This document shows positions 1 to 64,000 of a stretch of DNA of 64,000 nt, piece by piece (positions within the stretch are counted from its first letter, which is position 1; each line of letters begins with the position of its first letter). The notes under the pieces were generated by a model. It was not told where the DNA came from and searched no databases. It saw only the letters and a list, made by a program, of their open reading frames with translations. Where the stretch lies: the NCBI RefSeq assembly GCF_005116675.2, contig NZ_CP050699.1, positions 3,681,001 to 3,745,000 of the forward strand. Direction: 5' to 3'. Both the position numbers and the translations under genes were made by a program. Source of the DNA: Desulfosediminicola ganghwensis. Its GTDB lineage: Bacteria > Desulfobacterota > Desulfobulbia > Desulfobulbales > Desulfocapsaceae.

Positions 1-210
1 TATATTTTGCGATAACCGAAACGAGGGTATTTAGTGGAGAGCTTGTGGATCTCTGCTCTCAGGTCCCGCTCACGATTCTTATTTGGCGTAAATCTTTTGC
101 TGCTTCTATTCAAGCCAAGAACTCGGCATGCCCTTCTTTCGCTGATTCTATGTGTTTCTTGAAGGTAATCTGATACATTCCGTTTACTGGCAAGGCTTAC
201 CACTTTTTTG
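1..210 (-). CDS. IS3-family transposase OrfB, N-terminal part only
   Basis: This open frame begins around the A6G run that overlaps the end of OrfA and runs off the window. The translation begins KVVSLASKRN and contains RISERRACRVLGLNRSS and a 'KYPRFGYRKI' block, which are typical of the region just before the integrase (DDE) core in IS3 OrfB proteins. It is normally made as an OrfA-OrfB fusion by -1 frameshifting. The catalytic core lies outside the window, so intactness cannot be judged. Confidence 0.7.
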
Positions 211-462
211 ATACGACATCCTTCAGCATTCGATTGTCGAGCGTTAGTTCAGCCACCAGCTTTTTAGCTCTGAGTTCTCTTTTTCAAGGCCTTTGAGTCT
301 TTTGGCATCGGACACCTCCATTCCGCCAAATTTCTTGCGCGAGCGGTAATATGTCTGCTCGGTGATATTGTGCAGTCTGCATACCTCCCGAATATTTCCA
401 ACTGCGTCTCCCTCTTTGAGTATCCGAATAATCTGTTCTTCGGAAAATCTTTTTCTCTTCAT
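197..462 (-). pseudogene. IS3-family transposase OrfA with a one-base deletion
   Basis: This is the helix-turn-helix subunit of an IS3-type transposase (N-terminus MKRKRFSEEQIIRILKEGD, then the HTH and the 'GGMEVSDAKRLKGLEKEN' region before the leucine zipper). The start is supported by GGAGG a few bases upstream. The frame as given stops at 244 after 72 residues. Changing frame at the A5 run (plus 261-265) restores the expected family ending, with a KKLVAELTLDNRML zipper and a terminal SKKW, stopping at 197. I infer loss of one A. A second, weaker explanation is a frameshift site at this position. Confidence 0.7.
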
Positions 463-498
463 CTGCTTCCTCCAGTTGATTTGATCGAAAGTCTAACA

Positions 499-646
499 TA
501 TCAACTGGTACAAAAGCTAAGGGGCTGGCCAATAACAATACCGCACCAACAGCATACACCTTCTTTGCGTCAGGCGCCAGCATGACTCTCTTAATGGAAC
601 TTTCATAAAATGCACCTTCAATGCAAGTTTTATTGATGTTCAGCAA
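499..646 (-). pseudogene. 5' fragment of an unknown gene interrupted by the IS3 element
   Basis: On the minus strand, a GGGAGG motif near 660-665 precedes an open frame whose first ~48 residues read MLNINKTCIEGAFYESSIKR and continue into a hydrophobic stretch (AVGAVLLLASPLAFVPV). The frame then passes directly into IS3 sequence near 498. The start is uncertain: the TTG at 646 is far from the motif. It may be the front of a small membrane protein. I do not recognise the family. Confidence 0.3.
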
Positions 647-1036
647 ACTGAATATTTTAATAGCCTCCCGTCTATTTATAATAAATGCTAAGCTAAATTA
701 CTTATAACTTCTGCATAGGAAGGCAGTCTAAAATAAGCGATTTTTTCACTACGTATACTAACAAATAAACCTAACACACTAACAACCCCCTCCTTGACAA
801 TTTAAGGTATTTGGGCAAAATTTATGACATTTTTTGTCACTCCAATCCATTATTCTCACTTGAAATGCTTTTATTTATGAGGTAGATACACGATAAACAG
901 GGTATTTATAGACATATTAAATATTTCTTACTTCACAGGCATACAACCTGCATTCATGTGAGAGTTAATTGAAGCGCGTTATATACGCAAACCCCAATCA
1001 CATAACAACCCCAAAACAAGGAGAGAGGTAAACGTT
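647..1036. other. Intergenic region upstream of the pilin gene
   Basis: This A+T-rich stretch separates the IS-damaged gene from pilA. I see no credible gene. It contains the sigma-54-like promoter at 937-952 and a weak sigma-70-like pair: TTGACA at 794-799, 17 bases, then AAAATT at 817-822, which matches the -10 consensus at only 3 of 6 positions. Binding sites for an enhancer-binding protein such as PilR would be expected here, but I could not identify them by eye. Confidence 0.5.
937..952 (+). promoter_or_regulatory. Candidate sigma-54 (-24/-12) promoter of the pilin gene
   Basis: The 16-base sequence AGGCATACAACCTGCA has GG and GC at the -24/-12 spacing and agrees with the sigma-54 consensus (TGGCAYR-N4-TTGCW) except at the first base and one base of the -12 element. 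Transcription would start near 963, giving a leader of about 75 bases before the ATG at 1037. Pilin genes in Geobacter and Pseudomonas are known to be driven by sigma-54 with PilR. That this applies here is inference. Confidence 0.5.
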
Positions 1037-1267
1037 ATGATGAGACTTATCGGAAAACAGCTCAAGAGAGCAAAAGGCGAGAAAGGTTTTACCCTTATCG
1101 AGCTCATGATCGTTGTTGCTATTATTGGTATCCTTGCAGCAATTGCTATTCCTCAGTTCACCAAATATCGCGTTAGAGCAATGAATAAAGCCGCACTCGC
1201 TGATACTCGTAACCTCGCTACCGAGTTACATGCTTATGCAGCCGATACTCAGCAATTTCCAAACTAA
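1037..1267 (+). CDS. pilA: Type IV pilin, short geopilin-like form (PilA-N)
   Basis: This is the structural subunit of a type IV pilus-like filament. Its 76 residues contain a 17-residue basic leader ending KG, which prepilin peptidase would cut before FTLIEL, then the hydrophobic assembly helix. Mature length is 59, with the conserved E5. The globular head of ordinary pilins is missing, as in the Geobacter PilA-N class. Mature aromatic residues are F1, F24, Y27, Y50 and F57, plus H48; Geobacter has F1, F24, Y27, Y32, F51 and Y57, so Y32 is Met here and F51 is shifted by one. The start has a good ribosome site (AAGGAGAGAGG); an ATG three bases downstream is an alternative. The gene is followed 42 bases later by a pilA-C-like gene. 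Confidence 0.9.
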
Positions 1268-1309
1268 TTAATTTTCTACCAACTTTTAAACATTATTTAG
1301 GACTATATC

Positions 1310-1732
1310 ATGAAAAGACAATTAGTAGCTTTAGCTGGTGCAATATTACTGGTTTCGGTTCCTGTTCTCGCTTCCGCCGGTGTATATGATAATGGTACAG
1401 CAGGTACAGCTATTTCTTTTACACCTACAACACTCACCACTAATCCTTTTACTTTCCAGCCATCACCTAACGTCCTTACTTTAGGAGATTCTGATGCAGC
1501 AAACTTTGTTATCGCCGCTTACAATGCCAGTACACTCAAGGCTGATGGTGGTGAAGCATACGGGATGGCTTCTGACGTGTCTGGGACTTATACCCAGGAC
1601 ATCTCCGCTTCTACCGCAACTGCGCCAAGCTTAGGTACTGGAACAGATTCCGCAGCTTTTGGAACAGGTTGGGTTACACCTACCGGCAGCGATGTAGCGG
1701 GTGATACTTCCACCCCCAGTGCCACAAACTGA
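1310..1732 (+). CDS. PilA-C-like secreted protein (geopilin domain 2 / short pilin chaperone type)
   Basis: This 140-residue protein has a clear Sec signal peptide (basic N-terminus MKRQLVALAG, hydrophobic core, cut after ASA near residue 23) and a low-complexity mature part rich in Thr, Ser, Ala and Gly, predicted to be beta. The block 'SDAANFVIAAYNASTLKADG' followed by 'EAYGMASD' recalls the second geopilin domain (GSU1497 type), whose product partners and stabilises the short PilA-N subunit. Length, secretion and position directly after pilA-N support this. Sequence conservation in the family is low, so the call rests largely on context. A terminator follows at 1789. Confidence 0.65.
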   Translation: MKRQLVALAGAILLVSVPVLASAGVYDNGTAGTAISFTPTTLTTNPFTFQPSPNVLTLGDSDAANFVIAAYNASTLKADGGEAYGMASDVSGTYTQDISASTATAPSLGTGTDSAAFGTGWVTPTGSDVAGDTSTPSATN

Positions 1733-1788
1733 TCATTAAGCCACATCACGCCAATTGCATTTAAGCAGTTTTTCCATTTGACGTTATC

Positions 1789-1819
1789 AAAACCCCTCTA
1801 TATTTTCTGGAGGGGTTTT
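1789..1819 (+). terminator. Terminator-like hairpin after the pilin pair
   Basis: A perfect 10-bp stem (AAAACCCCTC with GAGGGGTTTT) closes an 11-base loop. The stem ends in T4 rather than a long U run. It lies 57 bases after the PilA-C-like stop and 15 bases before the ABC ATPase start, so it could limit read-through from the highly expressed pilin pair into the rest of the cluster. Confidence 0.7.
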
Positions 1820-1833
1820 GAATATTTATTTAT

Positions 1834-2589
1834 ATGAAAATACTTACCTGCTCATCGCTATACAAAACGTATCGGAAAAAACTGTTTTCTAAAGCATCTC
1901 CTCCAGCTCTTCATGGGCTTGACCTTTCTATAGATTCTGGCGAGACAGTCGGTATCATAGGTCCTAATGGTGCTGGAAAATCGACACTCATTAAATCGAT
2001 AATGGGTTTTGTCTCTGTTGATTCAGGTAGCATCAAAATCAATGATCGTACCCCGGCAGACCCGTCCAGTAGAATTAATATTGGTTATCTTCCGGAGATT
2101 TGCTGCTTGTATGAAAATTTATCAATCACGGAACATTTCAAATTTGCATCCCAGGTTTCCGGCATACCAACTACGACAACCCATTTGAAAACCCAAGAGG
2201 TTCTCCATCTCGTCAAACTCGAGCACGTAGCCAGCCAGCCGATTAGAAAATTCTCTAAAGGGATGAAGCAACGAGCTGCTTTAGCGCTCGCACTCCTTAC
2301 AGATCCCAAAATCCTCATACTCGATGAACCAATGTCTGGCCTTGACCCTCTAGGAAGACAAATTGTCATAGACATCGTCCGAAAATTTAAAGACATGGGA
2401 ACTACCATCCTCTTTTGTTCACATGTTCTCAATGACGTGGAACGAATTTGTGACCGGATAGGCATTATGGACCAAGGACGGATTGTTCACCAAACTTCAC
2501 CAATAGAACTTGAGACTCAACATTGCGACAGGCCTCCTCATTTAACGCCACTAGAGGCGTGCTTCCTGACTGCTGTAAGCCCCAATTAA
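1834..2589 (+). CDS. ABC transporter ATP-binding protein
   Basis: This 251-residue ATPase would power the membrane protein encoded just downstream. Walker A is GPNGAGKST (residues 43-51), the signature is FSKGMKQR (140-147), Walker B is ILILDEP (160-166) and the switch His is H197. The Q-loop region reads GYLPE, as in ATPases that pair with ABC-2-type permeases (NatA/GldA style exporters). The gene starts 15 bases after the terminator hairpin. Substrate is unknown. Its place between pilin genes and an O-antigen-ligase-like gene suggests export related to the pilus or its glycan, which is inference. Confidence 0.85.
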   Translation: MKILTCSSLYKTYRKKLFSKASPPALHGLDLSIDSGETVGIIGPNGAGKSTLIKSIMGFVSVDSGSIKINDRTPADPSSRINIGYLPEICCLYENLSITEHFKFASQVSGIPTTTTHLKTQEVLHLVKLEHVASQPIRKFSKGMKQRAALALALLTDPKILILDEPMSGLDPLGRQIVIDIVRKFKDMGTTILFCSHVLNDVERICDRIGIMDQGRIVHQTSPIELETQHCDRPPHLTPLEACFLTAVSPN

Positions 2590-2664
2590 CCGGATATTCG
2601 AGGATATATGCCAAGAGCGATTGACCCATACATAAAAAAATTTAATTGCTGAACATTTTATTCA

Positions 2665-3480
2665 ATGACACACAACATTTTTCCCATTGCTGTCCTTACC
2701 TTTAAAGAGGGCATTCGCCAGCGCATACTCTACGGAATATTTCTTTTCTCGCTCGTGTCTATGATTTTCACACTTCTTGTCAGTGGATTTTTCATGCGAG
2801 ACATCCAAAAAATACTGCTAGATCTGAGTCTTTCGACTATTTCCCTCACAGCACTGGTAGTTCCTTTTTTTATTACAATTACTATTTTTTCCAAAGATAT
2901 TGAGAACAAAACCATATCAATTTTTCTGTCACGCTCAATATCTCGTTCGCAATATATCATAGGGAAATTCAGTGGCATCTTAATGATAACAGCCTGTATT
3001 TACTTAATATTAACGATATTTTCTTTCACCACAATTGGGATTGCCCAACTCATTTATCCTCTATCATTCTTTGAAAATCTGAATATACCTTCCATAGCAG
3101 TTGCATGCGGTCTATCATTTCTTTCCACTATGACTTTAATAAGCTGTACAATTCTCTGGTGTTGCCTAACGACAAGTTCTTTTCTTGCGACACTTCTATC
3201 AATTGCTACATATATTATCGGTCAATCAACCGAAGATCTCGTACGTTTCATCTCACTTGAACTTGCAGATGGAGTTATCTCCCCAGCCACCGAAGTCACA
3301 GTAAAAGCCGCCCTGTATCTTTTCCCTAACCTTTCATCCCTTGACTATAAATATTACGCAGCATACGGAATGAGCATCCCTCCCACCCAGGCAACCTTTT
3401 CAATTATGTACGCAGTCTCCTATACCTTTGTGATACTGCTTTTCTCCGTTGCAATTTTCTCAAAAAAGGAACTTGCATGA
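2665..3480 (+). CDS. ABC-2-type transporter permease
   Basis: This 271-residue integral membrane protein has about six hydrophobic segments. The first follows a short cytoplasmic start (TFKEGIRQRILYG), a layout typical of ABC-2 family permeases. The motif SKDIENKTISIFLSRSISR between segments two and three is the usual cytoplasmic coupling loop. It lies 75 bases after the ATPase gene, and its stop overlaps the next start by four bases (ATGA), so the three genes are probably co-transcribed. Substrate is unknown. Confidence 0.8.
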   Translation: MTHNIFPIAVLTFKEGIRQRILYGIFLFSLVSMIFTLLVSGFFMRDIQKILLDLSLSTISLTALVVPFFITITIFSKDIENKTISIFLSRSISRSQYIIGKFSGILMITACIYLILTIFSFTTIGIAQLIYPLSFFENLNIPSIAVACGLSFLSTMTLISCTILWCCLTTSSFLATLLSIATYIIGQSTEDLVRFISLELADGVISPATEVTVKAALYLFPNLSSLDYKYYAAYGMSIPPTQATFSIMYAVSYTFVILLFSVAIFSKKELA

Positions 3481-4337
3481 AAGGCCCATTATTCATACTC
3501 GTTCTGTTTATTTCATGCTTCATCAGCTTCTTTTCCACTAGTAAGCTATACACATTACGACAAACAGGGTCGACTCAGATCATCAGCCCCCTTATTTTTC
3601 TCCCTGAAGCATTTATAAAAACTTCTGTGCTGGAATTCTCAGGTATTGTCGCTGACTACCTTATGCTCAAAACAATGGTATTTCATGGCGAGCGACTGTC
3701 TAAAAAGCAAGCTTTATCCCCAGATGAATGGCAAACCACCTACATTGCCATCAATCAAGTTACCAACCTTGATCCAAAGTTTTTAGATCCATATGTATTC
3801 GCTGCCACATCGTTCCCGTGGGATGCCGGAATGATATCCGAAACCAATGAGTTACTGCTAAAGGCAGCACAACACAGGCAAGAAGACTACAGGCCTTATT
3901 TTTTCGTATGGTTCAACTATTTTTATTTTTTAAATGATATCGGTAATGCGGCAAAATATCTTGAGATGGCGTCCTTGAAACCCAATGCGCCCCCCTACCT
4001 CACTACCCTTGCTGCCCGTAACAATATGGAAGCGGGTAAGATTGAACAGGGAATTCTATTTTTATCACAAGTCCTCAAAGAAACATCAGATCCAGCACGC
4101 CAATACTCGATCAAAACCCGACTTAAGGCTCTGATGACTATCCAATTTTTAGAAAAAACACTTCACGAATATGTTTCTACCTACGGTCAATCGCCTAATC
4201 ACTTAAATGATTTGATCTCACAGGGATTTCTTAAATCCATTCCGCCCGACCCTTACGGTGGTGTTTTTTACATAACTCCGCAGGGGACTATTTATACAAC
4301 TTCCAAGCTGGTGCCTATCGCCTCTAACAACAATTAG
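3477..4337 (+). CDS. Membrane-anchored helical-repeat (TPR-like) protein of the pilin cluster
   Basis: The 286-residue product has an N-terminal membrane anchor (residues 4-20), a central helical region with TPR-like spacing (for example the LDPKFLDPYVFAA and AAKYLEMASLKPNAPPYLT blocks) and a C-terminal tail. The tail, with YGQSPNHLNDLISQGFL followed by PPDPYGGVFYITPQG, resembles the end of type II secretion major pseudopilins. It overlaps the permease gene by four bases. It may be a periplasmic adaptor that binds the pilin or the transported substrate. I do not recognise a named family. Confidence 0.55.
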   Translation: MKGPLFILVLFISCFISFFSTSKLYTLRQTGSTQIISPLIFLPEAFIKTSVLEFSGIVADYLMLKTMVFHGERLSKKQALSPDEWQTTYIAINQVTNLDPKFLDPYVFAATSFPWDAGMISETNELLLKAAQHRQEDYRPYFFVWFNYFYFLNDIGNAAKYLEMASLKPNAPPYLTTLAARNNMEAGKIEQGILFLSQVLKETSDPARQYSIKTRLKALMTIQFLEKTLHEYVSTYGQSPNHLNDLISQGFLKSIPPDPYGGVFYITPQGTIYTTSKLVPIASNNN

Positions 4338-4482
4338 CTTCTCCCTTTCTTTTATCTGTAATTTTTTTCTTGTTACGCTGAAGGACGAACATTCACTCAA
4401 CAAACTGCTAACACAGGGTAAAATTGACGTTTTACTTACGCCCATACAAGATAAATTGGCACAAGCCGAAAAGACACCTTAA
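4336..4482 (+). other. Open stretch with coding character and no start codon
   Basis: In the frame +1 to the preceding gene, an open stretch runs to a TAA at 4480-4482. Its last 34 codons (from 4378) translate as LKDEHSLNKLLTQGKIDVLL then TPIQDKLAQAEKTP, which looks like real protein. There is no ATG, GTG or TTG start with a ribosome site. It may be a remnant of a deleted gene or a displaced C-terminal tail. Confidence 0.25.
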
Positions 4483-4614
4483 CAAATTGTTTTCATTATG
4501 TTTTCATATGTTTTTTGAATATACCTTGGCGTGTATACAACGCTGACTGACAACATGGATCCAACTTTTTTATTGCTACAAGCCATATAAATTCACGGTT
4601 ACTCGGGAGTAATA

Positions 4615-5934
4615 TTGCAAATGTATTGGTCGCTGGACTTCAAAATTCGTGCCTTACTCATCGCCACTGTTACAATTACTCCTTTGCTAATTTGGCCAAA
4701 TGCAATCGGTAGAGTTTACACGAGCCTGCCAAAAGTTTACGCAATGGTAGTTTTCGTTATATGCTTTTTACTCATCATTCTAGCTCATCGTAAAGAAGTA
4801 ACCAGCATTCTGGCAACCGATCGCGTTAACTTCCTGTTACTTTTCTATTTCATCCTACTACTAATATCAGTCCAATTTGCAGGCCATATTGGGCATGCCA
4901 TGTACGGCCGGCCAGGAAGGGAGGAAGGATTAACAACCATAATGCTCTATATGCTGCTTTTTCTTGCTGGTCGATCATGTACGATCAAAGCTGATGTCAT
5001 TTTTCGACTTATGCTTATCAGTGCGCTTATAATTTCTATACATGCCATTTTACAATTTTTCGGACTAGACCAGTGTCTCTACTTTCTTAATAGCAGGAAT
5101 TGGCAGAAAGCTTATTCGACTATGGGGAATCCTAATTTCCTTAGCAGTTACCTGGTCTTACTGCTGCCGTTGTGTATTCACCTTTTTGTCACTGAAAAGA
5201 GAGGGCTTACAAAACACTTTTTCCCTGCTATCTGCTATTCCATTCTTTTCTACTGTCTGTTGTGCACAAGAACCAGAGGTGCATGGCTAGGGGCTATTGC
5301 CGCCATCATTTCATACCCTTTCCTTTTACATAAATACCTTGAATATAGTTCTAAGCATAGAAACAGAGGAATCTTTCTTGCTGTGCTTACTTTTCTCTTA
5401 GCTACCAGCTTCAATATTCAAACTGATGGTCTACTAACAAAAGAGTTTTTATCTTTATTCACTGATGCCGTGGCAACAGCCGCTCACGGATTTGATGCGG
5501 AAAGCGCAGGATCATCTCGAATTTTTATATGGAAACGTGTTATCGCTCTCATCTCCATGAAACCTTGGTTTGGACATGGTATTGAAAACCTACATCTAAT
5601 CTTTGCCCACCATTATGATCAAGATATAATAGCTAAATTTGGCAGAAAAATTTGGTTTGACAAAGCCCACAACGAATATCTGCATATTGCTGTTTGCTCT
5701 GGTATTCCTTCTTTGATTGTATATATTTTGTTTATTTATAGTGTAATACGCACAGGGTTCAAACGCCTCAACACCGGGCCCAATAAAGTTATTCTGGTGC
5801 CGATAATGGCCTCCATCATAGGATATCTCATCCAGGCTTTCTTCAATATCAGTGTTGTTATGGTTGCCTACATTTTCTGGATTTTTCTTGGTATACTCGC
5901 TGGAACTAAAAATGAATCTTTACTTTTGAAATAA
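4615..5934 (+). CDS. O-antigen ligase / polymerase-like membrane protein (Wzy_C family)
   Basis: This is a 439-residue multi-spanning protein with about eleven hydrophobic segments. Family hallmarks are GNPNFLSSYL, RTRGAWLGA, the periplasmic loop with GHGIENLHL, and FDKAHNEYLHIAVCSG. Such proteins transfer undecaprenyl-linked glycans to lipid A, or to proteins including pilins (PglL/PilO class). The downstream position in a pilin cluster favours a protein-glycosylation role, but sequence alone does not separate the two. The TTG at 4615 is six bases after GGGAG and is preferred; the ATG at 4621 is also possible. Confidence 0.75.
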   Translation: MQMYWSLDFKIRALLIATVTITPLLIWPNAIGRVYTSLPKVYAMVVFVICFLLIILAHRKEVTSILATDRVNFLLLFYFILLLISVQFAGHIGHAMYGRPGREEGLTTIMLYMLLFLAGRSCTIKADVIFRLMLISALIISIHAILQFFGLDQCLYFLNSRNWQKAYSTMGNPNFLSSYLVLLLPLCIHLFVTEKRGLTKHFFPAICYSILFYCLLCTRTRGAWLGAIAAIISYPFLLHKYLEYSSKHRNRGIFLAVLTFLLATSFNIQTDGLLTKEFLSLFTDAVATAAHGFDAESAGSSRIFIWKRVIALISMKPWFGHGIENLHLIFAHHYDQDIIAKFGRKIWFDKAHNEYLHIAVCSGIPSLIVYILFIYSVIRTGFKRLNTGPNKVILVPIMASIIGYLIQAFFNISVVMVAYIFWIFLGILAGTKNESLLLK

Positions 5935-6060
5935 AAGATAAACAGTTGATAGTAGTATATTGCTTCTCTTTGAATTGGAGAAATCCGTCAGCTGAGTAAG
6001 TGGATCGAGTTTCTCCTTTCAACGATCTTTAACTACCCTTTATCGTTAACGTCAGCCCCG

Positions 6061-6423
6061 TCAATGCCCGATTCTTACAAAGGGCCCCAACTGAATGCCC
6101 GGCGGAGGAAATTGGGCTTGGACGGCGACTATATCATTGTCGAGCATAATGAAGGTAAGTCGTCGAGCACCTTCATTGGGGTACTGGTGATGATAATTTA
6201 TGATTGCCTGCTTTTCCCAAGATTCAAGCCAGAAATCACGTGGGACAAGACCGTTGTGTTCATTGGCTTTACCGTAACGTTTCTTCCAGTTGTAATACTT
6301 GCTCGATTGGATGTGCAACCAACCGATTATTTTTTCGGCGGGGAGATTTGCGGTATCAGACCAATAACTCACGAAATCCACTATTTTGTCCCGAGTATCG
6401 TGTGGAACCCAAACTCCAGTCAA
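6061..6423 (-). pseudogene. Truncated integrase-type transposase, N-terminal part
   Basis: The frame opens with TTG at 6423, preceded by GGGGAG. The protein has the N-terminal region of a DDE/integrase transposase, with WLHIQSSKYYNWKKRYGK and HHQYPNEGARRLTFIMLDND. The expected SPSSVYR-type block that follows is present only out of frame and degenerate, so a frameshift near 6125 and loss of everything downstream have inactivated it. It abuts the IS66 left end at 6445. Confidence 0.6.
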
Positions 6424-6484
6424 ATCTCCCCAAGATCTTTTTTTGTAAGCGGTAATTAAACCCTACTCATAGTATCGTCTATTC

Positions 6485-8074
6485 TCAGATCATCAGCCGC
6501 AGGTTCATCGGCAACAGCTTCAATAGCTCTGAACGAGATTCTGCAAACGGCAATTTCTCAAACAGGTATCTCAGATAATTATACGGTTCCAGATTATTGG
6601 CTTTTGCAGTTTCAACCAGGCTATAGAGTGCGGCACTGGCTTTCGCACCTTCCTGTGTGCCGGCAAACAGCCAGTTTTTTCTGCCGACAACAAATGGACG
6701 TATTGCGTTTTCAGCCGCGTTATTGTCTAGCGTCATATCTGGAAAATAGAGATAGACCAGTAGATGCGCCCATTGATTAAGGGTGTAATTTATCGCAGTT
6801 CCAAGCAGACTTTTGGGTGTCACCTGGCCCGTTTTTTTGTTTAGCCAAAGAAAGAAATCGTCCAGAACAACTTTGGCCTTTTTCCGACGAAAGGCCAACA
6901 ACTCTTCACCAGCTAGCTTATTCCTTGCCCCTTCTTTTTCCACGGCATAAAGCTTACGAATATAGTTCAACGCCACATCCGTGTTGCCGGTCTTTTTAGT
7001 TTTGCCACGACCTTTTTGCGCATCGACAAATTTGCGGCGAACATGTGCCCAGCAACCGGCATGGGCAATGCCAGGCTGTGCATTGAGAAAATCATATGCA
7101 GCGTAACCATCTGATTGCACAGCTCCCTGATAGCCGTCCAGCAACTCTTTAGCGGTCCTGGCCGAGCGACTTGGGGCATAATGATAGAACAATCCGGGAT
7201 GGTGTGGATCACCACCGCGACATATCCACATATATGACTTACTTGTTGGCGACCGCCCAGGTTCAGCCAGAACCTGGACCGAAGTTTCGTCGATATTGAT
7301 CAACGAACCCGAATGAATCTTCTGTCACAGCAGTTCAAGAAGCGGTATGCAGGCATTTGCTGCTTTCATAGCCCAGTTGGCCATGGTAGCCCTGGGTAGT
7401 TCTGCCCCTAATCGGGCAAATTGTCGCTCCTGCCGGTAGAAAGGCAGCGCATCGCAGAATTTCGCAGTAACTATATGGGCGAGTAAGCCTGCAGTGGCGA
7501 TTCCCTTGTTGATAATCCGCTTTGGTGGTGAGGCGATTTTCACTACCGCCCCTTCAGTCTCCAGCCCTTCACAGGATTTGCAGGCATATTTGGGACGAAT
7601 GTGACGTACAACCTGGATAACTGCCGGAATAATATCTAGCTTTTCTGAAACCTCTTCTCCAATGCGATCCAGTTCCACTCCGCAGCCACAGACTTTTTCA
7701 TTTTCGGGAATATCATGTACGATTTCGACTCGTGGCAGGTAGGCAGATAATGGCTTGCGACCGCGTTTTGATCGAGTATGCTCAGGAACTGCTACAACCT
7801 CTTCGACAGACTCTACCTCAAGTTCGGGCATGTCGAACAGTGGCAATTGCATTACGCCTGATTCGGCCGCACCTTTTTCACTTTTTATGCCAAACAGTTT
7901 GGCATAAAGTAGGCGAACCTGTTCTCGTAACAGCGCAGTTTCCCGCTCATAACGACGTTGGGTTGCTACGAGCAATCGTTTAAGTTTTACAGGATCATTC
8001 GGAAGGCTTGCGGTTTCGAATTTCATGCTCGCAACATACCATAGAACCGTTGCTATAACAGCTACTTCAATCAA
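6485..8074 (-). pseudogene. tnpC: IS66 transposase TnpC with an in-frame TGA stop
   Basis: The DDE transposase of the element is split in two by one stop codon. The N-terminal part (7325-8074) holds the coiled coil, the zinc-finger-like region CGCGVEL/CKSCEG and the IS66 core entry (ALPFYRQERQFARLGAELPR). The C-terminal part (6485-7303) holds the catalytic region, with INIDETSVQVL, the QSDGYAAYD block and DNNAAENAIRPFVVGRKNWL. The TGA at plus 7325-7327 keeps both halves in one frame, 7 codons apart (QKIHSGS), where relatives usually have Arg or Trp. The start is uncertain; the ATG at residue 17 (MKFETAS) looks more natural than 8074. Confidence 0.85.
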
Positions 8075-8086
8075 ATACTCATAAAA

Positions 8087-8362
8087 TCATGATACTGAAT
8101 TATAGCTAAGTTGCCTGTGTGCCTGTTGCAGATCAAGCCCATGTAAAAGCCACTGCAAGGCTGTCTCATGAACCTCGATCACCTCTTCTTCAGATTCAGG
8201 CCAGCGAAAGGTCTCTGCCTCCAACCTTTTCTGCCAGATGCAAAAACCGCTTTGATACCAGTACAGAATCTTGACCATATCCCGTTTCCTATTACAGAAA
8301 GCGAAAAATCTCCCTGAAAAAAGTCCAGGTCGAACTGATCTTCCACCAGAAGAGACAGACCG
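8087..8362 (-). pseudogene. tnpB: IS66 TnpB, C-terminal part, frameshifted
   Basis: This is the rest of the IS66 TnpB gene after interruption by the IS4-family element. Beyond the break it encodes SLLVEDQFDLD, then must change frame at the T6 run (plus 8317-8322) to continue SGRFFAFCNRKRDMVKILYW and QKRLEAETFRWP to the stop at 8087. Joined to the N-terminal part and counted without the insertion, the gene is 347 bases, one short of 116 codons. That agrees with a single-base deletion. TnpB is an accessory protein of uncertain function. Confidence 0.8.
8352..8362. repeat. 11-bp target-site duplication, left copy
   Basis: GAGACAGACCG directly abuts the left inverted repeat of the IS4-family element. 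The identical copy is at 9927-9937. A length of 10-12 bp is usual for IS4-family insertion. Confidence 0.95.
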
Positions 8363-9926
8363 GAATGGCGCTAGTTTAAGCGTGTTTTATAGGTGAAAAG
8401 CAACTGAATATATTGGCAAAAATTGGTATAATTTGCTATGCGAAACCAACACCAAATCATGCCAATGTTGCCCGGTTTTCACCTTCCCAAACGAGGTAGA
8501 AAACCTCATAGCCAACAACAAAAATTTGCTCGAAAAATCACTTCCCTCAGACAGAACTCTTTTAAACAGATAGGAGCGATTTTTGGGCAATTCATTCCCA
8601 CGAAATTGCTCAAACAGGATCCTTCGGGAAAGATGAGCAGACGACGTTTGTTTACCAAGGAAAACACTTTTTGGTCCTTCTTAGGCCAAGTCCTTGATGC
8701 AGACGGTGGATGTAGAGAAGCTGTAAAAAAGTTGCAATCATATGCATCTAACCACGGCCTTCGGCTTCCATCATCATCTACCGCTTCATATTGCTGTGCA
8801 CGTAAGAAATTAGATGAAAATCTGCTTGTTGAGGTGTTTCAACATACTGCTAAATGGTCCGGAGCACGACGTGCATCTCATTCATTAAATGATCGCCAGG
8901 TAATTGTTGTTGATGGGACAGGTGTTACAATGGCGGATACAGCAGAAAATCAAGAGCTTTGGCCACAGTCATCGAACCAGAAACCAGGATGCGGCTTCCC
9001 CTCAGCACGAATATGCGCATACTTTTCATTGCAAACCGGAACAATGCTCAGCTATGCCATCGGTAATAAAAAGAGTAACGAACTTCCATTGTTCCGTAAG
9101 CAGTGGTCCACCTTTGAGGCTGGTGATATCTTTCTTGGTGATAAAGGTTTTTGTAGTTACTTCGATTTAGCCGAGCTGAAAAAACGCTGTGTTGATAGTG
9201 TGATAACACTTGCTCGTAGAAAACCAGTCGGTAGGAAAAACTGCATTAAAGAATTCGCTCCTGATGATCTACTGATTGAATGGAAAAAACCAGTATACAG
9301 GGAAATGGTGTCGTATTCGCGGAAAACCTGGGAGGACCTTCCCGACAAACTCGTTATGAGACAAATCAAAGTAAAGGTGACTCAATCAGGGTTTAGAACA
9401 AAAGAATTTCATATTGTTACCACGCTAATCGATCAAGATCAGTACCTGAAAGACGAAATTGCAGCGTTATACCTTAAGCGTTGGGATGTCGAACTTTTCT
9501 TTCGTGATATCAAGACAACGATGGGATTTGATATCCTCCGGTGCCAATCGCCTGAAATGATAAAGAAAGAAATTTTAATGTACTTCATAGCGTACAACTG
9601 CATCCGGCGCATAATGTTACAAGCGACACAGCTGGTAGACATTGATATCCGGTCTATCAGTTTCAAAGGAAGTCTACAGGCTATTAGAAGTTGGGAACCA
9701 CGGTTGGGGTCCTCTAGGTTGAGCACAAATGAAAGACAAAACATGCTCTCAGATTTATCCTTTGTCGTGGCTCGTTGCAAAGTTTTCGACAGGCCTGGAC
9801 GAAGCGATCCGCGGTGTCTTAAGCGAAGACCAAAACCTTATCAGTTACTCAACAAACCTAGGAGTGAAATGGTCGAAATACAGCATCGGAGCAGATATGA
9901 AAAAAAGGCTTAAACTAGCGCCATTC
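8363..9926 (+). mobile_element. IS4-family insertion sequence, complete, inserted in IS66 tnpB
   Basis: The 1564-bp element is bounded by 19-bp perfect inverted repeats (GAATGGCGCTAGTTTAAGC at 8363 and its complement ending at 9926). It carries one uninterrupted transposase gene. An 11-bp target duplication, GAGACAGACCG, lies at 8352-8362 and 9927-9937; removing one copy and the element rejoins the tnpB frame exactly (NGLS-LLVEDQ). Intact ends, gene and duplication suggest a recent insertion compared with the decayed host element. Confidence 0.95.
8438..9913 (+). CDS. IS4-family transposase
   Basis: The 491-residue transposase has the DDE fold of the IS4 family. The first Asp is in QVIVVDGTGVTMADT, the second in DIFLGDKGFCSYFDLAEL, and the glutamate sits in the YREK-like signature LYLKRWDVELFFRDIKTTMG (Y-(2)-R-(3)-E-(6)-K spacing). 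The reading frame is complete and ends 13 bases before the right end of the element, which fits an active or recently active copy. It is on the strand opposite to the IS66 genes it interrupts. Confidence 0.9.
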   Translation: MRNQHQIMPMLPGFHLPKRGRKPHSQQQKFARKITSLRQNSFKQIGAIFGQFIPTKLLKQDPSGKMSRRRLFTKENTFWSFLGQVLDADGGCREAVKKLQSYASNHGLRLPSSSTASYCCARKKLDENLLVEVFQHTAKWSGARRASHSLNDRQVIVVDGTGVTMADTAENQELWPQSSNQKPGCGFPSARICAYFSLQTGTMLSYAIGNKKSNELPLFRKQWSTFEAGDIFLGDKGFCSYFDLAELKKRCVDSVITLARRKPVGRKNCIKEFAPDDLLIEWKKPVYREMVSYSRKTWEDLPDKLVMRQIKVKVTQSGFRTKEFHIVTTLIDQDQYLKDEIAALYLKRWDVELFFRDIKTTMGFDILRCQSPEMIKKEILMYFIAYNCIRRIMLQATQLVDIDIRSISFKGSLQAIRSWEPRLGSSRLSTNERQNMLSDLSFVVARCKVFDRPGRSDPRCLKRRPKPYQLLNKPRSEMVEIQHRSRYEKKA

Positions 9927-9937
9927 GAGACAGACCG
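9927..9937. repeat. 11-bp target-site duplication, right copy
   Basis: GAGACAGACCG directly follows the right inverted repeat at 9926 and matches 8352-8362 exactly. Confidence 0.95.
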
Positions 9938-10008
9938 TTAATCGACTTTCGCATATCTGTGGCGCCAAGAGCGATGTATACTCGGACTTTTTCCGGAGTG
10001 GGAATCAT
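9927..10008 (-). pseudogene. tnpB: IS66 TnpB, N-terminal part
   Basis: The start ATG at 10008 overlaps the TnpA stop (ATGA), the standard IS66 arrangement. The sequence reads MIPTPEKVRVYIALGATDMR and continues KSINGLS up to the insertion point of the IS4-family element. The 'TDMRKSINGLS' block is the family hallmark. The remainder of the gene lies at 8087-8362. Confidence 0.9.
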
Positions 10009-10334
10009 GTAAGTTGCTCCAGAGTTGTCACAACTTTTTTAAACTGCTCAGAACAAAAGTCGCCCTGGATCTCAAGATTGAAGCGATCAATATGCACAGC
10101 CAGGGAAGCTTTAACATTTGTATCAGGGATTGATGCTGGGACTGCAAGAGGATAAAACGCTGCCTCGTTCTCGTTCCTTCTATTCAGTTTACGTTTCCAG
10201 TAGCCGAAAGTTGCCAGAGCAATTCCGTTCGACTGATAATAGGCTTTCTGGCTTTGGCTACCTGCTTCCCAGGCACCGATATGTTTTTGCCAGTAGTCTT
10301 GCTTCTGTTGAAGTTTCGAGATGTTTCTGCCCAC
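10005..10334 (-). CDS. tnpA: IS66 accessory protein TnpA
   Basis: This small accessory protein of the IS66 element has a helix-turn-helix-like block (WQKHIGAWEAGSQSQKAYY then GIALATFGYWKRKL) of the IS66 Orf1 type. The GTG at 10334 is preferred as start because AAGGAGG lies 8 bases upstream; longer readings to 10427 would run into the element's terminal repeat. The gene appears intact (109 residues), unlike tnpB and tnpC. Confidence 0.8.
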   Translation of the reverse strand: MGRNISKLQQKQDYWQKHIGAWEAGSQSQKAYYQSNGIALATFGYWKRKLNRRNENEAAFYPLAVPASIPDTNVKASLAVHIDRFNLEIQGDFCSEQFKKVVTTLEQLT

Positions 10335-10435
10335 GATGCATACCTCCTTGGTTATGGTGAGGCATACTGGAACATGAATTTCTTGGCTTGAAAAGATGGG
10401 TTTAATTAGGCGCTTACCTAAAAACAAGCCCAGGA

Positions 10436-11210
10436 AGGAATAGTCGACTCATTCTCACGTAAGAGAAAGGAGAAGCAGTTTGACCATGATTCAGAAATAA
10501 GAGATCTTCATGCCAAGATCGGCCAACTCGCGGTTGAAAATGTTTTTTTACAACGAGCCTTCGCTCGTCGCTGCGACGCAAGGTGAAGCGGCCTATGCGC
10601 CAAAAATTGGCTTTGTTACTCTATGTCAAAAACCACGAACCAGCGCGGCTCACCCAGCTCACAAGAAATATCCATACCTGCTGCGAGGTATGGATATTGA
10701 TAGTCCGAACCAAGAGTGATGTGCTTACATTACGTATATTCCAGTGGCCCTAGGTCATCTGTATCTTGTGGCTATTATGGATTGGCATAGTCGGGCCGTC
10801 CTAGCCTAGCGGCTTTCAAACACCATGGATTGTGACTTTTGAGTTCCTGCCCTTGAGGATGCCATCAACCTTTATGGAGTGCCCGAAATCTTCAACACTG
10901 ACTAGGGCATTCAATTTACCTGTTTTGATTTTACCAATGCTCTCAAAACAGGTGGCATCAGAAGCCTATGGACCAAAGGGCGTTGGAGGGATAACGTTTG
11001 CATAGAACGACTCTGGCGCTCTATGAAGTGGGAGTTCGTGTATTTGCAAGGATTTGAAACTGGATCAGAATTGACAAAGGGGCTAAAAGATTATTTTCGC
11101 TTCTATAACTACTAGAGACCACATTCGCTTTTTGATAGGAAACGTCTAATGGAAGTGTATTATGATGGTTGCAGTATAACAACTCATCTACCAATGGCAG
11201 CATGACCTAC
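10436..11210 (+). pseudogene. Decayed IS3-family transposase (OrfA tail and OrfB)
   Basis: Around 10450-10580 the plus strand encodes an OrfA-like tail (KQFDHDSEIRDLHAKIGQLA and VENVFLQRAF). After a deletion, OrfB resumes with PAHKKYPYLLRGMDIDSPNQ, then an integrase core with YITYIPVALGHLYLVAIMDW and CIERLWRSMKWEFVYL. Five in-frame stops interrupt it, replacing the Trp, Trp, Cys, Gln and Glu expected in WCA, AWRL, DFCV, TDQG and NYERP. The gene is clearly non-functional. Confidence 0.8.
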
Positions 11211-11267
11211 AACAGGGGTTCCAGGTTAATCATGTCCCGATCCTGTCCAACGAACCGGGACCACTTC

Positions 11268-12620
11268 TTAACCCCGATCAGCCCGACGAATCACCTCACA
11301 GAGTTCATCTGCAATGGTGTCGATCTCAGTTTCATCCTGGCCTTCAACCATGACCCGGATAAGCGGTTCTGTCCCTGAGGGACGAACCAGAATGCGACCG
11401 CTTTTTCCCAGTTTTTGCTCAAGCTTTTTCAAAGTTTGGGGGAAATCCGGAATGGTATCAACCGGAATCTTTGAAGACATCCGGACATTTTTCAGGGTTT
11501 GCGGAAAGCACTCCATGACGTTGGCCAGCTCAGAGAGCGTCTTTTTGCGCTTTTTCATGATGGCCAGCAGCTGCAGACCAGCCAGGATGCCATCACCAGT
11601 GGTGATATGGTCGAGGAACACCAGATGGCCAGATTGCTCACCACCGAAAGAGTATCCCTTCTTCCTCATACACTCGACCACATATCTGTCACCCACGTCT
11701 GTACGCACCAGATTGCCGCCCATACGCTCCATGGCGACTTCAAGGCCCATATTCGACATGCTGGTAGCAACCAGGGTCTTCTTCTTCAGCTTACGCTGCT
11801 TCATCAGCTCCTGGGCGCATATAGCCATGATGTGATCGCCGTCCACGATTTCGCCATGCTCGTCGCAGACTATCAACCTGTCACCGTCGCCGTCAAAGGC
11901 CAGGCCGATATCGGCACCGAGATCCTTCACCTTCCTGGCCATCAACTGCGGATGAAGCGCACCACAGTCCTTGTTGATGTTGGTGCCGTCCGGGTCTACA
12001 CCCAGCTTGGTCACCTTGGCCCCGAGTTCACTGAAGACGTACGGCGCCACACCATAGGTCGCCCCGTTGGCGCAATCGATAACTATATGAAAACCATCAA
12101 GAGTATATTTTTTAGGAAAGGCGTTCTTTAAAAAGACAATATATCTGCCCTTGGCATCATCGATCCGGCTGGCCTTGCCAACCTCGTCTGCCACCGGCCG
12201 CAGCGCTGCCATTTTCTGTGAGAAGATCAAATCCTCGATATCGAGCTCAACCTCATCGGGCAGTTTGAAACCGTCACTGGAGAAGATCTTGATGCCGTTA
12301 TCCTGAAACGGGTTGTGGGATGCGGAAATGACCACACCTGCATTGGCACGCATGGAGGTGGTGATAAACGAGATACCCGGGGTTGGCAGTGGGCCCACCA
12401 ATAAGGCATCCACTCCCATGGAGCAAATACCTGCAGTAAGGGCATTCTCCAGCATATAACAGGAGAGTCTGGTGTCTTTACCAATGATAATCCGGTTACC
12501 TTTGGCTTTATCTTTTACTATGAACGCAATCGCCCGTCCAACCTGCATGGCGATTTCAATGGTCATAGGATAAATATTGGCAACTCCGCGTATACCGTCA
12601 GTTCCGAATAGTTTTCTCAT
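11268..12620 (-). CDS. glmM: Phosphoglucosamine mutase
   Basis: GlmM converts glucosamine-6-phosphate to glucosamine-1-phosphate in the cytoplasm, the step after GlmS on the way to UDP-GlcNAc for peptidoglycan and lipid A. The 450-residue protein has the FGTDGIRG start, the phosphoserine loop ISASHNP (Ser 101), the metal site DGDGDR (243-248) and the C-terminal phosphate site RPSGTEP. Its start touches the stop of cdaR by one base, so cdaA-cdaR-glmM form one operon read on the minus strand. GlmM interacts with CdaA in Gram-positive bacteria. GlmS is encoded elsewhere in this window (54937-56778). Confidence 0.95.
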
Positions 12621-13816
12621 TACTCTTTTACCAGGATTTTCTTTCTATCTGCGGTAATATGTAAAACGCCATCTATTTTTTTATAATAGCTACCGCTTTC
12701 TTCACCCTCAATAATCTCTTCTTCAAGCATTTCCGCGGCGTCACTGTCATCTGAGGCACTACCTTTTTCTGCTTCTATTACCTCTTCAGCCTCTTCTTCG
12801 CCTTCTATAGAACCCTCAGGGTCTGTAATCTCTTCTTCCTTTTTAATCAAAGTAACTGATTCGGGCCTAACTGAAAGGACCTGAATTGGCAGTTGAACAT
12901 CCTGTCTTGGCACAGCTATCACAGGTAACTCACCGTCATCAGCAGAATCCCCTACAGCCGTTACCGAAAAGAGCTGTTGCAAATCGGCATTTTTCCTCAT
13001 CAACAATACCGGAACATTAGCCAGTATTTCCACCTGCTTTGGTTCAACTTCCCGTAGTTCCCCCCCAACATAGCCTATTACAGCAACTTTGCTGATTCGT
13101 TTCTGGACCATTCGGGGTTTAATAGTGATATCAGCCGTGACCGACGTCTCACCAATAAGATCAACTATCGCAGGATCGAGATCGAGAGGGACCTGCACTT
13201 GCCTTGATGCAGACATACCACTTACATCAATTATATCTGTGAGCAAGGCATCTGCATGGGAAAGAACAGTTTCAGGCCCGGTAATGGTAATATTATCGGG
13301 ATTCATCTGCATTTGTACCAGGTCATAGCCTGCCGCCACATCCCCGGTGGTTACCGGCATGATCTTAAAGGACTTCTGAATAAGTTTATCGAGTGAGAGA
13401 ATAACAGTAGAAGGCTGAATCCTTAAAACCGTCACCCCCCTGGGAACCCGGATGGCTTTATTATCATTTTCGATGACATTGGTTCCGGGAGTCGCATTAG
13501 AGAGGTTTATCTGCCTGGTAACAGACTGATTTTCCATATCTTTCAAAACAGATCTCGGGCCACTTACGGTTACTTCTATCTCCTTTTTAAACTGATTGGA
13601 GATAACCAGGTCCCGTGGCATATTGATTATTTCAATGGGAACCTGGATATTTTTATCTACGATATCCTCTCCCCCGACGAAATACCACAACACAGTCGCC
13701 AGCATCAATGACGCGAACTTCAGCACCCAGTCCCTGGTACCGATCCGCTGCAGGCGTCGCAGTGAAAAAAGATCTCTTATGAATTGGATAAAACTTTTCA
13801 AAACCACGTTTTCCAT
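12620..13816 (-). CDS. cdaR: CdaR-type YbbR-domain regulator of diadenylate cyclase
   Basis: The 398-residue protein has a cytoplasmic N-terminus, one membrane helix (about residues 30-48, [16 protein letters not shown]) and several extracytoplasmic YbbR repeats (segments such as [20 protein letters not shown] and the ITGPETVL block). It ends with an unusually acidic tail (about residues 328-375) before a short basic end. CdaR proteins bind and modulate CdaA at the membrane. The gene overlaps cdaA by 19 bases, which suggests translational coupling. Confidence 0.85.
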
Positions 13817-14580
13817 GAATTAATATTCCCTTCCTTGGGAATAAAGATCGCTCTCAAGCTATTGCTCAGACTGATTTCATCGCTAACCGTCGTCAATGCT
13901 CCGTGACGGACCACTGAGATTTCCTGAGTCTCCTCGGAAACAACCAGCACCACAGCATCAGTCTCCTCCGATATGCCTATGGCAGCCCTGTGCCGTGTAC
14001 CATATTTCTTATTGATGTAAGGATTTTGGGTAAGTGGCAGGATGCAGCCCGCTGATTGCACTTTACCTTTATGAATAATCACGCCACCATCATGCAAAGG
14101 TGAGACAGGCATAAAAATCGATATCAGCAACTCCTTGCTCAGCTTTGCATTCAGATCAAAGCCTGATTCGACATAATCCTGAAGCCCTGTCTCTCTTTCA
14201 ATGACGATCAGTGCACCTATCCGTCGTTTTGAAAGGTAAAATACAGAGCGGATAATTTCATCCAGATCCTTATCGGCCACATCCATTGTCTTTTGAAACG
14301 GGGACTTGCCCACCTGGGTGAGAGCTCGACGGATATCTTGTTGAAACACGATGATAACGATTAACAGGATGGAACTGAGAAAGGTCTGCATCAGCCACAT
14401 CAACGCGGAAAGATCGAAGATCTTTGCCAGAAAATAGACGATGGTGAGAATGCCAAGCCCGAGCACCATCTGCACCGAACGGGTGCCGCGTATGATTGAA
14501 ATGAGCTGGTGAATAATAAAGGCAACGACTAGAATATCGAGAAGATCTTGCCAGCGGAAATAACTAGGAACTTCAATCAT
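13798..14580 (-). CDS. cdaA: Membrane-bound diadenylate cyclase CdaA
   Basis: CdaA makes cyclic di-AMP from two ATP molecules at the cytoplasmic face of the membrane. The 260-residue protein has three N-terminal membrane helices (about 13-30, 37-53, 62-80) and a DAC domain. The RHRAA motif (196-200) and SEET (215-218) are intact. The usual DGA motif reads DGG (164-166, in PLHDGGVIIH), a one-residue departure beside the active site. It heads the cdaA-cdaR-glmM operon. The role of c-di-AMP in this group of bacteria is less studied than in Gram-positives. Confidence 0.9.
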   Translation of the reverse strand: MIEVPSYFRWQDLLDILVVAFIIHQLISIIRGTRSVQMVLGLGILTIVYFLAKIFDLSALMWLMQTFLSSILLIVIIVFQQDIRRALTQVGKSPFQKTMDVADKDLDEIIRSVFYLSKRRIGALIVIERETGLQDYVESGFDLNAKLSKELLISIFMPVSPLHDGGVIIHKGKVQSAGCILPLTQNPYINKKYGTRHRAAIGISEETDAVVLVVSEETQEISVVRHGALTTVSDEISLSNSLRAIFIPKEGNINSWKTWF

Positions 14581-15057
14581 TGAACGTTAGTCTTCGTATT
14601 ATCGTGAAATTATCGGTTTGAGAGTGCCCAACATCAGTGATGCAATGGAAATCACACACTAAAGATTTACTTATACCATATTGTTAATCTACAGGGTAAC
14701 AACTTATTTTGCCAAACATATTGCAGCCGTCTCGAAACTTTTCGACAATTCTTCTCACAATTCTCAATTATACAAATCCAAGCACTCTCCACTGCATCTT
14801 TTATACAGGATTGCCTGTCAGATTAAATACATTATTTCTCCTGCCTTCCCCTCCTGTGTCTGGCAACAAATTATTTACAATTATTTTGATTTTGATGTAT
14901 TTTCATACTTGAAAAATGCCTAAACTCCAGGCATATCTTGTCACCTGCAACGAATGGTGATACTCTCTTCTGACCTTGCAGCAACTTCGGTTATCTTGAG
15001 CAGGTCGGAAAGGTAACCTCACAGTATTATTAATTTAAAACAACGCAAACATCATCT
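14581..15057. other. A+T-rich divergent intergenic region
   Basis: This region separates cdaA (minus) from the DUF748 gene (plus), so it should hold a promoter for each. I see no convincing gene, RNA or strong promoter. Short open frames on the plus strand (14681-14923) have no family resemblance and poor codon character. Confidence 0.5.
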
Positions 15058-18000
15058 ATGTCTGATCGTTTTGGCAGTATTCCTATAGAACCGGCACCAA
15101 CTGGGCTCACTCCCTCGTCACGAGCGTCGAAAAAGCCGCGTCAGCGAAAAAAACTTTCGGCCCCGGCTGAAAAACTCAAAAAGCCAGGTGCGCAAAAAGA
15201 GGAGCCCAAACGTAAGCTGCCAAAATTGTTGGTAACCACTATCGTGGCTATCTGCATTTTCTGCAGCTACCTTGCTGCTGGCTTCTGGGGTGTTCCTAAA
15301 TATATTCGCGGCTCTGCAGCAGTTAAATTCCACCAAAAAACCGGAATGCTCATAGACTTTGAGCAGGTTGCATTCAATCCACTTTCATTTGTCCTCGACC
15401 TTTCAGGAATAGATGTGATTGATGGGGGTATACACACTGCAGGCGATGACAACAACCCTCTCTTGACCGTATCTTCCTTTTCTGCAACTCTTGTCCCTCT
15501 GCAATTACTTCGAGGAGAACTTGTTACTACCAGTCTTGCCATAGATAATCTGGATTTACATCTTGTTCGCCACGACGATGGAAATTATAATATTTCTCCA
15601 CCGAAAGCCAATGATGAATTAGAAACTACTGAGGAAATTTTAGATTTCTCTGATCTGCCTTTTCGCTTTTCTCTAAATAATATATCCGTACAACATTCTC
15701 GTATTTTATTTGAAGATAAGCCGAAAAAAGGTTCCCATGTAATTGAAAATATCGACCTCACTCTTCCGAATCTTTCTAATTTTTCTTTTGCTGCCAAAGA
15801 ATATATCCGGCCGAGTTTTCACGCAGTTGTTAACGGTAGCCCGATAGAGATGACCGGACAGGCAATTATCAGTGGTGATGACACCTCTGAAATGCATACC
15901 AATCTCGAATGTAATTTCGCAGATATCGACTTGCCGCTTTATCTCGGCTATTTACCGATAGAGCTACCTTTCGACATCGCCCAAGGCAGAGCCGACGCAT
16001 CACTCAACCTCACATTTTCCCCAACAGCAAAAGATAACAAGTTGCTGGTCAACTTCTCAATTCAGGCAGAAGACACCTCTATAATCAGCAAAGATCAGAG
16101 CTATAGCCTTGTCATTCCATCCAGTAAGCTTGAAGGTGGTATTCAACCAATTACAGGGGACACCCACCTGAAAAACGTTGTTTTGCGCCAACCTGAGCTT
16201 CGTTTGAAGAGTTCTGTTACCATTGAGGACGCGGTTGCAGCTATCAGCGCAGTAAGTAATGTGAAACAAGACGACCCTGCCAGCTACCCCGCTACACAAA
16301 GCAAACTCGATATAGACCTGTTGCTCGCCGACAGTGGCAGCCTGTTATTTTTAGATAATAACAATGAGCCGCTGGCAAAATCCTGGACGGGCGTTCAAGT
16401 CAGCCTGAAAGATTATTCCAACACCGCCCCAATCACAGAAACAAATACAGCTTCTTCTTTTCGTTTAATGGCCGAAGGAAGTGATAAGAAAAGCTCTTTC
16501 AAATGGCAGGGCAAACTTAATCATGCCAATTTCCCTGATGGTCAGCTCCACCTCACCGGTGTTCATGCTCCCTGGATCTTGAATATGCTCGGCCTGAACA
16601 CAATTGGCGCACATAAAGGCACCGCTGACACCCAGGCTCATATCAGTTTTAGCAAGGGACTGGAAGAAAAGGACAAACCTCGCCTGCAAATAGCGGACGC
16701 CTCTCTTACCCTGCGCGATTTTAGCGCAAAACAAGGTAAGACTGTCTGGTACTCAAGCCCTGACACCCAAATTACCGGCTTTAGTAAAGAGGGTAACCGT
16801 ATTTCCCTTGGCTCCATAGTCACTCAAGACGGCTCCGTGCATATCAATACCAGGAAGCTGCCGGCTATTATTTCATCTCTCGACAAGAAAGAAACTGCAA
16901 CATCGCTGGATGCGCTTGACTTCACCGGCTCCATAGTTGTCGAAAACGGCAGCTCCAGCCAACCACAGCTCCAATTCAGCGACGCCAAGCTGCAGACCAT
17001 ACGACTCTCTCAAGACGCTGGTGGCGAAACCCGGGATAACAGCAATTTTACCGCCAAACTGAAAGGCGGCGGTCATATCCAGGCTAAAGGTCACGTTCAA
17101 CTACAACCATTTTCAGCCAGGTACACTACTCAATTCGGCGATCTGCCCAGCACCAATATTCTACCCTGGTTTGGCAATGGCAGCTTTGTAAACAATATTA
17201 ATGCGATGGTGAGTGGCGCAGGCGAATTGCAGTTGCCCAAAACTCATTTCAATGGCCAGCTCAGCCTTGACCGGGGTTCACTCGGAACCAAAGACTCCAG
17301 GAAATTCAGCTGGGATAAAGCGCAATTTGAAAAGTTCCAATACCATGGTTCACCTCTTAGGATCTCTGCGGCAGAGCTTTTTGTCGACGGTCCCGAATTT
17401 TCTCTTACCCAGAGTTATGGTGATAAGCAATCTCTGGCACGACTTCATTCCTATATACAGTCAGATATAGCCAAACCACTCTACAAAGCTGCCGGCAAAC
17501 AAAAGGACGCTCTCCAGATAGGAAAAATCAGGGTGGCAGATGCCAAAGTCAGCTACGCCGACACCAGACTCTCTCCAGTCTGGAAGGGCGAGTTTTCTGC
17601 CGTCAACGGTACAATTCAGGCCATCAACAGTGGTCGCAATGGCAAACCTTCCCTTTTCAGCTTTTCTGGCAAGCTCGATTCTGTCCCATTTAAGCATGAA
17701 GGGGCACTTGCACTCTTCGCTTCTGCTATGAACGGTGACAGCACCTTCTCTATCGCTGATTTACCACTTCCATCGTTTCATGAGCAAATTTCCAACCAGA
17801 TCGACATTGATACCAGCAGCGGCCTGGTCAATGTAACTGAGACAACAACATGGAAAAACGGTACCATGGAGCAGAAAAGCGAGATGATCTTCCGTGATGT
17901 TGAACCTCTTTCGGAGATTGCCGATTCCGCCCTTACCCTGGCTTTGATTTCCAACGATGAAAACCAGTTCACCCTTACTGCGGAAAACTCACAGCCAGAC

Positions 18001-18675
18001 AGCTCCAAACCACTCAACCTGTATTCAGATGCTGTATTCTCGTTAAAGAGGATGATGGTGAAGGCGTCTGTCTCGCCTCTGCTTCTTGCTTCAGGTAACT
18101 TCTCGGACCTTGTCGGCAACGAACATGCCGATTTTCTACCAGGGGAAATTATTCTCTCCGGGCAGGGGCGCGAATCCCTTACACGCTTCAGTAACCTTCT
18201 TGCCTCTCACCCCTACATTGGTATCACTGTGACCGGAGTTGCAGACCCGAATGTTGACGGCAAAGAACTCAAAGAAGCCCTGGAAAAATTAGAAAGTCAG
18301 AGGGTAGCCGAAGAAAATCGCAAACGCAGTGAACAGCTCGACAGGGAAACGGAAGAATACCTGAGAAAAGCAGCCGAAGCCCGAATTGCTGCAGGGAACA
18401 CTGGTCAGGTGATTGAAGAGGACCTGCCTGTGCATCTGTTTTCCAAATACGCGCCTATTGAGCCTGAGCCAATAGTCATTGACGAGTCAATGTTGAGACA
18501 ACTCGCAGACCAGAGAGCCAAGGTCATAGCAACCTTTTTCGTGGAAAACCTTGCCCTTGATGAAAGCAGAATAAAGATAAACAATCAGTCTCAGATATCG
18601 CAGAACGAGATTTTACCTGGTAATAGAGTACAATTCTCCATTGAACCGTATACCCAACAAAAAAGCAGGCAATAA
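15058..18675 (+). CDS. Large AsmA-like DUF748 envelope protein
   Basis: The 1205-residue protein has a basic, Lys/Pro-rich cytoplasmic N-terminus, one membrane helix (about 56-77) and a long periplasmic part of beta-rich repeats. The start of the repeats, RGSAAVKFHQKTGMLIDFEQ followed by VAFNPLSFVLDLSGID, is characteristic of DUF748/AsmA-like proteins. That superfamily includes bridge-like lipid carriers between inner and outer membranes. A charged coiled-coil insert (about 1080-1115, ALEKLESQRVAEENRKR) lies near the C-terminus. A transport role is inferred from the family. No clear ribosome site is visible at the start. Confidence 0.8.
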   Translation: MSDRFGSIPIEPAPTGLTPSSRASKKPRQRKKLSAPAEKLKKPGAQKEEPKRKLPKLLVTTIVAICIFCSYLAAGFWGVPKYIRGSAAVKFHQKTGMLIDFEQVAFNPLSFVLDLSGIDVIDGGIHTAGDDNNPLLTVSSFSATLVPLQLLRGELVTTSLAIDNLDLHLVRHDDGNYNISPPKANDELETTEEILDFSDLPFRFSLNNISVQHSRILFEDKPKKGSHVIENIDLTLPNLSNFSFAAKEYIRPSFHAVVNGSPIEMTGQAIISGDDTSEMHTNLECNFADIDLPLYLGYLPIELPFDIAQGRADASLNLTFSPTAKDNKLLVNFSIQAEDTSIISKDQSYSLVIPSSKLEGGIQPITGDTHLKNVVLRQPELRLKSSVTIEDAVAAISAVSNVKQDDPASYPATQSKLDIDLLLADSGSLLFLDNNNEPLAKSWTGVQVSLKDYSNTAPITETNTASSFRLMAEGSDKKSSFKWQGKLNHANFPDGQLHLTGVHAPWILNMLGLNTIGAHKGTADTQAHISFSKGLEEKDKPRLQIADASLTLRDFSAKQGKTVWYSSPDTQITGFSKEGNRISLGSIVTQDGSVHINTRKLPAIISSLDKKETATSLDALDFTGSIVVENGSSSQPQLQFSDAKLQTIRLSQDAGGETRDNSNFTAKLKGGGHIQAKGHVQLQPFSARYTTQFGDLPSTNILPWFGNGSFVNNINAMVSGAGELQLPKTHFNGQLSLDRGSLGTKDSRKFSWDKAQFEKFQYHGSPLRISAAELFVDGPEFSLTQSYGDKQSLARLHSYIQSDIAKPLYKAAGKQKDALQIGKIRVADAKVSYADTRLSPVWKGEFSAVNGTIQAINSGRNGKPSLFSFSGKLDSVPFKHEGALALFASAMNGDSTFSIADLPLPSFHEQISNQIDIDTSSGLVNVTETTTWKNGTMEQKSEMIFRDVEPLSEIADSALTLALISNDENQFTLTAENSQPDSSKPLNLYSDAVFSLKRMMVKASVSPLLLASGNFSDLVGNEHADFLPGEIILSGQGRESLTRFSNLLASHPYIGITVTGVADPNVDGKELKEALEKLESQRVAEENRKRSEQLDRETEEYLRKAAEARIAAGNTGQVIEEDLPVHLFSKYAPIEPEPIVIDESMLRQLADQRAKVIATFFVENLALDESRIKINNQSQISQNEILPGNRVQFSIEPYTQQKSRQ

Positions 18676-18709
18676 CGCTACATTAAAAAAACCACTCACT
18701 ACAAAGACA

Positions 18710-19312
18710 ATGCCGAAAGAGAACTTCGAATTACTGGTAAAGCAAACGAGAACGCACAGAAGGTTTAAGCAAGACCAGGCAATTACAACAGACCAGTTGC
18801 AATCGCTCATCGAGTTAGCCCGACTTTCGGGGTCTGCCAGAAATTGCCAGCCATGGCAATACGCTCTGGTAAACGACCCCGCACTGTGTGACAAGATATT
18901 CCCTCACCTCGGCTGGGCTGGGTACTTAAGCGAGTGGAAAGGACCGGCATCAGGAGAACGGCCTGCGGCATATATCCTGTGCCTGCTCAACCAGAACTGG
19001 CTGAAAGGCACAGACAAGGAAGCCCACTTCGACCTTGGCATAGCGTCTCAGAACATGCTGCTCGGCGCAACAAGCCAACAACTTTCCGGCTGCAGAATCG
19101 GCGCATTTTCACCAAAACTTGCTGACCTTTTCACCCTGCCCGATCATCTCAAGCTGGAGTTGGTTATCGCCCTCGGTGCCCCTGCCGAAAATGTTGTTCT
19201 CGAAGAGATGGCTTCACCTGATCAGGTGAAGTATTGGCGCGATGAAAATCAGGTACACCATGTTCCCAAGCGTCCAATTTCTGAAATTATCATTAATGTA
19301 GACCTGAGATAA
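18710..19312 (+). CDS. Nitroreductase-family flavoprotein
   Basis: The 200-residue protein matches FMN-dependent nitroreductases. It has an N-terminal RTHRRFKQDQAI block, 'SARNCQPWQYALV' (phosphate-binding and dimer region), a central DLGIASQNMLLGATSQQLSG helix and 'LVIALGAPAENVVLE'. These enzymes reduce nitro groups, quinones or other acceptors with NAD(P)H, and the true substrate cannot be told from sequence. The ATG at 18710 is preferred; an upstream start at 18641 would overlap the DUF748 gene by 35 bases and add 23 residues with no family similarity. Confidence 0.8.
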   Translation: MPKENFELLVKQTRTHRRFKQDQAITTDQLQSLIELARLSGSARNCQPWQYALVNDPALCDKIFPHLGWAGYLSEWKGPASGERPAAYILCLLNQNWLKGTDKEAHFDLGIASQNMLLGATSQQLSGCRIGAFSPKLADLFTLPDHLKLELVIALGAPAENVVLEEMASPDQVKYWRDENQVHHVPKRPISEIIINVDLR

Positions 19313-19352
19313 CTCCTACAGGAGTGAGTACGCAGTCACGACAGGGTGTGCC

Positions 19353-19760
19353 ATGAATTTCCTTGATTCTCATTTTGAAAAAGTTCTGGAACTTTTGGCC
19401 GCCCTGTCCATATGCACTTTCCTGGTCAGCATAATTCTTATCCCGATTCTCGTCGCCCGCCTGCCCAGAAAGTATTTTCATCGGGATTACTCCCATAAAC
19501 ACACCCTCGCCCAACGTTTCACACTATGGCAGGCGCTTAGGCGACTGCTGCGTAATTTCATCGGATTACTGCTACTGTTGGCCGGTATCGTAATGCTTTT
19601 CCTGCCAGGACAGGGGCTCATTACCATTATCATTGGCATTGCGCTAATGGACTTTCCTTATAAAAAACAGCTTATCTATACGTTAACCCGCGCAAAAGCG
19701 GTGCAAAAAAGCTTGAACTGGCTGCGGAAAAAGACCAGGAAAGAACCATTTATCTGGTAA
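19353..19760 (+). CDS. PGPGW-like putative membrane protein
   Basis: The 135-residue protein has two hydrophobic regions (about 16-36 and 68-92). The second runs into FLPGQGLITIIIGIALMDFP, followed by a basic C-terminal helix (SLNWLRKKTRKEP). This layout matches small membrane proteins of the 'putative transmembrane protein PGPGW' group. Function is unknown. It lies 40 bases after the nitroreductase gene on the same strand and ends 9 bases before the convergent stop of the next gene. Confidence 0.6.
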   Translation: MNFLDSHFEKVLELLAALSICTFLVSIILIPILVARLPRKYFHRDYSHKHTLAQRFTLWQALRRLLRNFIGLLLLLAGIVMLFLPGQGLITIIIGIALMDFPYKKQLIYTLTRAKAVQKSLNWLRKKTRKEPFIW

Positions 19761-19769
19761 CGTCTATCT

Positions 19770-21011
19770 CTAGTCAGTAACCGGGACGTTGCTGACAAGG
19801 GGCGTTCCGTCTTGCTTTGACAGAGGCTTAAATGGTTTGTACAAGGGATCTCCCACCAGCACCATCTGCCACGAGATAAAAGGGAGGGAGACAAGGTAGG
19901 TCTCTCCGAGATTCATGTAGCCCTCTGTAAGTATTTTAAAAAACAGTTCAGGGAGTGGAAAGGCCTGTATATACGGCTCTGCCACCGGTCCTAAAGTCGC
20001 GGCCACACCACGCGTCAACATCTGCAAACACCACACATTGCGCTCTGTTCTCCTCAGCGTTGTGCACTCGCCTGAAGCCATATGGTAGCCGACCGCACCG
20101 CGAGACCAGGTAAAACTATCTACATAGTTACTTAAAGAGTACCAACCACAATATAATGCTGCGTCAGGGGCAGTCCCTGGAGCAAACAACTCTTCATTAG
20201 TATCCAGAGTAACCGGCATCCGCTTTTCGACTATCTTTGCTGCTTCGTGGAGAGAATTGTCCCACCTGCCATAGGCTTTTCGATTTTTCTGTTTTGGCAG
20301 ACTTGCCCACCTTGCATCAAAATATGCACGTCCCTCCAACCCGGTCTGCTCGACTGCGAGTACATCATCGATGATACGCAGTACAGTCCTCTTATCAGGC
20401 CCGTCCAACCTGGCGACCAACAGTACATCATCTGTGGTGTATTGCAGTTCCTTGCTGTTGAATCCTATATAATATGGATTCTTGATCCAGCTGGAAAGCT
20501 TATAACTTTCAACTTTGGCAAGCATGAGTTCTGAATCGACTGACGCTCTTTTATCTGCACCCGTCAGGCGCTTGACTCTTTCCCTGAGCTGCTTTTTGTG
20601 CTCCTTTGATGCGGTTTTCTGCAGCTCTCTCAGTTCCTTGACAAGTGCCTTGCTCTGTTCATCAATAGCAGGTTGTTGAACCTTAAGGGGAACTCCGTAA
20701 ATAAGGACTATGCCATATATGTCCGAACGACCTTTGAGGCTGGCTATTTTTTCAATTACAGGTTTTCGCAGTTTCTGTTCATACTCCCCCCTTTTCATCG
20801 ACTCGCCAACACCAAGCGATACGGCAAGCAGGTTATGCCGGGGAATATTGCGCATTTTTATATAGTATTCAGCTAATTCCTCTGAACCGGCCATCCTTTC
20901 ATTGAATACCACCAGCAGCTCCCCGGCCGAAACTGCATGGCCTGCACCGGGAGACGCCAGCAAGAATATATGGATTAGAATTCCATAAAATATTTTCTTT
21001 TCGAAAAACAT
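19770..21011 (-). CDS. Secreted TIGR03790-family protein of unknown function
   Basis: The protein (413 residues from the preferred start) has a signal peptide (MFFEKKIFYGILIHIFLLAS, cut near GHA) and the features of TIGR03790 proteins. These are 'ELLVVFNERMAGSEELAEYY' near the start, RNIPRHNLLAVSL, IYGIVLIYGVPLKV and, near the end, TRGVAATLGPVAEPYIQAFP followed by a 'GDPLYKPF' block. The family often has a Lys-rich helical insert, seen here at about 130-165. The ATG at 21011 is preferred because AGGGG lies just upstream and it starts the signal peptide; the frame is open to 21086. Confidence 0.7.
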   Translation of the reverse strand: MFFEKKIFYGILIHIFLLASPGAGHAVSAGELLVVFNERMAGSEELAEYYIKMRNIPRHNLLAVSLGVGESMKRGEYEQKLRKPVIEKIASLKGRSDIYGIVLIYGVPLKVQQPAIDEQSKALVKELRELQKTASKEHKKQLRERVKRLTGADKRASVDSELMLAKVESYKLSSWIKNPYYIGFNSKELQYTTDDVLLVARLDGPDKRTVLRIIDDVLAVEQTGLEGRAYFDARWASLPKQKNRKAYGRWDNSLHEAAKIVEKRMPVTLDTNEELFAPGTAPDAALYCGWYSLSNYVDSFTWSRGAVGYHMASGECTTLRRTERNVWCLQMLTRGVAATLGPVAEPYIQAFPLPELFFKILTEGYMNLGETYLVSLPFISWQMVLVGDPLYKPFKPLSKQDGTPLVSNVPVTD

Positions 21012-21182
21012 TGCCCCTACTCGCCGAAAGTGTAATTGATCTTCGAACCAGGTACCACAGCCAACAAAATAATAGCTCCTATTCAATGTTATCTGAGCTA
21101 TACTATCAAATATCCATCCACCGAGCAGTAAACATTTGTCGTCCTGTTTATTATCTAAGTAATTACATGTGGTTGTTACATC

Positions 21183-22704
21183 GTGAATTACTCATTCCAA
21201 CCAGAAGACATGCTCCTGAATAGACTCAAAGATTTGCTTCACCAGGCCTCGGAAATGGTGCTGCTCATAGAAGGGTTACAAGCTGTCAGATATATGAACG
21301 AGAGTGCGCGAGTATATTTTGGTGGGATGGAAGCCTTCAGCCAGGCCCGGCCTGTCTCAGCATCGGAGCCAGCCTCCGGCAATCAACCAGGCCCTTTACC
21401 AATACAGGAAAAGCAGGTACCAGCAATGTCAGATTCGGGTTGAACACAACGAAAGTTTTCTGGAATTCCATTTCGCTCCAATTTGTTATCCTGTAATTCT
21501 TCGTAGCAGCAGTGCAATCATGAGCACTGCAGGCGTACAGAAAAACTCTTTCCACTGGCTCATTGTCAAGGATGTCAACCAGCCTGGCTCTGACATCCTC
21601 CGAAGGGCCCTAAGTCTTCCAAATCTCCACTGCCAACATGACGACGCGCACAAACCGTGTGCACCAATCTCTGGCATTGGTAATCACACACATAAAATGG
21701 TTGGTTCAACTCCTCAAATGATTGAACTCCACGACCTCATCCTGCAGGTTGCACCCACCGATACAACAGTTCTCATCACTGGCGAATCCGGCACTGGTAA
21801 AGAGATTGTTGCCGACCTGCTTCAGGAGCTCAGCAGCAGAGAGAAGAAACCCTACCTGAAAATTAATTGTAACGCCTTCAACGATTCTATTCTTGAAAGT
21901 GAATTATTCGGTCACGAGAAAGGTGCTTTCACAGGCGCTGAAAGCCGAAAAAAAGGAAAATTTGAAATTGTTGACGGTGGCACAATCTTTCTTGATGAGA
22001 TAGGTGACATCAGCCCAAGAATGCAATCTTCACTGCTGCGCGTTCTCCAGGATGGCGAAATTATCAGGGTAGGAGGCAACCACCCGATCAAGATAAATAT
22101 CCGTATTATCGCTGCCACCAACACCGACCTGGCTACTGCGATTCAGCGTGAAAAGTTTCGGCTTGATCTCTTCTACCGCTTGAATATCATTCATATCCCG
22201 GTCCCGCCTCTGCGGGAAAGAAAAGATGACATCAGGGAACTGACTTTTCACTTTATCAGAAAATTTGAAACAGTTTTCAATAAACAGCTGGACTCCATTT
22301 CGGAATCGGCGCTGAGCTCGCTCATGAACCACGATTGGCCAGGAAATGTGCGAGAGCTGGAAAATCTTATTCAACGCGCAGTACTCATCGCCAAGACGAA
22401 TGAAATCGTTGAAAAGGAACTCGTTTTTACACCCTACCCGCGCGCTCCGGCCAGGAGCCCCTCTCGCCCATTGCCACGCCTCTCAAACAAGTCCCTGAAA
22501 TCGATGCTGTCTGAGTTCGAGCGAGATATCATTTTACAGGCGCTCAGGGAAAGCAGAGGCAACGTAGCCGCAGCAGCAGAATCTTTACAACTTGGCAAAA
22601 CCTCTCTTTATGAGAAGATGAAACGTTTTGGCATTTCTTCAAAAGATATCTTCTGCCCTGTCAACTCTTCGCTTCCCTCGCAAACTTCCGGCAAAACCGG
22701 TTAG
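21183..22704 (+). pseudogene. Sigma-54 activator with N-terminal sensor region, frameshifted
   Basis: Two frames together make an enhancer-binding protein. The first (21183-21443) has a PAS-like N-terminus (LHQASEMVLLIEGLQAVRYM). The second (usable from about 21380 to 22704) continues with RVEHNESFLEFHFAP, the AAA+ domain (Walker A GESGTGKE, GAFTGA loop, Walker B GGTIFLDEIGD) and a C-terminal Fis-type helix-turn-helix (NVAAAAESLQLGKTSLYEKM). The shift must occur between about 21343 and 21437. The AAA+ and DNA-binding parts could still be made from the second frame alone, whose first ATG-like start is 21304. No receiver domain is present. A sequencing error is possible. Confidence 0.75.
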
Positions 22705-22715
22705 CCATTATCATC

Positions 22716-24278
22716 TTACGGCTTTTTATCAGCGTACCCTCTCGCGAGCCAGACCAGAAACAATACCGGGATCCCCATACAGGCAGTAATCAGAAAGAAT
22801 GTCTCATAACCAAAAGCTTCGGCAATTGTTCCGGAATAACCACCGATAGCCTTTGGGAACAGCAACATTACTGATGAAAATATCGCATATTGCATGGCAG
22901 TGAAGGAGACACTGGTCAGCGATGACAGAAATGCCACAAAGGCGGTGGTAGCGATACCACCACTCAGATTATCGGCCATAATCACCACCGTGAGCAGCGT
23001 AAGATCTGCACCGGCCTTGGCAAGAGTCATAAACAACAGATTGGTTGCGGCTGACAGTAAGGCACCAAGAAAGAGGATCTTTATGACTCCGTACCTGACT
23101 GTGAGTACCCCACCCAGAATACCGCCCGCAATGGTCATAAACAACCCGAAAGTCTTAGAAATATTGGCTATGTCGATGGTAGAAAAGCCGAGTTCGAGGT
23201 AAAAGACATTGGCAACGACCCCCATCACGACATCTGAAATCCGGTAACAGCCAATAAGCATGAGTAGCAACACTGCTGCCTTCACTTCATAACGGTTAAA
23301 GAAGTCAAGCACCGGTCGCACATAGACATTGCGTACTATTCCCCACTCAACCAGCTTAAACGATACCATCACCCTGCAGATCAGGCCGGCAACTGTCACT
23401 GAAGAAAGAAATCGCAGTACCTCGACGACAAAACCAATCATCAGGCCGGTAACGGGAAAGTAGTCGAGTACGATATCCTTGAGAGCAGCACTTAATGAAC
23501 CACTGTAAAAAAAAGACAGGGCAAAAGTGGCCGTCGCGACTCCAAAAAGAAGCACTATCCGCAAATATTGTCCGGTTGAATACTCACTGTATTTTCTGCT
23601 CTTACTTTGGCTGGGTTCTGAGATACAAAGAGTCGTGATAACCCCCGTCAACATTATCAGCCCCATAATCAGATAGGTGTTTTTCCAGGCCGAATAGAGG
23701 TAGATCCCTTTGCTGCTGCCAAGCCATCCGGCAAGATAGAGAGAACCGGCCCCGGATACCAGCATGCCTATCCGGTATCCGGCAATATAGGTTGATGCCA
23801 GCAACGCCTGCATGGATTCGACGCTACTCTCAATCCTGTACGCATCTATCACGATGTCCTGGGTTGCTGCTGAGAACCCCAGCATCACCGCTGCCAATGC
23901 CATAACGGTCAAACCTGAAGAATGTGCCACGGGGTTGGTCAGTCCCATCCACATGATGGCCGCCGCGACCAACACCTGGGAAAAAAGCAACCATCCTCGT
24001 CTACGCCCCAGCAAGCGTGTAAGAACCGGTAGCGGCAGCAGATCGACAAGCGGTGCCCAGATAAATTTAAAGGAATAACCAAGAGCCGCCCAACTGAAAA
24101 ACGTAACACTGGCCTTACTTACGCCCGCCTGGGTGAGCCAGGCAGAAAGTGACGAAAAAATAAGGTACAAAGGTAATCCGGAAGAAAAACCTAGAAACAG
24201 CATAGTAACTACTTTAGGGTGGGTACACGCTGCAAAGGTTTCGCGCCAGCTTAGATTTTCACCATTTCCCAGGCTCAT
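22716..24278 (-). CDS. ampG: AmpG-family muropeptide permease
   Basis: This is a 520-residue inner-membrane MFS transporter with about 12-14 hydrophobic segments. AmpG hallmarks include 'LFLGFSSGLPLYLIFSSLSAW' (first segment; quoted part exceeds none of the usual variation), KFIWAPLVDLLPLPVL, a basic RRRGW loop, and SAATQDIVIDAYRIE. AmpG imports GlcNAc-anhydroMurNAc peptides from the periplasm for peptidoglycan recycling. Other recycling genes in the window are mpl and the amgK/murU-like pair. The gene converges with the sigma-54 activator, 11 bases from its stop. Confidence 0.85.
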   Translation of the reverse strand: MSLGNGENLSWRETFAACTHPKVVTMLFLGFSSGLPLYLIFSSLSAWLTQAGVSKASVTFFSWAALGYSFKFIWAPLVDLLPLPVLTRLLGRRRGWLLFSQVLVAAAIMWMGLTNPVAHSSGLTVMALAAVMLGFSAATQDIVIDAYRIESSVESMQALLASTYIAGYRIGMLVSGAGSLYLAGWLGSSKGIYLYSAWKNTYLIMGLIMLTGVITTLCISEPSQSKSRKYSEYSTGQYLRIVLLFGVATATFALSFFYSGSLSAALKDIVLDYFPVTGLMIGFVVEVLRFLSSVTVAGLICRVMVSFKLVEWGIVRNVYVRPVLDFFNRYEVKAAVLLLMLIGCYRISDVVMGVVANVFYLELGFSTIDIANISKTFGLFMTIAGGILGGVLTVRYGVIKILFLGALLSAATNLLFMTLAKAGADLTLLTVVIMADNLSGGIATTAFVAFLSSLTSVSFTAMQYAIFSSVMLLFPKAIGGYSGTIAEAFGYETFFLITACMGIPVLFLVWLARGYADKKP

Positions 24279-24418
24279 TCTTGTCTTTTCCTTGTATTAC
24301 GATTATGGTGACAATTTTCTCTGCAAGGACAATTAAGTAGCAAGCCCAAAGTGGTAAATCGGGAACTGAATCATCAGCTGTAAGCTATCATGATTTCACG
24401 AAATCGACACTGCTGTTC

Positions 24419-24446
24419 TTGCATCTGAATATCGGTGCAATATAAT
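24419..24446 (+). promoter_or_regulatory. Sigma-70-type promoter upstream of cysS
   Basis: TTGCAT (24419-24424) and a perfect TATAAT (24441-24446) are separated by 16 bases. Transcription would start near 24453, about 64 bases before the cysS ATG. Confidence 0.6.
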
Positions 24447-24516
24447 AATTGATGCGGGTTAATCCGGATTACTTAATAAACGATTTCAGAACTGTCCAGA
24501 GGCAGTTCCACTTAAT

Positions 24517-25986
24517 ATGACTATTCGAATCTACAATACACTCACCGGCAAGAAAGAGCCCCTTGAAACAATTGAACCAAATCACGTAAAGCTCTACGTT
24601 TGCGGCATCACGTCCTATGACTACTGCCATATAGGTCATGCTCGCTCTTCACTTGCCTTTGACATGATTGTCAAATATCTGCGGTCACGTGACTACAAAG
24701 TTACCTACATTCGTAACTTTACAGATATTGATGACAAGATTATCAAAAGAGCAAACGAGCAGAATACTACCTCCGAAGAGTTGGCGAACCGTTTTATCGA
24801 CGAGTTCTATGTTGATATGGATCAACTCGGCATCGACAGGCCCACCATGGAGCCCAAGGCAACCGAGCATATCCAGGAGATGGTTGAACTGATATCTGAG
24901 TTGATAGACAAGGGCATCGCCTACCAGGCTGGCAACGACGTTTATTTCGCCGTTGAAAAATTTGCGGAATATGGAAAGCTCTCCCACCGCAACCTCGAAG
25001 ATATGCAGGCCGGCGCGCGTATTTCTATCAATGAGCTCAAACACAACCCCATGGACTTCGTGCTCTGGAAAGGTTCTAAGCCGGGTGAGCCAAAATGGAA
25101 AAGCCCCTGGGGGGATGGACGACCGGGTTGGCACATCGAATGCTCTGCCATGAGCAGAAAGTATCTCGGCGAGACGTTCGACATCCATGGTGGTGGTAAA
25201 GACCTTATCTTTCCACATCATGAAAATGAACTCGCCCAGAGTGAAGCTGCAAACTGCTGTGCTTTTGTCAAAACCTGGATTCACCATGGGTTTGTAACTA
25301 TTCGTGATGAAAAGATGTCAAAGTCGCTGAATAACTTTTTGACAATTCGCGACCTGCTGGCCCATTATCATCCGGAAATACTCCGTTTCTTTGTCTTCTC
25401 TACCCATTATCGCAACCCTCTGGATTTTTCAGAGACAGCGATGCAGGATGCAACCGCAGGGCTTGAGCGTCTTTATACCTGTGTCCGCATGATTGACGAG
25501 CTTGAAGGAGAAGGCAGCACAGAGACAGAGCCGATTGCCAGTGATAAAGATATCAATAAGCTGCAATCCATGGAAAAACGTTTCCAGCAGGCCATGGACA
25601 ACGACTTCAATACTGCACAGGGACAATCTATCCTGTTTGACTCGGTTAAAATCCTGAACCGCATTGCGGCAGCCCTTCCTGACACTCCAGCAGCCTCTGA
25701 TCTCACGCTACTGAGGGAGAGCCGCGAAGTAATGAAAAAGCTTGCCGGAATTATGGGTCTTCTCACAGAAGACGCTGCGAGCTTTATCAACAACCAGAAA
25801 CAAAAAATGCTCGCTGGTATCGATATCGACGAAGCAACTATTCTCCAGCTCATCAAAGAGCGTTATACTGCTAGGAAAGAGAAAAACTGGAGCCGCAGTG
25901 ACGAAATACGAGATGAGTTGCTGGCACACAATATTGAACTTAAAGACGGACCTGAAGGTACCACTTGGACCGTTCGCCGTAACTAA
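24517..25986 (+). CDS. cysS: Cysteinyl-tRNA synthetase
   Basis: This class I synthetase charges tRNA-Cys in the cytoplasm. The 489-residue length is normal. The HIGH motif is at 38-41 (CHIGHARS) and KMSKS at 266-270. Zinc ligands include the Cys of YVCGITSYD (Cys 29) and the later WHIECSAMS and FPHHENE blocks. The family anticodon-binding region is at the C-terminus. It appears to have its own promoter at 24419-24446 and is followed 114 bases later by the MEMO-family gene. Confidence 0.95.
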   Translation: MTIRIYNTLTGKKEPLETIEPNHVKLYVCGITSYDYCHIGHARSSLAFDMIVKYLRSRDYKVTYIRNFTDIDDKIIKRANEQNTTSEELANRFIDEFYVDMDQLGIDRPTMEPKATEHIQEMVELISELIDKGIAYQAGNDVYFAVEKFAEYGKLSHRNLEDMQAGARISINELKHNPMDFVLWKGSKPGEPKWKSPWGDGRPGWHIECSAMSRKYLGETFDIHGGGKDLIFPHHENELAQSEAANCCAFVKTWIHHGFVTIRDEKMSKSLNNFLTIRDLLAHYHPEILRFFVFSTHYRNPLDFSETAMQDATAGLERLYTCVRMIDELEGEGSTETEPIASDKDINKLQSMEKRFQQAMDNDFNTAQGQSILFDSVKILNRIAAALPDTPAASDLTLLRESREVMKKLAGIMGLLTEDAASFINNQKQKMLAGIDIDEATILQLIKERYTARKEKNWSRSDEIRDELLAHNIELKDGPEGTTWTVRRN

Positions 25987-26100
25987 TCTCTCAGTTCACC
26001 CTTCTCCCTGCAAATTACGGGGAGGAGGGGCTGCCACTACCCGTACCTCCCCACTTTTGCCCATTGCGCCTCCATAACCTTTTCCCTCAGGGGGGATAAT

Positions 26101-26907
26101 ATGATCAGACAACCCATTGTCGCAGGTCGTTTTTACCCTGGAAGTCGCTCTCAGCTCTCCGGAATGGTTGATGATCTTCTTCTTTCGGCCCCGGACCGGG
26201 AAAAATATACTGCCATAGCTGCAGTGTCTCCCCATGCAGGCTATATTTATTCCGGTTCTGTTGCCGCCGAGACTCTTAAGGCTATCGAAATACCAAAGAC
26301 CGTTATCATACTGGGCCTGAACCACCATGGTACCGGAGATCGTGCAGCACTCTCCAGATCGGTCTGGGACATGCCCATGGGACGCGTCCCTGTAGATGAT
26401 CAACTCGCCGATCTACTGGTCGGGCCAGGCAGTCCGATAACAAACGATGAAGCAGCGCATGGTCCTGAGCATTCTGTTGAAGTGCAGATTCCCTTTCTGC
26501 AGGCATTGCAACCCAATCTTAAAATAGTCCCGATAGTGCTCTCCTACTTTTCATACGAACTCTGTACCCGTGTGGCAGAAACTCTGGTAGAGGCCATTCA
26601 GGCAGTAGATAAAAAAGTGCTCATTGTAGCCTCCAGCGATATGAGCCACTACGAATCAAGACAACAGGCAAGTGCCAAGGATAAACTCGCCTTACAGCAG
26701 ATTGAGGATTTGAACCCTCTGGGGTTATATAATACTGTTCATAGCAACAATATTACAATGTGCGGCATTATCCCTGTGACAGTTGCCCTCATTGCTTCGA
26801 AAAAGCTTGGAGCTACAGGAGCAAAGGTGCTCCGCTATACCGACTCAGGTGCGGTATCAGGCGATACGGAAAGTGTGGTCGGTTACGCCGGGATTGTAAT
26901 TTCTTAA
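26101..26907 (+). CDS. AmmeMemoRadiSam system protein B (MEMO family)
   Basis: The 268-residue protein belongs to the MEMO family, related in fold to extradiol dioxygenases. Hallmarks are RQPIVAGRFYPGSRSQL at the start, SPHAGYIYSG, ILGLNHHGTG, 'AAHGPEHSVEVQIPFLQ' and SSDMSHYE, which supply the His, Asp and Glu metal ligands. In many bacteria it is found with an AMMECR1 protein and a radical SAM protein; neither is adjacent here. The biochemical role is unknown. The start has a strong G-rich ribosome site (AGGGGGG). Confidence 0.85.
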   Translation: MIRQPIVAGRFYPGSRSQLSGMVDDLLLSAPDREKYTAIAAVSPHAGYIYSGSVAAETLKAIEIPKTVIILGLNHHGTGDRAALSRSVWDMPMGRVPVDDQLADLLVGPGSPITNDEAAHGPEHSVEVQIPFLQALQPNLKIVPIVLSYFSYELCTRVAETLVEAIQAVDKKVLIVASSDMSHYESRQQASAKDKLALQQIEDLNPLGLYNTVHSNNITMCGIIPVTVALIASKKLGATGAKVLRYTDSGAVSGDTESVVGYAGIVIS

Positions 26908-26937
26908 GAGAAAGTGAAGTTTTTATCAGCTTTTTCC

Positions 26938-26966
26938 TTGACACCAAAACCGTTTTTTTCTATAAA
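26938..26966 (+). promoter_or_regulatory. Strong sigma-70-type promoter of the tRNA-Gln genes
   Basis: A perfect TTGACA (26938-26943), a 17-base spacer and TATAAA (26961-26966) precede the first tRNA by 32 bases. This is close to the ideal promoter for a stable RNA transcription unit, and the unit probably includes both tRNAs up to the terminator at 27247. Confidence 0.85.
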
Positions 26967-26998
26967 TCACCGGACCTGAGCACGGCACTACTCACTAC

Positions 26999-27072
26999 TG
27001 GGGGATGGTCTAATGGCAAGACAGCGGACTCTGACTCCGCTTATCAAGGTTCGAATCCTTGTCCCCCAGCCA
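26999..27072 (+). tRNA. tRNA-Gln (CTG), first copy
   Basis: A full cloverleaf can be drawn. The acceptor TGGGGGA pairs with TCCCCCA, followed by G and an encoded CCA. The D arm has GGTCTAATGGCAAGAC, the anticodon stem GCGGA/TCCGC encloses loop CTCTGAC (anticodon CTG), and the T arm CAAGG/CCTTG encloses TTCGAAT. It is 74 bases long and follows a strong promoter. Confidence 0.95.
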
Positions 27073-27165
27073 GCTTGATGTAAATGATCAGCTTGTTGAG
27101 TTAATAAATGTGAGTGTGATACCATTTCTGTAAAGGAAAGGATCAGGTGCAAAAACGAAATCCCT

Positions 27166-27239
27166 TGGGGGATGGTCTAATGGCAAGACAGCGGACTCTG
27201 ACTCCGCTTATCGGGGTTCGACTCCCTGTCCCCCAGCCA
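27166..27239 (+). tRNA. tRNA-Gln (CTG), second copy
   Basis: It is identical to the first copy in the acceptor, D and anticodon arms, with the same CTG anticodon and encoded CCA. The T arm differs (CGGGG/CCCTG around TTCGACT), which includes one G-U pair. It lies 93 bases after the first copy with no promoter of its own that I can see, and a strong terminator follows. Confidence 0.95.
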
Positions 27240-27246
27240 GAATATA

Positions 27247-27282
27247 AAAGCACCTACCGAGAAATCGGTAGGTGCTTTTTTT
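27247..27282 (+). terminator. Intrinsic terminator after the tRNA-Gln pair
   Basis: A 14-bp stem (AAAGCACCTACCGA-type with TCGGTAGGTGCTTT) closes a GAAA tetraloop and is followed by a run of T residues. Confidence 0.95.
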
Positions 27283-27558
27283 GTTTGCACCTCTGACGCA
27301 GTGACTGTAGAGATGTCGAAATCAATATTTCCGTGCTTCTTCAAACAACTATGAAGAACATGAAATATACAAAAAATGCCTTAAAGTAATGACCAGGTAC
27401 CACATCGTATGGTAAAAGATCGGCAGTACGTAATTCGAAGCTCCCACCACCAATGCTTCACTTCTGCGACGTTTCCCAAGACTACATAGAGTCACTTCTG
27501 TTTGGTCATGACTTGAATAGTCTGTCAATTTTTCTATTATTTAAACAAATACGAAGTT
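27283..27558. other. Leader region upstream of the split metH genes
   Basis: These 276 bases separate the tRNA terminator from the methionine synthase genes. A regulatory leader (for example a SAM or cobalamin riboswitch) would be reasonable here, but I do not recognise the conserved core of any such class. No gene is visible. Confidence 0.4.
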
Positions 27559-28482
27559 ATGCGACCCAAAGATCATGATGTATTAATCCTCGATGGTGCC
27601 TGCGGGACCAATTTACAGGAGATGGATATTCCTGATTCCGCATGGGATGGCCGGGAAGGATGCAATGAAATCCTCAACCTCACTTCACCTGAGACAATAA
27701 CCTCCCTGCATCGCGGTTTTGTTGATGCCGGTGCCATGGTGCTGGAAACCAACACTTTTGGCGCCAATCGGATTGTTCTTGAAGAATATGGACTGGAAGA
27801 CCAGGTAGAGGCGATCAATATAGCCGGAATTGAAAATGCCCGAAAAGCAATTAACGGCAAACCCAATACCTACATTGGCGGCTCGGTGGGACCGGGTACC
27901 AAACTCCCTTCTCTCGGCCATATCAGTGTAGATGTTATGGCTGCGGCTTACAGGGAGCAGTTTCAGGCACTGGTGCGGGCAGGCGTGGACCTGTTGATTA
28001 TAGAGACATGCCAGGATCTGCTACAGATTAAAACTGCAATGACCACCTGTTTTGAAGTTCTGGAAGAGGCCGGCAAAGATTTGCCGGTTATGGCCTCAGT
28101 GACCATCGAACGATCCGGCACCATGCTGGTCGGCTCCGATATTGCCACCGCGGCGGTAACCTTCGAGCCTTTTCCAATCTTCTCTTTCGGCTTGAACTGT
28201 GCCACCGGTCCAACAGATATGGAGTCTCATATCCGCTACCTCTCCCAGAACTGGCCTAAACGAATTTCCTGTGTTCCCAATCAGGGCATGCCCGAAGTAG
28301 TCAATGGCAAAACATGTTACCCCATGTCACCTGAAGAGTACGGAAGAGAAATGAAACGATTTATCAACGAATATGGCGTAAGCGTGGTCGGCGGCTGCTG
28401 CGGGACAACACCAGACCATACCAGACAGCTGGTGCAATCACTTTCCGGAGTTACACCTGCAACCAGGGAGGTGATATCATGA
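27559..28482 (+). CDS. metH: Homocysteine S-methyltransferase subunit of split B12-dependent methionine synthase
   Basis: The 307-residue protein corresponds to the first module of MetH, the zinc-dependent homocysteine-binding barrel. It begins with ILDGACGTNLQEM, and has VLETNTFGANRIVLEEYGL. The zinc cysteines are in FGLNCATGP and the terminal GGCCGTTPDH. Normal MetH carries this module in one polypeptide with the other three; here it is a separate gene that overlaps the next by four bases (ATGA), so the two subunits are probably made together and act as a complex. Confidence 0.9.
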   Translation: MRPKDHDVLILDGACGTNLQEMDIPDSAWDGREGCNEILNLTSPETITSLHRGFVDAGAMVLETNTFGANRIVLEEYGLEDQVEAINIAGIENARKAINGKPNTYIGGSVGPGTKLPSLGHISVDVMAAAYREQFQALVRAGVDLLIIETCQDLLQIKTAMTTCFEVLEEAGKDLPVMASVTIERSGTMLVGSDIATAAVTFEPFPIFSFGLNCATGPTDMESHIRYLSQNWPKRISCVPNQGMPEVVNGKTCYPMSPEEYGREMKRFINEYGVSVVGGCCGTTPDHTRQLVQSLSGVTPATREVIS

Positions 28483-30926
28483 AGCCATCCGTTTCAAGCC
28501 TTTACCAGGCTGTAGAGCTGCAACAGGAAATACCGCCGCTGCTCATCGGGGAGCGAGCCAACTCCAATGGCTCAAAAAAGTTCCGCGAATTGTTGCTCGA
28601 AGACGATTATCAGGCTTGCCTGAAAATTGCCCTGGACCAGGAACCCAAAGGCGCCCACATCATTGATCTCTGTACCGCCTATGCAGGTCGTGATGAACTC
28701 AAGGATCTGACCACACTGGTGCAAATGTGCGCCAAATCCCTGAAAGCGCCTCTGATGATCGACTCAACAACACCGGAATGCATTGAGGCATGCCTGAAGC
28801 TCTATCCGGGACGCGCCATAATCAACTCAATCAATCTCGAAGATGGCGGAATTAATATTCGCAGGGTGTGTAAGGCTGCAAAGAAATACGGCGCTGCTGT
28901 TGTTGCGCTGACGATCGATGAAAACGGTATGGCCATGACCGCCGATGAAAAAGTTGCAATCGCCAAAGCCATACATGATATCGCTGTGGATGAGTGCGGA
29001 CTGCGCCCATCGGACATTCTCTTTGACTGTCTTACCTTTACGGTCGGCTCCGGTGATGAAAAGCTCCGTGATGCTGCCATTCAGACCATAGACGGTATTC
29101 GCAGAATCAAAGAAGAGCTACCCGGTTGCCTGACAGTGCTTGGGCTCAGCAATATCTCATTCGGTCTCCCGCCGAAAGCCCGGCGGGTCTTGAACAGCGT
29201 TTTTCTCCATGAAGCAGTCAATGGAGGCCTGGATGCGGCAATCGTCGATGCGGCCAAGATCATACCGCTGGCCCGAATTTCTGAAGAAGATAAGCTGGTC
29301 TGCCTTGATCTTTTATACGACAGAAACAGGGACGAGGAAAAAAATCCACTAATGCGGCTCATCGATTATTTCAGCGACAAAGCCGATAGTGATGATGACG
29401 ACTCCACGACCGAGACCCTTTTTCCAGAAGAACAATTATTTAAACAACTTGTCAATGGCGACAAGGATGGACTTGAAGATCTTCTTTCCATTCTGAGGGA
29501 GCGGCACGCGCCTCTCGAGATTATCAATCAGATACTCGTTCCTGCCATGCGCCATGTCGGTGAACTGTTCGGTAAAGGAGAAATCCTGCTGCCTTTTGTC
29601 CTGCAATCCGCAGAGGTAATGAAAGCGTCTGTCACCAGACTTGAGCCCTTTATGGAGAAAAACGATGTCAGCAACGCCACCAGAGTTCTCCTGGCTACAG
29701 TCCAGGGAGATGTGCACGATATCGGCAAGAACCTGGTCGACATCATCCTCTCCAATAACGGTTATAAAGTCTATAATATCGGTATCAAAGTACCGGTTGA
29801 GACGATAATCCAAAAAGCCATAGAGTACGACGTAGACGTTATCGGGCTGAGTGGTCTACTGGTTAAATCCGCCATCGCCATGCAGGAATCGATGTCACAA
29901 TACCGTGATGCCGGTCTCGATATCCCAATCCTTTTAGGCGGAGCCGCCCTGACGCCGAAGTTTGTCGCAGAGTCCTGCGCACCGAACTACCCGGGACCCG
30001 TGGTCTACTGTGCCGATGCATTTGCCGGCTTGAAAGCGGTCAGAGAACATGAGGAAGGCTCGCTTGTCTCCACAGTATACAATGATGTCACAGCAATACA
30101 GGCTCTGAAACCTGGCATAAAAGATTCAAGCATCGACAAAACCCACCCGGTTCCCACCGCTCCTTTTACCGGCCAGAAATATGTGGTGGATGTGGACCCC
30201 GAAAAACTCTTCCCTTACATCAATAAACAGGCACTTTTTCGTGGTCGCTGGGGATATAGACGTGGAAAAATGTCTGCCGAAGAGTATCAGCAACTCATTG
30301 AAACCAAAGCTCAACCGATTTATGAAGAATTACAACATCGGACACTGGCAGAAAAGCTGATCAGCCCCAAGGTAACGTATGGCTATTTCCCCTGTTACTC
30401 TGAAGGGAATTCCCTCTTTGTCGAAGCCGACAACACCTTGCACCACTTTAGCTTTCCCCGTCAGGCAGAAGCGCCACATCTCTGCATTGCAGATTATTTT
30501 AAGACCAGGGAAGAAGGTGGTGATATAGCCGGGTTCTTTTTGGTCACCATCGGCGACAGAATGGGACTTGAAACCGCAAAACTGTATCAGGACAATGCCT
30601 ATCATGATTACCTGATGCTCCATGGTTTCAGCGTCGAAATAACTGATGCCCTGGCAGAATACTGGCACGCCATTATGCGAAAGGACCTTGGAATCGGTCA
30701 AGGTGAAATACCGTCCCGCGGATTAACCTGCCAGGATTATCAGGGTTCACGCTATGCATTCGGCTACCCATCCTGCCCGGATCTGGATGTCCATAAGCCG
30801 CTTTTCGACTTTTTAAAGCCTGAGGCAATCGGAGTATCTTTGACTGAAAATATGCAGATGGTGCCGGAGCAGACAACCTCTGCCATCGTTGTGCATCATC
30901 CCCAGGCCAAATACTTCGCCGTATAA
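28479..30926 (+). CDS. metH: Methionine synthase subunit with folate, cobalamin and activation modules
   Basis: The 815-residue protein holds the remaining modules of MetH. The pterin-binding barrel (about 20-265) starts LLIGERANSNGSKKFRELL. The cobalamin cap and binding domains (about 310-520) carry GDVHDIGKNLVDIIL, with the His that ligates cobalt, and LSGLLVKSA. The C-terminal activation domain has 'RYAFGYPSCPDLDVH' and ends AKYFAV. Presence of the activation domain implies SAM-dependent reactivation of oxidised cobalamin. A short acidic linker (DSDDDDS) lies between the folate and cobalamin parts. Confidence 0.93.
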   Translation: MKPSVSSLYQAVELQQEIPPLLIGERANSNGSKKFRELLLEDDYQACLKIALDQEPKGAHIIDLCTAYAGRDELKDLTTLVQMCAKSLKAPLMIDSTTPECIEACLKLYPGRAIINSINLEDGGINIRRVCKAAKKYGAAVVALTIDENGMAMTADEKVAIAKAIHDIAVDECGLRPSDILFDCLTFTVGSGDEKLRDAAIQTIDGIRRIKEELPGCLTVLGLSNISFGLPPKARRVLNSVFLHEAVNGGLDAAIVDAAKIIPLARISEEDKLVCLDLLYDRNRDEEKNPLMRLIDYFSDKADSDDDDSTTETLFPEEQLFKQLVNGDKDGLEDLLSILRERHAPLEIINQILVPAMRHVGELFGKGEILLPFVLQSAEVMKASVTRLEPFMEKNDVSNATRVLLATVQGDVHDIGKNLVDIILSNNGYKVYNIGIKVPVETIIQKAIEYDVDVIGLSGLLVKSAIAMQESMSQYRDAGLDIPILLGGAALTPKFVAESCAPNYPGPVVYCADAFAGLKAVREHEEGSLVSTVYNDVTAIQALKPGIKDSSIDKTHPVPTAPFTGQKYVVDVDPEKLFPYINKQALFRGRWGYRRGKMSAEEYQQLIETKAQPIYEELQHRTLAEKLISPKVTYGYFPCYSEGNSLFVEADNTLHHFSFPRQAEAPHLCIADYFKTREEGGDIAGFFLVTIGDRMGLETAKLYQDNAYHDYLMLHGFSVEITDALAEYWHAIMRKDLGIGQGEIPSRGLTCQDYQGSRYAFGYPSCPDLDVHKPLFDFLKPEAIGVSLTENMQMVPEQTTSAIVVHHPQAKYFAV

Positions 30927-30943
30927 TCTGATTAAATTTTGTG

Positions 30944-30982
30944 AAAGTCCGATCTTCTTCCTGGTGGATCGGACTTTTTCAA
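30944..30982 (+). terminator. Intrinsic terminator after the metH pair
   Basis: An 11-bp stem (AAAGTCCGATC with GATCGGACTTT) closes a 12-base loop and ends in T5, 18 bases after the stop. Confidence 0.9.
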
Positions 30983-31622
30983 ACCTGCTATCGGGATAAT
31001 TGATACTCTGAATTAAACGTATAGAATATCGGAATAATCGAAAATCCTGCTCGATACATCTGCGTAGAATGGGGGTATATTTATGGTCCCGTCTGTGGTG
31101 ATCATATGAACGCCATTCCCCGAGGGAAAAGTTTGACCCTCTTGATTGAACAATGATTACTCATTACTTGATATTGCAGGCCTAATGCTATTCTTCCAGG
31201 CTGTGCCTGGAAATATCTCCTCCATTCCTAATGCAGTTGTAGCTCTCTTACCCCAATCTCCCTATCAATTTTTCTTTATAGTCCCCTGGGGAACCTGTTG
31301 GACTATTGCGAGCATTATCCTTCCTCGGAAAACGATGAGTTGGCTGGAAAAGGTTTAGCCCGACAAGACTGCTGGATCTTCAACATGACGAGTGGAGGCA
31401 AGAGCTGTGGCTGATTGGCAGGTATATATCTATAGCCAGGAGGATCTGCCAATAATATCAGTCTGTAATTGGCGGCGGACATCAAAGACTTTTCAGGGAT
31501 TATCGCTGAAACTACATATTCGCGTTGTAAAACCAGCAAGTACTTTAGATACTAAACAACAACCTATTGGCTAAAATTCATTTCTGCAACAGTTGAAAAC
31601 TGTCCTTTCATAAGACGCGAAC
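30983..31622. other. Intergenic region with no recognisable gene
   Basis: These 640 bases lie between the metH terminator and the GGDEF gene. Short open frames on both strands (for example 31146-31358 plus, with a hydrophobic FFFIVPWG segment) lack a ribosome site and any family resemblance. It may hold decayed sequence and the promoter of the GGDEF gene. Confidence 0.45.
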
Positions 31623-32984
31623 ATGAATAAACCCATCCCTAAAAACGCTGCGATCAAAATTCAACAACTTAAGAAGAGAATAGAAATTCTTGATCGAAAA
31701 TACCGGGGCAATGCCAGAAAAAATCTGGAAAAATATCGTCGTGTAATAGAGGCCACCTCCGAGGGATTTGTTGAACTAGACCTGAAATTCAGGATTATCG
31801 ATCATAATGCTAAGATGATCGAATTATCAGGACTACGTCGCGAAGACCTGCTGCTAAGCCCTTTTGAAAAGCTCTATGACAAAAAGACGGTTCATGTCCA
31901 TTTTGCCAGTAATGACCACTTAAATTTCGAGGCGCACCTTCAAAGCAGATCAGGCAGGAATTTTCCCGTTTTATTCAAGAGAAGCTGTCTTCGTGATAAA
32001 CACGGCCGCCCAGACGGCTACCTTGTCTTACTTACCGAGCTCACAGAACTCAAAAATGCCCAGGAAGATCTGAAACTTGCTGAAACACGATACAGGGATA
32101 TCTACCAAAATGCGGTGCAGGGGATGTATCAATGCACATTGGGAGGGACAATCTATAGCATTAATCCTTCATTCTCCAAAATTTTCGGTTATGAGCATCC
32201 GGCCCATCTGTTGCGTGAGGTTGTCAATATTTCATCTCTTTACAAGAATCAGAATGATCGACAGGATTATTTAACCACTTTAGAAAGAGATCGGACGATC
32301 ACCAACTATGAAATTGAGATGGTTGGCAAGGACGGTCAATCGATCTGGGTATTGGCGAGCGCAAGATTGACCAAAGAAGCAGATGGAACGTCCCTGATAG
32401 AAGGCATACTCATAGATAACACCCAGAAACGAATGGCCGAAGATAAACTACGGCGGAGCAGAGAGCGATTTCGATACCTGGCCGACCACGATAACCTTAC
32501 AGGTCTTTTCAACACCCGCTATCTCTACAGGTCACTTGAAAAACTGATCATCGATAGCAACGAGAGAAGGGAGCCTTTCTCGCTTGTGTTCCTTGATATG
32601 GACAACTTCAAGCACGTGGTTGATACATATGGCCACCTGAATGGCAGCCAGGCACTGAAGGAGGTCGCGGAAACCCTGCGTGAGGGTCTGGCGGAACACT
32701 TTTTTGGCGTTGCCTATGGTGGAGACGAGTTTGTGTTGGTACTCCCCCAGTCAAACAAAGAGCAAGCCCTTGAACATGTTCGGAAAATCAGGAAAATGAT
32801 GAAAGACAGCATCTACCTGAGCAGTAAACAGCTACAGCTGCGGATGTCCGCCAGTTTCGGTGTGGCAACCTACCCCGATGACGCGGCTGATGTCCAGGAG
32901 CTGCTGGCACTTGCCGACAAAGCGATGTTCCATGTAAAGTCGAGCGGTAAAGACGCAGTGGGAACTTCTGACGCAGTTGAGTAA
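31623..32984 (+). CDS. PAS-PAS-GGDEF diguanylate cyclase
   Basis: The 453-residue cytoplasmic protein has a short N-terminal coiled coil (residues 8-40), a PAS domain (about 40-155, RVIEATSEGFVELDLKF), a second PAS domain with PAC motif (about 160-275, YRDIYQNAVQGMYQCTLGG) and a GGDEF domain (about 290-450). The catalytic loop is intact (YGGDEF), so c-di-GMP synthesis is likely. The usual product-inhibition site (RxxD five residues before the loop) is absent. No membrane segments are seen, so the PAS domains probably sense an internal signal. Confidence 0.9.
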   Translation: MNKPIPKNAAIKIQQLKKRIEILDRKYRGNARKNLEKYRRVIEATSEGFVELDLKFRIIDHNAKMIELSGLRREDLLLSPFEKLYDKKTVHVHFASNDHLNFEAHLQSRSGRNFPVLFKRSCLRDKHGRPDGYLVLLTELTELKNAQEDLKLAETRYRDIYQNAVQGMYQCTLGGTIYSINPSFSKIFGYEHPAHLLREVVNISSLYKNQNDRQDYLTTLERDRTITNYEIEMVGKDGQSIWVLASARLTKEADGTSLIEGILIDNTQKRMAEDKLRRSRERFRYLADHDNLTGLFNTRYLYRSLEKLIIDSNERREPFSLVFLDMDNFKHVVDTYGHLNGSQALKEVAETLREGLAEHFFGVAYGGDEFVLVLPQSNKEQALEHVRKIRKMMKDSIYLSSKQLQLRMSASFGVATYPDDAADVQELLALADKAMFHVKSSGKDAVGTSDAVE

Positions 32985-33186
32985 TCTGAACTCCTGCAAT
33001 TCAATAGCTCTACTGATTAAACGGCCCTCTCCCAGGCAAATGGCATTGAAAGTACATAGCCTGGACCTGTCAAAACGACAGTCCACACGAATCTGTATTT
33101 AAACAAATCCTGGCAAAATTAGGCTGATTGCCGTAAAACTTACCGGGACACAAGGGATGGCCTGGCCGGTTATTCCTTAGATGATC

Positions 33187-33240
33187 GCGCCTCTGCCGCT
33201 CTCACATGACGAATTGGCCTTCTTCATCCGGCAGAGGCGC
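33187..33240 (+). other. Long inverted repeat upstream of a small gene and mpl
   Basis: The sequence GCGCCTCTGCCG (33187-33198) is exactly complementary to CGGCAGAGGCGC (33229-33240) across a 30-base loop. The structure ends 35 bases before the preferred start of the small gene. It is followed by CACTTTTC rather than a clear U run, so it may be a weak terminator or a leader element. Confidence 0.55.
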
Positions 33241-33275
33241 CACTTTTCAATACTACAGATCGAGGGATGGAGAAC

Positions 33276-33461
33276 ATGTCTTCACAGCGACCAGCAGGGA
33301 AGAGTAATGAAAATCAGACGGTATCAGACGAGACAATTCTGAAAATAGCCAAGGAAATCTCAATCAAGTTCATCGAAGTCGGTCGCGTCGTTCCTTCGAC
33401 ATTCGACGAAAGCTTTCGCAATATCTACAACTCCATAGAATCTACAGTCAGGAAGAAGTAA
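33276..33461 (+). CDS. Small conserved-looking protein upstream of mpl
   Basis: The 61-residue product (MSSQRPAGKSNENQTVSDET start) is predicted to be soluble and mostly helical, with a hydrophilic N-terminus and a core KIAKEISIKFIEVGRVVPST followed by FDESFRNIYNSIES. Similar short proteins of unknown function occur in related sulfate reducers as far as I recall. The ATG at 33276 is preferred over 33267 because AGGGATGGAG then lies at proper spacing. It ends two bases before mpl, so the two are probably co-translated. Confidence 0.6.
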   Translation: MSSQRPAGKSNENQTVSDETILKIAKEISIKFIEVGRVVPSTFDESFRNIYNSIESTVRKK

Positions 33462-33463
33462 GC

Positions 33464-34912
33464 ATGGCAGATCTTGATCCACAACTCAATTACGCACCGG
33501 AGGACATCCGGCATATACATATAATGGGCGTTTGCGGCACTGGCATGGCCGCCCTTGCCGGAATGTTGCAACAAAGCGGATATACAGTTACCGGCAGTGA
33601 CAGCTATGTCTATCCTCCCATGTCGGATTTTCTCAAAAAATTGCAGATCCCAGTCTGTGACGGGTATTCAGCTCAAAATCTCGACTCCGACCCCGACCTG
33701 GTAATCGTTGGCAATGTTATTACCCGGGTAAACGAGGAAGCACAAAGACTTGGTGAATTGCCAATCCCTTATCTTTCTTTTCCGCAGGCACTATCCCATT
33801 TTTACATTAATAACCGCACCTCGCTGGTTATATCCGGTACACATGGCAAAACCACCACCTGCTCGCTACTTGCCACAGCACTGCACCGCGCTGAACTTGA
33901 TCCAACATTTATGATCGGTGGGATAATTCGTGAATTTGGTGGCAACTTCAGGATTGGCGAGGGCGACTATTTTGTTGCTGAAGGAGACGAGTATGACACC
34001 GCCTTCTTCAACAAGGTATCTAAATTTCTTCATTATCAGCCTAAAATAGCTGTCATTACCTCCATCGAATTTGATCATGCAGATATCTTCAACGATCTTG
34101 ACGCCATCAAGGATTCCTTCCGGCAATTTGTCAGCCTGCTACCCGAAGACGGTCTGCTGATTGCCAACTGGGATGATGAAAATGTTCGGGATGTTGTGGC
34201 TGGAGCGAAATGCCAGGTGCAGAAATATGGCCTTGATGAAAGCTATCACTGGTCATTGGCAGATGTAACTGTAAAAGGCGGTCTGACCCATTTTGCCGCC
34301 TTGCACCAGGGCAAACCGTATGGAGAGCTTGCAGTTAAATTGCCCGGTCGCCATAATGCGCTCAACAGCCTGGCGGTAACTGCCATTCTCCATCATCTCG
34401 GGGTTGATGCCAAAACGATTTGTGCAGGGCTCAGTTCATTCGGAGGTGTCAAACGACGTCAGGAAGTTCGCGGGATCGAGGCCGGCGTGACAGTGATTGA
34501 CGATTTTGCCCACCACCCCACTGCTGTAAAGGAAACTCTTGCAGCTCTTCGGCTCGCCTATCCCGAGCAACGACTTGTCGTGGTTTTCGAGCCCCGGACA
34601 AACACTTCAAGAAGATCCATTTTTCAGACAGATTATGTGCAGGCGTTTGATGCAGCCGATGCGATCTGTATCAGAGAGCCAGTGCCGCTGACCAATATCA
34701 ACGAGGGCGAACATTTCTCCTCCGCACAGCTGGCAGATGATCTCTGCAAGCAACGAGGCCTGGTAGCCACCTCCTTTACCGATACCGAGGCGATACTTGA
34801 ATATCTCGATAATCAGGTGGAGCCCGGAGATGTTGTAGCGATACTGTCAAATGGTGGCTTTGACAACATCCACATAAGATTGCTGGATCTTTTGAAAAAC
34901 AAAAACCTGTAA
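33464..34912 (+). CDS. mpl: UDP-MurNAc:L-Ala-gamma-D-Glu-meso-Dap ligase
   Basis: Mpl attaches the tripeptide recovered from old peptidoglycan to UDP-MurNAc, saving the cell from remaking it. The 482-residue protein is a Mur ligase. It has HIMGVCGTGMAALAGMLQQ at the N-terminus, the Mpl-type 'GSDSYVYPPMSDFL', the ATP loop SGTHGKTTTCSLLA (GTHGKT 125-130) and ligase motifs EGDEYDTAFFNKVSKFLHY and DDFAHHPTAV. YPPMS and DTAFFNKVSKF favour Mpl over MurC. With AmpG and the MurNAc salvage genes in this window it completes a recycling set. Confidence 0.9.
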   Translation: MADLDPQLNYAPEDIRHIHIMGVCGTGMAALAGMLQQSGYTVTGSDSYVYPPMSDFLKKLQIPVCDGYSAQNLDSDPDLVIVGNVITRVNEEAQRLGELPIPYLSFPQALSHFYINNRTSLVISGTHGKTTTCSLLATALHRAELDPTFMIGGIIREFGGNFRIGEGDYFVAEGDEYDTAFFNKVSKFLHYQPKIAVITSIEFDHADIFNDLDAIKDSFRQFVSLLPEDGLLIANWDDENVRDVVAGAKCQVQKYGLDESYHWSLADVTVKGGLTHFAALHQGKPYGELAVKLPGRHNALNSLAVTAILHHLGVDAKTICAGLSSFGGVKRRQEVRGIEAGVTVIDDFAHHPTAVKETLAALRLAYPEQRLVVVFEPRTNTSRRSIFQTDYVQAFDAADAICIREPVPLTNINEGEHFSSAQLADDLCKQRGLVATSFTDTEAILEYLDNQVEPGDVVAILSNGGFDNIHIRLLDLLKNKNL

Positions 34913-34928
34913 TTCAGCCTGAAAATAA

Positions 34929-34965
34929 TAAAGGGGAGTGCGTACCACTGTACACCTCCCCTTTA
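34929..34965. terminator. Bidirectional terminator between mpl and the Hpt gene
   Basis: A 10-bp stem (TAAAGGGGAG with CTCCCCTTTA) surrounds a 17-base loop. A-rich sequence precedes it and T-rich sequence follows, as expected for a terminator serving convergent genes. Confidence 0.75.
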
Positions 34966-34997
34966 TTCACTTTTGACGGATCAAGCAATTTATTCGC

Positions 34998-35345
34998 TCA
35001 GTCGATCAACTCCCCCAACCTGTCACGCAGCTCTTCCACCAGTTGTGCATAGTCCGTATCTTCATTCAGGGCTTTACCCTGAACTTCAACTTCCTTTGCC
35101 AACTCTACACAATCGTCCAACCCAAGGTTTAAAAATGCACCTTTAATGGTATGGGCTGAGCTGCCTAACAGTGCAAGATCGCCTGCGGCAAGAGCCTGCT
35201 GCAATTTTTCCATGTGCGACCCCAGAGTTTTTACGAACTCAGGAAGCATCTGATCAATCTGCTCCCTGGGAAGCTGAAACTTACCTGAGAGGTGATTGCG
35301 AATCTGATCTAATCGCTGCTGTCTGGAAATTGAAATAGGTCCCAT
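34998..35345 (-). CDS. Histidine phosphotransfer (Hpt) domain protein
   Basis: The 115-residue all-helical protein carries the Hpt signature with the phospho-accepting His in SSAHTIKGAFLNLGLDD. It would relay phosphoryl groups between a hybrid kinase and a response regulator. It lies 39 bases after a stand-alone receiver gene on the same strand, so the pair probably work in the same relay. No kinase gene is adjacent, so the partner kinase must be elsewhere. Confidence 0.85.
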   Translation of the reverse strand: MGPISISRQQRLDQIRNHLSGKFQLPREQIDQMLPEFVKTLGSHMEKLQQALAAGDLALLGSSAHTIKGAFLNLGLDDCVELAKEVEVQGKALNEDTDYAQLVEELRDRLGELID

Positions 35346-35384
35346 ATGACTATCGGCTCAATCTGACTGGTTGATGGACATTTG

Positions 35385-35798
35385 CTAATGAGGGAGTAAA
35401 AACTCATGCAGATGCTCAACCAGCCTCTCTCGTAAAATGGGTTTCATCAAATAGGCCTGACACCGTCCAAGCGTAAAAGCATTCATGATGCTCTGCGGAT
35501 CATCCAGAGCGGTGGTCATGAAAACCTTGGCAGACTCTTCTTCGACAATGTTCTGTTCATGCTCAATACGCCTCAGCCAATTAAGCACTTCATGTCCGTC
35601 CATGCCCGGCATCATGATATCCAGGCAAACAAGATCATATCTCTCGTTTTTCTTATACTTCTCGGTAAGCATATGCAACGCTGCATGCCCATCCGCCACT
35701 GCATCACACACTGCATACGGTGCTAAGTATTCAGACAACAAGGTACGACTTATGTAATCGTCTTCTACAATTAACGCTTTCATTTTTGTTGACACCAC
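35385..35798 (-). CDS. Stand-alone receiver-domain response regulator
   Basis: The 137-residue protein is a single receiver domain. Acidic pocket residues are in LIVEDDYISRTLL, the phospho-acceptor Asp is in YDLVCLDIMMPGMDG, the Thr is in VFMTTALDD and the Lys is in AYLMKPILRERL. No output domain follows. The GTG at 35798 has AAGGGG eight bases upstream; the ATG five codons later is also possible. It is likely an intermediate in a phosphorelay with the neighbouring Hpt protein. Confidence 0.88.
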   Translation of the reverse strand: MVSTKMKALIVEDDYISRTLLSEYLAPYAVCDAVADGHAALHMLTEKYKKNERYDLVCLDIMMPGMDGHEVLNWLRRIEHEQNIVEEESAKVFMTTALDDPQSIMNAFTLGRCQAYLMKPILRERLVEHLHEFLLPH

Positions 35799-35920
35799 AA
35801 TCGACCCCTTCTACGACATCACTATTGCATTTACGCGTCGCACTGCGTATAAGATATACCAATGATTTACACATATTCAAACAAAAAGCTCACTCAGATT
35901 AGCGATTCCCTATCCGAGGT

Positions 35921-37342
35921 ATGCCGCCTTTACTAATCCAACAAGTCGAAGAGTTTTGCAGGGAAAATTTCAATTTTCAACCTGACGACAAGATTATTGT
36001 CGCTATTTCGGGCGGTATTGATTCCACCGCTCTACTTCACCTGCTTCATGAATCACGTTTTCAGCTTCGCCTCATGGCTGTCTATGTCGACCATGGTCTT
36101 CGCCCGCATGAAACAGATGCTGAAATAGAGTTCGTACAGCAATGTGCCGAGCACCTTGCCATCCCCTTCATCGCCAGGCGGGTAAATGTCGCAGCTCTCC
36201 AGAAAGAGCGTAAATGCTCACCGGAAGAAGCCGCCAGAATCGCCCGTTACAACGAACTTGAATTATTGCGACAGCAATACACTGCCGACTATATAGCCGT
36301 AGCCCACACTGCCGACGACCAGGCTGAGGAAATACTCATTCGTCTTATCCGCGGTACAGGCCTCAAGGGACTATCCGGCATGACTCCTGTAAACGGACAT
36401 ATTATTCGACCTCTGCTTGCCCGGACCAAGGGTTCACTGGCTGCCTATCTCAAAGAAACAAACTTTGGCTTTTGCCATGACTCATCCAATGATGAGCGAA
36501 CCTTTCTACGTAACAAGGTCCGACTGGATCTGCTGCCACTTCTTGAAAAAGATTTCAACCCCTCCATCCGCAATACCCTGTTACAGACTGCAGAGATCCT
36601 CCAACAGGATGAAGCCCTGTTGGCACAAATCAGTGATGCGCATTTTCAACAACTCGCTGTCTTGAATCGGGACGGGGCTGACAATCTGCAACATCTTGAT
36701 CTGAGCCTGTCACGGTCGAGAGCAGAGCACCCGGCTATCCTCAGGAGAATACTCGAATTAAGTTGCTGGAAGATCGGCAACAGGCCTACTTTTCGTACCA
36801 TTGCCCAACTTCAGGCCCTTATCGATAAAGGGGTTAACGGCTCACAGCTTCACCTGTCGCATGGACTTCGGGTACATCTTGTCGATGATGCCATCCGTTT
36901 TTTCTACCCTTCAGGAAAAAAGAGTTACAGGGGGAATGGCATGTCGACACCGGCAACCTTTGAGCATACGTTTGACGGCCCCTCTTGTCTGCATCTGCCC
37001 GAACTGGGCCTGGAAATATCGCTTGAGATACTCGACAGACAAAACTGCAATCTCAACCAACCCGCTACCCTGTTTGCCAATGCGGATGAGCTGACCTTTC
37101 CGCTAACTCTACGCTCAGCGCATCCCGGCGAAAGATTCCGCCCTCTCGGCAGTCCCGGTAAGAAAAAAGTTACCCGGATTCTCAGCGATATGAAAATCCG
37201 GGCAGAAAAACGTGCTAACTATCCTGTGCTGACCTGCGGTGATCACCTGATTGCCATTGTCGGAGCGAAACTCTCAGATGAATATAAGCTTACTCCCGCA
37301 ACTCAGAAGGTTTTGGCAATCAGCTACCACACAAAACCATGA
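35921..37342 (+). CDS. tilS: tRNA(Ile)-lysidine synthetase
   Basis: TilS modifies C34 of the tRNA-Ile that reads AUA, converting its decoding from AUG to AUA. The 473-residue protein has the N-terminal PP-loop ATPase domain (SGGIDST at 30-36, then VDHGLRPHETDAE and AHTADDQAEEILIRLIRGTG) and a C-terminal TilS domain (RSAHPGERFRPLG, KKVTRILSDMKIRAEKRANY). Length is normal. It converges with selB, and the two genes end on adjacent bases. Confidence 0.95.
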   Translation: MPPLLIQQVEEFCRENFNFQPDDKIIVAISGGIDSTALLHLLHESRFQLRLMAVYVDHGLRPHETDAEIEFVQQCAEHLAIPFIARRVNVAALQKERKCSPEEAARIARYNELELLRQQYTADYIAVAHTADDQAEEILIRLIRGTGLKGLSGMTPVNGHIIRPLLARTKGSLAAYLKETNFGFCHDSSNDERTFLRNKVRLDLLPLLEKDFNPSIRNTLLQTAEILQQDEALLAQISDAHFQQLAVLNRDGADNLQHLDLSLSRSRAEHPAILRRILELSCWKIGNRPTFRTIAQLQALIDKGVNGSQLHLSHGLRVHLVDDAIRFFYPSGKKSYRGNGMSTPATFEHTFDGPSCLHLPELGLEISLEILDRQNCNLNQPATLFANADELTFPLTLRSAHPGERFRPLGSPGKKKVTRILSDMKIRAEKRANYPVLTCGDHLIAIVGAKLSDEYKLTPATQKVLAISYHTKP

Positions 37343-39274
37343 TTACGCTTTTTTACGCAGAATACGCTTGTCGCCAACTCTGATGGTGAGCTTGATACGA
37401 TCAAGATATTCAAGAATCGGGATGGAGAACTTACGGGTCAAGCCGGTAAGATTTTTAAAGCCAGGGGCATCAATCTCGCCTTCTTTTTTCATAACTTCGG
37501 TGACTTGTGCCACCAACTTGTCAATCAACCCTTTATCATAATAGAGGGTCTCACTGATTTTAACCAGCTTCCCTTCCCGCAGCAGTACATCGAGTACCTG
37601 CTTGACCATCTTTTCTGAATACTCAGAGAATTTCTCCATGGTGTCGCGCACCGTGGGAGTTGAAAGACCACTGGTCACATACCAGGCGAGCAACTCTTGC
37701 TGAAGCTCTTCCTCATCCGCCTTCAGTGCTACTTCGTGCCCGGCCAGATGCAGCATAGACTCTTCCTGTACCACTTCGTTTTTACGAAGCAGTTCATTCA
37801 AACAGTACGTAAACACCTTCTGGTCAATTGATTTACCTAGTGACAGACGCAACTCTTCCCGCACCAAGCCGACCTGCAAGGGGTGGGAAGCGTGATATTT
37901 TTTGAGTGACTCCAGGATTTCGAGTTTGGTTTTCTCCGCAATCTCCACATCCACATATCTCTGACTGGCCGAGTCGACCACCACCATTTTTTTAGTGGAG
38001 ATCGGATCATTCAGGGCTTTTTTCAAGTGCTTGCCAAAAAGCCCCAAACGGATTGCCAGATCATCAAAAGTAAGTCCGTGCGCGCCACTCTCTTTCAAAA
38101 ACATCAGGGTACGATCTTCAAGGCTCCCTTCCATCAGGATCTGAAACACTTCCTGATTGTAGGTTCGATCCGACTCTGTGAGACGTTTTCTTTTCCGCGG
38201 CGAGACATTACCGATTATCTCACCACCACCAATTGTTGCCACAGGTGAGTAGCTTCTCACTACGAAGTGATCACCACTCCACACAGCAATAGGTTTTTCC
38301 AGCAGAATCTGCACCCCAACCTCCTGGCCCGGCTCTAACTCATCACGATCAAGCAACGAAATACGACCTAAAATCTCGGCAGTCCCAAGGTGTATGCGAA
38401 CCCTGCTACGATGCTTCAACGCTTTTTCATTAGATCCAAGATACAGAAATCTGCAATCGAGCATGTAGTTTTCCTGCAAGGAGCCTGGCGTGGCGATCAC
38501 CATACCGCGCTCCACCGTGGCCGTATCGACACCCTGCAGATTAATGGCGGTCCGGTGACCGGCCTCGACGGTTTCCACCGCCGCTGAATGCACCTGGATA
38601 CCACGCACCTTCGCGACCTGATCTGTCGGATAAATGCGCAGATCTTCACCTACACTCACCCGGCCGGAGATGGATGTACCGGTGACTACGGCACCAAACC
38701 CTTTCATGGCAAAAATTCTATCCACCGGCAAACGAAACGGACCGAAGACTTCTTTGAACTGGTGCTGACGAACAAACTCATCCAGGGTGTTCAGTACAAT
38801 GTCTATGCCTTCCCCGGTTATAGAGGAAACGGGTATAATTGGGGCTTCCTCTAAAAAGGAGTCCTCGCAGAACTCCCTGATCTCCTCTTCAACCATTTCC
38901 AGCCAGTCTTCATCCACCATATCCTTCTTGGTGAGGATGATCATGCCCTGCTTTACACCGAGAAGACGGCAAATTTCGAAATGCTCAACGGTTTGCGGCA
39001 TGATGCCTTCATCCGCAGCAATAATGAATGCTACAAGGTCCATACCGGTCGCCCCGGCGACCATATTTTTCACAAATTTCTCATGCCCCGGAACGTCAAC
39101 AATACCAAGCCTGTGACCGCATGGCAGATCGAGGTGAGCAAAACCAAGCTCAATTGTGATTCCTCTTTTCTTCTCCTCTTTAAGACGATCTGTCTCAATT
39201 CCAGTCAGGGCACGAATAAGGCTGGTTTTGCCATGATCGACATGGCCGGCTGTTCCAAGTACAATTTCACGCAT
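37343..39274 (-). CDS. selB: Selenocysteine-specific translation elongation factor
   Basis: SelB brings selenocysteinyl-tRNA to UGA codons that carry a SECIS hairpin. The 643-residue protein has an EF-Tu-like G domain ([19 protein letters not shown], switch ERD-like [36 protein letters not shown]), two beta-barrel domains and C-terminal winged helices (about 380-643) that bind SECIS. Its presence shows that the organism uses selenocysteine. Neither selA, selD nor tRNA-Sec is visible in the window. It follows an MBL hydrolase gene by 37 bases. Confidence 0.95.
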
Positions 39275-39311
39275 GGGGCAGTATCAGGGGCTTTTATTGT
39301 TATTTTACGGG

Positions 39312-39947
39312 TTAAAGAAATGGGTTTCCGTTTTTTTCCTGGCCAATAGTGGATTGACTGCCACCATAGCCATGTCCCGGCCACACAACAGTGTCTTCAG
39401 GCAGTACCAGTAACCGCTTGCGAATGGATTCGATAAGTTCCTTATGAGAACCGCCAGGGAAGTCTGTTCTGCCAAGTCCCCCGACAAACAAGGTGTCACC
39501 AGTAATAAGATTATCACCGTTCAGTAAACACATTCCACCTGGTGTATGCCCGGGCGTGTGAATGACCTGCATCTCCTCATCACCGATGGTAATCATATCT
39601 CCGTCTTCAACTTCAACATCAGCAGGAGGCGAGGCTTCGAGCCCTAACATAGAGAAATAACCTGCCACTTCGGCTTTACCGAAAAACTCCGAATCCGCTT
39701 TGTGCATCACAATTTCAGCACCTGTTGCTTCTTTCAGGGCTCTGTTGCCACAAACATGATCGGGGTGGCCATGGGTAGCAATAATATATTGCAGAGACAA
39801 CCCAGTCGCTTTGAGCTCGGCAAGAATCTGATCAACATCACCACCCGGGTCTATGACTGCAGCTTTTTTCGTTGCCGGGCAAGCAGCGATATAACAGCAT
39901 ACCCCCATCGAACCAACAATAATTTGCTGTATTTGAAGCACGCTCAC
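39312..39947 (-). CDS. Metallo-beta-lactamase-fold hydrolase (glyoxalase II-like)
   Basis: The 211-residue protein has the metal-binding signature THGHPDHVCGN, a second His in HTPGHTPGGMCLL, the bridging Asp in ITGDTLFVGGLGRTDFPGG and the final His in VWPGHGYGGSQSTIG. This is the small thioesterase-type (YcbL/GloB-like) subgroup. The substrate is probably a thioester such as a glutathione or low-molecular-weight-thiol adduct, but sequence does not settle it. It sits between an Mrp ATPase gene and selB on the minus strand. Confidence 0.85.
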   Translation of the reverse strand: MSVLQIQQIIVGSMGVCCYIAACPATKKAAVIDPGGDVDQILAELKATGLSLQYIIATHGHPDHVCGNRALKEATGAEIVMHKADSEFFGKAEVAGYFSMLGLEASPPADVEVEDGDMITIGDEEMQVIHTPGHTPGGMCLLNGDNLITGDTLFVGGLGRTDFPGGSHKELIESIRKRLLVLPEDTVVWPGHGYGGSQSTIGQEKNGNPFL

Positions 39948-40025
39948 TAACCTCTTAATAGTAATTTATAGCTTCGGGGGTATTATGACCACACTGCTCA
40001 TAACAACCCCGTTTCAATACTGACC

Positions 40026-40964
40026 TCAGGAACCGCAGTCGCAACCGCAACCAGCCATAGGTAAAATGACAGGTGCTGCCACCGGTGGTAAACGTAGCTC
40101 AACGGCATCAACAACCTTGCCGAATGCGACAATCGCAGGGCTATCACCTTCAGAAGAGAGGTATGGTGTACCATCATCACCTGCCATAACCACTTTGGGA
40201 TCCATTGGGACCCTGCCAAGAAATGGCAGCTCAAATTCGCGGGCAATTTCCTCGCCACCACCTGATTTGAAAATATCCACGGTCTCATTACAGTGCGGAC
40301 AGACAAAACCGGACATATTTTCCACCACACCGGCAACATCAAGATTTACCACTTTACAGAAATTAATAGATTTACGAACATCTGCAAGAGCTACTTTCTG
40401 AGGGGTGGTTACAACCACAGCTTTCAGATTTGGAATAGTCTGGGCAACTGAAAGTGGCTCATCGCCGGTTCCTGGAGGTGCATCAATAACAAGATAGTCC
40501 AGCTCACCCCAATCCATATCAGAGATAAATTGTCTGATCGCCTGGATTTTGATGGGACCCCGCCAGATGATTGCCTCATCTCTGTCCTTCATCATGTACT
40601 CTAATGAAACCACCTTGAGGTTGTCGTTATAATTGAGCGGTGGCACCAGATCGTTCTTTGATTTCGGAGGTTGAAGGTTTCCTTTGAGATCGAGCATCCG
40701 CACCACATCCGGACCGTGCAGATCCACATCCATCAAGCCAACCTTGTGACCTCGGTTCGCTAAAGCCAGGGCAAGGTTGACCGAAACGGTGGATTTACCC
40801 ACCCCGCCCTTACCACTCATAACCAGTATCTTATTCTTGATCTTACCAAGTGATGTGGTGATGGCATTCTCCTGCTGGGCCATTGCCGCCTGCTGTGATT
40901 CTTTACTACTGCCACAACCTGCGGTGCTGCTGGAACAGGAACTACTTCCACATGAATCTGACAT
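40026..40964 (-). CDS. Mrp/NBP35-family iron-sulfur carrier ATPase
   Basis: This 312-residue P-loop protein of the Mrp/ApbC class binds and transfers Fe-S clusters to apoproteins. It has the deviant Walker A MSGKGGVGKST, LMDVDLHGPDV, DYLVIDAPPGTGDEPLS and the paired CPHC cluster-binding motif. The N-terminus is Cys/Ser-rich (MSDSCGSSSCSSSTAGCGSS) and the C-terminus ends in another Cys cluster (AGCGCDCGS), as often seen in sulfate reducers. Such organisms have many Fe-S enzymes to supply. Confidence 0.9.
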   Translation of the reverse strand: MSDSCGSSSCSSSTAGCGSSKESQQAAMAQQENAITTSLGKIKNKILVMSGKGGVGKSTVSVNLALALANRGHKVGLMDVDLHGPDVVRMLDLKGNLQPPKSKNDLVPPLNYNDNLKVVSLEYMMKDRDEAIIWRGPIKIQAIRQFISDMDWGELDYLVIDAPPGTGDEPLSVAQTIPNLKAVVVTTPQKVALADVRKSINFCKVVNLDVAGVVENMSGFVCPHCNETVDIFKSGGGEEIAREFELPFLGRVPMDPKVVMAGDDGTPYLSSEGDSPAIVAFGKVVDAVELRLPPVAAPVILPMAGCGCDCGS

Positions 40965-41382
40965 TATACGACCTCCAGGTATTCCAGGCCAACGTGAACA
41001 TGCTTAAAAATACTCTATGCTGTTCTGGTGGGTTCTACATGGAAATCACGTTGTAGCCCCTCTTGCAAAACAACCGGAATAGCTCAATGTTCAAACAGGT
41101 CTGGAGAAATAAATGATATGTGTTTCAGGGCCATAGCCCATGTTCTACAGGGCCGGTTTGCACGGCCCACTCTACAGTAATGCTGTTGTCCGGAAATGCA
41201 AATGAAATCCTCCTGATCCGGGATCTATTTTTCGACACTCCTAACATTTCTCAATCAAGCCCGGGACCTTTTCTGCGCTTTTTGTTGCGCAATTCTGGCT
41301 GAGTCCGTATTATGAGAGATTGACTTTAACCTAAATAACCTTGAAATTTTTCCTTTATTTCAAAAATCTGGCAGGAATAGCT
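40965..41382. other. Divergent intergenic region between mrp and ftsY
   Basis: This 418-base region separates divergent genes and must contain both promoters. I do not see a gene, a strong promoter match or a structured RNA that I can name. A TTG at 41341 could extend ftsY by 14 codons but has no ribosome site. Confidence 0.45.
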
Positions 41383-42801
41383 ATGCTAAGCTGGTTTAAA
41401 AAGAAATTCACTAAACAAGAAGCTAAAAAACCAAGTGAGGATCAGAAAATCCCGGTCGCGCCACGCGAAATGGGAGAAACTACTCCTCAATTGGACGAAG
41501 ATACCATAACCCAGGTTGAAGAATCAGTCTCTACTGCCGAACACGTAGAGGTAGAGGAACCTATCGATAGTTCTGCTGATTCCGATACAGATCTCGTTGA
41601 ACGCAAAATCACATCGCAAGATGAGCTGGAGACATCAGACAACCAGACTATTGAACTTAAAGATTCTATTGAACAGCCTACAGAGCCTGAAAGCAGCGAA
41701 ATCGCAGCTTCAGAAACTCCTGCAGAAGCTGAGATTGTGGACCAACCTGATGAGCTCCCAGTTAGCACAGAACAGGCTCAGGAAATTGAGCGTGATCTGC
41801 CAGAGCCCGAGACTGAGGTCAAATCACCGCTTGAAGTACTCGGAGAACCTGCAACCAAGCCAAAAGAGAAAGGCTTCTTCTCAAAACTTTCTGATCGTCT
41901 CACCAGGACCCGCGAGAACTTCACCTATCAACTTGATTCCCTCTTTCTTGGCAAGAAGCTGATCGATGCTGATCTTCTCGATGACCTCGAGGAACTACTC
42001 ATCACCGCAGACCTTGGTGTTTCAACTACCCAGGAGATTCTTGATTATGCCAGAAAAAAGGTAAAAAGAGACGCTCTCTCGGACCCTGCAGCCCTTAAAG
42101 ATATCATCAAAGAGAAATTAAAGTCATTTATCGTCGATTATCAATCTGATGCCGCACTGGTTATGCCGGACAAGGGGCCTTTTGTCATTATGGTAGTTGG
42201 GGTCAACGGTGTAGGCAAAACCACCACCATTGGTAAAATCGCTCACAAATTCAAGCAATCCAAGCAGTCAGTACTGCTCGTCGCAGCCGATACCTTCCGT
42301 GCTGCAGCCAGCTCTCAGTTAAAAATATGGGGAGAGCGGAACAACGTACCTGTTATCGCCCAGCACGAAGGTGCGGATCCTTCATCTGTAGTATATGACG
42401 GTATCGCTCACGCAACAGCCAAGGGATATGACGTTGTTCTGGTTGATACCGCCGGCAGATTGCATACCCAGACTAACCTGATGGAAGAGCTTAAGAAAAT
42501 CAAAAGGGTCATGGCTAAGCAGCTCAAAGGTGCGCCACACGAAGTTATGCTGGTAGTTGATGCCACCACCGGCCAGAACGGTATCTCCCAGGCAAAGCTT
42601 TTCGACGCCGCAGTAGATCTGACAGGGATAACACTGACTAAACTGGACGGTACCGCTAAAGGCGGTATTGTGGCTAATATCTGTAAAGAACTAAAAACTC
42701 CTATCCGTTTTATCGGTGTTGGCGAACAACTTGAGGATCTCAGGGATTTTGATCCTGATGAATTCATCGAGGCCCTCTTCGCCGGCAAGGAAGTTTCATA
42801 A
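41383..42801 (+). CDS. ftsY: Signal recognition particle receptor FtsY
   Basis: FtsY docks ribosome-SRP complexes at the inner membrane for co-translational insertion. The 472-residue protein begins with an amphipathic basic segment (MLSWFKKKFTKQEAKK), followed by a long acidic, Glu-rich A domain (to about 170) and the NG GTPase domain. GTPase motifs are GVNGVGKTTTIGKIAHK, DTFRAAASSQL, DTAGRLHTQTNLM and TKLDGTAKGGIV. The ATG at 41383 is preferred, since GCAGGAATAG lies just upstream. It is followed 18 bases later by a J-domain gene. Confidence 0.95.
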   Translation: MLSWFKKKFTKQEAKKPSEDQKIPVAPREMGETTPQLDEDTITQVEESVSTAEHVEVEEPIDSSADSDTDLVERKITSQDELETSDNQTIELKDSIEQPTEPESSEIAASETPAEAEIVDQPDELPVSTEQAQEIERDLPEPETEVKSPLEVLGEPATKPKEKGFFSKLSDRLTRTRENFTYQLDSLFLGKKLIDADLLDDLEELLITADLGVSTTQEILDYARKKVKRDALSDPAALKDIIKEKLKSFIVDYQSDAALVMPDKGPFVIMVVGVNGVGKTTTIGKIAHKFKQSKQSVLLVAADTFRAAASSQLKIWGERNNVPVIAQHEGADPSSVVYDGIAHATAKGYDVVLVDTAGRLHTQTNLMEELKKIKRVMAKQLKGAPHEVMLVVDATTGQNGISQAKLFDAAVDLTGITLTKLDGTAKGGIVANICKELKTPIRFIGVGEQLEDLRDFDPDEFIEALFAGKEVS

Positions 42802-42819
42802 AGCTAAGGAAAACCAACA

Positions 42820-43647
42820 ATGCAATATCAACGTCGGCAGCAACCTGGATGCGGTGGCTGCCTGCTCATTATACTGCTCATAGTCTTCGTCACAGGGGGG
42901 GCTCCTGCACTCATCAACTTTATGGGCGCCCTGTTTTTCTCAGGCATAGCTGGTGTCTTAATTTTTCTCGCTCTTTTCTGGGGCTTTTCATTCTGGGTAA
43001 AAAGAAAGGTTGCCACCTACGAGCAATCCCAGACCGAGAGCCATAACCGCTTCGTCTGGCTGCTTGTTCACATTCTGGTACACATCGCCCGCATAGACGG
43101 CCAGATTACTCGCGATGAAGTTCAGACCATTCAAAGATTCTTCCAGCATAATCTGCGCTATAACCAGACGAAGATGCTCTGGCTGAAAGAGCTAATTAAA
43201 CAGGCGACAGCCTCTGAAGTCTCTCTGCAGACACTGTTGCAGGAATTTAAGAGCAACTTCGCCTATGAGCCCCGGCTTATACTGCTGGAGCTTGTCTATC
43301 AAGTGCTCTACACCAAATCCACTGTACCTGAGAGTGAACTCAAAATCGCCCGGGACATTGCAGCATTTCTTGATATTTCAGTATATGACCAGCGTACCAT
43401 AGAGGCTAAATATAAGTATCGAAGCCACCAGCAAACTGCCAGAACCATAGACAGAGCTGCCCAATACTATGCCGTTCTGGGTCTTGAACCTGAGGCATCT
43501 GAGGATGAAATCAAAAAAGCCTACAGAAAACTCAGTATGAAATATCACCCTGATAAGGTTCGCCACCTTGGTGATGAATTCAGAAATGTTGCGGAAGAGA
43601 AAATGAAAGAGATCAATGCCGCCTATGATTTCTTTAAAAAGCAGTAA
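42820..43647 (+). CDS. Membrane-anchored TerB/J-domain co-chaperone (DjlA-like)
   Basis: The 275-residue protein has two N-terminal hydrophobic segments (about 15-35 and 38-58), a TerB-like helical domain (about 75-195, [20 protein letters not shown]) and a C-terminal J domain (about 208-275). The essential HPD tripeptide is in [15 protein letters not shown]. The order TerB then J matches DjlA, a membrane co-chaperone for DnaK. A Gly/Cys-rich start ([10 protein letters not shown]) is unusual. It is probably co-transcribed with ftsY. Confidence 0.8.
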
Positions 43648-43696
43648 AGTAGTCACAGGCAAACGTAGCACCCCGAGATAAAACGATTTGAAAATC

Positions 43697-43731
43697 CCGG
43701 TACTTCCCTTACAGGTGCTACCGGTTTTTTT
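43697..43731 (+). terminator. Terminator after the J-domain gene, with a competing stem
   Basis: A 6-bp stem (CCGGTA with TACCGG) is followed by T7, a usable terminator. The downstream arm can instead pair further upstream: GTAGCACC (43665-43672) is complementary to GGTGCTAC (43714-43721), which would break the terminator. It precedes the aminotransferase gene by 28 bases. Confidence 0.65.
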
Positions 43732-43758
43732 AGAATTTCACTGTAAGGAGAATACGAA

Positions 43759-44946
43759 ATGTCCATTTCTTTGAAAATGAAGGGATTTGCCGAAAAATCC
43801 TCGTGGATCAGAAAGATGTTTGAAGAAGGCGCACGACTCAAAGCTGAATTCGGTGCTGAAAACGTTTTCGATTTCAGTTTGGGAAATCCTGATGCTCCAC
43901 CACCCGCAGAGTTTTACGACGTTATTCAGCGAAGAGCAGCGGACACCAGCCCCGGCGTTCACTCTTATATGCCCAACAACGGCTATCCCTTTGTACGGGA
44001 AGCTATCGCTGCCAAGATGAGTAAAGAGCAGCAGGTCACCATTGACCCTGCCGATATGCTTATGACCTGTGGTGCCGCTGGTGGCTTGAACGTGGTTATA
44101 AAGGCTCTGCTGAACCCCGGCGAAGAGGTGATCATCCTGGCACCATTTTTTGTCGAATACCATTTCTATGTCGACAACCATGGTGGGGTTACCAAAATCG
44201 TAGAAACCGATGAGGAATTCAACCTCGACCTGAAGGCGATCGAAGAAGCTATTACCGAAAAGACCAAAGCGATTATCATCAACTCGCCAAATAATCCCAC
44301 CGGCCAGGTTTATTCACAGGAAGCACTTAAAGAACTGGGTCTGCTGCTGGATCAAGCCGGCAAAAAATTCGGCACCACCATTTATATGCTTTCTGATGAG
44401 CCATATCGCAAAATCATTTTCGATGGTTTCAGCGTACCTTCCATTTTTGCCGCCTACCGCAACAGCATAATCGTTTCCAGCTACTCTAAAGACCTGTCAC
44501 TGCCGGGTGAACGAATCGGCTACCTCGCTGTCCACCCTGAGGCAGAAGAAAAAGCATTGCTGGTAGGTGCCCTGAACCTTGCGAATAGAATCCTCGGCTT
44601 CGTCAACGCCCCGGCCCTGATGCAACGGGTTGTAGCTGAACTCCAGGAGGCGTCAGTCGATAACTCCATCTACTCAAGAAGACGCGACTTGTTCTGCAAG
44701 ATACTCGATGATGCCGGCTTCGAGTACCTCCCGCCAAAAGGCGCCTTCTATATATTCCCCAAGACTCCGATTGAGGACGACGCAAAATTTTGTGCGATCC
44801 TGCAGGAGGAGAAGATTCTGGCAGTTCCTGGAAGAGGTTTCGGTAAACCAGGCTTTATGCGTCTCGCATTCTGCGTTCCGGATGAGGTGATTGCCAATTC
44901 AGCCGAAGCATTCAAGCGAGCCATGGCTAAAGCTCAATCTCTGTAA
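43759..44946 (+). CDS. Fold-type I PLP-dependent aminotransferase
   Basis: The 395-residue protein belongs to the aspartate aminotransferase class I/II family. It has FSLGNPDAPPPAEFYD at the substrate entry, SYMPNNGYPFVREAIA, INSPNNPTGQVYS, the PLP-ring Asp/Tyr region LSDEPYRKI, the Schiff-base Lys in SSYSKDLSLPGERIGY and the carboxylate-binding Arg in GFMRLAFC. The amino donor and product cannot be told from sequence. The start has AAGGAG eight bases upstream. Confidence 0.88.
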   Translation: MSISLKMKGFAEKSSWIRKMFEEGARLKAEFGAENVFDFSLGNPDAPPPAEFYDVIQRRAADTSPGVHSYMPNNGYPFVREAIAAKMSKEQQVTIDPADMLMTCGAAGGLNVVIKALLNPGEEVIILAPFFVEYHFYVDNHGGVTKIVETDEEFNLDLKAIEEAITEKTKAIIINSPNNPTGQVYSQEALKELGLLLDQAGKKFGTTIYMLSDEPYRKIIFDGFSVPSIFAAYRNSIIVSSYSKDLSLPGERIGYLAVHPEAEEKALLVGALNLANRILGFVNAPALMQRVVAELQEASVDNSIYSRRRDLFCKILDDAGFEYLPPKGAFYIFPKTPIEDDAKFCAILQEEKILAVPGRGFGKPGFMRLAFCVPDEVIANSAEAFKRAMAKAQSL

Positions 44947-44977
44947 TTCGTAAATAGAGTTACCTGAAAAAAAAGAG

Positions 44978-45013
44978 AACACCCCAATGGCTGATGCCAT
45001 TGGGGTGTTTTGG
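44978..45013. terminator. Strong terminator between convergent aminotransferase and patatin genes
   Basis: A 13-bp perfect stem (AACACCCCAATGG with CCATTGGGGTGTT) closes a 6-base loop. A purine-rich A tract precedes it and TTTT follows, so it can serve both strands. Confidence 0.92.
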
Positions 45014-45038
45014 GTAACAGACATAATCCTTGCAGTTT

Positions 45039-46406
45039 TCACTGAATATCGTCTAAAAACCGCAGATACTCCCTATTCGCCAGCAACAACTCTCTGCCGG
45101 CCTCAATTGCTCCATCAACCTGTTTACCCGTTAAAGAAAAGGTAGTCGGTATCTGATTGAGAAAAAAGCGCTGCTCCTCATCCGTAACCTGATTAAAATC
45201 CAGCTCGACAAAGTAGTGTTCCACCTCCCGAGTCTCGTCCGAAAGCTCTTGCGCCCAATCCTGCAGCGCAGTGTTCAACAAATCCATAGTTGCTGCATTA
45301 TAGCGGTGTAACTGAATATCTGTAACAGCACCCATAAATTGCTCAACTCCAGGAGGACTTTTGCTCTGTTCTAATTCGTACTGGGGTCTGGTAGAGGCAT
45401 TGACCGATATAACAAGAAGTTTTGAGGCAACTGGAGCCCCTCTTATTTCGCCGAACAACTCGCGGATTCCTCCGGCAGCATCGACGGTTTCATACAGCGC
45501 CAGCAGACCAAGGTTATCAGTTATTCCACCATCCACCAAATGTATGTAGGGACGTTGCTTTTTATCAGCATAGCTTGACAGGCCGTCAAGTAAATGCCTG
45601 GTCTGATGACTCTGCCCTGTGTGATCAGCAACTGCCTGGATGAAGGGTGATGGTGGCGGACAATCCTGATAATTTTTCAGAACTACCGGATTAAAAAGTA
45701 CAGGAACCGCACTTGAAGCAGTTACGGCTCTGGCAACCGGATAGGAACTGATATCAGAGCAAAGCAGCGAAAAATAGTTTTGGGTGAACGCAAAACGAAT
45801 GCCAGCGCCGAGGTCCGAGGCATTTATGATGATAAAGGGGCCGTCAGCACGATTTAAATCCGCAAAGGTCGCTCCATCAAAAAGCACCTTTTCGTAATAA
45901 CTAATCGCTGTCTCAGTACGACCATGCTCGGAGAACCAGCTCCTTGGACTTAAAATCCTTGATAGGAGTTCGGAAGCAACATCTCTGCGTAAAAATCGTT
46001 TCTCGTAATCGGAAAAAACCCGATCCCCATGGAGACCGAAGTAGGCCGCGGTAAAGCTGCCGCCTGAAACAGATGTTATCACATCCACCTCATCCAGTAA
46101 GCGGCCTGCCCTGCCCTCTATCATCAGGTCAGTGTCACGTAATGCCTCCAGGACACCATAGGACATTGCTGCAGCACGGCTGCCACCTCCTGAAAAAGCC
46201 AGAATGACAGCGAAATCATCCTGCGTCGAATTATTCCCTATCCGTCCAAAACCATACGACTCTTTCTCCCCGTATGTCGGCAACCCGGCAATATTACTTA
46301 TTTTACCTTGAGTTGCGCATCCGGAGAGAAACAATAGAACAACCAGCAGCCAATAGTGCATGAGCTGATACCTGTTGAGTCCATTGATGGCAAGGTTCGA
46401 TATCAC
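45039..46406 (-). CDS. Patatin-like phospholipase, probable lipoprotein
   Basis: The protein has a hydrophobic signal ending in the lipobox LSGC (Cys at about residue 30), then a patatin domain. The oxyanion loop is SGGGSRAAAMSYGVLEAL, the nucleophile Ser is in VSGGSFTAAYFG (GxSxG-like SVSGG) and the catalytic Asp is in LVDGGITDNLGL. It would hydrolyse acyl esters of lipids at the inner or outer membrane. The GTG at 46406 and the ATG at 46361 (which starts exactly at the signal peptide) are both possible. It lies 8 bases after der. Confidence 0.88.
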   Translation of the reverse strand: MISNLAINGLNRYQLMHYWLLVVLLFLSGCATQGKISNIAGLPTYGEKESYGFGRIGNNSTQDDFAVILAFSGGGSRAAAMSYGVLEALRDTDLMIEGRAGRLLDEVDVITSVSGGSFTAAYFGLHGDRVFSDYEKRFLRRDVASELLSRILSPRSWFSEHGRTETAISYYEKVLFDGATFADLNRADGPFIIINASDLGAGIRFAFTQNYFSLLCSDISSYPVARAVTASSAVPVLFNPVVLKNYQDCPPPSPFIQAVADHTGQSHQTRHLLDGLSSYADKKQRPYIHLVDGGITDNLGLLALYETVDAAGGIRELFGEIRGAPVASKLLVISVNASTRPQYELEQSKSPPGVEQFMGAVTDIQLHRYNAATMDLLNTALQDWAQELSDETREVEHYFVELDFNQVTDEEQRFFLNQIPTTFSLTGKQVDGAIEAGRELLLANREYLRFLDDIQ

Positions 46407-46414
46407 AAAAGTGA

Positions 46415-47758
46415 TTATTTTTTCTTACCACCTGATTTTTCTTTAAAAATCAGCTGAATGGGAACCTTGTCCAGGCCAAGTCCGTCACGAAACTTGTTGG
46501 AAAGATATCGCTGGTACGAGAAATGCACACCTTTGGCGCTATTGCTCATAACGACAAATTTTGGCGGTCTGGTGCCAACCTGTGAGGTGTAGAAGAATTT
46601 GAGGCGCTTATTTTTGTAAATAGGCGGCGTATGTGCTTCCGTGGCTTCCTGCAATAACTTGTTCAGGGCAGCGGTTGGGAATTTTGCCTTGTATTGACGG
46701 TACACAGCACCAATCACCGGAAAGAGACGCTTCACGCCAAAGCCGGTCATGGCGGATACCTTCAAAAGCGGGGCAAATCCCACGAAAGGTAATTGTCTGC
46801 CGATCTCTGCCAAGAGGTGATCCTGACGCTTCTTGTCATCCTTGATCAGATCCCATTTATTAACGAGAATAATGAGACCCCGGCCATGATCGAGCGCATA
46901 ACCGATAACCTTGGTATCCTGCTCGGTGATTCCTTCATCGGCATCAATCAGGATAACCGCTACGTCACATTTTTCCAGTGAAGCCAGCGATTTGAGAATA
47001 CTGAATTTCTCAAGCTTATCCTTGGTCTTGCCTTTCCGGCGGATTCCTGCGGTGTCGATCAGCAAATAGCTGAATTTACCGTGGGTAAGTATGGTATCGA
47101 CAGAATCACGGGTGGTGCCGGAAATCTCTGAAACCACCATTCGCTCCTCACCGACAATCCGATTGATCATCGATGATTTGCCTACGTTGGGGCGACCAAA
47201 AAACGCGACCTTGATAGTATCATCCGGTAGTTCCGGCCCACTATCACCTTCGTCGATGGTCTTAACCAGACCATCCATCAGGTCGTTAAAACCATAGGCA
47301 TGCTCTGCAGATAACGGCCAGATCATCTCTATACCCAACTCATAGAATTGAGAGAGAATCTCCATTTCCTGCTTGGGAGTATCGATCTTATTGACTACGT
47401 GGTAGATCGGCTTGTCGATTCTACGCAGCAGTTCAACAACTTCGTAATCCGCAGGGGTAAGGCCTTGTTTACCATCCATGAGAAAGATTATGATATCAGC
47501 TTCCTCAATGGCAGCCAGCGCTTGCTCGCGGATATGGTTTACCAGCAAGTCTTCGGGGTTGTCATCGATACCACCGGTATCGACGAGAATAAATGTTCGA
47601 TCTCCCCAGACTACCCGTTCATAGTGGCGGTCACGGGTAACACCCGGTGTGGGATCGACGATTGCATTGCGAGATTTGGTAACCCTGTTGAACATGGTCG
47701 ATTTACCCACATTCGGGCGACCTATCAGGGCTATGATTGGACATGTTGGATTTGCCAT
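46415..47758 (-). CDS. der: Ribosome-assembly GTPase Der (EngA)
   Basis: Der is an essential GTPase for 50S subunit maturation. The 447-residue protein has the diagnostic two tandem G domains. The first has GRPNVGKSTMFNRV, DTGG and NKID; the second (from about 180) has GRPNVGKSSMINRIVG, DTAGIRRKGK and NKWD. A KH-like C-terminal domain follows, with a Lys-rich tail (SGGKKK). Length and domain order are normal. Confidence 0.96.
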   Translation of the reverse strand: MANPTCPIIALIGRPNVGKSTMFNRVTKSRNAIVDPTPGVTRDRHYERVVWGDRTFILVDTGGIDDNPEDLLVNHIREQALAAIEEADIIIFLMDGKQGLTPADYEVVELLRRIDKPIYHVVNKIDTPKQEMEILSQFYELGIEMIWPLSAEHAYGFNDLMDGLVKTIDEGDSGPELPDDTIKVAFFGRPNVGKSSMINRIVGEERMVVSEISGTTRDSVDTILTHGKFSYLLIDTAGIRRKGKTKDKLEKFSILKSLASLEKCDVAVILIDADEGITEQDTKVIGYALDHGRGLIILVNKWDLIKDDKKRQDHLLAEIGRQLPFVGFAPLLKVSAMTGFGVKRLFPVIGAVYRQYKAKFPTAALNKLLQEATEAHTPPIYKNKRLKFFYTSQVGTRPPKFVVMSNSAKGVHFSYQRYLSNKFRDGLGLDKVPIQLIFKEKSGGKKK

Positions 47759-48009
47759 AATTTATATTCCTTTGTTGAAGCAAAGGGTGGTTGTAACCGA
47801 TAGTAAGAAACTTTGCATCCTTTTCCCGCAAAATCAGGCAAAACAGGCCAGAATCAACGACAGGCCACAACTCTTGCCATTTTCTTTTCTGCCATACAAC
47901 CAGTTAAGGCTTTTGTTTTTTAATTACCCGTGAAATCAGTCGTGGTATTGAAATAATTTCTAAGAATCCAGCCATAAACAGGCGACACTAAAACATCAAT
48001 AAGGAATAA
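47759..48009. other. Gap between der and the amgK-like gene
   Basis: These 251 bases hold no gene that I can support. The region must contain the promoter of der if der is not read from the upstream envelope genes. Confidence 0.4.
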
Positions 48010-49077
48010 TCACTGTTCAGAGAGAATATCACGTGCCTTCTTGAGCACCCCGGCAAGAACTGTACACACTGGTGTATCAGAAACAGCCATCTGCTCAGCA
48101 ACCAGTATTGTCAGAGATCGTACTGCAGGCTCAATATAATCCTTAAAAAACAGCTTGCCACGCACATTACTTAAGAATGCAAATGCACCTATAATCTGAA
48201 GGTTGCGCTGTATAGCAAGTAACAAATATTGCCGATAAAATTCATCTTTGCTAATTCCACTCATTCCACTGAGCTGGAGATGGTAATAGTCAAACAATTC
48301 TCTCTGGAACCAATTCGGCAGGTCAACATAGGGATCGATCAACAATGATGCAAGATCATAACCTAACGGCCCGAACCTACCTCCCTGGTAATCGATTATG
48401 CGCGCATCACCGTTGGTTATCATCACATTTCTTGACTGGAAATCCCGGTGCAACAAATAGTCTATCGGAATTCCTGAGACGTGTTCTGCAAGCATCCCAA
48501 ATTCATCAATAAGACCATCGGGCACTTCCTGTTTCAATAAGCCCTGCCAGAACGCACGAAGAAAATAACCTGACTCCCGCTCGAGCATAAGCTCACGGTC
48601 ATATCTTGGCGTATCCCAACACCAATCCTGGCAAAAGCCGCGAACGCCATCACACTGCAGGGTAAGAAGCTGATCTATGGTTTTCCGGTAGTACTCACGG
48701 GCAGCAACCGCATCCTGATCGTTGTTAAGATCCAGCCGTATTATCAGGCTTTGGAGATGCACATCCCCCAAATCTTCATAAACCAGCAGGTAATGCCGGG
48801 GATCAAAGCCACAGATTTCCGGTACGGAAACCCCAACCTGCTGCAGATGAGAACCAATCTTCCAGCTCGAAACCGCCTCGGCACATTCTTTCTCACCAGC
48901 ATCTTTTGCCGGTGCAACAGCGACATATCGATGTCCTGCACCAGACTCGACCCTCCAGAACCTGCGGATCGAGCCGTCACTGCTCATCGCCTTGACACGG
49001 ACTTCAGCCTTACTGGTTCCCTGCTTTTCTAAAAGCAGGTTTTCGATAGCTTCGTGCATTTTATCAGAATATTTCAA
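48010..49077 (-). CDS. amgK: AmgK-like sugar kinase (MurNAc/GlcNAc anomeric kinase type)
   Basis: The 355-residue protein has the aminoglycoside-phosphotransferase fold. It has a GSIRRFWRV start of the ATP lobe, LLVYEDLGDVHLQSLI hinge, catalytic LHRDFQSRNVMI and metal-binding IIDYQGGRFGPLGYDLASLL. The last block and 'IQRNLQIIGAFAFLS' are typical of AmgK-group proteins, which phosphorylate MurNAc at C1. A nucleotidyltransferase like MurU is encoded immediately upstream, which is the known AmgK-MurU pairing in Pseudomonas. The TTG at 49077 and ATG at 49059 are alternative starts. Confidence 0.78.
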   Translation of the reverse strand: MKYSDKMHEAIENLLLEKQGTSKAEVRVKAMSSDGSIRRFWRVESGAGHRYVAVAPAKDAGEKECAEAVSSWKIGSHLQQVGVSVPEICGFDPRHYLLVYEDLGDVHLQSLIIRLDLNNDQDAVAAREYYRKTIDQLLTLQCDGVRGFCQDWCWDTPRYDRELMLERESGYFLRAFWQGLLKQEVPDGLIDEFGMLAEHVSGIPIDYLLHRDFQSRNVMITNGDARIIDYQGGRFGPLGYDLASLLIDPYVDLPNWFQRELFDYYHLQLSGMSGISKDEFYRQYLLLAIQRNLQIIGAFAFLSNVRGKLFFKDYIEPAVRSLTILVAEQMAVSDTPVCTVLAGVLKKARDILSEQ

Positions 49078-49131
49078 TATCGAACCTGCCTCTGGTCATC
49101 CCTTTCACTCATCTTACATGTTGCTGCCAAC

Positions 49132-50028
49132 TTATAAGCCATCCGGACTAATCGATATAAGCTCATTGTCGGCGATGTGTCCAATGGGTAACTCCACCCC
49201 GTCCCAGACAACTGTACGAGACAGCTTCACATCCTGAATCTTCGATGCACCAAGTGCACACCAGTCCGCAAGCTTATTTTCTCCAACGACAGTCAGCTTG
49301 TCACTCACCAGAAAAGCATTGTCATCCTGATATTCAAAGTCCTGCCATCGGGGAATCTTGCCGGTCAGTAATCCTTCATGCAGTTCCAGATAATCGTCAG
49401 GGGTTCCCATATCAGTCCAGAAACAGTCATCGGCTCGGAATACGCCAAGCTGAACCCGTTCTTCAAGCAGTTTCCGATAATGACCGATTATGCAACTGTT
49501 CGCACCATCAGGCAGCGATTCGAGAATAGACGGATCCAACACCTGCAGACCGGTAAACGCCAGTTTTCTACCCGCTGCATCGGCTGCAAAGCTTTTAACA
49601 CGACCACCTGCGACAGTAACCTTATTGAACCTGCTGCAATTATGCATGGCCATGGTCACTGCACAATCATTGCCAGCGTGTTCCTTCATCACCTGACGAT
49701 AGTCGATAGTGTGATAGATATCACCATTGGTAACCAGAAGGGGCTCATCAGCCATATGTTTCAGTGCGTAGCGCAAGCCACCGCCAGTTCCGAGAATGGT
49801 CTCTTCCGATTGAACCACAACCCCTTCAAAACCGGCCAACGCAGACTCAATCTGATTTCGCAGATGATGGCAATTAACAATAATTCGGGAAAAACCAAAC
49901 CGCTGCAATCGCCTGATTGTGAGTAACAGCAACGGTTGGTTCAGAATTGGGAAGAGTGGTTTGGGCTTTACCCTGGTATGGGGTAGTAGCCGGGTGCCAA
50001 AACCGGCTGCGAGGATCATTGCCTGCAC
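49132..50028 (-). CDS. murU: MurU-like nucleotidyltransferase
   Basis: The protein is an NDP-sugar pyrophosphorylase. It has the signature LAAGFGTRLLPHTRVKPKPL, GTGGGLRYAL, the NGDIYHTID metal site and FWTDMGTPDDYLELHEG. Next to an AmgK-like kinase it is best read as MurU, which makes UDP-MurNAc from MurNAc-1-phosphate. At about 298 residues it is longer than Pseudomonas MurU (a little over 220), because of a C-terminal extension that looks like a left-handed beta-helix (about 240-298). GTG 50028 is preferred, with GGAGG five bases upstream. Confidence 0.75.
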   Translation of the reverse strand: MQAMILAAGFGTRLLPHTRVKPKPLFPILNQPLLLLTIRRLQRFGFSRIIVNCHHLRNQIESALAGFEGVVVQSEETILGTGGGLRYALKHMADEPLLVTNGDIYHTIDYRQVMKEHAGNDCAVTMAMHNCSRFNKVTVAGGRVKSFAADAAGRKLAFTGLQVLDPSILESLPDGANSCIIGHYRKLLEERVQLGVFRADDCFWTDMGTPDDYLELHEGLLTGKIPRWQDFEYQDDNAFLVSDKLTVVGENKLADWCALGASKIQDVKLSRTVVWDGVELPIGHIADNELISISPDGL

Positions 50029-50078
50029 GGGGACCTCCAATTCAGCGTAAAATCAGCCCAATAAGTTGAACAACACAT

Positions 50079-50930
50079 CTAGAACAGCAGCGTGCCGTCA
50101 GGCTGTTCCGTCACTCCAACAACTATGATGCCTGCATCGTTCGCAGCGCGAACCATTGCCTCACGATCAAACAACAGTGCCTGGCCAGCTTCTACAGCCA
50201 ACACAGACCCCTTAACACTATGTAATGACTCAATGGTCTGAATACCGGTCGCCGGCAAATCAAAACGAAAATCCTGATCCGGCTTTTTGACTTTGACAAC
50301 GACAGCTTTTTCTTTTGCCAACGCACCACCACGTTTAATTGCCGCGTCGGTGCCTTCGATAGCCTCAACAGCAACCACTGTGAGATCGCGAACCACTACA
50401 CATTGACCGATATCAAGCCTGCCAATCGCCCTGGCATGCTGCCAGCCAAATTCGATGTCCCGGCGCTGCTGTTTGGAGGGCTTTTTTCTGGTCAGTACTC
50501 CGTGAGGAAACAGCAAATGTTCAAGATACATGGTCGATTCACGGACCTTGATACCATCCTTTTCAAGAACAGCAGCTATCGCGCGCAAGATGGCATCATC
50601 CTGCTTGGAATCAATCTTGTTCCAGAGGGTAAGAGCCTTCAGGTCCGGCATGATATCCCGAAATATCTGGGTCTTGGTGATTGTTCCAAGAAATACCGTT
50701 TCAGCGACACCATGGGACTTGAACCAGGAAATCAACTTGCCCAGCTGTCCAAGTTTTATCCAACAGACATCATCCGCTGCATCCGCTACCCGCTGGTCCG
50801 TCTCATTTTTATGGGCAATAACCATCACCCGGCGACCTGCCTTCCGGGCCGCCTCGATAAAAAGCAGAGGAAACTGACCTCCACCGGCGATTATACCAAT
50901 AGTATTTGGATCGATTGCCATATTACCCAT
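50079..50930 (-). CDS. lpxI: UDP-2,3-diacylglucosamine pyrophosphatase LpxI
   Basis: LpxI hydrolyses UDP-diacylglucosamine to lipid X in lipid A synthesis and replaces LpxH in many alpha- and deltaproteobacteria. The protein has the N-terminal IGIIAGGGQFPLLFIEAARK and the family-defining C-terminal DUF1009 region, with RDLTVVAVEAIEGTDAAIKR, 'KVKKPDQDFRFDLPATG' and EAGQALLFD. The ATG at 50930 shares one base with the lpxA stop (TGATG), so translation is coupled. The lpxD-fabZ-lpxA-lpxI order is a standard lipid A cluster. Confidence 0.92.
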   Translation of the reverse strand: MGNMAIDPNTIGIIAGGGQFPLLFIEAARKAGRRVMVIAHKNETDQRVADAADDVCWIKLGQLGKLISWFKSHGVAETVFLGTITKTQIFRDIMPDLKALTLWNKIDSKQDDAILRAIAAVLEKDGIKVRESTMYLEHLLFPHGVLTRKKPSKQQRRDIEFGWQHARAIGRLDIGQCVVVRDLTVVAVEAIEGTDAAIKRGGALAKEKAVVVKVKKPDQDFRFDLPATGIQTIESLHSVKGSVLAVEAGQALLFDREAMVRAANDAGIIVVGVTEQPDGTLLF

Positions 50931-51724
50931 CAATTTTCAGTACGTCGTACAACACCACGCTTAGAACTCTCGAAAAATTCGATAAGCTGGGCAACTTCAT
51001 CGCAATCGGTAATTTCCATTTTTGCCTGTTCCAGCGCATCTTTTAGTAACAGATCCGGTGATCTGAAGATGATTCTGAAGGCTGTATCCAGTTTGCTGAT
51101 TGTTTCTTTGCTGAAACCGTTTCTCTTGAGACCTATTTTATTCAAGCCGGAGATTCTGGTTCTGTTTCTGGTGCCGGCAATAATCACAAAAGGTGCGACA
51201 TCCAGGCTGATTCCAGATACTCCACCAATATAACTGAATGAACCGATACGGCAGAACTGGTGTATCGCAACAAGGCCACCGATAGAGGCGCGATCTCCCA
51301 CTTCAACATGGCCTGCCAGGGTGGCCACGTTGGCAAGAATGATATTGTTGCCAAGTTTACAGTCATGGGCGATATGCGTATATGCCATGAGCAGGTTGGA
51401 GTTACCGATAATGGTTTTTCCCGGGCCTTGCGGTGTTCCTCTATGAATAGAAGCATACTCACGAATCTGGTTATCGTCTCCGACAATCAGTTCGGTAGGT
51501 TCCCCTTTGTAGCTGAGATCCTGCGGAGCACCTCCCACCTTGGCGAAAGAGCTTATAAGGTTCCTCTTCCCTATAGTTGTGGGGCCCGAGATAACGGCGT
51601 GGGGCTCTACCGTGGTTCCTTCATCTATGCAGACTCCGGCTTCAATTACGGCATAAGGGCCCACAACTACAGAACTATCGAGTTCAGCTTTGGGGTCAAC
51701 AACTGCTGTTGGATGGATATTCAT
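50930..51724 (-). CDS. lpxA: UDP-GlcNAc acyltransferase
   Basis: LpxA transfers a 3-hydroxyacyl chain from acyl carrier protein to UDP-GlcNAc, the first step of lipid A synthesis. The 264-residue protein has the N-terminal hexapeptide-repeat beta-helix (IHPTAVVDPKAELDSSVVVG onward) with the catalytic His in AYTHIAHDCKLGN, followed by 'GLNKIGLKRNGFS' and a helical C-terminal domain. Its start lies 200 bases after fabZ, a large gap for this operon; the gap may hold a promoter. Confidence 0.95.
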   Translation of the reverse strand: MNIHPTAVVDPKAELDSSVVVGPYAVIEAGVCIDEGTTVEPHAVISGPTTIGKRNLISSFAKVGGAPQDLSYKGEPTELIVGDDNQIREYASIHRGTPQGPGKTIIGNSNLLMAYTHIAHDCKLGNNIILANVATLAGHVEVGDRASIGGLVAIHQFCRIGSFSYIGGVSGISLDVAPFVIIAGTRNRTRISGLNKIGLKRNGFSKETISKLDTAFRIIFRSPDLLLKDALEQAKMEITDCDEVAQLIEFFESSKRGVVRRTEN

Positions 51725-51924
51725 AATGTACCAAGTTTAAAATGTTTTGTTTTTTCAACAACAAACATGAAATTTTCTGCTGCCAATAAATCACATCAAA
51801 GTCCGAAGGTCTACAATTTCTTAATATAACACTGATCGTACCGATGGCCATCTACCCACGCAGATCATGACTTTTCGGCAATAGGGTAAATGGCCATCAA
51901 TCTCTTTTCAGTGCTACCTGGAGA

Positions 51925-52377
51925 CTAAGAGTAGGACGCCATCATTTCGGCTTCGGCAACCAAAGCGTCATCTACATACGCCTTGGCTTCCATAACCATG
52001 ATGTTTCTTTTCTTTTTCAGAAGTTTTACTTTATATATCAACTGATCTCCTGGAACTACCGGCTTTCTGAAACGTGCTTTGTCTATTCCGGCAAAAAAGA
52101 TCAGCTTGTTGCCTATGGCATCCTGATCGGCATAAAAAGTCATAATACAGCCAACCTGGGCAAGACCTTCAAGGATGAGTACACCCGGCATAACAGGCTT
52201 ACCTGGGAAATGTCCCTGGAAGAACTGTTCGTTGATGGTCACGTTTTTCAGCGCTGTGACTTCCTCACCAACTTTCATATCCAGAACCCTGTCCACTAGA
52301 AGAAACGGATACCTGTGAGGTACCAGATCCATAATGCCTACAATATCTATATTTTCCGGAGCGGGGATCTCGCTCAT
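51925..52377 (-). CDS. fabZ: 3-hydroxyacyl-ACP dehydratase FabZ
   Basis: FabZ dehydrates 3-hydroxyacyl-ACP in fatty-acid synthesis and competes with LpxA for the same substrate. The 150-residue hot-dog protein has VPHRYPFLLVDRVLD, the catalytic His in FQGHFPGKPVMPGVL and the catalytic Glu in ILEGLAQVG. A strong AGGAGAG ribosome site precedes the start. It lies 22 bases after lpxD, as in many Gram-negative bacteria. Confidence 0.95.
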   Translation of the reverse strand: MSEIPAPENIDIVGIMDLVPHRYPFLLVDRVLDMKVGEEVTALKNVTINEQFFQGHFPGKPVMPGVLILEGLAQVGCIMTFYADQDAIGNKLIFFAGIDKARFRKPVVPGDQLIYKVKLLKKKRNIMVMEAKAYVDDALVAEAEMMASYS

Positions 52378-52399
52378 ACTCTCTCTCCTTTATCTAATT

Positions 52400-53461
52400 T
52401 CATTTCTCATTTTTTGATATGTCTTCCTGTAGAGCGGCAACTGCTTTTTTCAGCTTCCGCACATCGCTGTTCAGTTCAGGAAGTTTATTATAAACCATTA
52501 TCGATTTTGCCCAGGATTTAATGGGCAATGCCGGCCAGCCACCTACTTTGGCGCCTTTAGGCAGTGAGTGATGTACTCCACCGCCAGCCGCAACCATTAC
52601 CTGGTCATCCAGATGAATGTGCCCATTTACAGCCGCCTGACCCGCCAGTACCACATTCCTCCCTAGAGAACATGAACCGGCTAGTCCCACTTGCGAAATT
52701 ATCAGAGAATTTGGACCAATAACCACATTATGGCCAACCTGCACCAGGTTATCAATCTTCACTCCCGACTGAATCCATGTTTCGCCAAAAGCTGCCCTGT
52801 CTATACAGGCATTAGCACCTATCTCGACATCATCATCAATACGGACGATACCGACCTGGGGACGTTTCACATGATTGCCCATAGCGTCCGTTGCATAGCC
52901 ATAGCCATCAGCGCCGATCACAGTACCGGAATGAATAATCACCCGGTTACCGAGGATACACCCGTTGGCGATGGTAACATTCGCCTTCAATACAGTATCA
53001 TCGCCAATCGCAACGTCATCACCGATCACAGTGCCGGCCTCAATAGTCACCCGTCTGCCAAGCATGACCCTCTTGCCTAGTACAACCATTGGCCCGATAC
53101 TCACATCTTCAGGTACTTCGCACTCATCATCCACAAAAGCACTCGGATGGATGCCTTTGGCCACAAATGGTTCAGCCAGAATATGATTATGGATTATGGC
53201 GGAGGCCAGATACGGGTCTTTAACCCGTATGGTTGGAATCTCAAGGCTTTGCTCCACATCCAACGGCACTATTGAAGCCGTCGCCTTACTGCCCTCAAGC
53301 CGGTCAAGTTCCGTGGCCTTGACCAGAAAGGTCAGATCGCCCTGCTCTGCCGCTTCCAGAGAGGCCAGATTGGATATAGTAACCTCACCATCACCAACCA
53401 ACTCTCCACCAACCAGCTCTGCCACTTGTGCCAACGGTATATTTTTCTTAATCATATTCAC
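52400..53461 (-). CDS. lpxD: UDP-3-O-(3-hydroxyacyl)glucosamine N-acyltransferase
   Basis: LpxD adds the second hydroxyacyl chain in lipid A synthesis. The 353-residue protein has the N-terminal uridine-binding domain (IPLAQVAELVGGELVGDGEV), a long hexapeptide beta-helix (from about 105) with the catalytic His in VQVGHNVVIGPN, and a short C-terminal helix (ELNSDVRKLKKAVAAL). It follows the NamZ-like gene by 81 bases on the same strand. Confidence 0.95.
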   Translation of the reverse strand: MNMIKKNIPLAQVAELVGGELVGDGEVTISNLASLEAAEQGDLTFLVKATELDRLEGSKATASIVPLDVEQSLEIPTIRVKDPYLASAIIHNHILAEPFVAKGIHPSAFVDDECEVPEDVSIGPMVVLGKRVMLGRRVTIEAGTVIGDDVAIGDDTVLKANVTIANGCILGNRVIIHSGTVIGADGYGYATDAMGNHVKRPQVGIVRIDDDVEIGANACIDRAAFGETWIQSGVKIDNLVQVGHNVVIGPNSLIISQVGLAGSCSLGRNVVLAGQAAVNGHIHLDDQVMVAAGGGVHHSLPKGAKVGGWPALPIKSWAKSIMVYNKLPELNSDVRKLKKAVAALQEDISKNEK

Positions 53462-53542
53462 CTTCAGGTTGCCTGGGTATTCTTCATTTGAAGTATGGAT
53501 AATCTCGTCGCCAAGATTTTTTATGTAGATACGAAGCTCAGT

Positions 53543-54709
53543 CTAGTACAGAAAGTATTTCTGGCGCATCTCATCGTACTGAGTCAGTTCCTGTCGCCAC
53601 TCTGCTTCGATCTCCAGCAAAGCTTTATCCGTTTCCAGTGCTTTTCTCACAGCCTGACTGCCGATAATCAAATCCATTGGCAATCGTGTAAACTCATACT
53701 CATACGGTGGTTCTTTGTAAGAGAAACTTTCAGGATAAAGCCCAAACGAGGCCTGTAACAGGGCCAGACTTGTTCTATAAGGCAGAAAAGCAGAAGGATC
53801 TGTAATGTGTATCTGAAAACCGTTGCATACCTGCCTGGCGAACTTACCAGAAGTGGGTTCAAAAGCGAGTTCCCTGAGATAACAGCCAGGCAGCGGAATA
53901 TCCTTAACTGCATCCAGCATTTCACCACATTTCCAGAACGGTGCGCCAACGAGTTCAAAGGGGAGCGTCGTGCCACGCCCTTCCGAAACATTGGTACCCT
54001 CCCAGATTACCTGACCTGGATAAACCAACGCGGTCTCCGGCGTCGGCATATTCGGTGATGGAAATACCCATGGGAAGCCTGTGTCACGGAAGAACATATC
54101 CCGCTTCCAACCGTCCATGGCGATCACTTCCAGATCAGCGCCTAAGGAAAACTCCTGGTTCATCATCATGGCCAGTTCGCCAAAAGTGAGGCCATGCCGC
54201 ATGGGGATGGGATACAACCCCACGAATGATGCCCATTCGGGCTCAAGGATATTACCCTCGACAACTTTCCCGCCAACCGGATTCGGTCTATCGAGCACCA
54301 CAACCTTTTTACCCAGTTTAGCGGCCCATTCAAGGCAATAGGCCATGGTATACATGAAAGTGTAGACCCTGGTTCCCACATCAACGATATCGATGAGCAG
54401 CACATCTATTTGCGCGTACTGCTCTTCGTTCGGTTCCCGGCTGTCGCCATAAAGGCTATACACCATCAGACCCGTCGCAGGGTCCAACTGATGACCTGAC
54501 TCGATCATGTTATCCTGCTTCTCAGCAAAAAAACCGTGCTGGGGCGAGAACAGGCAGGTCATCTGACCCGGGAAGGCCTTTTGTAGATGAAATCTACTGT
54601 GAACCAGATCCGATGCGGTGGACGCCTGATTGGATAACAGTCCGATTCTCGCCTCCTTCAGCCATTCAGGCGGACTTTCGATAATTTTTTCTAGACCTAT
54701 CTGCACCAT
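53543..54709 (-). CDS. NamZ-like exo-beta-N-acetylmuramidase (DUF1343, GH171)
   Basis: The 388-residue protein is a full DUF1343 member. It has RIGLLSNQASTASDL, LFSPQHGFFAEKQDN, the acidic block IDVLLIDIVDVGTRVYTFMY, LDRPNPVGGKVVEGN, GLYPIPMRHGLTFGELA and WVFPSPNMPTPETALVYPGQ followed by EGTNVSEGRGTT. The characterised family member NamZ (Bacillus YbbC) removes MurNAc from peptidoglycan fragments. No signal peptide is visible, so this one probably acts in the cytoplasm on imported fragments. It heads the run namZ-lpxD-fabZ-lpxA-lpxI-murU-amgK. Confidence 0.85.
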   Translation of the reverse strand: MVQIGLEKIIESPPEWLKEARIGLLSNQASTASDLVHSRFHLQKAFPGQMTCLFSPQHGFFAEKQDNMIESGHQLDPATGLMVYSLYGDSREPNEEQYAQIDVLLIDIVDVGTRVYTFMYTMAYCLEWAAKLGKKVVVLDRPNPVGGKVVEGNILEPEWASFVGLYPIPMRHGLTFGELAMMMNQEFSLGADLEVIAMDGWKRDMFFRDTGFPWVFPSPNMPTPETALVYPGQVIWEGTNVSEGRGTTLPFELVGAPFWKCGEMLDAVKDIPLPGCYLRELAFEPTSGKFARQVCNGFQIHITDPSAFLPYRTSLALLQASFGLYPESFSYKEPPYEYEFTRLPMDLIIGSQAVRKALETDKALLEIEAEWRQELTQYDEMRQKYFLY

Positions 54710-54865
54710 TGGGGAAAAATTCCAGCTCCGATTATTTTAAGATATGAGTAACTCAGTGTAAAAAAGCAGTATAATAATTGCGCTTGCTTCAAATGTCAAA
54801 ACGTTGTGAGGTTTACAGCCAATACGCAATACAGATCTCAAGGCGAAAATCGCACCTCTTCAAAC

Positions 54866-54901
54866 GACAAGAGGCGAAGTGTACTCACCCCGCCTCTTGT
54901 C
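54866..54901 (-). terminator. Hairpin between glmS and the NamZ-like gene
   Basis: An 11-bp perfect stem (GACAAGAGGCG with CGCCTCTTGTC) encloses a 14-base loop, 36 bases after the glmS stop on the minus strand. Only a short T run (GTTTG) follows in that direction. Confidence 0.75.
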
Positions 54902-54936
54902 ATATTTGGCCCGAAACGCCATTTATCCGAGACCGC

Positions 54937-56778
54937 TTACTCCACGGTCACACTCTTTGCGAGGTTTCTCGGCTGATCTACATCGCAACCCCGCCGATTG
55001 GCAATCTCATAACTCAGCAACTGGGCCGGTATGGTGTAGAGCAGCGGGTTCATCTCCTCATGGACTTCTGGCATATAAATCACATCATCGGTGATGTTTT
55101 TCAGATGGTCATCACCTTCTGTGCCGATCAGGATCAGACGCCCCTGCCGCGCCTTGATCTCTTCGACATTTGAGATGCTCTTTTGATATACGGCATCTTT
55201 GGGAACAAGGGCCAGAATCGGCATATCCTTGTCGATCAGCGCTATTGGCCCATGCTTAAGCTCTCCTGATGCATACCCTTCGGCATGAATGTATGATAAC
55301 TCTTTGAGTTTCAATGCACCTTCAAGCGCGATCGGATAACTCAAGCCCCGGCCTACAAAGAGAAAGTCACGTGCGTCATAAAAGGTCTCGATAAGCTCTG
55401 CGATCTGGTTCTGCATTTTTTTGAGATCACGGCCAATCACCGCAGCCACGTCGATGAGAGCCCTGCCGAGTTCGAGGCTTTTCTCGAGACTGACGGTACC
55501 TTTCAGCTGACCCAGTTGCAGAGTAAGCAGGAATAATGCCGCCAGCTGGGCAGTGAAAGCCTTGGTGGAAGCAACACCAATCTCAGGGCCTGCATGGGTA
55601 TACACAGTGCCGTCCGCCTCACGCGTCATGGTGGAGCCAACAACATTGCAGATGGTGATAACCTTTGAACCAAGTTGTTTGGCTATCCTGATGCCGGCCA
55701 GGGTGTCTGCCGTCTCACCCGACTGGGAGATAGAGATAGTCATCACACGTTCATCGATAACCAGATCCCTGTACCTGAATTCGCTGGCAATATCCACATC
55801 GACAGGGATACGGGCATATTTCTCTATCCAGTATTTGGCAACCAGTGCAGCGTGCCAGGAAGTTCCGCAGGCAACCAGAAAGATCCTGTCGATCTTGGTC
55901 ACATCCTCACTGGTCAGGTTCACCTCAGGGATAAATACTTCGCCGGTTTCAGGGTTAATCCTGCCGCTCAGGGTGTTGGTGATAGCCTGCGGTTGCTCAT
56001 ATATCTCTTTCAACATGAAATGCTTGTATCCGGCTTTTTCCGCCATAGCCGCATTCCACTCGATGATCTTAACCTCTTTCTCTACTTCAGCGCCGGTTTC
56101 CAGTGAACTGACTGCATAGCTGGAGGCGGTGATTACTGCCATTTCCATATCTTCCAGAAAGACTACCTTATTGGTATACGGCAGCAGCGCAGGGATATCC
56201 GAGGCCATCAGCATACCATTGTCTTCACTCACGCCAAGTACCAGCGGGCTCTGATTTCTGGCGGCAATCAAGGTGCCTGGTTGCTTGGCCCAGAGAACAC
56301 CGAGCGCAAAGGAACCGTCCACAAGCTTCAAGGCAGCCTTTACAGCTTCGACTAAATCATCTTTTAAATGTTCTTCTATGAGGTGAGCAAGAACTTCTGT
56401 GTCTGTCTCGGAGCTGAAAACATGCCCCTTGCTCTTCAGGTCTTCGCGCAGGGAATGATAGTTTTCAATTATGCCGTTATGAACCACGACGAGGTCACCA
56501 CTGCAATCACTATGGGGATGGGCGTTCTCCTCTGTTGGCGCTCCATGGGTCGCCCAACGGGTATGTCCGAGCCCTATATGCGCCTTGGCAATAATTGCAT
56601 CATCAATCCGATTCTCGAGATTTACCAGCTTTCCTTCAGCGCGGTGTTTAATCAGTCTGCCGTCTTGAAGATAGACAACGCCTGCTGAGTCATAGCCTCT
56701 GTACTCCAGCCGCCTTAACCCCTCAAGGATAACTGGAACTACACGCTTAGGCCCTGTATATCCAACAATTCCGCACAT
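54937..56778 (-). CDS. glmS: Glutamine-fructose-6-phosphate aminotransferase
   Basis: GlmS makes glucosamine-6-phosphate, the entry point to UDP-GlcNAc. The 613-residue protein begins MCGIVGYTG, so Cys 2 becomes the N-terminal nucleophile of the glutaminase domain; HTRWATHGAPTEENAHPH follows. Two SIS sugar-phosphate domains come next (ISQSGETADT, FVGRGLSYPIALEGALKLKE), and it ends DQPRNLAKSVTVE as expected. The leader does not show a glmS ribozyme that I recognise. Confidence 0.96.
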   Translation of the reverse strand: MCGIVGYTGPKRVVPVILEGLRRLEYRGYDSAGVVYLQDGRLIKHRAEGKLVNLENRIDDAIIAKAHIGLGHTRWATHGAPTEENAHPHSDCSGDLVVVHNGIIENYHSLREDLKSKGHVFSSETDTEVLAHLIEEHLKDDLVEAVKAALKLVDGSFALGVLWAKQPGTLIAARNQSPLVLGVSEDNGMLMASDIPALLPYTNKVVFLEDMEMAVITASSYAVSSLETGAEVEKEVKIIEWNAAMAEKAGYKHFMLKEIYEQPQAITNTLSGRINPETGEVFIPEVNLTSEDVTKIDRIFLVACGTSWHAALVAKYWIEKYARIPVDVDIASEFRYRDLVIDERVMTISISQSGETADTLAGIRIAKQLGSKVITICNVVGSTMTREADGTVYTHAGPEIGVASTKAFTAQLAALFLLTLQLGQLKGTVSLEKSLELGRALIDVAAVIGRDLKKMQNQIAELIETFYDARDFLFVGRGLSYPIALEGALKLKELSYIHAEGYASGELKHGPIALIDKDMPILALVPKDAVYQKSISNVEEIKARQGRLILIGTEGDDHLKNITDDVIYMPEVHEEMNPLLYTIPAQLLSYEIANRRGCDVDQPRNLAKSVTVE

Positions 56779-56998
56779 ACTATCTCCTTGTGATCTATTC
56801 TAAGGTCTTGTTTCGATACCGATTTTTCGAATTTCAGCCTGACAGGCTGATACAATAGACTACCATGATCTTTTTATGCAAGGCACGGTTTTTCTTTCCA
56901 GCAGGACTAAAACGCGCTAATGTGCTAATTTTATCTACGTCGTTCCGACGAATACAATTTACCCGCTAAGACAATTCAAACGAAGGATTCCCATCCCC

Positions 56999-57550
56999 AT
57001 GACTGACAGACAGCGTCTAAAAGAGATATTACTGGAAAAATCATACCGTAAAGGCACTTTTACCCTCACCTCCGGCAAAACATCAGATTTTTATATTGAT
57101 GGCAAGCAGACCACGCTCAGTGCCGAAGGTGCCTACCTGTGCGGTAAGCTGTTAATGGAACTCGTCTACAACAGCGGCGAAAACATAGAAGCAATTGGCG
57201 GCATGACCCTTGGTGCAGATCCGCTTGTAACCGCCGCATCTGTAGTGAGTTTTCTGGAAGAAAAGCCAATTCCCGCTTTTATCGTAAGAAAAGAAGCTAA
57301 AGGACACGGTACCGGCAATTACATCGAGGGTCTCAATAATATGCCAGAAGGCTGTACTGTAGCCCTGGTGGAAGATGTGGTAACCACAGGCGGCACCCTT
57401 ATAAAAGTAATTGAGCGTGTTGAAGCTCAGGGCTTTAAAGTAGGGTTGGTCGCTACAGTCGTTGAACGCCAGGAAGGTGGCGTTGAAGTGCTGGAAAAAG
57501 CAGGATATCGCCTCGAATCCATTTTCACTAAAGAGGAGCTGCTGAGCTAA
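56999..57550 (+). CDS. pyrE: Orotate phosphoribosyltransferase
   Basis: PyrE joins orotate to PRPP to form OMP in pyrimidine synthesis. The 183-residue protein has the family start RKGTFTLTSGKTSDFYIDGK, FIVRKEAKGHGTGNYIEG (catalytic loop) and the PRPP-binding VALVEDVVTTGGTLIKVI. Length is typical of the short bacterial type. A small zinc-ribbon gene begins seven bases after its stop and is probably co-transcribed. Confidence 0.94.
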   Translation: MTDRQRLKEILLEKSYRKGTFTLTSGKTSDFYIDGKQTTLSAEGAYLCGKLLMELVYNSGENIEAIGGMTLGADPLVTAASVVSFLEEKPIPAFIVRKEAKGHGTGNYIEGLNNMPEGCTVALVEDVVTTGGTLIKVIERVEAQGFKVGLVATVVERQEGGVEVLEKAGYRLESIFTKEELLS

Positions 57551-57556
57551 AGCCAA

Positions 57557-57727
57557 ATGAAATGCCGTAAGTGTTCAGCAAAACTGGAAGTACACCGTAT
57601 GTGCCGCAGAGTGCGGATGCGGTGTACAGGCTGCAAAACAGAATACCAAATCCATGAAGTAGCCAGCGATCTCGATGAAGAGACAGAAGAGCTGCTGGCC
57701 CGCTACACCTCGATCGTCTACGATTGA
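57557..57727 (+). CDS. Small dual-CxxC zinc-ribbon protein
   Basis: This 56-residue gene begins 7 bases after pyrE. The product starts MKCRKCSAKLEVHRMCRRVR, with CxxC pairs at 3-6 and 23-26 and one more Cys at 16. A conserved-looking acidic tail follows (ASDLDEETEELLARYTS). The pattern fits the 'dual CXXC motif small (seleno)protein' group I recall from sulfate reducers, in which one Cys can be selenocysteine; here all are Cys. Zinc binding is likely and function is unknown. The family assignment should be treated as recollection. Confidence 0.65.
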   Translation: MKCRKCSAKLEVHRMCRRVRMRCTGCKTEYQIHEVASDLDEETEELLARYTSIVYD

Positions 57728-57740
57728 GCCCCCGCCCGGC

Positions 57741-57791
57741 AAGTCATCTGCCACTTTAAGCCCCTTTGGGGTCTTCCCAGGCAGATGACTT
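57741..57791 (+). terminator. Branched terminator-like hairpin after the dual-CxxC gene
   Basis: A 12-bp outer stem (AAGTCATCTGCC with GGCAGATGACTT) encloses an inner stem CCCC-TTT-GGGG (57761-57771). It lies 13 bases after the stop. The U run is poor (TCAAACCTTTTC), but the structure is strong. Confidence 0.65.
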
Positions 57792-58055
57792 CAAACCTTT
57801 TCAATTTTCGCATACGCACTTTTTTTATCTCCCCGGGTATGTGGTCTCAAAGGCATTTTCTCTTCCTGCAATTCACCTCTATTTATTTGATATAAAAAAC
57901 GATTGCGTTAAGACAGACAACAGACCATAATGGTTGTCAGGATTCAACTTTTCTTTATCTGTAAACAGTCTGCAACATCAAAGGCAATTCATTGTAATCG
58001 CTTGCAAAAACGGCAACACATTTCTGCAGGCAGAATATCAAGGTTATAGATAGAA

Positions 58056-58571
58056 GTGAAAAAGAGTCAGCCTAATACAGCACATCAGGCCACCAAAGAG
58101 ACAATGAAGGCCTACGTGAACGAGGATGGTCACACAACTTTAGTTTGCCCTGAATGCAATGCAGTCAAATCAGTATCTGCAGAGCAGTACAGAGGATGGC
58201 TTCATAACCTTAAAGTCCGCTGCAACTGCTCCCATGTCTTTGTGGTCAACCTCGATTTTCGACAAACATTCAGACGGGAGACGAATCTCTTTGGTTCATA
58301 CAGCCTCCTTCCTCCTGCCTCAGGCAATGGAGAAGCCCAAATCAAAAATCTCTCCCTTAATGGTTCCAGTTTCCTTATTTCCAATGGAATGAGAGGCCTT
58401 GAGGTCGGTAGCCGGGGTCGCCTCGATTTCACATTGGACGACAAAAAGAAAACCAGGCTCATCCGGGAATTTGTCGTCCAGCATCTCGAGGGCAACGCTG
58501 TAGGCTGCAGATTCAGAAAAGACCAGGCCTTTGAAAAAGAGCTTGGCTTCTATCTTCGATTTGGCCCGTAA
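58056..58571 (+). CDS. PilZ-domain protein with N-terminal zinc-ribbon-like motif
   Basis: The 171-residue protein has a four-Cys motif (CPEC at 31-34 and CNC at 56-58) followed by a PilZ domain. The c-di-GMP-binding motifs are RQTFR (69-73, RxxxR) and NLSLNG (about 98-103, D/NxSxxG). It probably binds c-di-GMP made by enzymes such as the GGDEF protein at 31623. The output is unknown. The GTG at 58056 is used; an in-frame ATG lies at 58104. The gene ends inside the 3' end of hflX on the opposite strand (22-base overlap). Confidence 0.75.
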   Translation: MKKSQPNTAHQATKETMKAYVNEDGHTTLVCPECNAVKSVSAEQYRGWLHNLKVRCNCSHVFVVNLDFRQTFRRETNLFGSYSLLPPASGNGEAQIKNLSLNGSSFLISNGMRGLEVGSRGRLDFTLDDKKKTRLIREFVVQHLEGNAVGCRFRKDQAFEKELGFYLRFGP

Positions 58572-60205
58572 CCCTGTAGCCCCTTGCCCATCATCCGCTC
58601 TGCCTCCTGCAGGAACGGGGCGAGCGTCTCTGATTGGATAGCACTCACCAGCACACCTTCGCGCTCACACTCCGTCCGTATCATCTCCGGGTTCTCAATC
58701 CGATCCAACTTGTTGAACACTTTGAGGATTGGAATAGAATTCAGCTCCAGTTCACTAAGCAGGCTCTCAACGACCCTGACGTGCTCATGATAATTGGGGT
58801 TGGATACATCAATAACGTGTACCAGCAGATCTGCTTCCTGCAACTCCTCCAGGGTAGCCATAAATGCCTGAATCAGATCCTCGGGAAGATTGCGGATAAA
58901 GCCCACAGTGTCAGTAATGATCACCTCCATGTCGGTGGGAAAGCGCAATCTACGACTGGTGGGATCGAGAGTGGCAAAGAGTTTATTCTCGGCCAGGATA
59001 TCTGAGTTGGTAAGGGTATTTAATAAGGTCGATTTGCCAGCGTTGGTATAACCAACCAGGGAAATGACTGGCAGGTCCTTTTTTCTCCTCTGGGAGCGAC
59101 GGCGATACCGTTCCCTGCTGACATTTTTCAACTCTTTAGCCAGCCTCGCCAACCTGTCATTGATACGTCTGCGGTCGATTTCCAGCTTTGTTTCGCCCGG
59201 ACCTCTGGCACCAATACCGCCTGTCAGCCTGGAAAGCGCATCATCTCTGGAGGATAGCCGGGGCATCATATATTTCAGCTGTGCCATTTCCACCTGGAGC
59301 TTTCCCTCTCTGCTCATCGCTCTGTGGGCGAATATATCAAGAATGAGCTGGGTTCGATCGATTACCCTGAGATCCGTGAAATCTGTTATTGATCGTATCT
59401 GGGACGGATTCAACTCCTGGTTGAATATGAGCAGATTGGCGTCCAGCTGCAGAGCGAGGATCATAATGTCGGCGAGCTTGCCCCTGCCGAGAATTGTCCT
59501 GGGATTGACCACACGCCTTCTCTGCAGCACCGTCTCCAGTACTTCGACATCGTCAGTTCTGGCCAATTCCACCAGCTCATTCATCGACTCCTGAGCCTGC
59601 ATCTTCGATTCAGTACTGACGCTGACCAGTATTGCTCTGTCCTTGCCGGTTTCAACCTTACGTACCTTGTGGGCGCGGGAGAATTCAGCTTCGAGAGCAG
59701 CAACCAGATTTTCAAAACTTTCTGTCTGGGCCGCAGGGTGTACCGGAGGCAGAAAAATCCAGTTTCTGCCGTCTTCCCGCTTGTTAGGCACCAAATGTAC
59801 GGAATACAAACGCTCAGGCAACCCATCATCGGTAATCTTTAATACAGAGAGCAGATCGAGCCTGAGGAACAGCAAATCCATCAAGTCCTCGTCACTTATG
59901 TCCTCACCAGCCAAATGGGTATGGACAAGACGGACACCACGCAACCGGCCACCTGAGCTTCTCAGATGGGAGAGTTGTGGAATCAGGATGGATGAAAAAC
60001 TACCGACAATTACTGTCTCAATTTTTCCCGATCGATGAATGAGAATACCAACCTGACGGTTGAGTTCCTGTGAGATCTGGCACAAAGTACGTGCCATTTC
60101 TGAAGAGATTATCACCTCTCTAGGGACGCGCTTACTGCCAAGGCGTTCAAGAACCTTAAGCTGGTTCTTCTTCAGACCTTCTATATTACCTGTAACGATA
60201 CCTAT
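58550..60205 (-). CDS. hflX: Ribosome-associated GTPase HflX, probable ATA start
   Basis: HflX binds and rescues stalled ribosomes. It has the HflX domain (LVHTHLAGEDISDEDLMDL, ARTDDVEVLETVLQRRR), the Gly-rich linker GGIGARGPGETKLEIDRRR and the G domain (VGYTNAGKSTLLNTLTN, DTVGFIRNLPEDL, NKLD). The first ordinary start is GTG at 60115, but family N-terminal sequence continues 30 codons upstream (GNIEGLKKNQLKVLERLGSK) to an ATA at 60205. AGGAG lies 7 bases before that ATA, and no ATG, GTG or TTG occurs between. The ATA is two bases after the cytochrome stop. Confidence 0.9.
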   Translation of the reverse strand: MGIVTGNIEGLKKNQLKVLERLGSKRVPREVIISSEMARTLCQISQELNRQVGILIHRSGKIETVIVGSFSSILIPQLSHLRSSGGRLRGVRLVHTHLAGEDISDEDLMDLLFLRLDLLSVLKITDDGLPERLYSVHLVPNKREDGRNWIFLPPVHPAAQTESFENLVAALEAEFSRAHKVRKVETGKDRAILVSVSTESKMQAQESMNELVELARTDDVEVLETVLQRRRVVNPRTILGRGKLADIMILALQLDANLLIFNQELNPSQIRSITDFTDLRVIDRTQLILDIFAHRAMSREGKLQVEMAQLKYMMPRLSSRDDALSRLTGGIGARGPGETKLEIDRRRINDRLARLAKELKNVSRERYRRRSQRRKKDLPVISLVGYTNAGKSTLLNTLTNSDILAENKLFATLDPTSRRLRFPTDMEVIITDTVGFIRNLPEDLIQAFMATLEELQEADLLVHVIDVSNPNYHEHVRVVESLLSELELNSIPILKVFNKLDRIENPEMIRTECEREGVLVSAIQSETLAPFLQEAERMMGKGLQGYGPNRR

Positions 60206-60207
60206 GA

Positions 60208-62067
60208 CTATTCTCCTGCGTAATCAGAGTGAATTGGTGCTTTTTCCGTTCCTTCGGGGGCCGGCACCGAGACTTTTGCCTTAGTGCTTCTCTCGCACAC
60301 CATGCCGGCCTTGTAGGTTTTCCAGATCGGGTCGGAATAGGAATCATGACAATCCACACACAACCCGACCCGTAGTATTTTATCCAGCTCTGCTTTATTA
60401 AACGGTCGAACGTTATGGCGGGAACCATGCTGTAACTGTTCACCATCTATGGTCACCCAGGCATCAAACGGCACCGTGCGCCCACTGGTTGTCATTACAC
60501 CCTGCTCAACCCCTGAAAATTCGAGTTTGCCGTCCTTCTCATATATTTTTCCTTCCCCCAGCCCGACTGTCTTGGGGGATGAATGGCAATCAACGCAATT
60601 GCGACCTTTTTCCTGGGTAGTATGGGGATTAATAGCAGCCATGGTGAACCTGTTGAACCCTCCCGCGTCGTCGCCGTCTTCATCAACCAGAGTGACTATA
60701 TCCTGGCAACCCGGAGTGACTATCACGACCTCATCTTCCCATATTCCAAGCATGGGCTTCTCGTAGCGTATATACGACCGGCCTTCTTCCCACATGCCGG
60801 ACGTCTCTTCTAGCGTCAGCTTATCGAGATGTTTCTTACGCTGATCCTGCTTTACGTGACAACCATAACACTGCGGTACCCAGGTTGAGTGACACGACTC
60901 ACAGGTGACCCTCTTATGCGGCTCAAAATCACATACACCGGGTTTAGGGCCATTGAGCGGCCGAATGCGATCATCAATTTTACCCTGCAGGGCAACTTTA
61001 CCATCTGCATCAACCAGATTATTCAGTTTATCCCCCTTTCGGGTGGTACCTGGCGAGTCAGAATGGCAGACGATACAGGAAATCTCCAGCTGGTCCTCGT
61101 AATGTGCGTAGCTGGTGCCATCCCCCATAATCTCATTTCTGGTATGACAATCGATACACTGCATTCCTTTGCGGTGATGGACATCGTCGGCAATTTCAAG
61201 GTAAAAGCGGGCACCCGGCAGCTGCTTACTGCTCATGCCACCTTTCTCAAACGGAGCGCCATACCCTTCTGACTCGAAAATGCCAATATATGATAAGCCG
61301 ATGCGCCCGGATCGATTATGACAGCGAATACAGTTAGTCTGATCTACGGCGGCGGTTATGAGCGGGTGGGGTTTCTTCTCTTTGTCTTTCTTTTCCCTCA
61401 CCATATCATCGCCCTGAAGGCTTTGAACCGTCTCTACGGTTTCGGCGGGTTTCTGAAAATGACAGGCTGTACAGCCCCCGCCCTTTTCGTTAAAGAAATC
61501 AGGGGCACCCGGGAGATCATTTTTTTGCTTCCATAAATGGCAGGTGGCACACAGCTTTCTGTAATAGTCGAGTGCGAGAGAGGTCTCACCGCTCTCCAGT
61601 AATTGCTCCACTGTCAGATCGGTATCCTGGGAATCTGATTCGCCCCAGTAATAGAGCAGAGTACCGAGAATACCGCGATTAGTCGCCATAAGTGAGTTTT
61701 TCACCTTATGAGCATCTGTAGGATGGCAGCCCTCAACAGAACATGTTTTTTCTATGGTCCTGAGGTCACCCGGGTTTATCACCATGCCAGCGTGGGCTTT
61801 TTCTTTGGTGATAGCAAGCGGGTCGCCAAGATGACACGGTGCACAACCTATCATCCTGGCATCGTGAAAAGTATCGAGTTTGACATCCTCATGGCAGGAA
61901 AGGCACATATCCACCGAACCTGCGGCAGTTAAATAGAGCTGGTCAGGCCGTTTCAACCCAACCTCCTGTATCACAAAAAACGCCAACACTCCAAGAAGCA
62001 GAATAAGTGCAACGACCGGCCCCCGCACTCCTTTACTTAATATTTTTTTGGTATGATTTGCTGGCAT
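60208..62067 (-). CDS. Membrane-anchored multihaem cytochrome c, about 12 haems
   Basis: The 619-residue protein has one N-terminal membrane helix (about 16-35) and a large periplasmic part. There are 11 CxxCH motifs (first Cys at 55, 75, 173, 199, 246, 304, 331, 389, 400 and two more near 490 and 580) plus one wider CSVEGCH (109-115) that could bind a twelfth haem. It would carry electrons between the quinone pool or inner-membrane enzymes and periplasmic acceptors. I do not recognise a named subfamily. It is followed two bases later by hflX, an unrelated gene that probably shares its transcript. Confidence 0.9.
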   Translation of the reverse strand: MPANHTKKILSKGVRGPVVALILLLGVLAFFVIQEVGLKRPDQLYLTAAGSVDMCLSCHEDVKLDTFHDARMIGCAPCHLGDPLAITKEKAHAGMVINPGDLRTIEKTCSVEGCHPTDAHKVKNSLMATNRGILGTLLYYWGESDSQDTDLTVEQLLESGETSLALDYYRKLCATCHLWKQKNDLPGAPDFFNEKGGGCTACHFQKPAETVETVQSLQGDDMVREKKDKEKKPHPLITAAVDQTNCIRCHNRSGRIGLSYIGIFESEGYGAPFEKGGMSSKQLPGARFYLEIADDVHHRKGMQCIDCHTRNEIMGDGTSYAHYEDQLEISCIVCHSDSPGTTRKGDKLNNLVDADGKVALQGKIDDRIRPLNGPKPGVCDFEPHKRVTCESCHSTWVPQCYGCHVKQDQRKKHLDKLTLEETSGMWEEGRSYIRYEKPMLGIWEDEVVIVTPGCQDIVTLVDEDGDDAGGFNRFTMAAINPHTTQEKGRNCVDCHSSPKTVGLGEGKIYEKDGKLEFSGVEQGVMTTSGRTVPFDAWVTIDGEQLQHGSRHNVRPFNKAELDKILRVGLCVDCHDSYSDPIWKTYKAGMVCERSTKAKVSVPAPEGTEKAPIHSDYAGE

Positions 62068-62080
62068 CGTTGCGATTACT

Positions 62081-63727
62081 CTAGCCTCGATATCTTTGAG
62101 TGGTCGGGTACCTTCTACCGCATCCGAAGGCCTTGGTGGTCACCTTGAGTCCCATGGGCGCCTGCTTACGTTTATACTCATTAATGCGCACCCGATGAAT
62201 AATATCGTGCACCACAGCCTCAGCATAACCAAGATCGATAATTTCCGTGATGCCCTTCCCCTCTTCCAGGTAAAGCTCGAGAATAGCGTCGAGTATCTCG
62301 TATGGCGGCAAATCATCCTGATCGAGTTGATCAGGCTTCAGCTCTGCGGAGGGCGGCTTTTCGATTATACGCTCCGGTATGATCTCCCGCGCAATGTTCA
62401 CAAAACGCGACAGCTCATATACAAGCTGCTTGGGAACGTCGGATATCACCGCAAGCCCACCGCTCATGTCTCCATACAGGGTACAGTATCCAACCGCCAT
62501 TTCACTCTTGTTGCCAGTGGTCAGCAACAGATGCCCGAACTTGTTTGACAGAGCCATCAATAAATTGCCGCGGATCCGCGCCTGAAGATTCTGCTCGGTA
62601 AGATCGTGTTCAAAATCGGCAAATAATGGCGACAGACTTTCTTTAAACTGATCAAACAGCGGGGCAATGGGTATAATTTCAAAGCTGCAGTCAAGATTTG
62701 CTGCAAGCTGCCGGGCATCTTCAAGTGACTCACGGGAGCTGTAGGGCGATGGCATCGCTACACCAAGCACGTTTTCTTTCCCCAGGGCTGCAACTGCAAG
62801 CGCCGCAGTCAAGGCAGAGTCTATTCCCCCTGAAAGTCCAATCACAGCTGATTTGAATCCACACTTGGTAACGTAATCCCGAACTCCCAGCACCAACGCA
62901 TCGTATACTGTGCTGATGGTCGGCGGATCGACCTGGGCGTGCATATCTCCACGCCAGTTATCAGTATCAACAATCACCATATCCTCGGCAAAGCCAAGCG
63001 ACTGGGCAACCACCTCACCTTTTTGGTCCATGGCCAGACTGCGGCCATCGAATATCAGGGAATCCTGCCCGCCCACCTGGTTACAGTAGAGGAAGGGAGT
63101 CTGATAATCATTGCAGTAGCGCTTAAAGATTGAGCGACGGGTGTCCTCTTTGTCTCGCTGGAAAGGAGAGGCGCTGATGTTGATCATCCCGCTCAGCTTA
63201 ACCCCTTGTTCATTCGCCTTGTTATGGATTTCGGCCAACGGATCAACTGTATAATCATGCACTTCATGATGCCAGACATCTTCACAGACGGAAACACCGA
63301 AAAAGTGACCATCCAACTCATACAGTTCAGACGGGGAACCGGGCTCGAAATATCGTGTTTCGTCAAAAACGTCGTAGGATGGAAGAAGCTGCTTGTGTGC
63401 CTTGAAAACAACCTCGCCGTTTCGAACAACAACTGCGGAGTTATAAAGCGGTTTACCCCCCCCTCCAATCCTTTGTTCTATGCAACCAAACATAACGTCG
63501 ATCGCCGGCAAAGAATTAATGAGAGCCACTTTAGCCTTTTCATGATCGCGGACAAAGGACTGACGTTCCAGCAGATCCTGCGGGGGATAGCCTGAAATTG
63601 CCAATTCAGGAAAAACAACCAGTTTACAGCCTTTGATGTATGCCTCCCCGGCATAATCAATCATTTTCTGGCAGTTGGCGGGGAAGTCCCCAAGGACCGG
63701 ATTTATTTGAACAAGAGCAATTTTCAC
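62081..63727 (-). CDS. nadE: Glutamine-dependent NAD+ synthetase
   Basis: This enzyme amidates deamido-NAD to NAD using ammonia from glutamine. The 548-residue protein has an N-terminal nitrilase-fold glutaminase domain with the catalytic triad in FPELAISGYPPQDLL (Glu), KAHKQLLPSYDVFDE (Lys) and GVSVCEDVWHHE (Cys). The C-terminal synthetase domain has the PP-loop GLSGGIDSALTAALAVAAL and GNKSEMAVGYCTLYGD. Domain order and size are normal. It is 13 bases upstream of the cytochrome gene. Confidence 0.95.
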   Translation of the reverse strand: MKIALVQINPVLGDFPANCQKMIDYAGEAYIKGCKLVVFPELAISGYPPQDLLERQSFVRDHEKAKVALINSLPAIDVMFGCIEQRIGGGGKPLYNSAVVVRNGEVVFKAHKQLLPSYDVFDETRYFEPGSPSELYELDGHFFGVSVCEDVWHHEVHDYTVDPLAEIHNKANEQGVKLSGMINISASPFQRDKEDTRRSIFKRYCNDYQTPFLYCNQVGGQDSLIFDGRSLAMDQKGEVVAQSLGFAEDMVIVDTDNWRGDMHAQVDPPTISTVYDALVLGVRDYVTKCGFKSAVIGLSGGIDSALTAALAVAALGKENVLGVAMPSPYSSRESLEDARQLAANLDCSFEIIPIAPLFDQFKESLSPLFADFEHDLTEQNLQARIRGNLLMALSNKFGHLLLTTGNKSEMAVGYCTLYGDMSGGLAVISDVPKQLVYELSRFVNIAREIIPERIIEKPPSAELKPDQLDQDDLPPYEILDAILELYLEEGKGITEIIDLGYAEAVVHDIIHRVRINEYKRKQAPMGLKVTTKAFGCGRRYPTTQRYRG

Positions 63728-63860
63728 CTTTTACTCCAAACTCCATCATTATCTGCCATACAGGAGAACAAAATCCACTTCATTTTCACTCTACTATGAA
63801 AAGAAGAGAACCCGTCACGCCCGACCTTGCAGTTGCATCTCAATCTTTACAGGTTTTGAA

Positions 63861-64000
63861 CTATTTTTTCCGCTGATATTTTTGTACAGCCCGGTTGTGA
63901 TCTCTGAGATTTGTCGAAAATTGATGAGTTCCGTCATTTTTCGAAACAAAATACAGATACTTGGTTTCAGCCGGATTCAAAACAGCATGCAGCGCGTCTT
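63861..64000 (-). CDS. mltG: C-terminal end of endolytic transglycosylase MltG (partial)
   Basis: The minus strand enters the window in an open frame that reads [20 protein letters not shown] then [20 protein letters not shown] and stops at 63861. The motif order, 'ALNPA-x-T-xYLYFV', 'GTHxFS' and 'HNxAV', is the characteristic C-terminus of the YceG/MltG family. MltG cleaves nascent peptidoglycan strands in the inner membrane. Only about 46 residues are visible; the catalytic part lies outside the window. It precedes nadE by 133 bases. Confidence 0.85.

Follow-up and report, generated by a model that had tools for sequence, protein, structure and literature searches.

This locus raises the question whether CdaA, a membrane-anchored diadenylate cyclase, still makes c-di-AMP in a Gram-negative sulfate reducer in which its DGA motif reads DGG. 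The window, i.e. the whole stretch of 64,000 nucleotides that was analysed, comes from Desulfosediminicola ganghwensis, whose genus belongs to the order Desulfobulbales. The preliminary description of this DNA had recognized the operon, its gene order and the exchange of DGG for DGA, which stand, and had cast the enzyme as questionable, which for the most part does not. In the reading that we consider highly probable, this is an ordinary cdaA-cdaR-glmM operon with an active CdaA, the alanine-to-glycine exchange is a tolerated and reversible variant of the lineage, and c-di-AMP mainly serves the uptake of K+ and osmolytes.

The cdaA-cdaR-glmM locus

The three genes are adjacent on the same strand in the order of the known operon (Table 1). 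The overlap of cdaA and cdaR amounts to 19 bp, and the cdaR stop and the glmM start have one base in common (TAATG); open reading frames and family matches thus bear out the gene order and overlaps described earlier. The genes are presumably co-transcribed. A scan for promoters and terminators returned five promoter-like sites upstream of cdaA, compared to a mean of 2.0 in shuffled sequences, and no terminator there. CdaA matched the TIGR00159 equivalog model with 237 bits (cut-off 188.8), and its domains are CdaA_N at the N-terminus (PF19293, 30.4 bits) followed by DAC (PF02457, 150.8 bits). Seventeen distinct PDB sequences matched the protein, the best at 9.8e-50. GlmM scored 607.6 bits against TIGR01455 (cut-off 447.55) and contains ISASHNP, which we take to be its active-site serine loop. 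CdaR shows two YbbR stretches (PF07949, 70.7 bits) and, by eye, a hydrophobic stretch.

Table 1. Positions of the features discussed; operon features and their neighbours are given in window coordinates, all others in the coordinates of the respective locus
Feature	Position	Strand	Description
cdaA	13798-14580	-	ORF, 260 aa; membrane-anchored diadenylate cyclase (CdaA_N + DAC)
HDGG, CdaA residues 163-166	14083-14094	-	DGA motif position, Gly166 replaces Ala
Gly166 codon	14083-14085	-	third residue of the DGx motif
GTRHRAA, CdaA residues 194-200	13981-14001	-	phosphate-binding motif, intact
cdaR (ybbR)	12620-13816	-	ORF, 398 aa; predicted regulator, YbbR repeats
CdaR acidic C-terminal tail, ~residues 321-380	12677-12856	-	low complexity
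glmM	11268-12620	-	ORF, 450 aa; phosphoglucosamine mutase
Transposase-like ORFs	6485-10427		downstream of glmM
DUF748/AsmA-family protein	15058-18675	+	1205 aa; divergent from adjoining cdaA
L002, window genome	454-1935		DACND-DACNH-DAC; DAC over cut-off; ARYNSA at RHR position
L003, window genome	535-1824		DACNV type; DAC part sub-threshold; TRHQS
L004, window genome	352-1674		DACNV type; DAC part sub-threshold (8.9e-4); DGA and TRHRS
L240, window genome	772-1788		DHH-DHHA1, 339 aa; candidate c-di-AMP or pApA phosphodiesterase
L241, window genome	808-2130		DHH-DHHA1-CBS-CBS, 441 aa; candidate c-di-AMP or pApA phosphodiesterase
L123, CdaA-CdaR fusion	58-1503	-	CdaA_N-DAC-YbbR in one chain
L129, CdaA-CdaR fusion	2-1450	-	CdaA_N-DAC-YbbR in one chain
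L131, DAC protein	2-814		~300 aa
L132, DAC protein	260-1162		~300 aa; also matches the DacZ_P sensor domain
L266 (G396), second riboswitch	528-1193	-	upstream of a gene with a transglycosylase SLT domain

The closest named loci are those of Desulfosediminicola flagellatus (94% identity), Desulfopila aestuarii (90%) and Desulfopila sp. IMCC35008 (89%). In the named relatives inspected cdaR follows cdaA, and glmM comes next in six of seven neighbourhoods; in the seventh (L067) it is not visible in the letters inspected. On the other side of cdaA, an ORF of ~1100-1250 aa occupies the position of the DUF748/AsmA-family protein in seven inspected relatives. ORF reading places transposase-like frames downstream of glmM in the window, where four relatives (L064, L065, L066, L068) carry glycosyltransferase-like frames instead. 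According to ORF reading without a family search, the window also encodes lpxA/lpxD-like acyltransferases and a multihaem cytochrome, in agreement with the Gram-negative anaerobe proposed at the outset.

In gene content, gene order and domain make-up the locus resembles the Firmicutes operon of B. subtilis, L. monocytogenes and S. aureus, with which its CdaA also shares the ten ATP-binding residues, the RHR motif and the GlmM-contacting arginine; it differs in the glycine at the third position of the DGA motif, the Gram-negative sulfate-reducing host and the acidic tail of CdaR. A second point of comparison is Leptospira CdaA (LIC10844), which is likewise membrane-anchored, encoded next to cdaR and found in a cell of Gram-negative type. 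In the part of the source available to us this enzyme is proven active (PMC12974146), but its operon is without glmM and its motif is DGA, whereas the window has glmM and DGG.

The arginine that would contact GlmM is present in the window CdaA (SKRRIGAL) and in 105/125 DGG rows of our alignment. In B. subtilis CdaA, Arg126 is needed for inhibition by GlmM (PMC8573169, partial text), and in the dacA/ybbR/glmM operon of S. aureus GlmM inhibits DacA, while a role for YbbR was not conclusively seen in the portion of that report at hand (PMC6368335). By analogy to these two systems, inhibition of CdaA by GlmM and contact with CdaR are likely here.

The acidic tail of about 50 residues that had been ascribed to CdaR is real, as 21 D/E face 3 K/R in residues 321-370. 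It was considered as a conserved element and rejected, since only the window CdaR and that of the nearest species show it strongly, and it weakens in other relatives. The last 90 residues contain 27 acidic and 10 basic residues in the window CdaR, 23 and 11 in D. flagellatus (L064), and 15 and 11 (L065) or 16 and 14 (L066) in the two other genus mates; across the relatives compared the numbers range from 5 to 23 acidic and 7 to 16 basic, in a comparison in which some rows are cut by contig ends, one (L038) is out of frame, some genomes are repeated and some relatives are missed. Because other relatives are closer to charge balance, we regard the tail as a variable low-complexity end.

The DGG motif and the catalytic residues

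The two motifs of the window CdaA read SPLHDGGVIIHKG and GTRHRAAIG, which confirms the earlier observation of DGG in place of DGA with RHRAA kept. Aspartate and glycine of the literal DGA signature are retained and the alanine is replaced; DGA stands opposite DGG in all five PDB alignments inspected. Given this departure from the signature, and with DGG the majority state of the order, we treat the protein as a variant. For Listeria CdaA, the available part of PMC7288161 lists ten residues that bind ATP or its metal: Leu131, Asp171, Leu188, Gly201, Thr202, Arg203, His204, Ser222, Glu223 and Glu224 (numbers of that source plus 100, to match D171/R203 in the accessible text of PMC8573169). The alanine after Asp-Gly is absent from this list, and the window CdaA keeps all ten residues on it. 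H170, D171, G172, G201, T202, R203, H204, R205, S222, E223 and E224 (Firmicute numbering) are found in 125/125 DGG rows, as is the motif GTRHRAA. All ten ATP-binding residues are identical in 105/125 DGG rows and 101/112 DGA rows, and the deviating DGG rows carry Ile or Met for Leu. Codon comparison with three close relatives indicated purifying selection on cdaA, with pN at 0.05-0.08 and pS, saturated, at 0.80-0.89 (L072, out of register, was left out).

Desulfobulbales CdaA (n = 172) comprise 125 DGG, 45 DGA and 2 DGS proteins. The host family contributes 58 DGG, 21 DGA and 1 DGS (n = 80, from the 80 of 93 genomes with a CdaA over the TIGR00159 cut-off, the other 13 being outside the counts) and the other families of the order 67 DGG, 24 DGA and 1 DGS (n = 92). 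The latter stem from an even sample of 116 genomes, of which 111 exceeded the cut-off, 19 of these being members of the host family; the remaining five are outside the motif counts. In the rest of the phylum all 67 sampled CdaA have DGA, a sample drawn from the higher-scoring part of ~241 CdaA over the cut-off (257 minus 16 of the order), so that lower-scoring lineages could hold DGG. The motif patterns required HDG and RH, by which none of the 239 CdaA loci was lost; L195, with GMRHR instead of GTRHR, was included through a wider pattern. Nine named loci (L064-L072), at least three of which repeat genomes already counted, are outside the counts. A FastTree tree with the trait columns removed required at least six exchanges between alanine and glycine within the order, and seven over all rows, the pattern expected of a tolerated substitution.

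DGG was initially regarded as a peculiarity, a view weakened by its majority in the order, by the repeated exchanges there and by the catalytic residues that DGG proteins keep. The further idea that DGG might prove common among CdaA proteins of proven activity holds in so far as the motif is common in the order, but no assayed DGG enzyme was found. Judged by sequence comparison, DGG is very probably a harmless, clade-typical change that does not point to a defective or aberrant enzyme. Since the alanine of DGA is dispensable in evolution, motif filters that accept only DGA would mistakenly remove cyclases that are probably active. In the literature searched we found no paper on a DGG diadenylate cyclase, and among titles and abstract openings retrieved for Deltaproteobacteria and Desulfovibrio no description of a CdaA from sulfate reducers; the survey 'All DACs in a row' (10.1128/jb.00023-23) may mention the variant, and we do not firmly claim it as new to print. 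According to the accessible part of PMC7288161, Deltaproteobacteria often carry DAC genes.

A different consequence of the exchange would be a widened nucleotide or metal pocket with altered specificity, be it for another dinucleotide, another metal or a changed rate. The DGx residue lies beside the catalytic Asp, and within the host family it varies together with a second residue, ten positions downstream, which is T/S in 58/58 DGG proteins and H in 21/21 DGA proteins. Outside the host family, however, this association fails, with T/S in 58/67 DGG proteins and S (16), A (6), T (1) and K (1) in the 24 DGA proteins. An independent-pairs test on the tree was not significant (median p 0.5 and 1), and the events are few. 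Compensation between the two positions was consequently rejected as an explanation; the two residues may face each other across a hairpin. Moreover, some genomes in which DGG CdaA is the sole DAC detected contain riboswitches of the c-di-AMP class (see below), and we consider altered specificity very unlikely.

Published mutants leave room for an inactive enzyme, in which a dead or crippled DGG CdaA would be kept as scaffold or sensor while another DAC-like protein makes c-di-AMP. Exchange of DGA for AAA abolishes the activity of CdaS (PMC4568413), and Leptospira CdaA is inactive as D172A or R203A, which assigns the requirement to the Asp and the first Arg (PMC12974146); M. tuberculosis DisA, on the other hand, is still active with Gly73, the residue neighbouring the third position, changed to Ala (PMC3328451; all three in the parts available to us). 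Against an inactive CdaA also speak the retention of the catalytic residues in every DGG row and the repeated swaps of alanine and glycine within the order.

Riboswitches and further DAC proteins in relatives

The RF00379 riboswitch class is a c-di-AMP aptamer. Within the window the RNA search found two tRNAs and no riboswitch, and a genome search found no RF00379 riboswitch in the genome to which the window belongs. In the family, riboswitches occur in 13/93 genomes, eight of them with DGG CdaA (of 58) and five with DGA (of 21). The order sample holds them in 19/116 genomes (13 DGG, 5 DGA and one without canonical CdaA), and G397, G452 and G469 are common to both sets. With no riboswitch in the window's genome and none in 50 of the family's 58 genomes with DGG CdaA, the argument that follows rests on a minority of relatives.

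In eight genomes the DAC-domain and riboswitch searches detected a DGG CdaA as the single DAC together with at least one riboswitch, although 'only DAC' is possibly overstated given that PF02457 barely detects the DACNV type (8.9e-4 for L004). Several of the riboswitch genomes are drafts, 89-95% complete. A K+ transporter (Pfam K_trans) follows the riboswitch in G438 (93% complete), G498 (89%) and G508 (90%), the first of two riboswitches in G396 (99%) and one of two in G520 (93%). In G492 (99%) and G509 (92%) the riboswitch precedes a transporter of the amino-acid-permease type, and in G503 (95%) the locus ends ~500 bases further on, before the downstream gene could be named. The aptamer in L273 (G492) matched the whole RF00379 model with 90 bits. 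As a separate observation, the gene downstream of the second G396 riboswitch encodes a transglycosylase SLT domain, which hints at a cell-wall target.

With the riboswitch class a c-di-AMP aptamer and DGG CdaA the only DAC detected, the most economical interpretation is that c-di-AMP is a product of DGG CdaA. The genus mate G428 also combines a DGG CdaA with a riboswitch, located before a kup-like gene (by signature), and has two DAC domains. Four DGA genomes with one detected DAC carry riboswitches as well (G261, G519, G553 and G567), and the riboswitch therefore tracks the pathway and not the DGG/DGA motif.

Three more DAC-like proteins are encoded in the window's genome, one scoring above the Pfam DAC cut-off and two below. 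As one of them, L004, has DGA and RHR, c-di-AMP could come from elsewhere than CdaA, which is a point in favor of an inactive CdaA; weighed against the eight riboswitch genomes and the conserved catalytic residues, we give that alternative little credence. Comparative evidence thus makes it very probable that CdaA with DGG works as a diadenylate cyclase.

Proposed pathway, receptors and turnover

In the pathway that we propose, CdaA would be anchored in the inner membrane, where two DAC domains placed head to head would condense two ATP to c-di-AMP, catalysis being left intact by the tolerated and reversible change from Ala to Gly. GlmM, encoded just downstream, would most likely bind the DAC domain via the conserved arginine and thereby inhibit CdaA, and CdaR most likely contacts the membrane part of the cyclase. 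For the window's genome, catalysis, both protein contacts and the choice of receptors are what we infer. In this order the main role of c-di-AMP would be to control the uptake of K+ and osmolytes. Some species would use riboswitches for this, and others, among them the host of the window, presumably rely on proteins of the RCK_C type. Through the riboswitches, K+ uptake in Gram-negative sulfate reducers is linked to c-di-AMP.

The preliminary description had called for a search of the genome for phosphodiesterases and receptors, which gave a mixed outcome: no PgpH or GdpP type was found, and RCK_C (TrkA_C) domains occur at 16 places, 14 of them over the cut-off. Some RCK_C domains bind c-di-AMP in other bacteria. 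None of the 93 family genomes had a PgpH-type 7TM-HD protein over the cut-off, in a search whose control matched 4/14 known genomes; G476 gave one sub-threshold match with two stops in frame. DHHA1 was found at seven places in the window's genome. Besides the two candidates in Table 1 these are RecJ (with a RecJ_OB domain), an alanyl-tRNA-synthetase-like protein (L239, by frame reading), L242, in which DHH, CBS and poly(A) polymerase are fused, and L243 and L244 (331 and 339 aa), both weaker DHH/DHHA1 proteins. GdpP is a long PAS-GGDEF-DHH protein, an architecture found in 0/7 of them. A dedicated c-di-AMP phosphodiesterase of the known PgpH and GdpP types was thus not found in this genome, and its phosphodiesterase would be neither of the two.

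The more interesting remainder lies in this phosphodiesterase and in the extra DAC-like proteins of these genomes. A more speculative and rather improbable extension is that the c-di-AMP/K+ system of Desulfobulbales relies on a DGG cyclase and lacks both PgpH and GdpP. Degradation of c-di-AMP would then fall to a hitherto undescribed enzyme, for instance L241, in which the two CBS domains could also sense a nucleotide, and the extra DACs of the DACN type would add sensory input.

Some family members encode additional cyclase-like proteins. A second cyclase in which CdaA is fused to CdaR was observed in L123 and L129 (Table 1); Pfam confirmed the fusion in the genus mates G429 and G430, with DGA and with RHH instead of RHR, and the window's genome was found to have none. 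In 19/93 family genomes there are open frames of 476-513 aa that match TIGR00159 more weakly, and the three that were read (L124-L126) have RHR. DAC proteins of ~300 aa are present in some family members as well, one of them with a match to the DacZ_P sensor domain.
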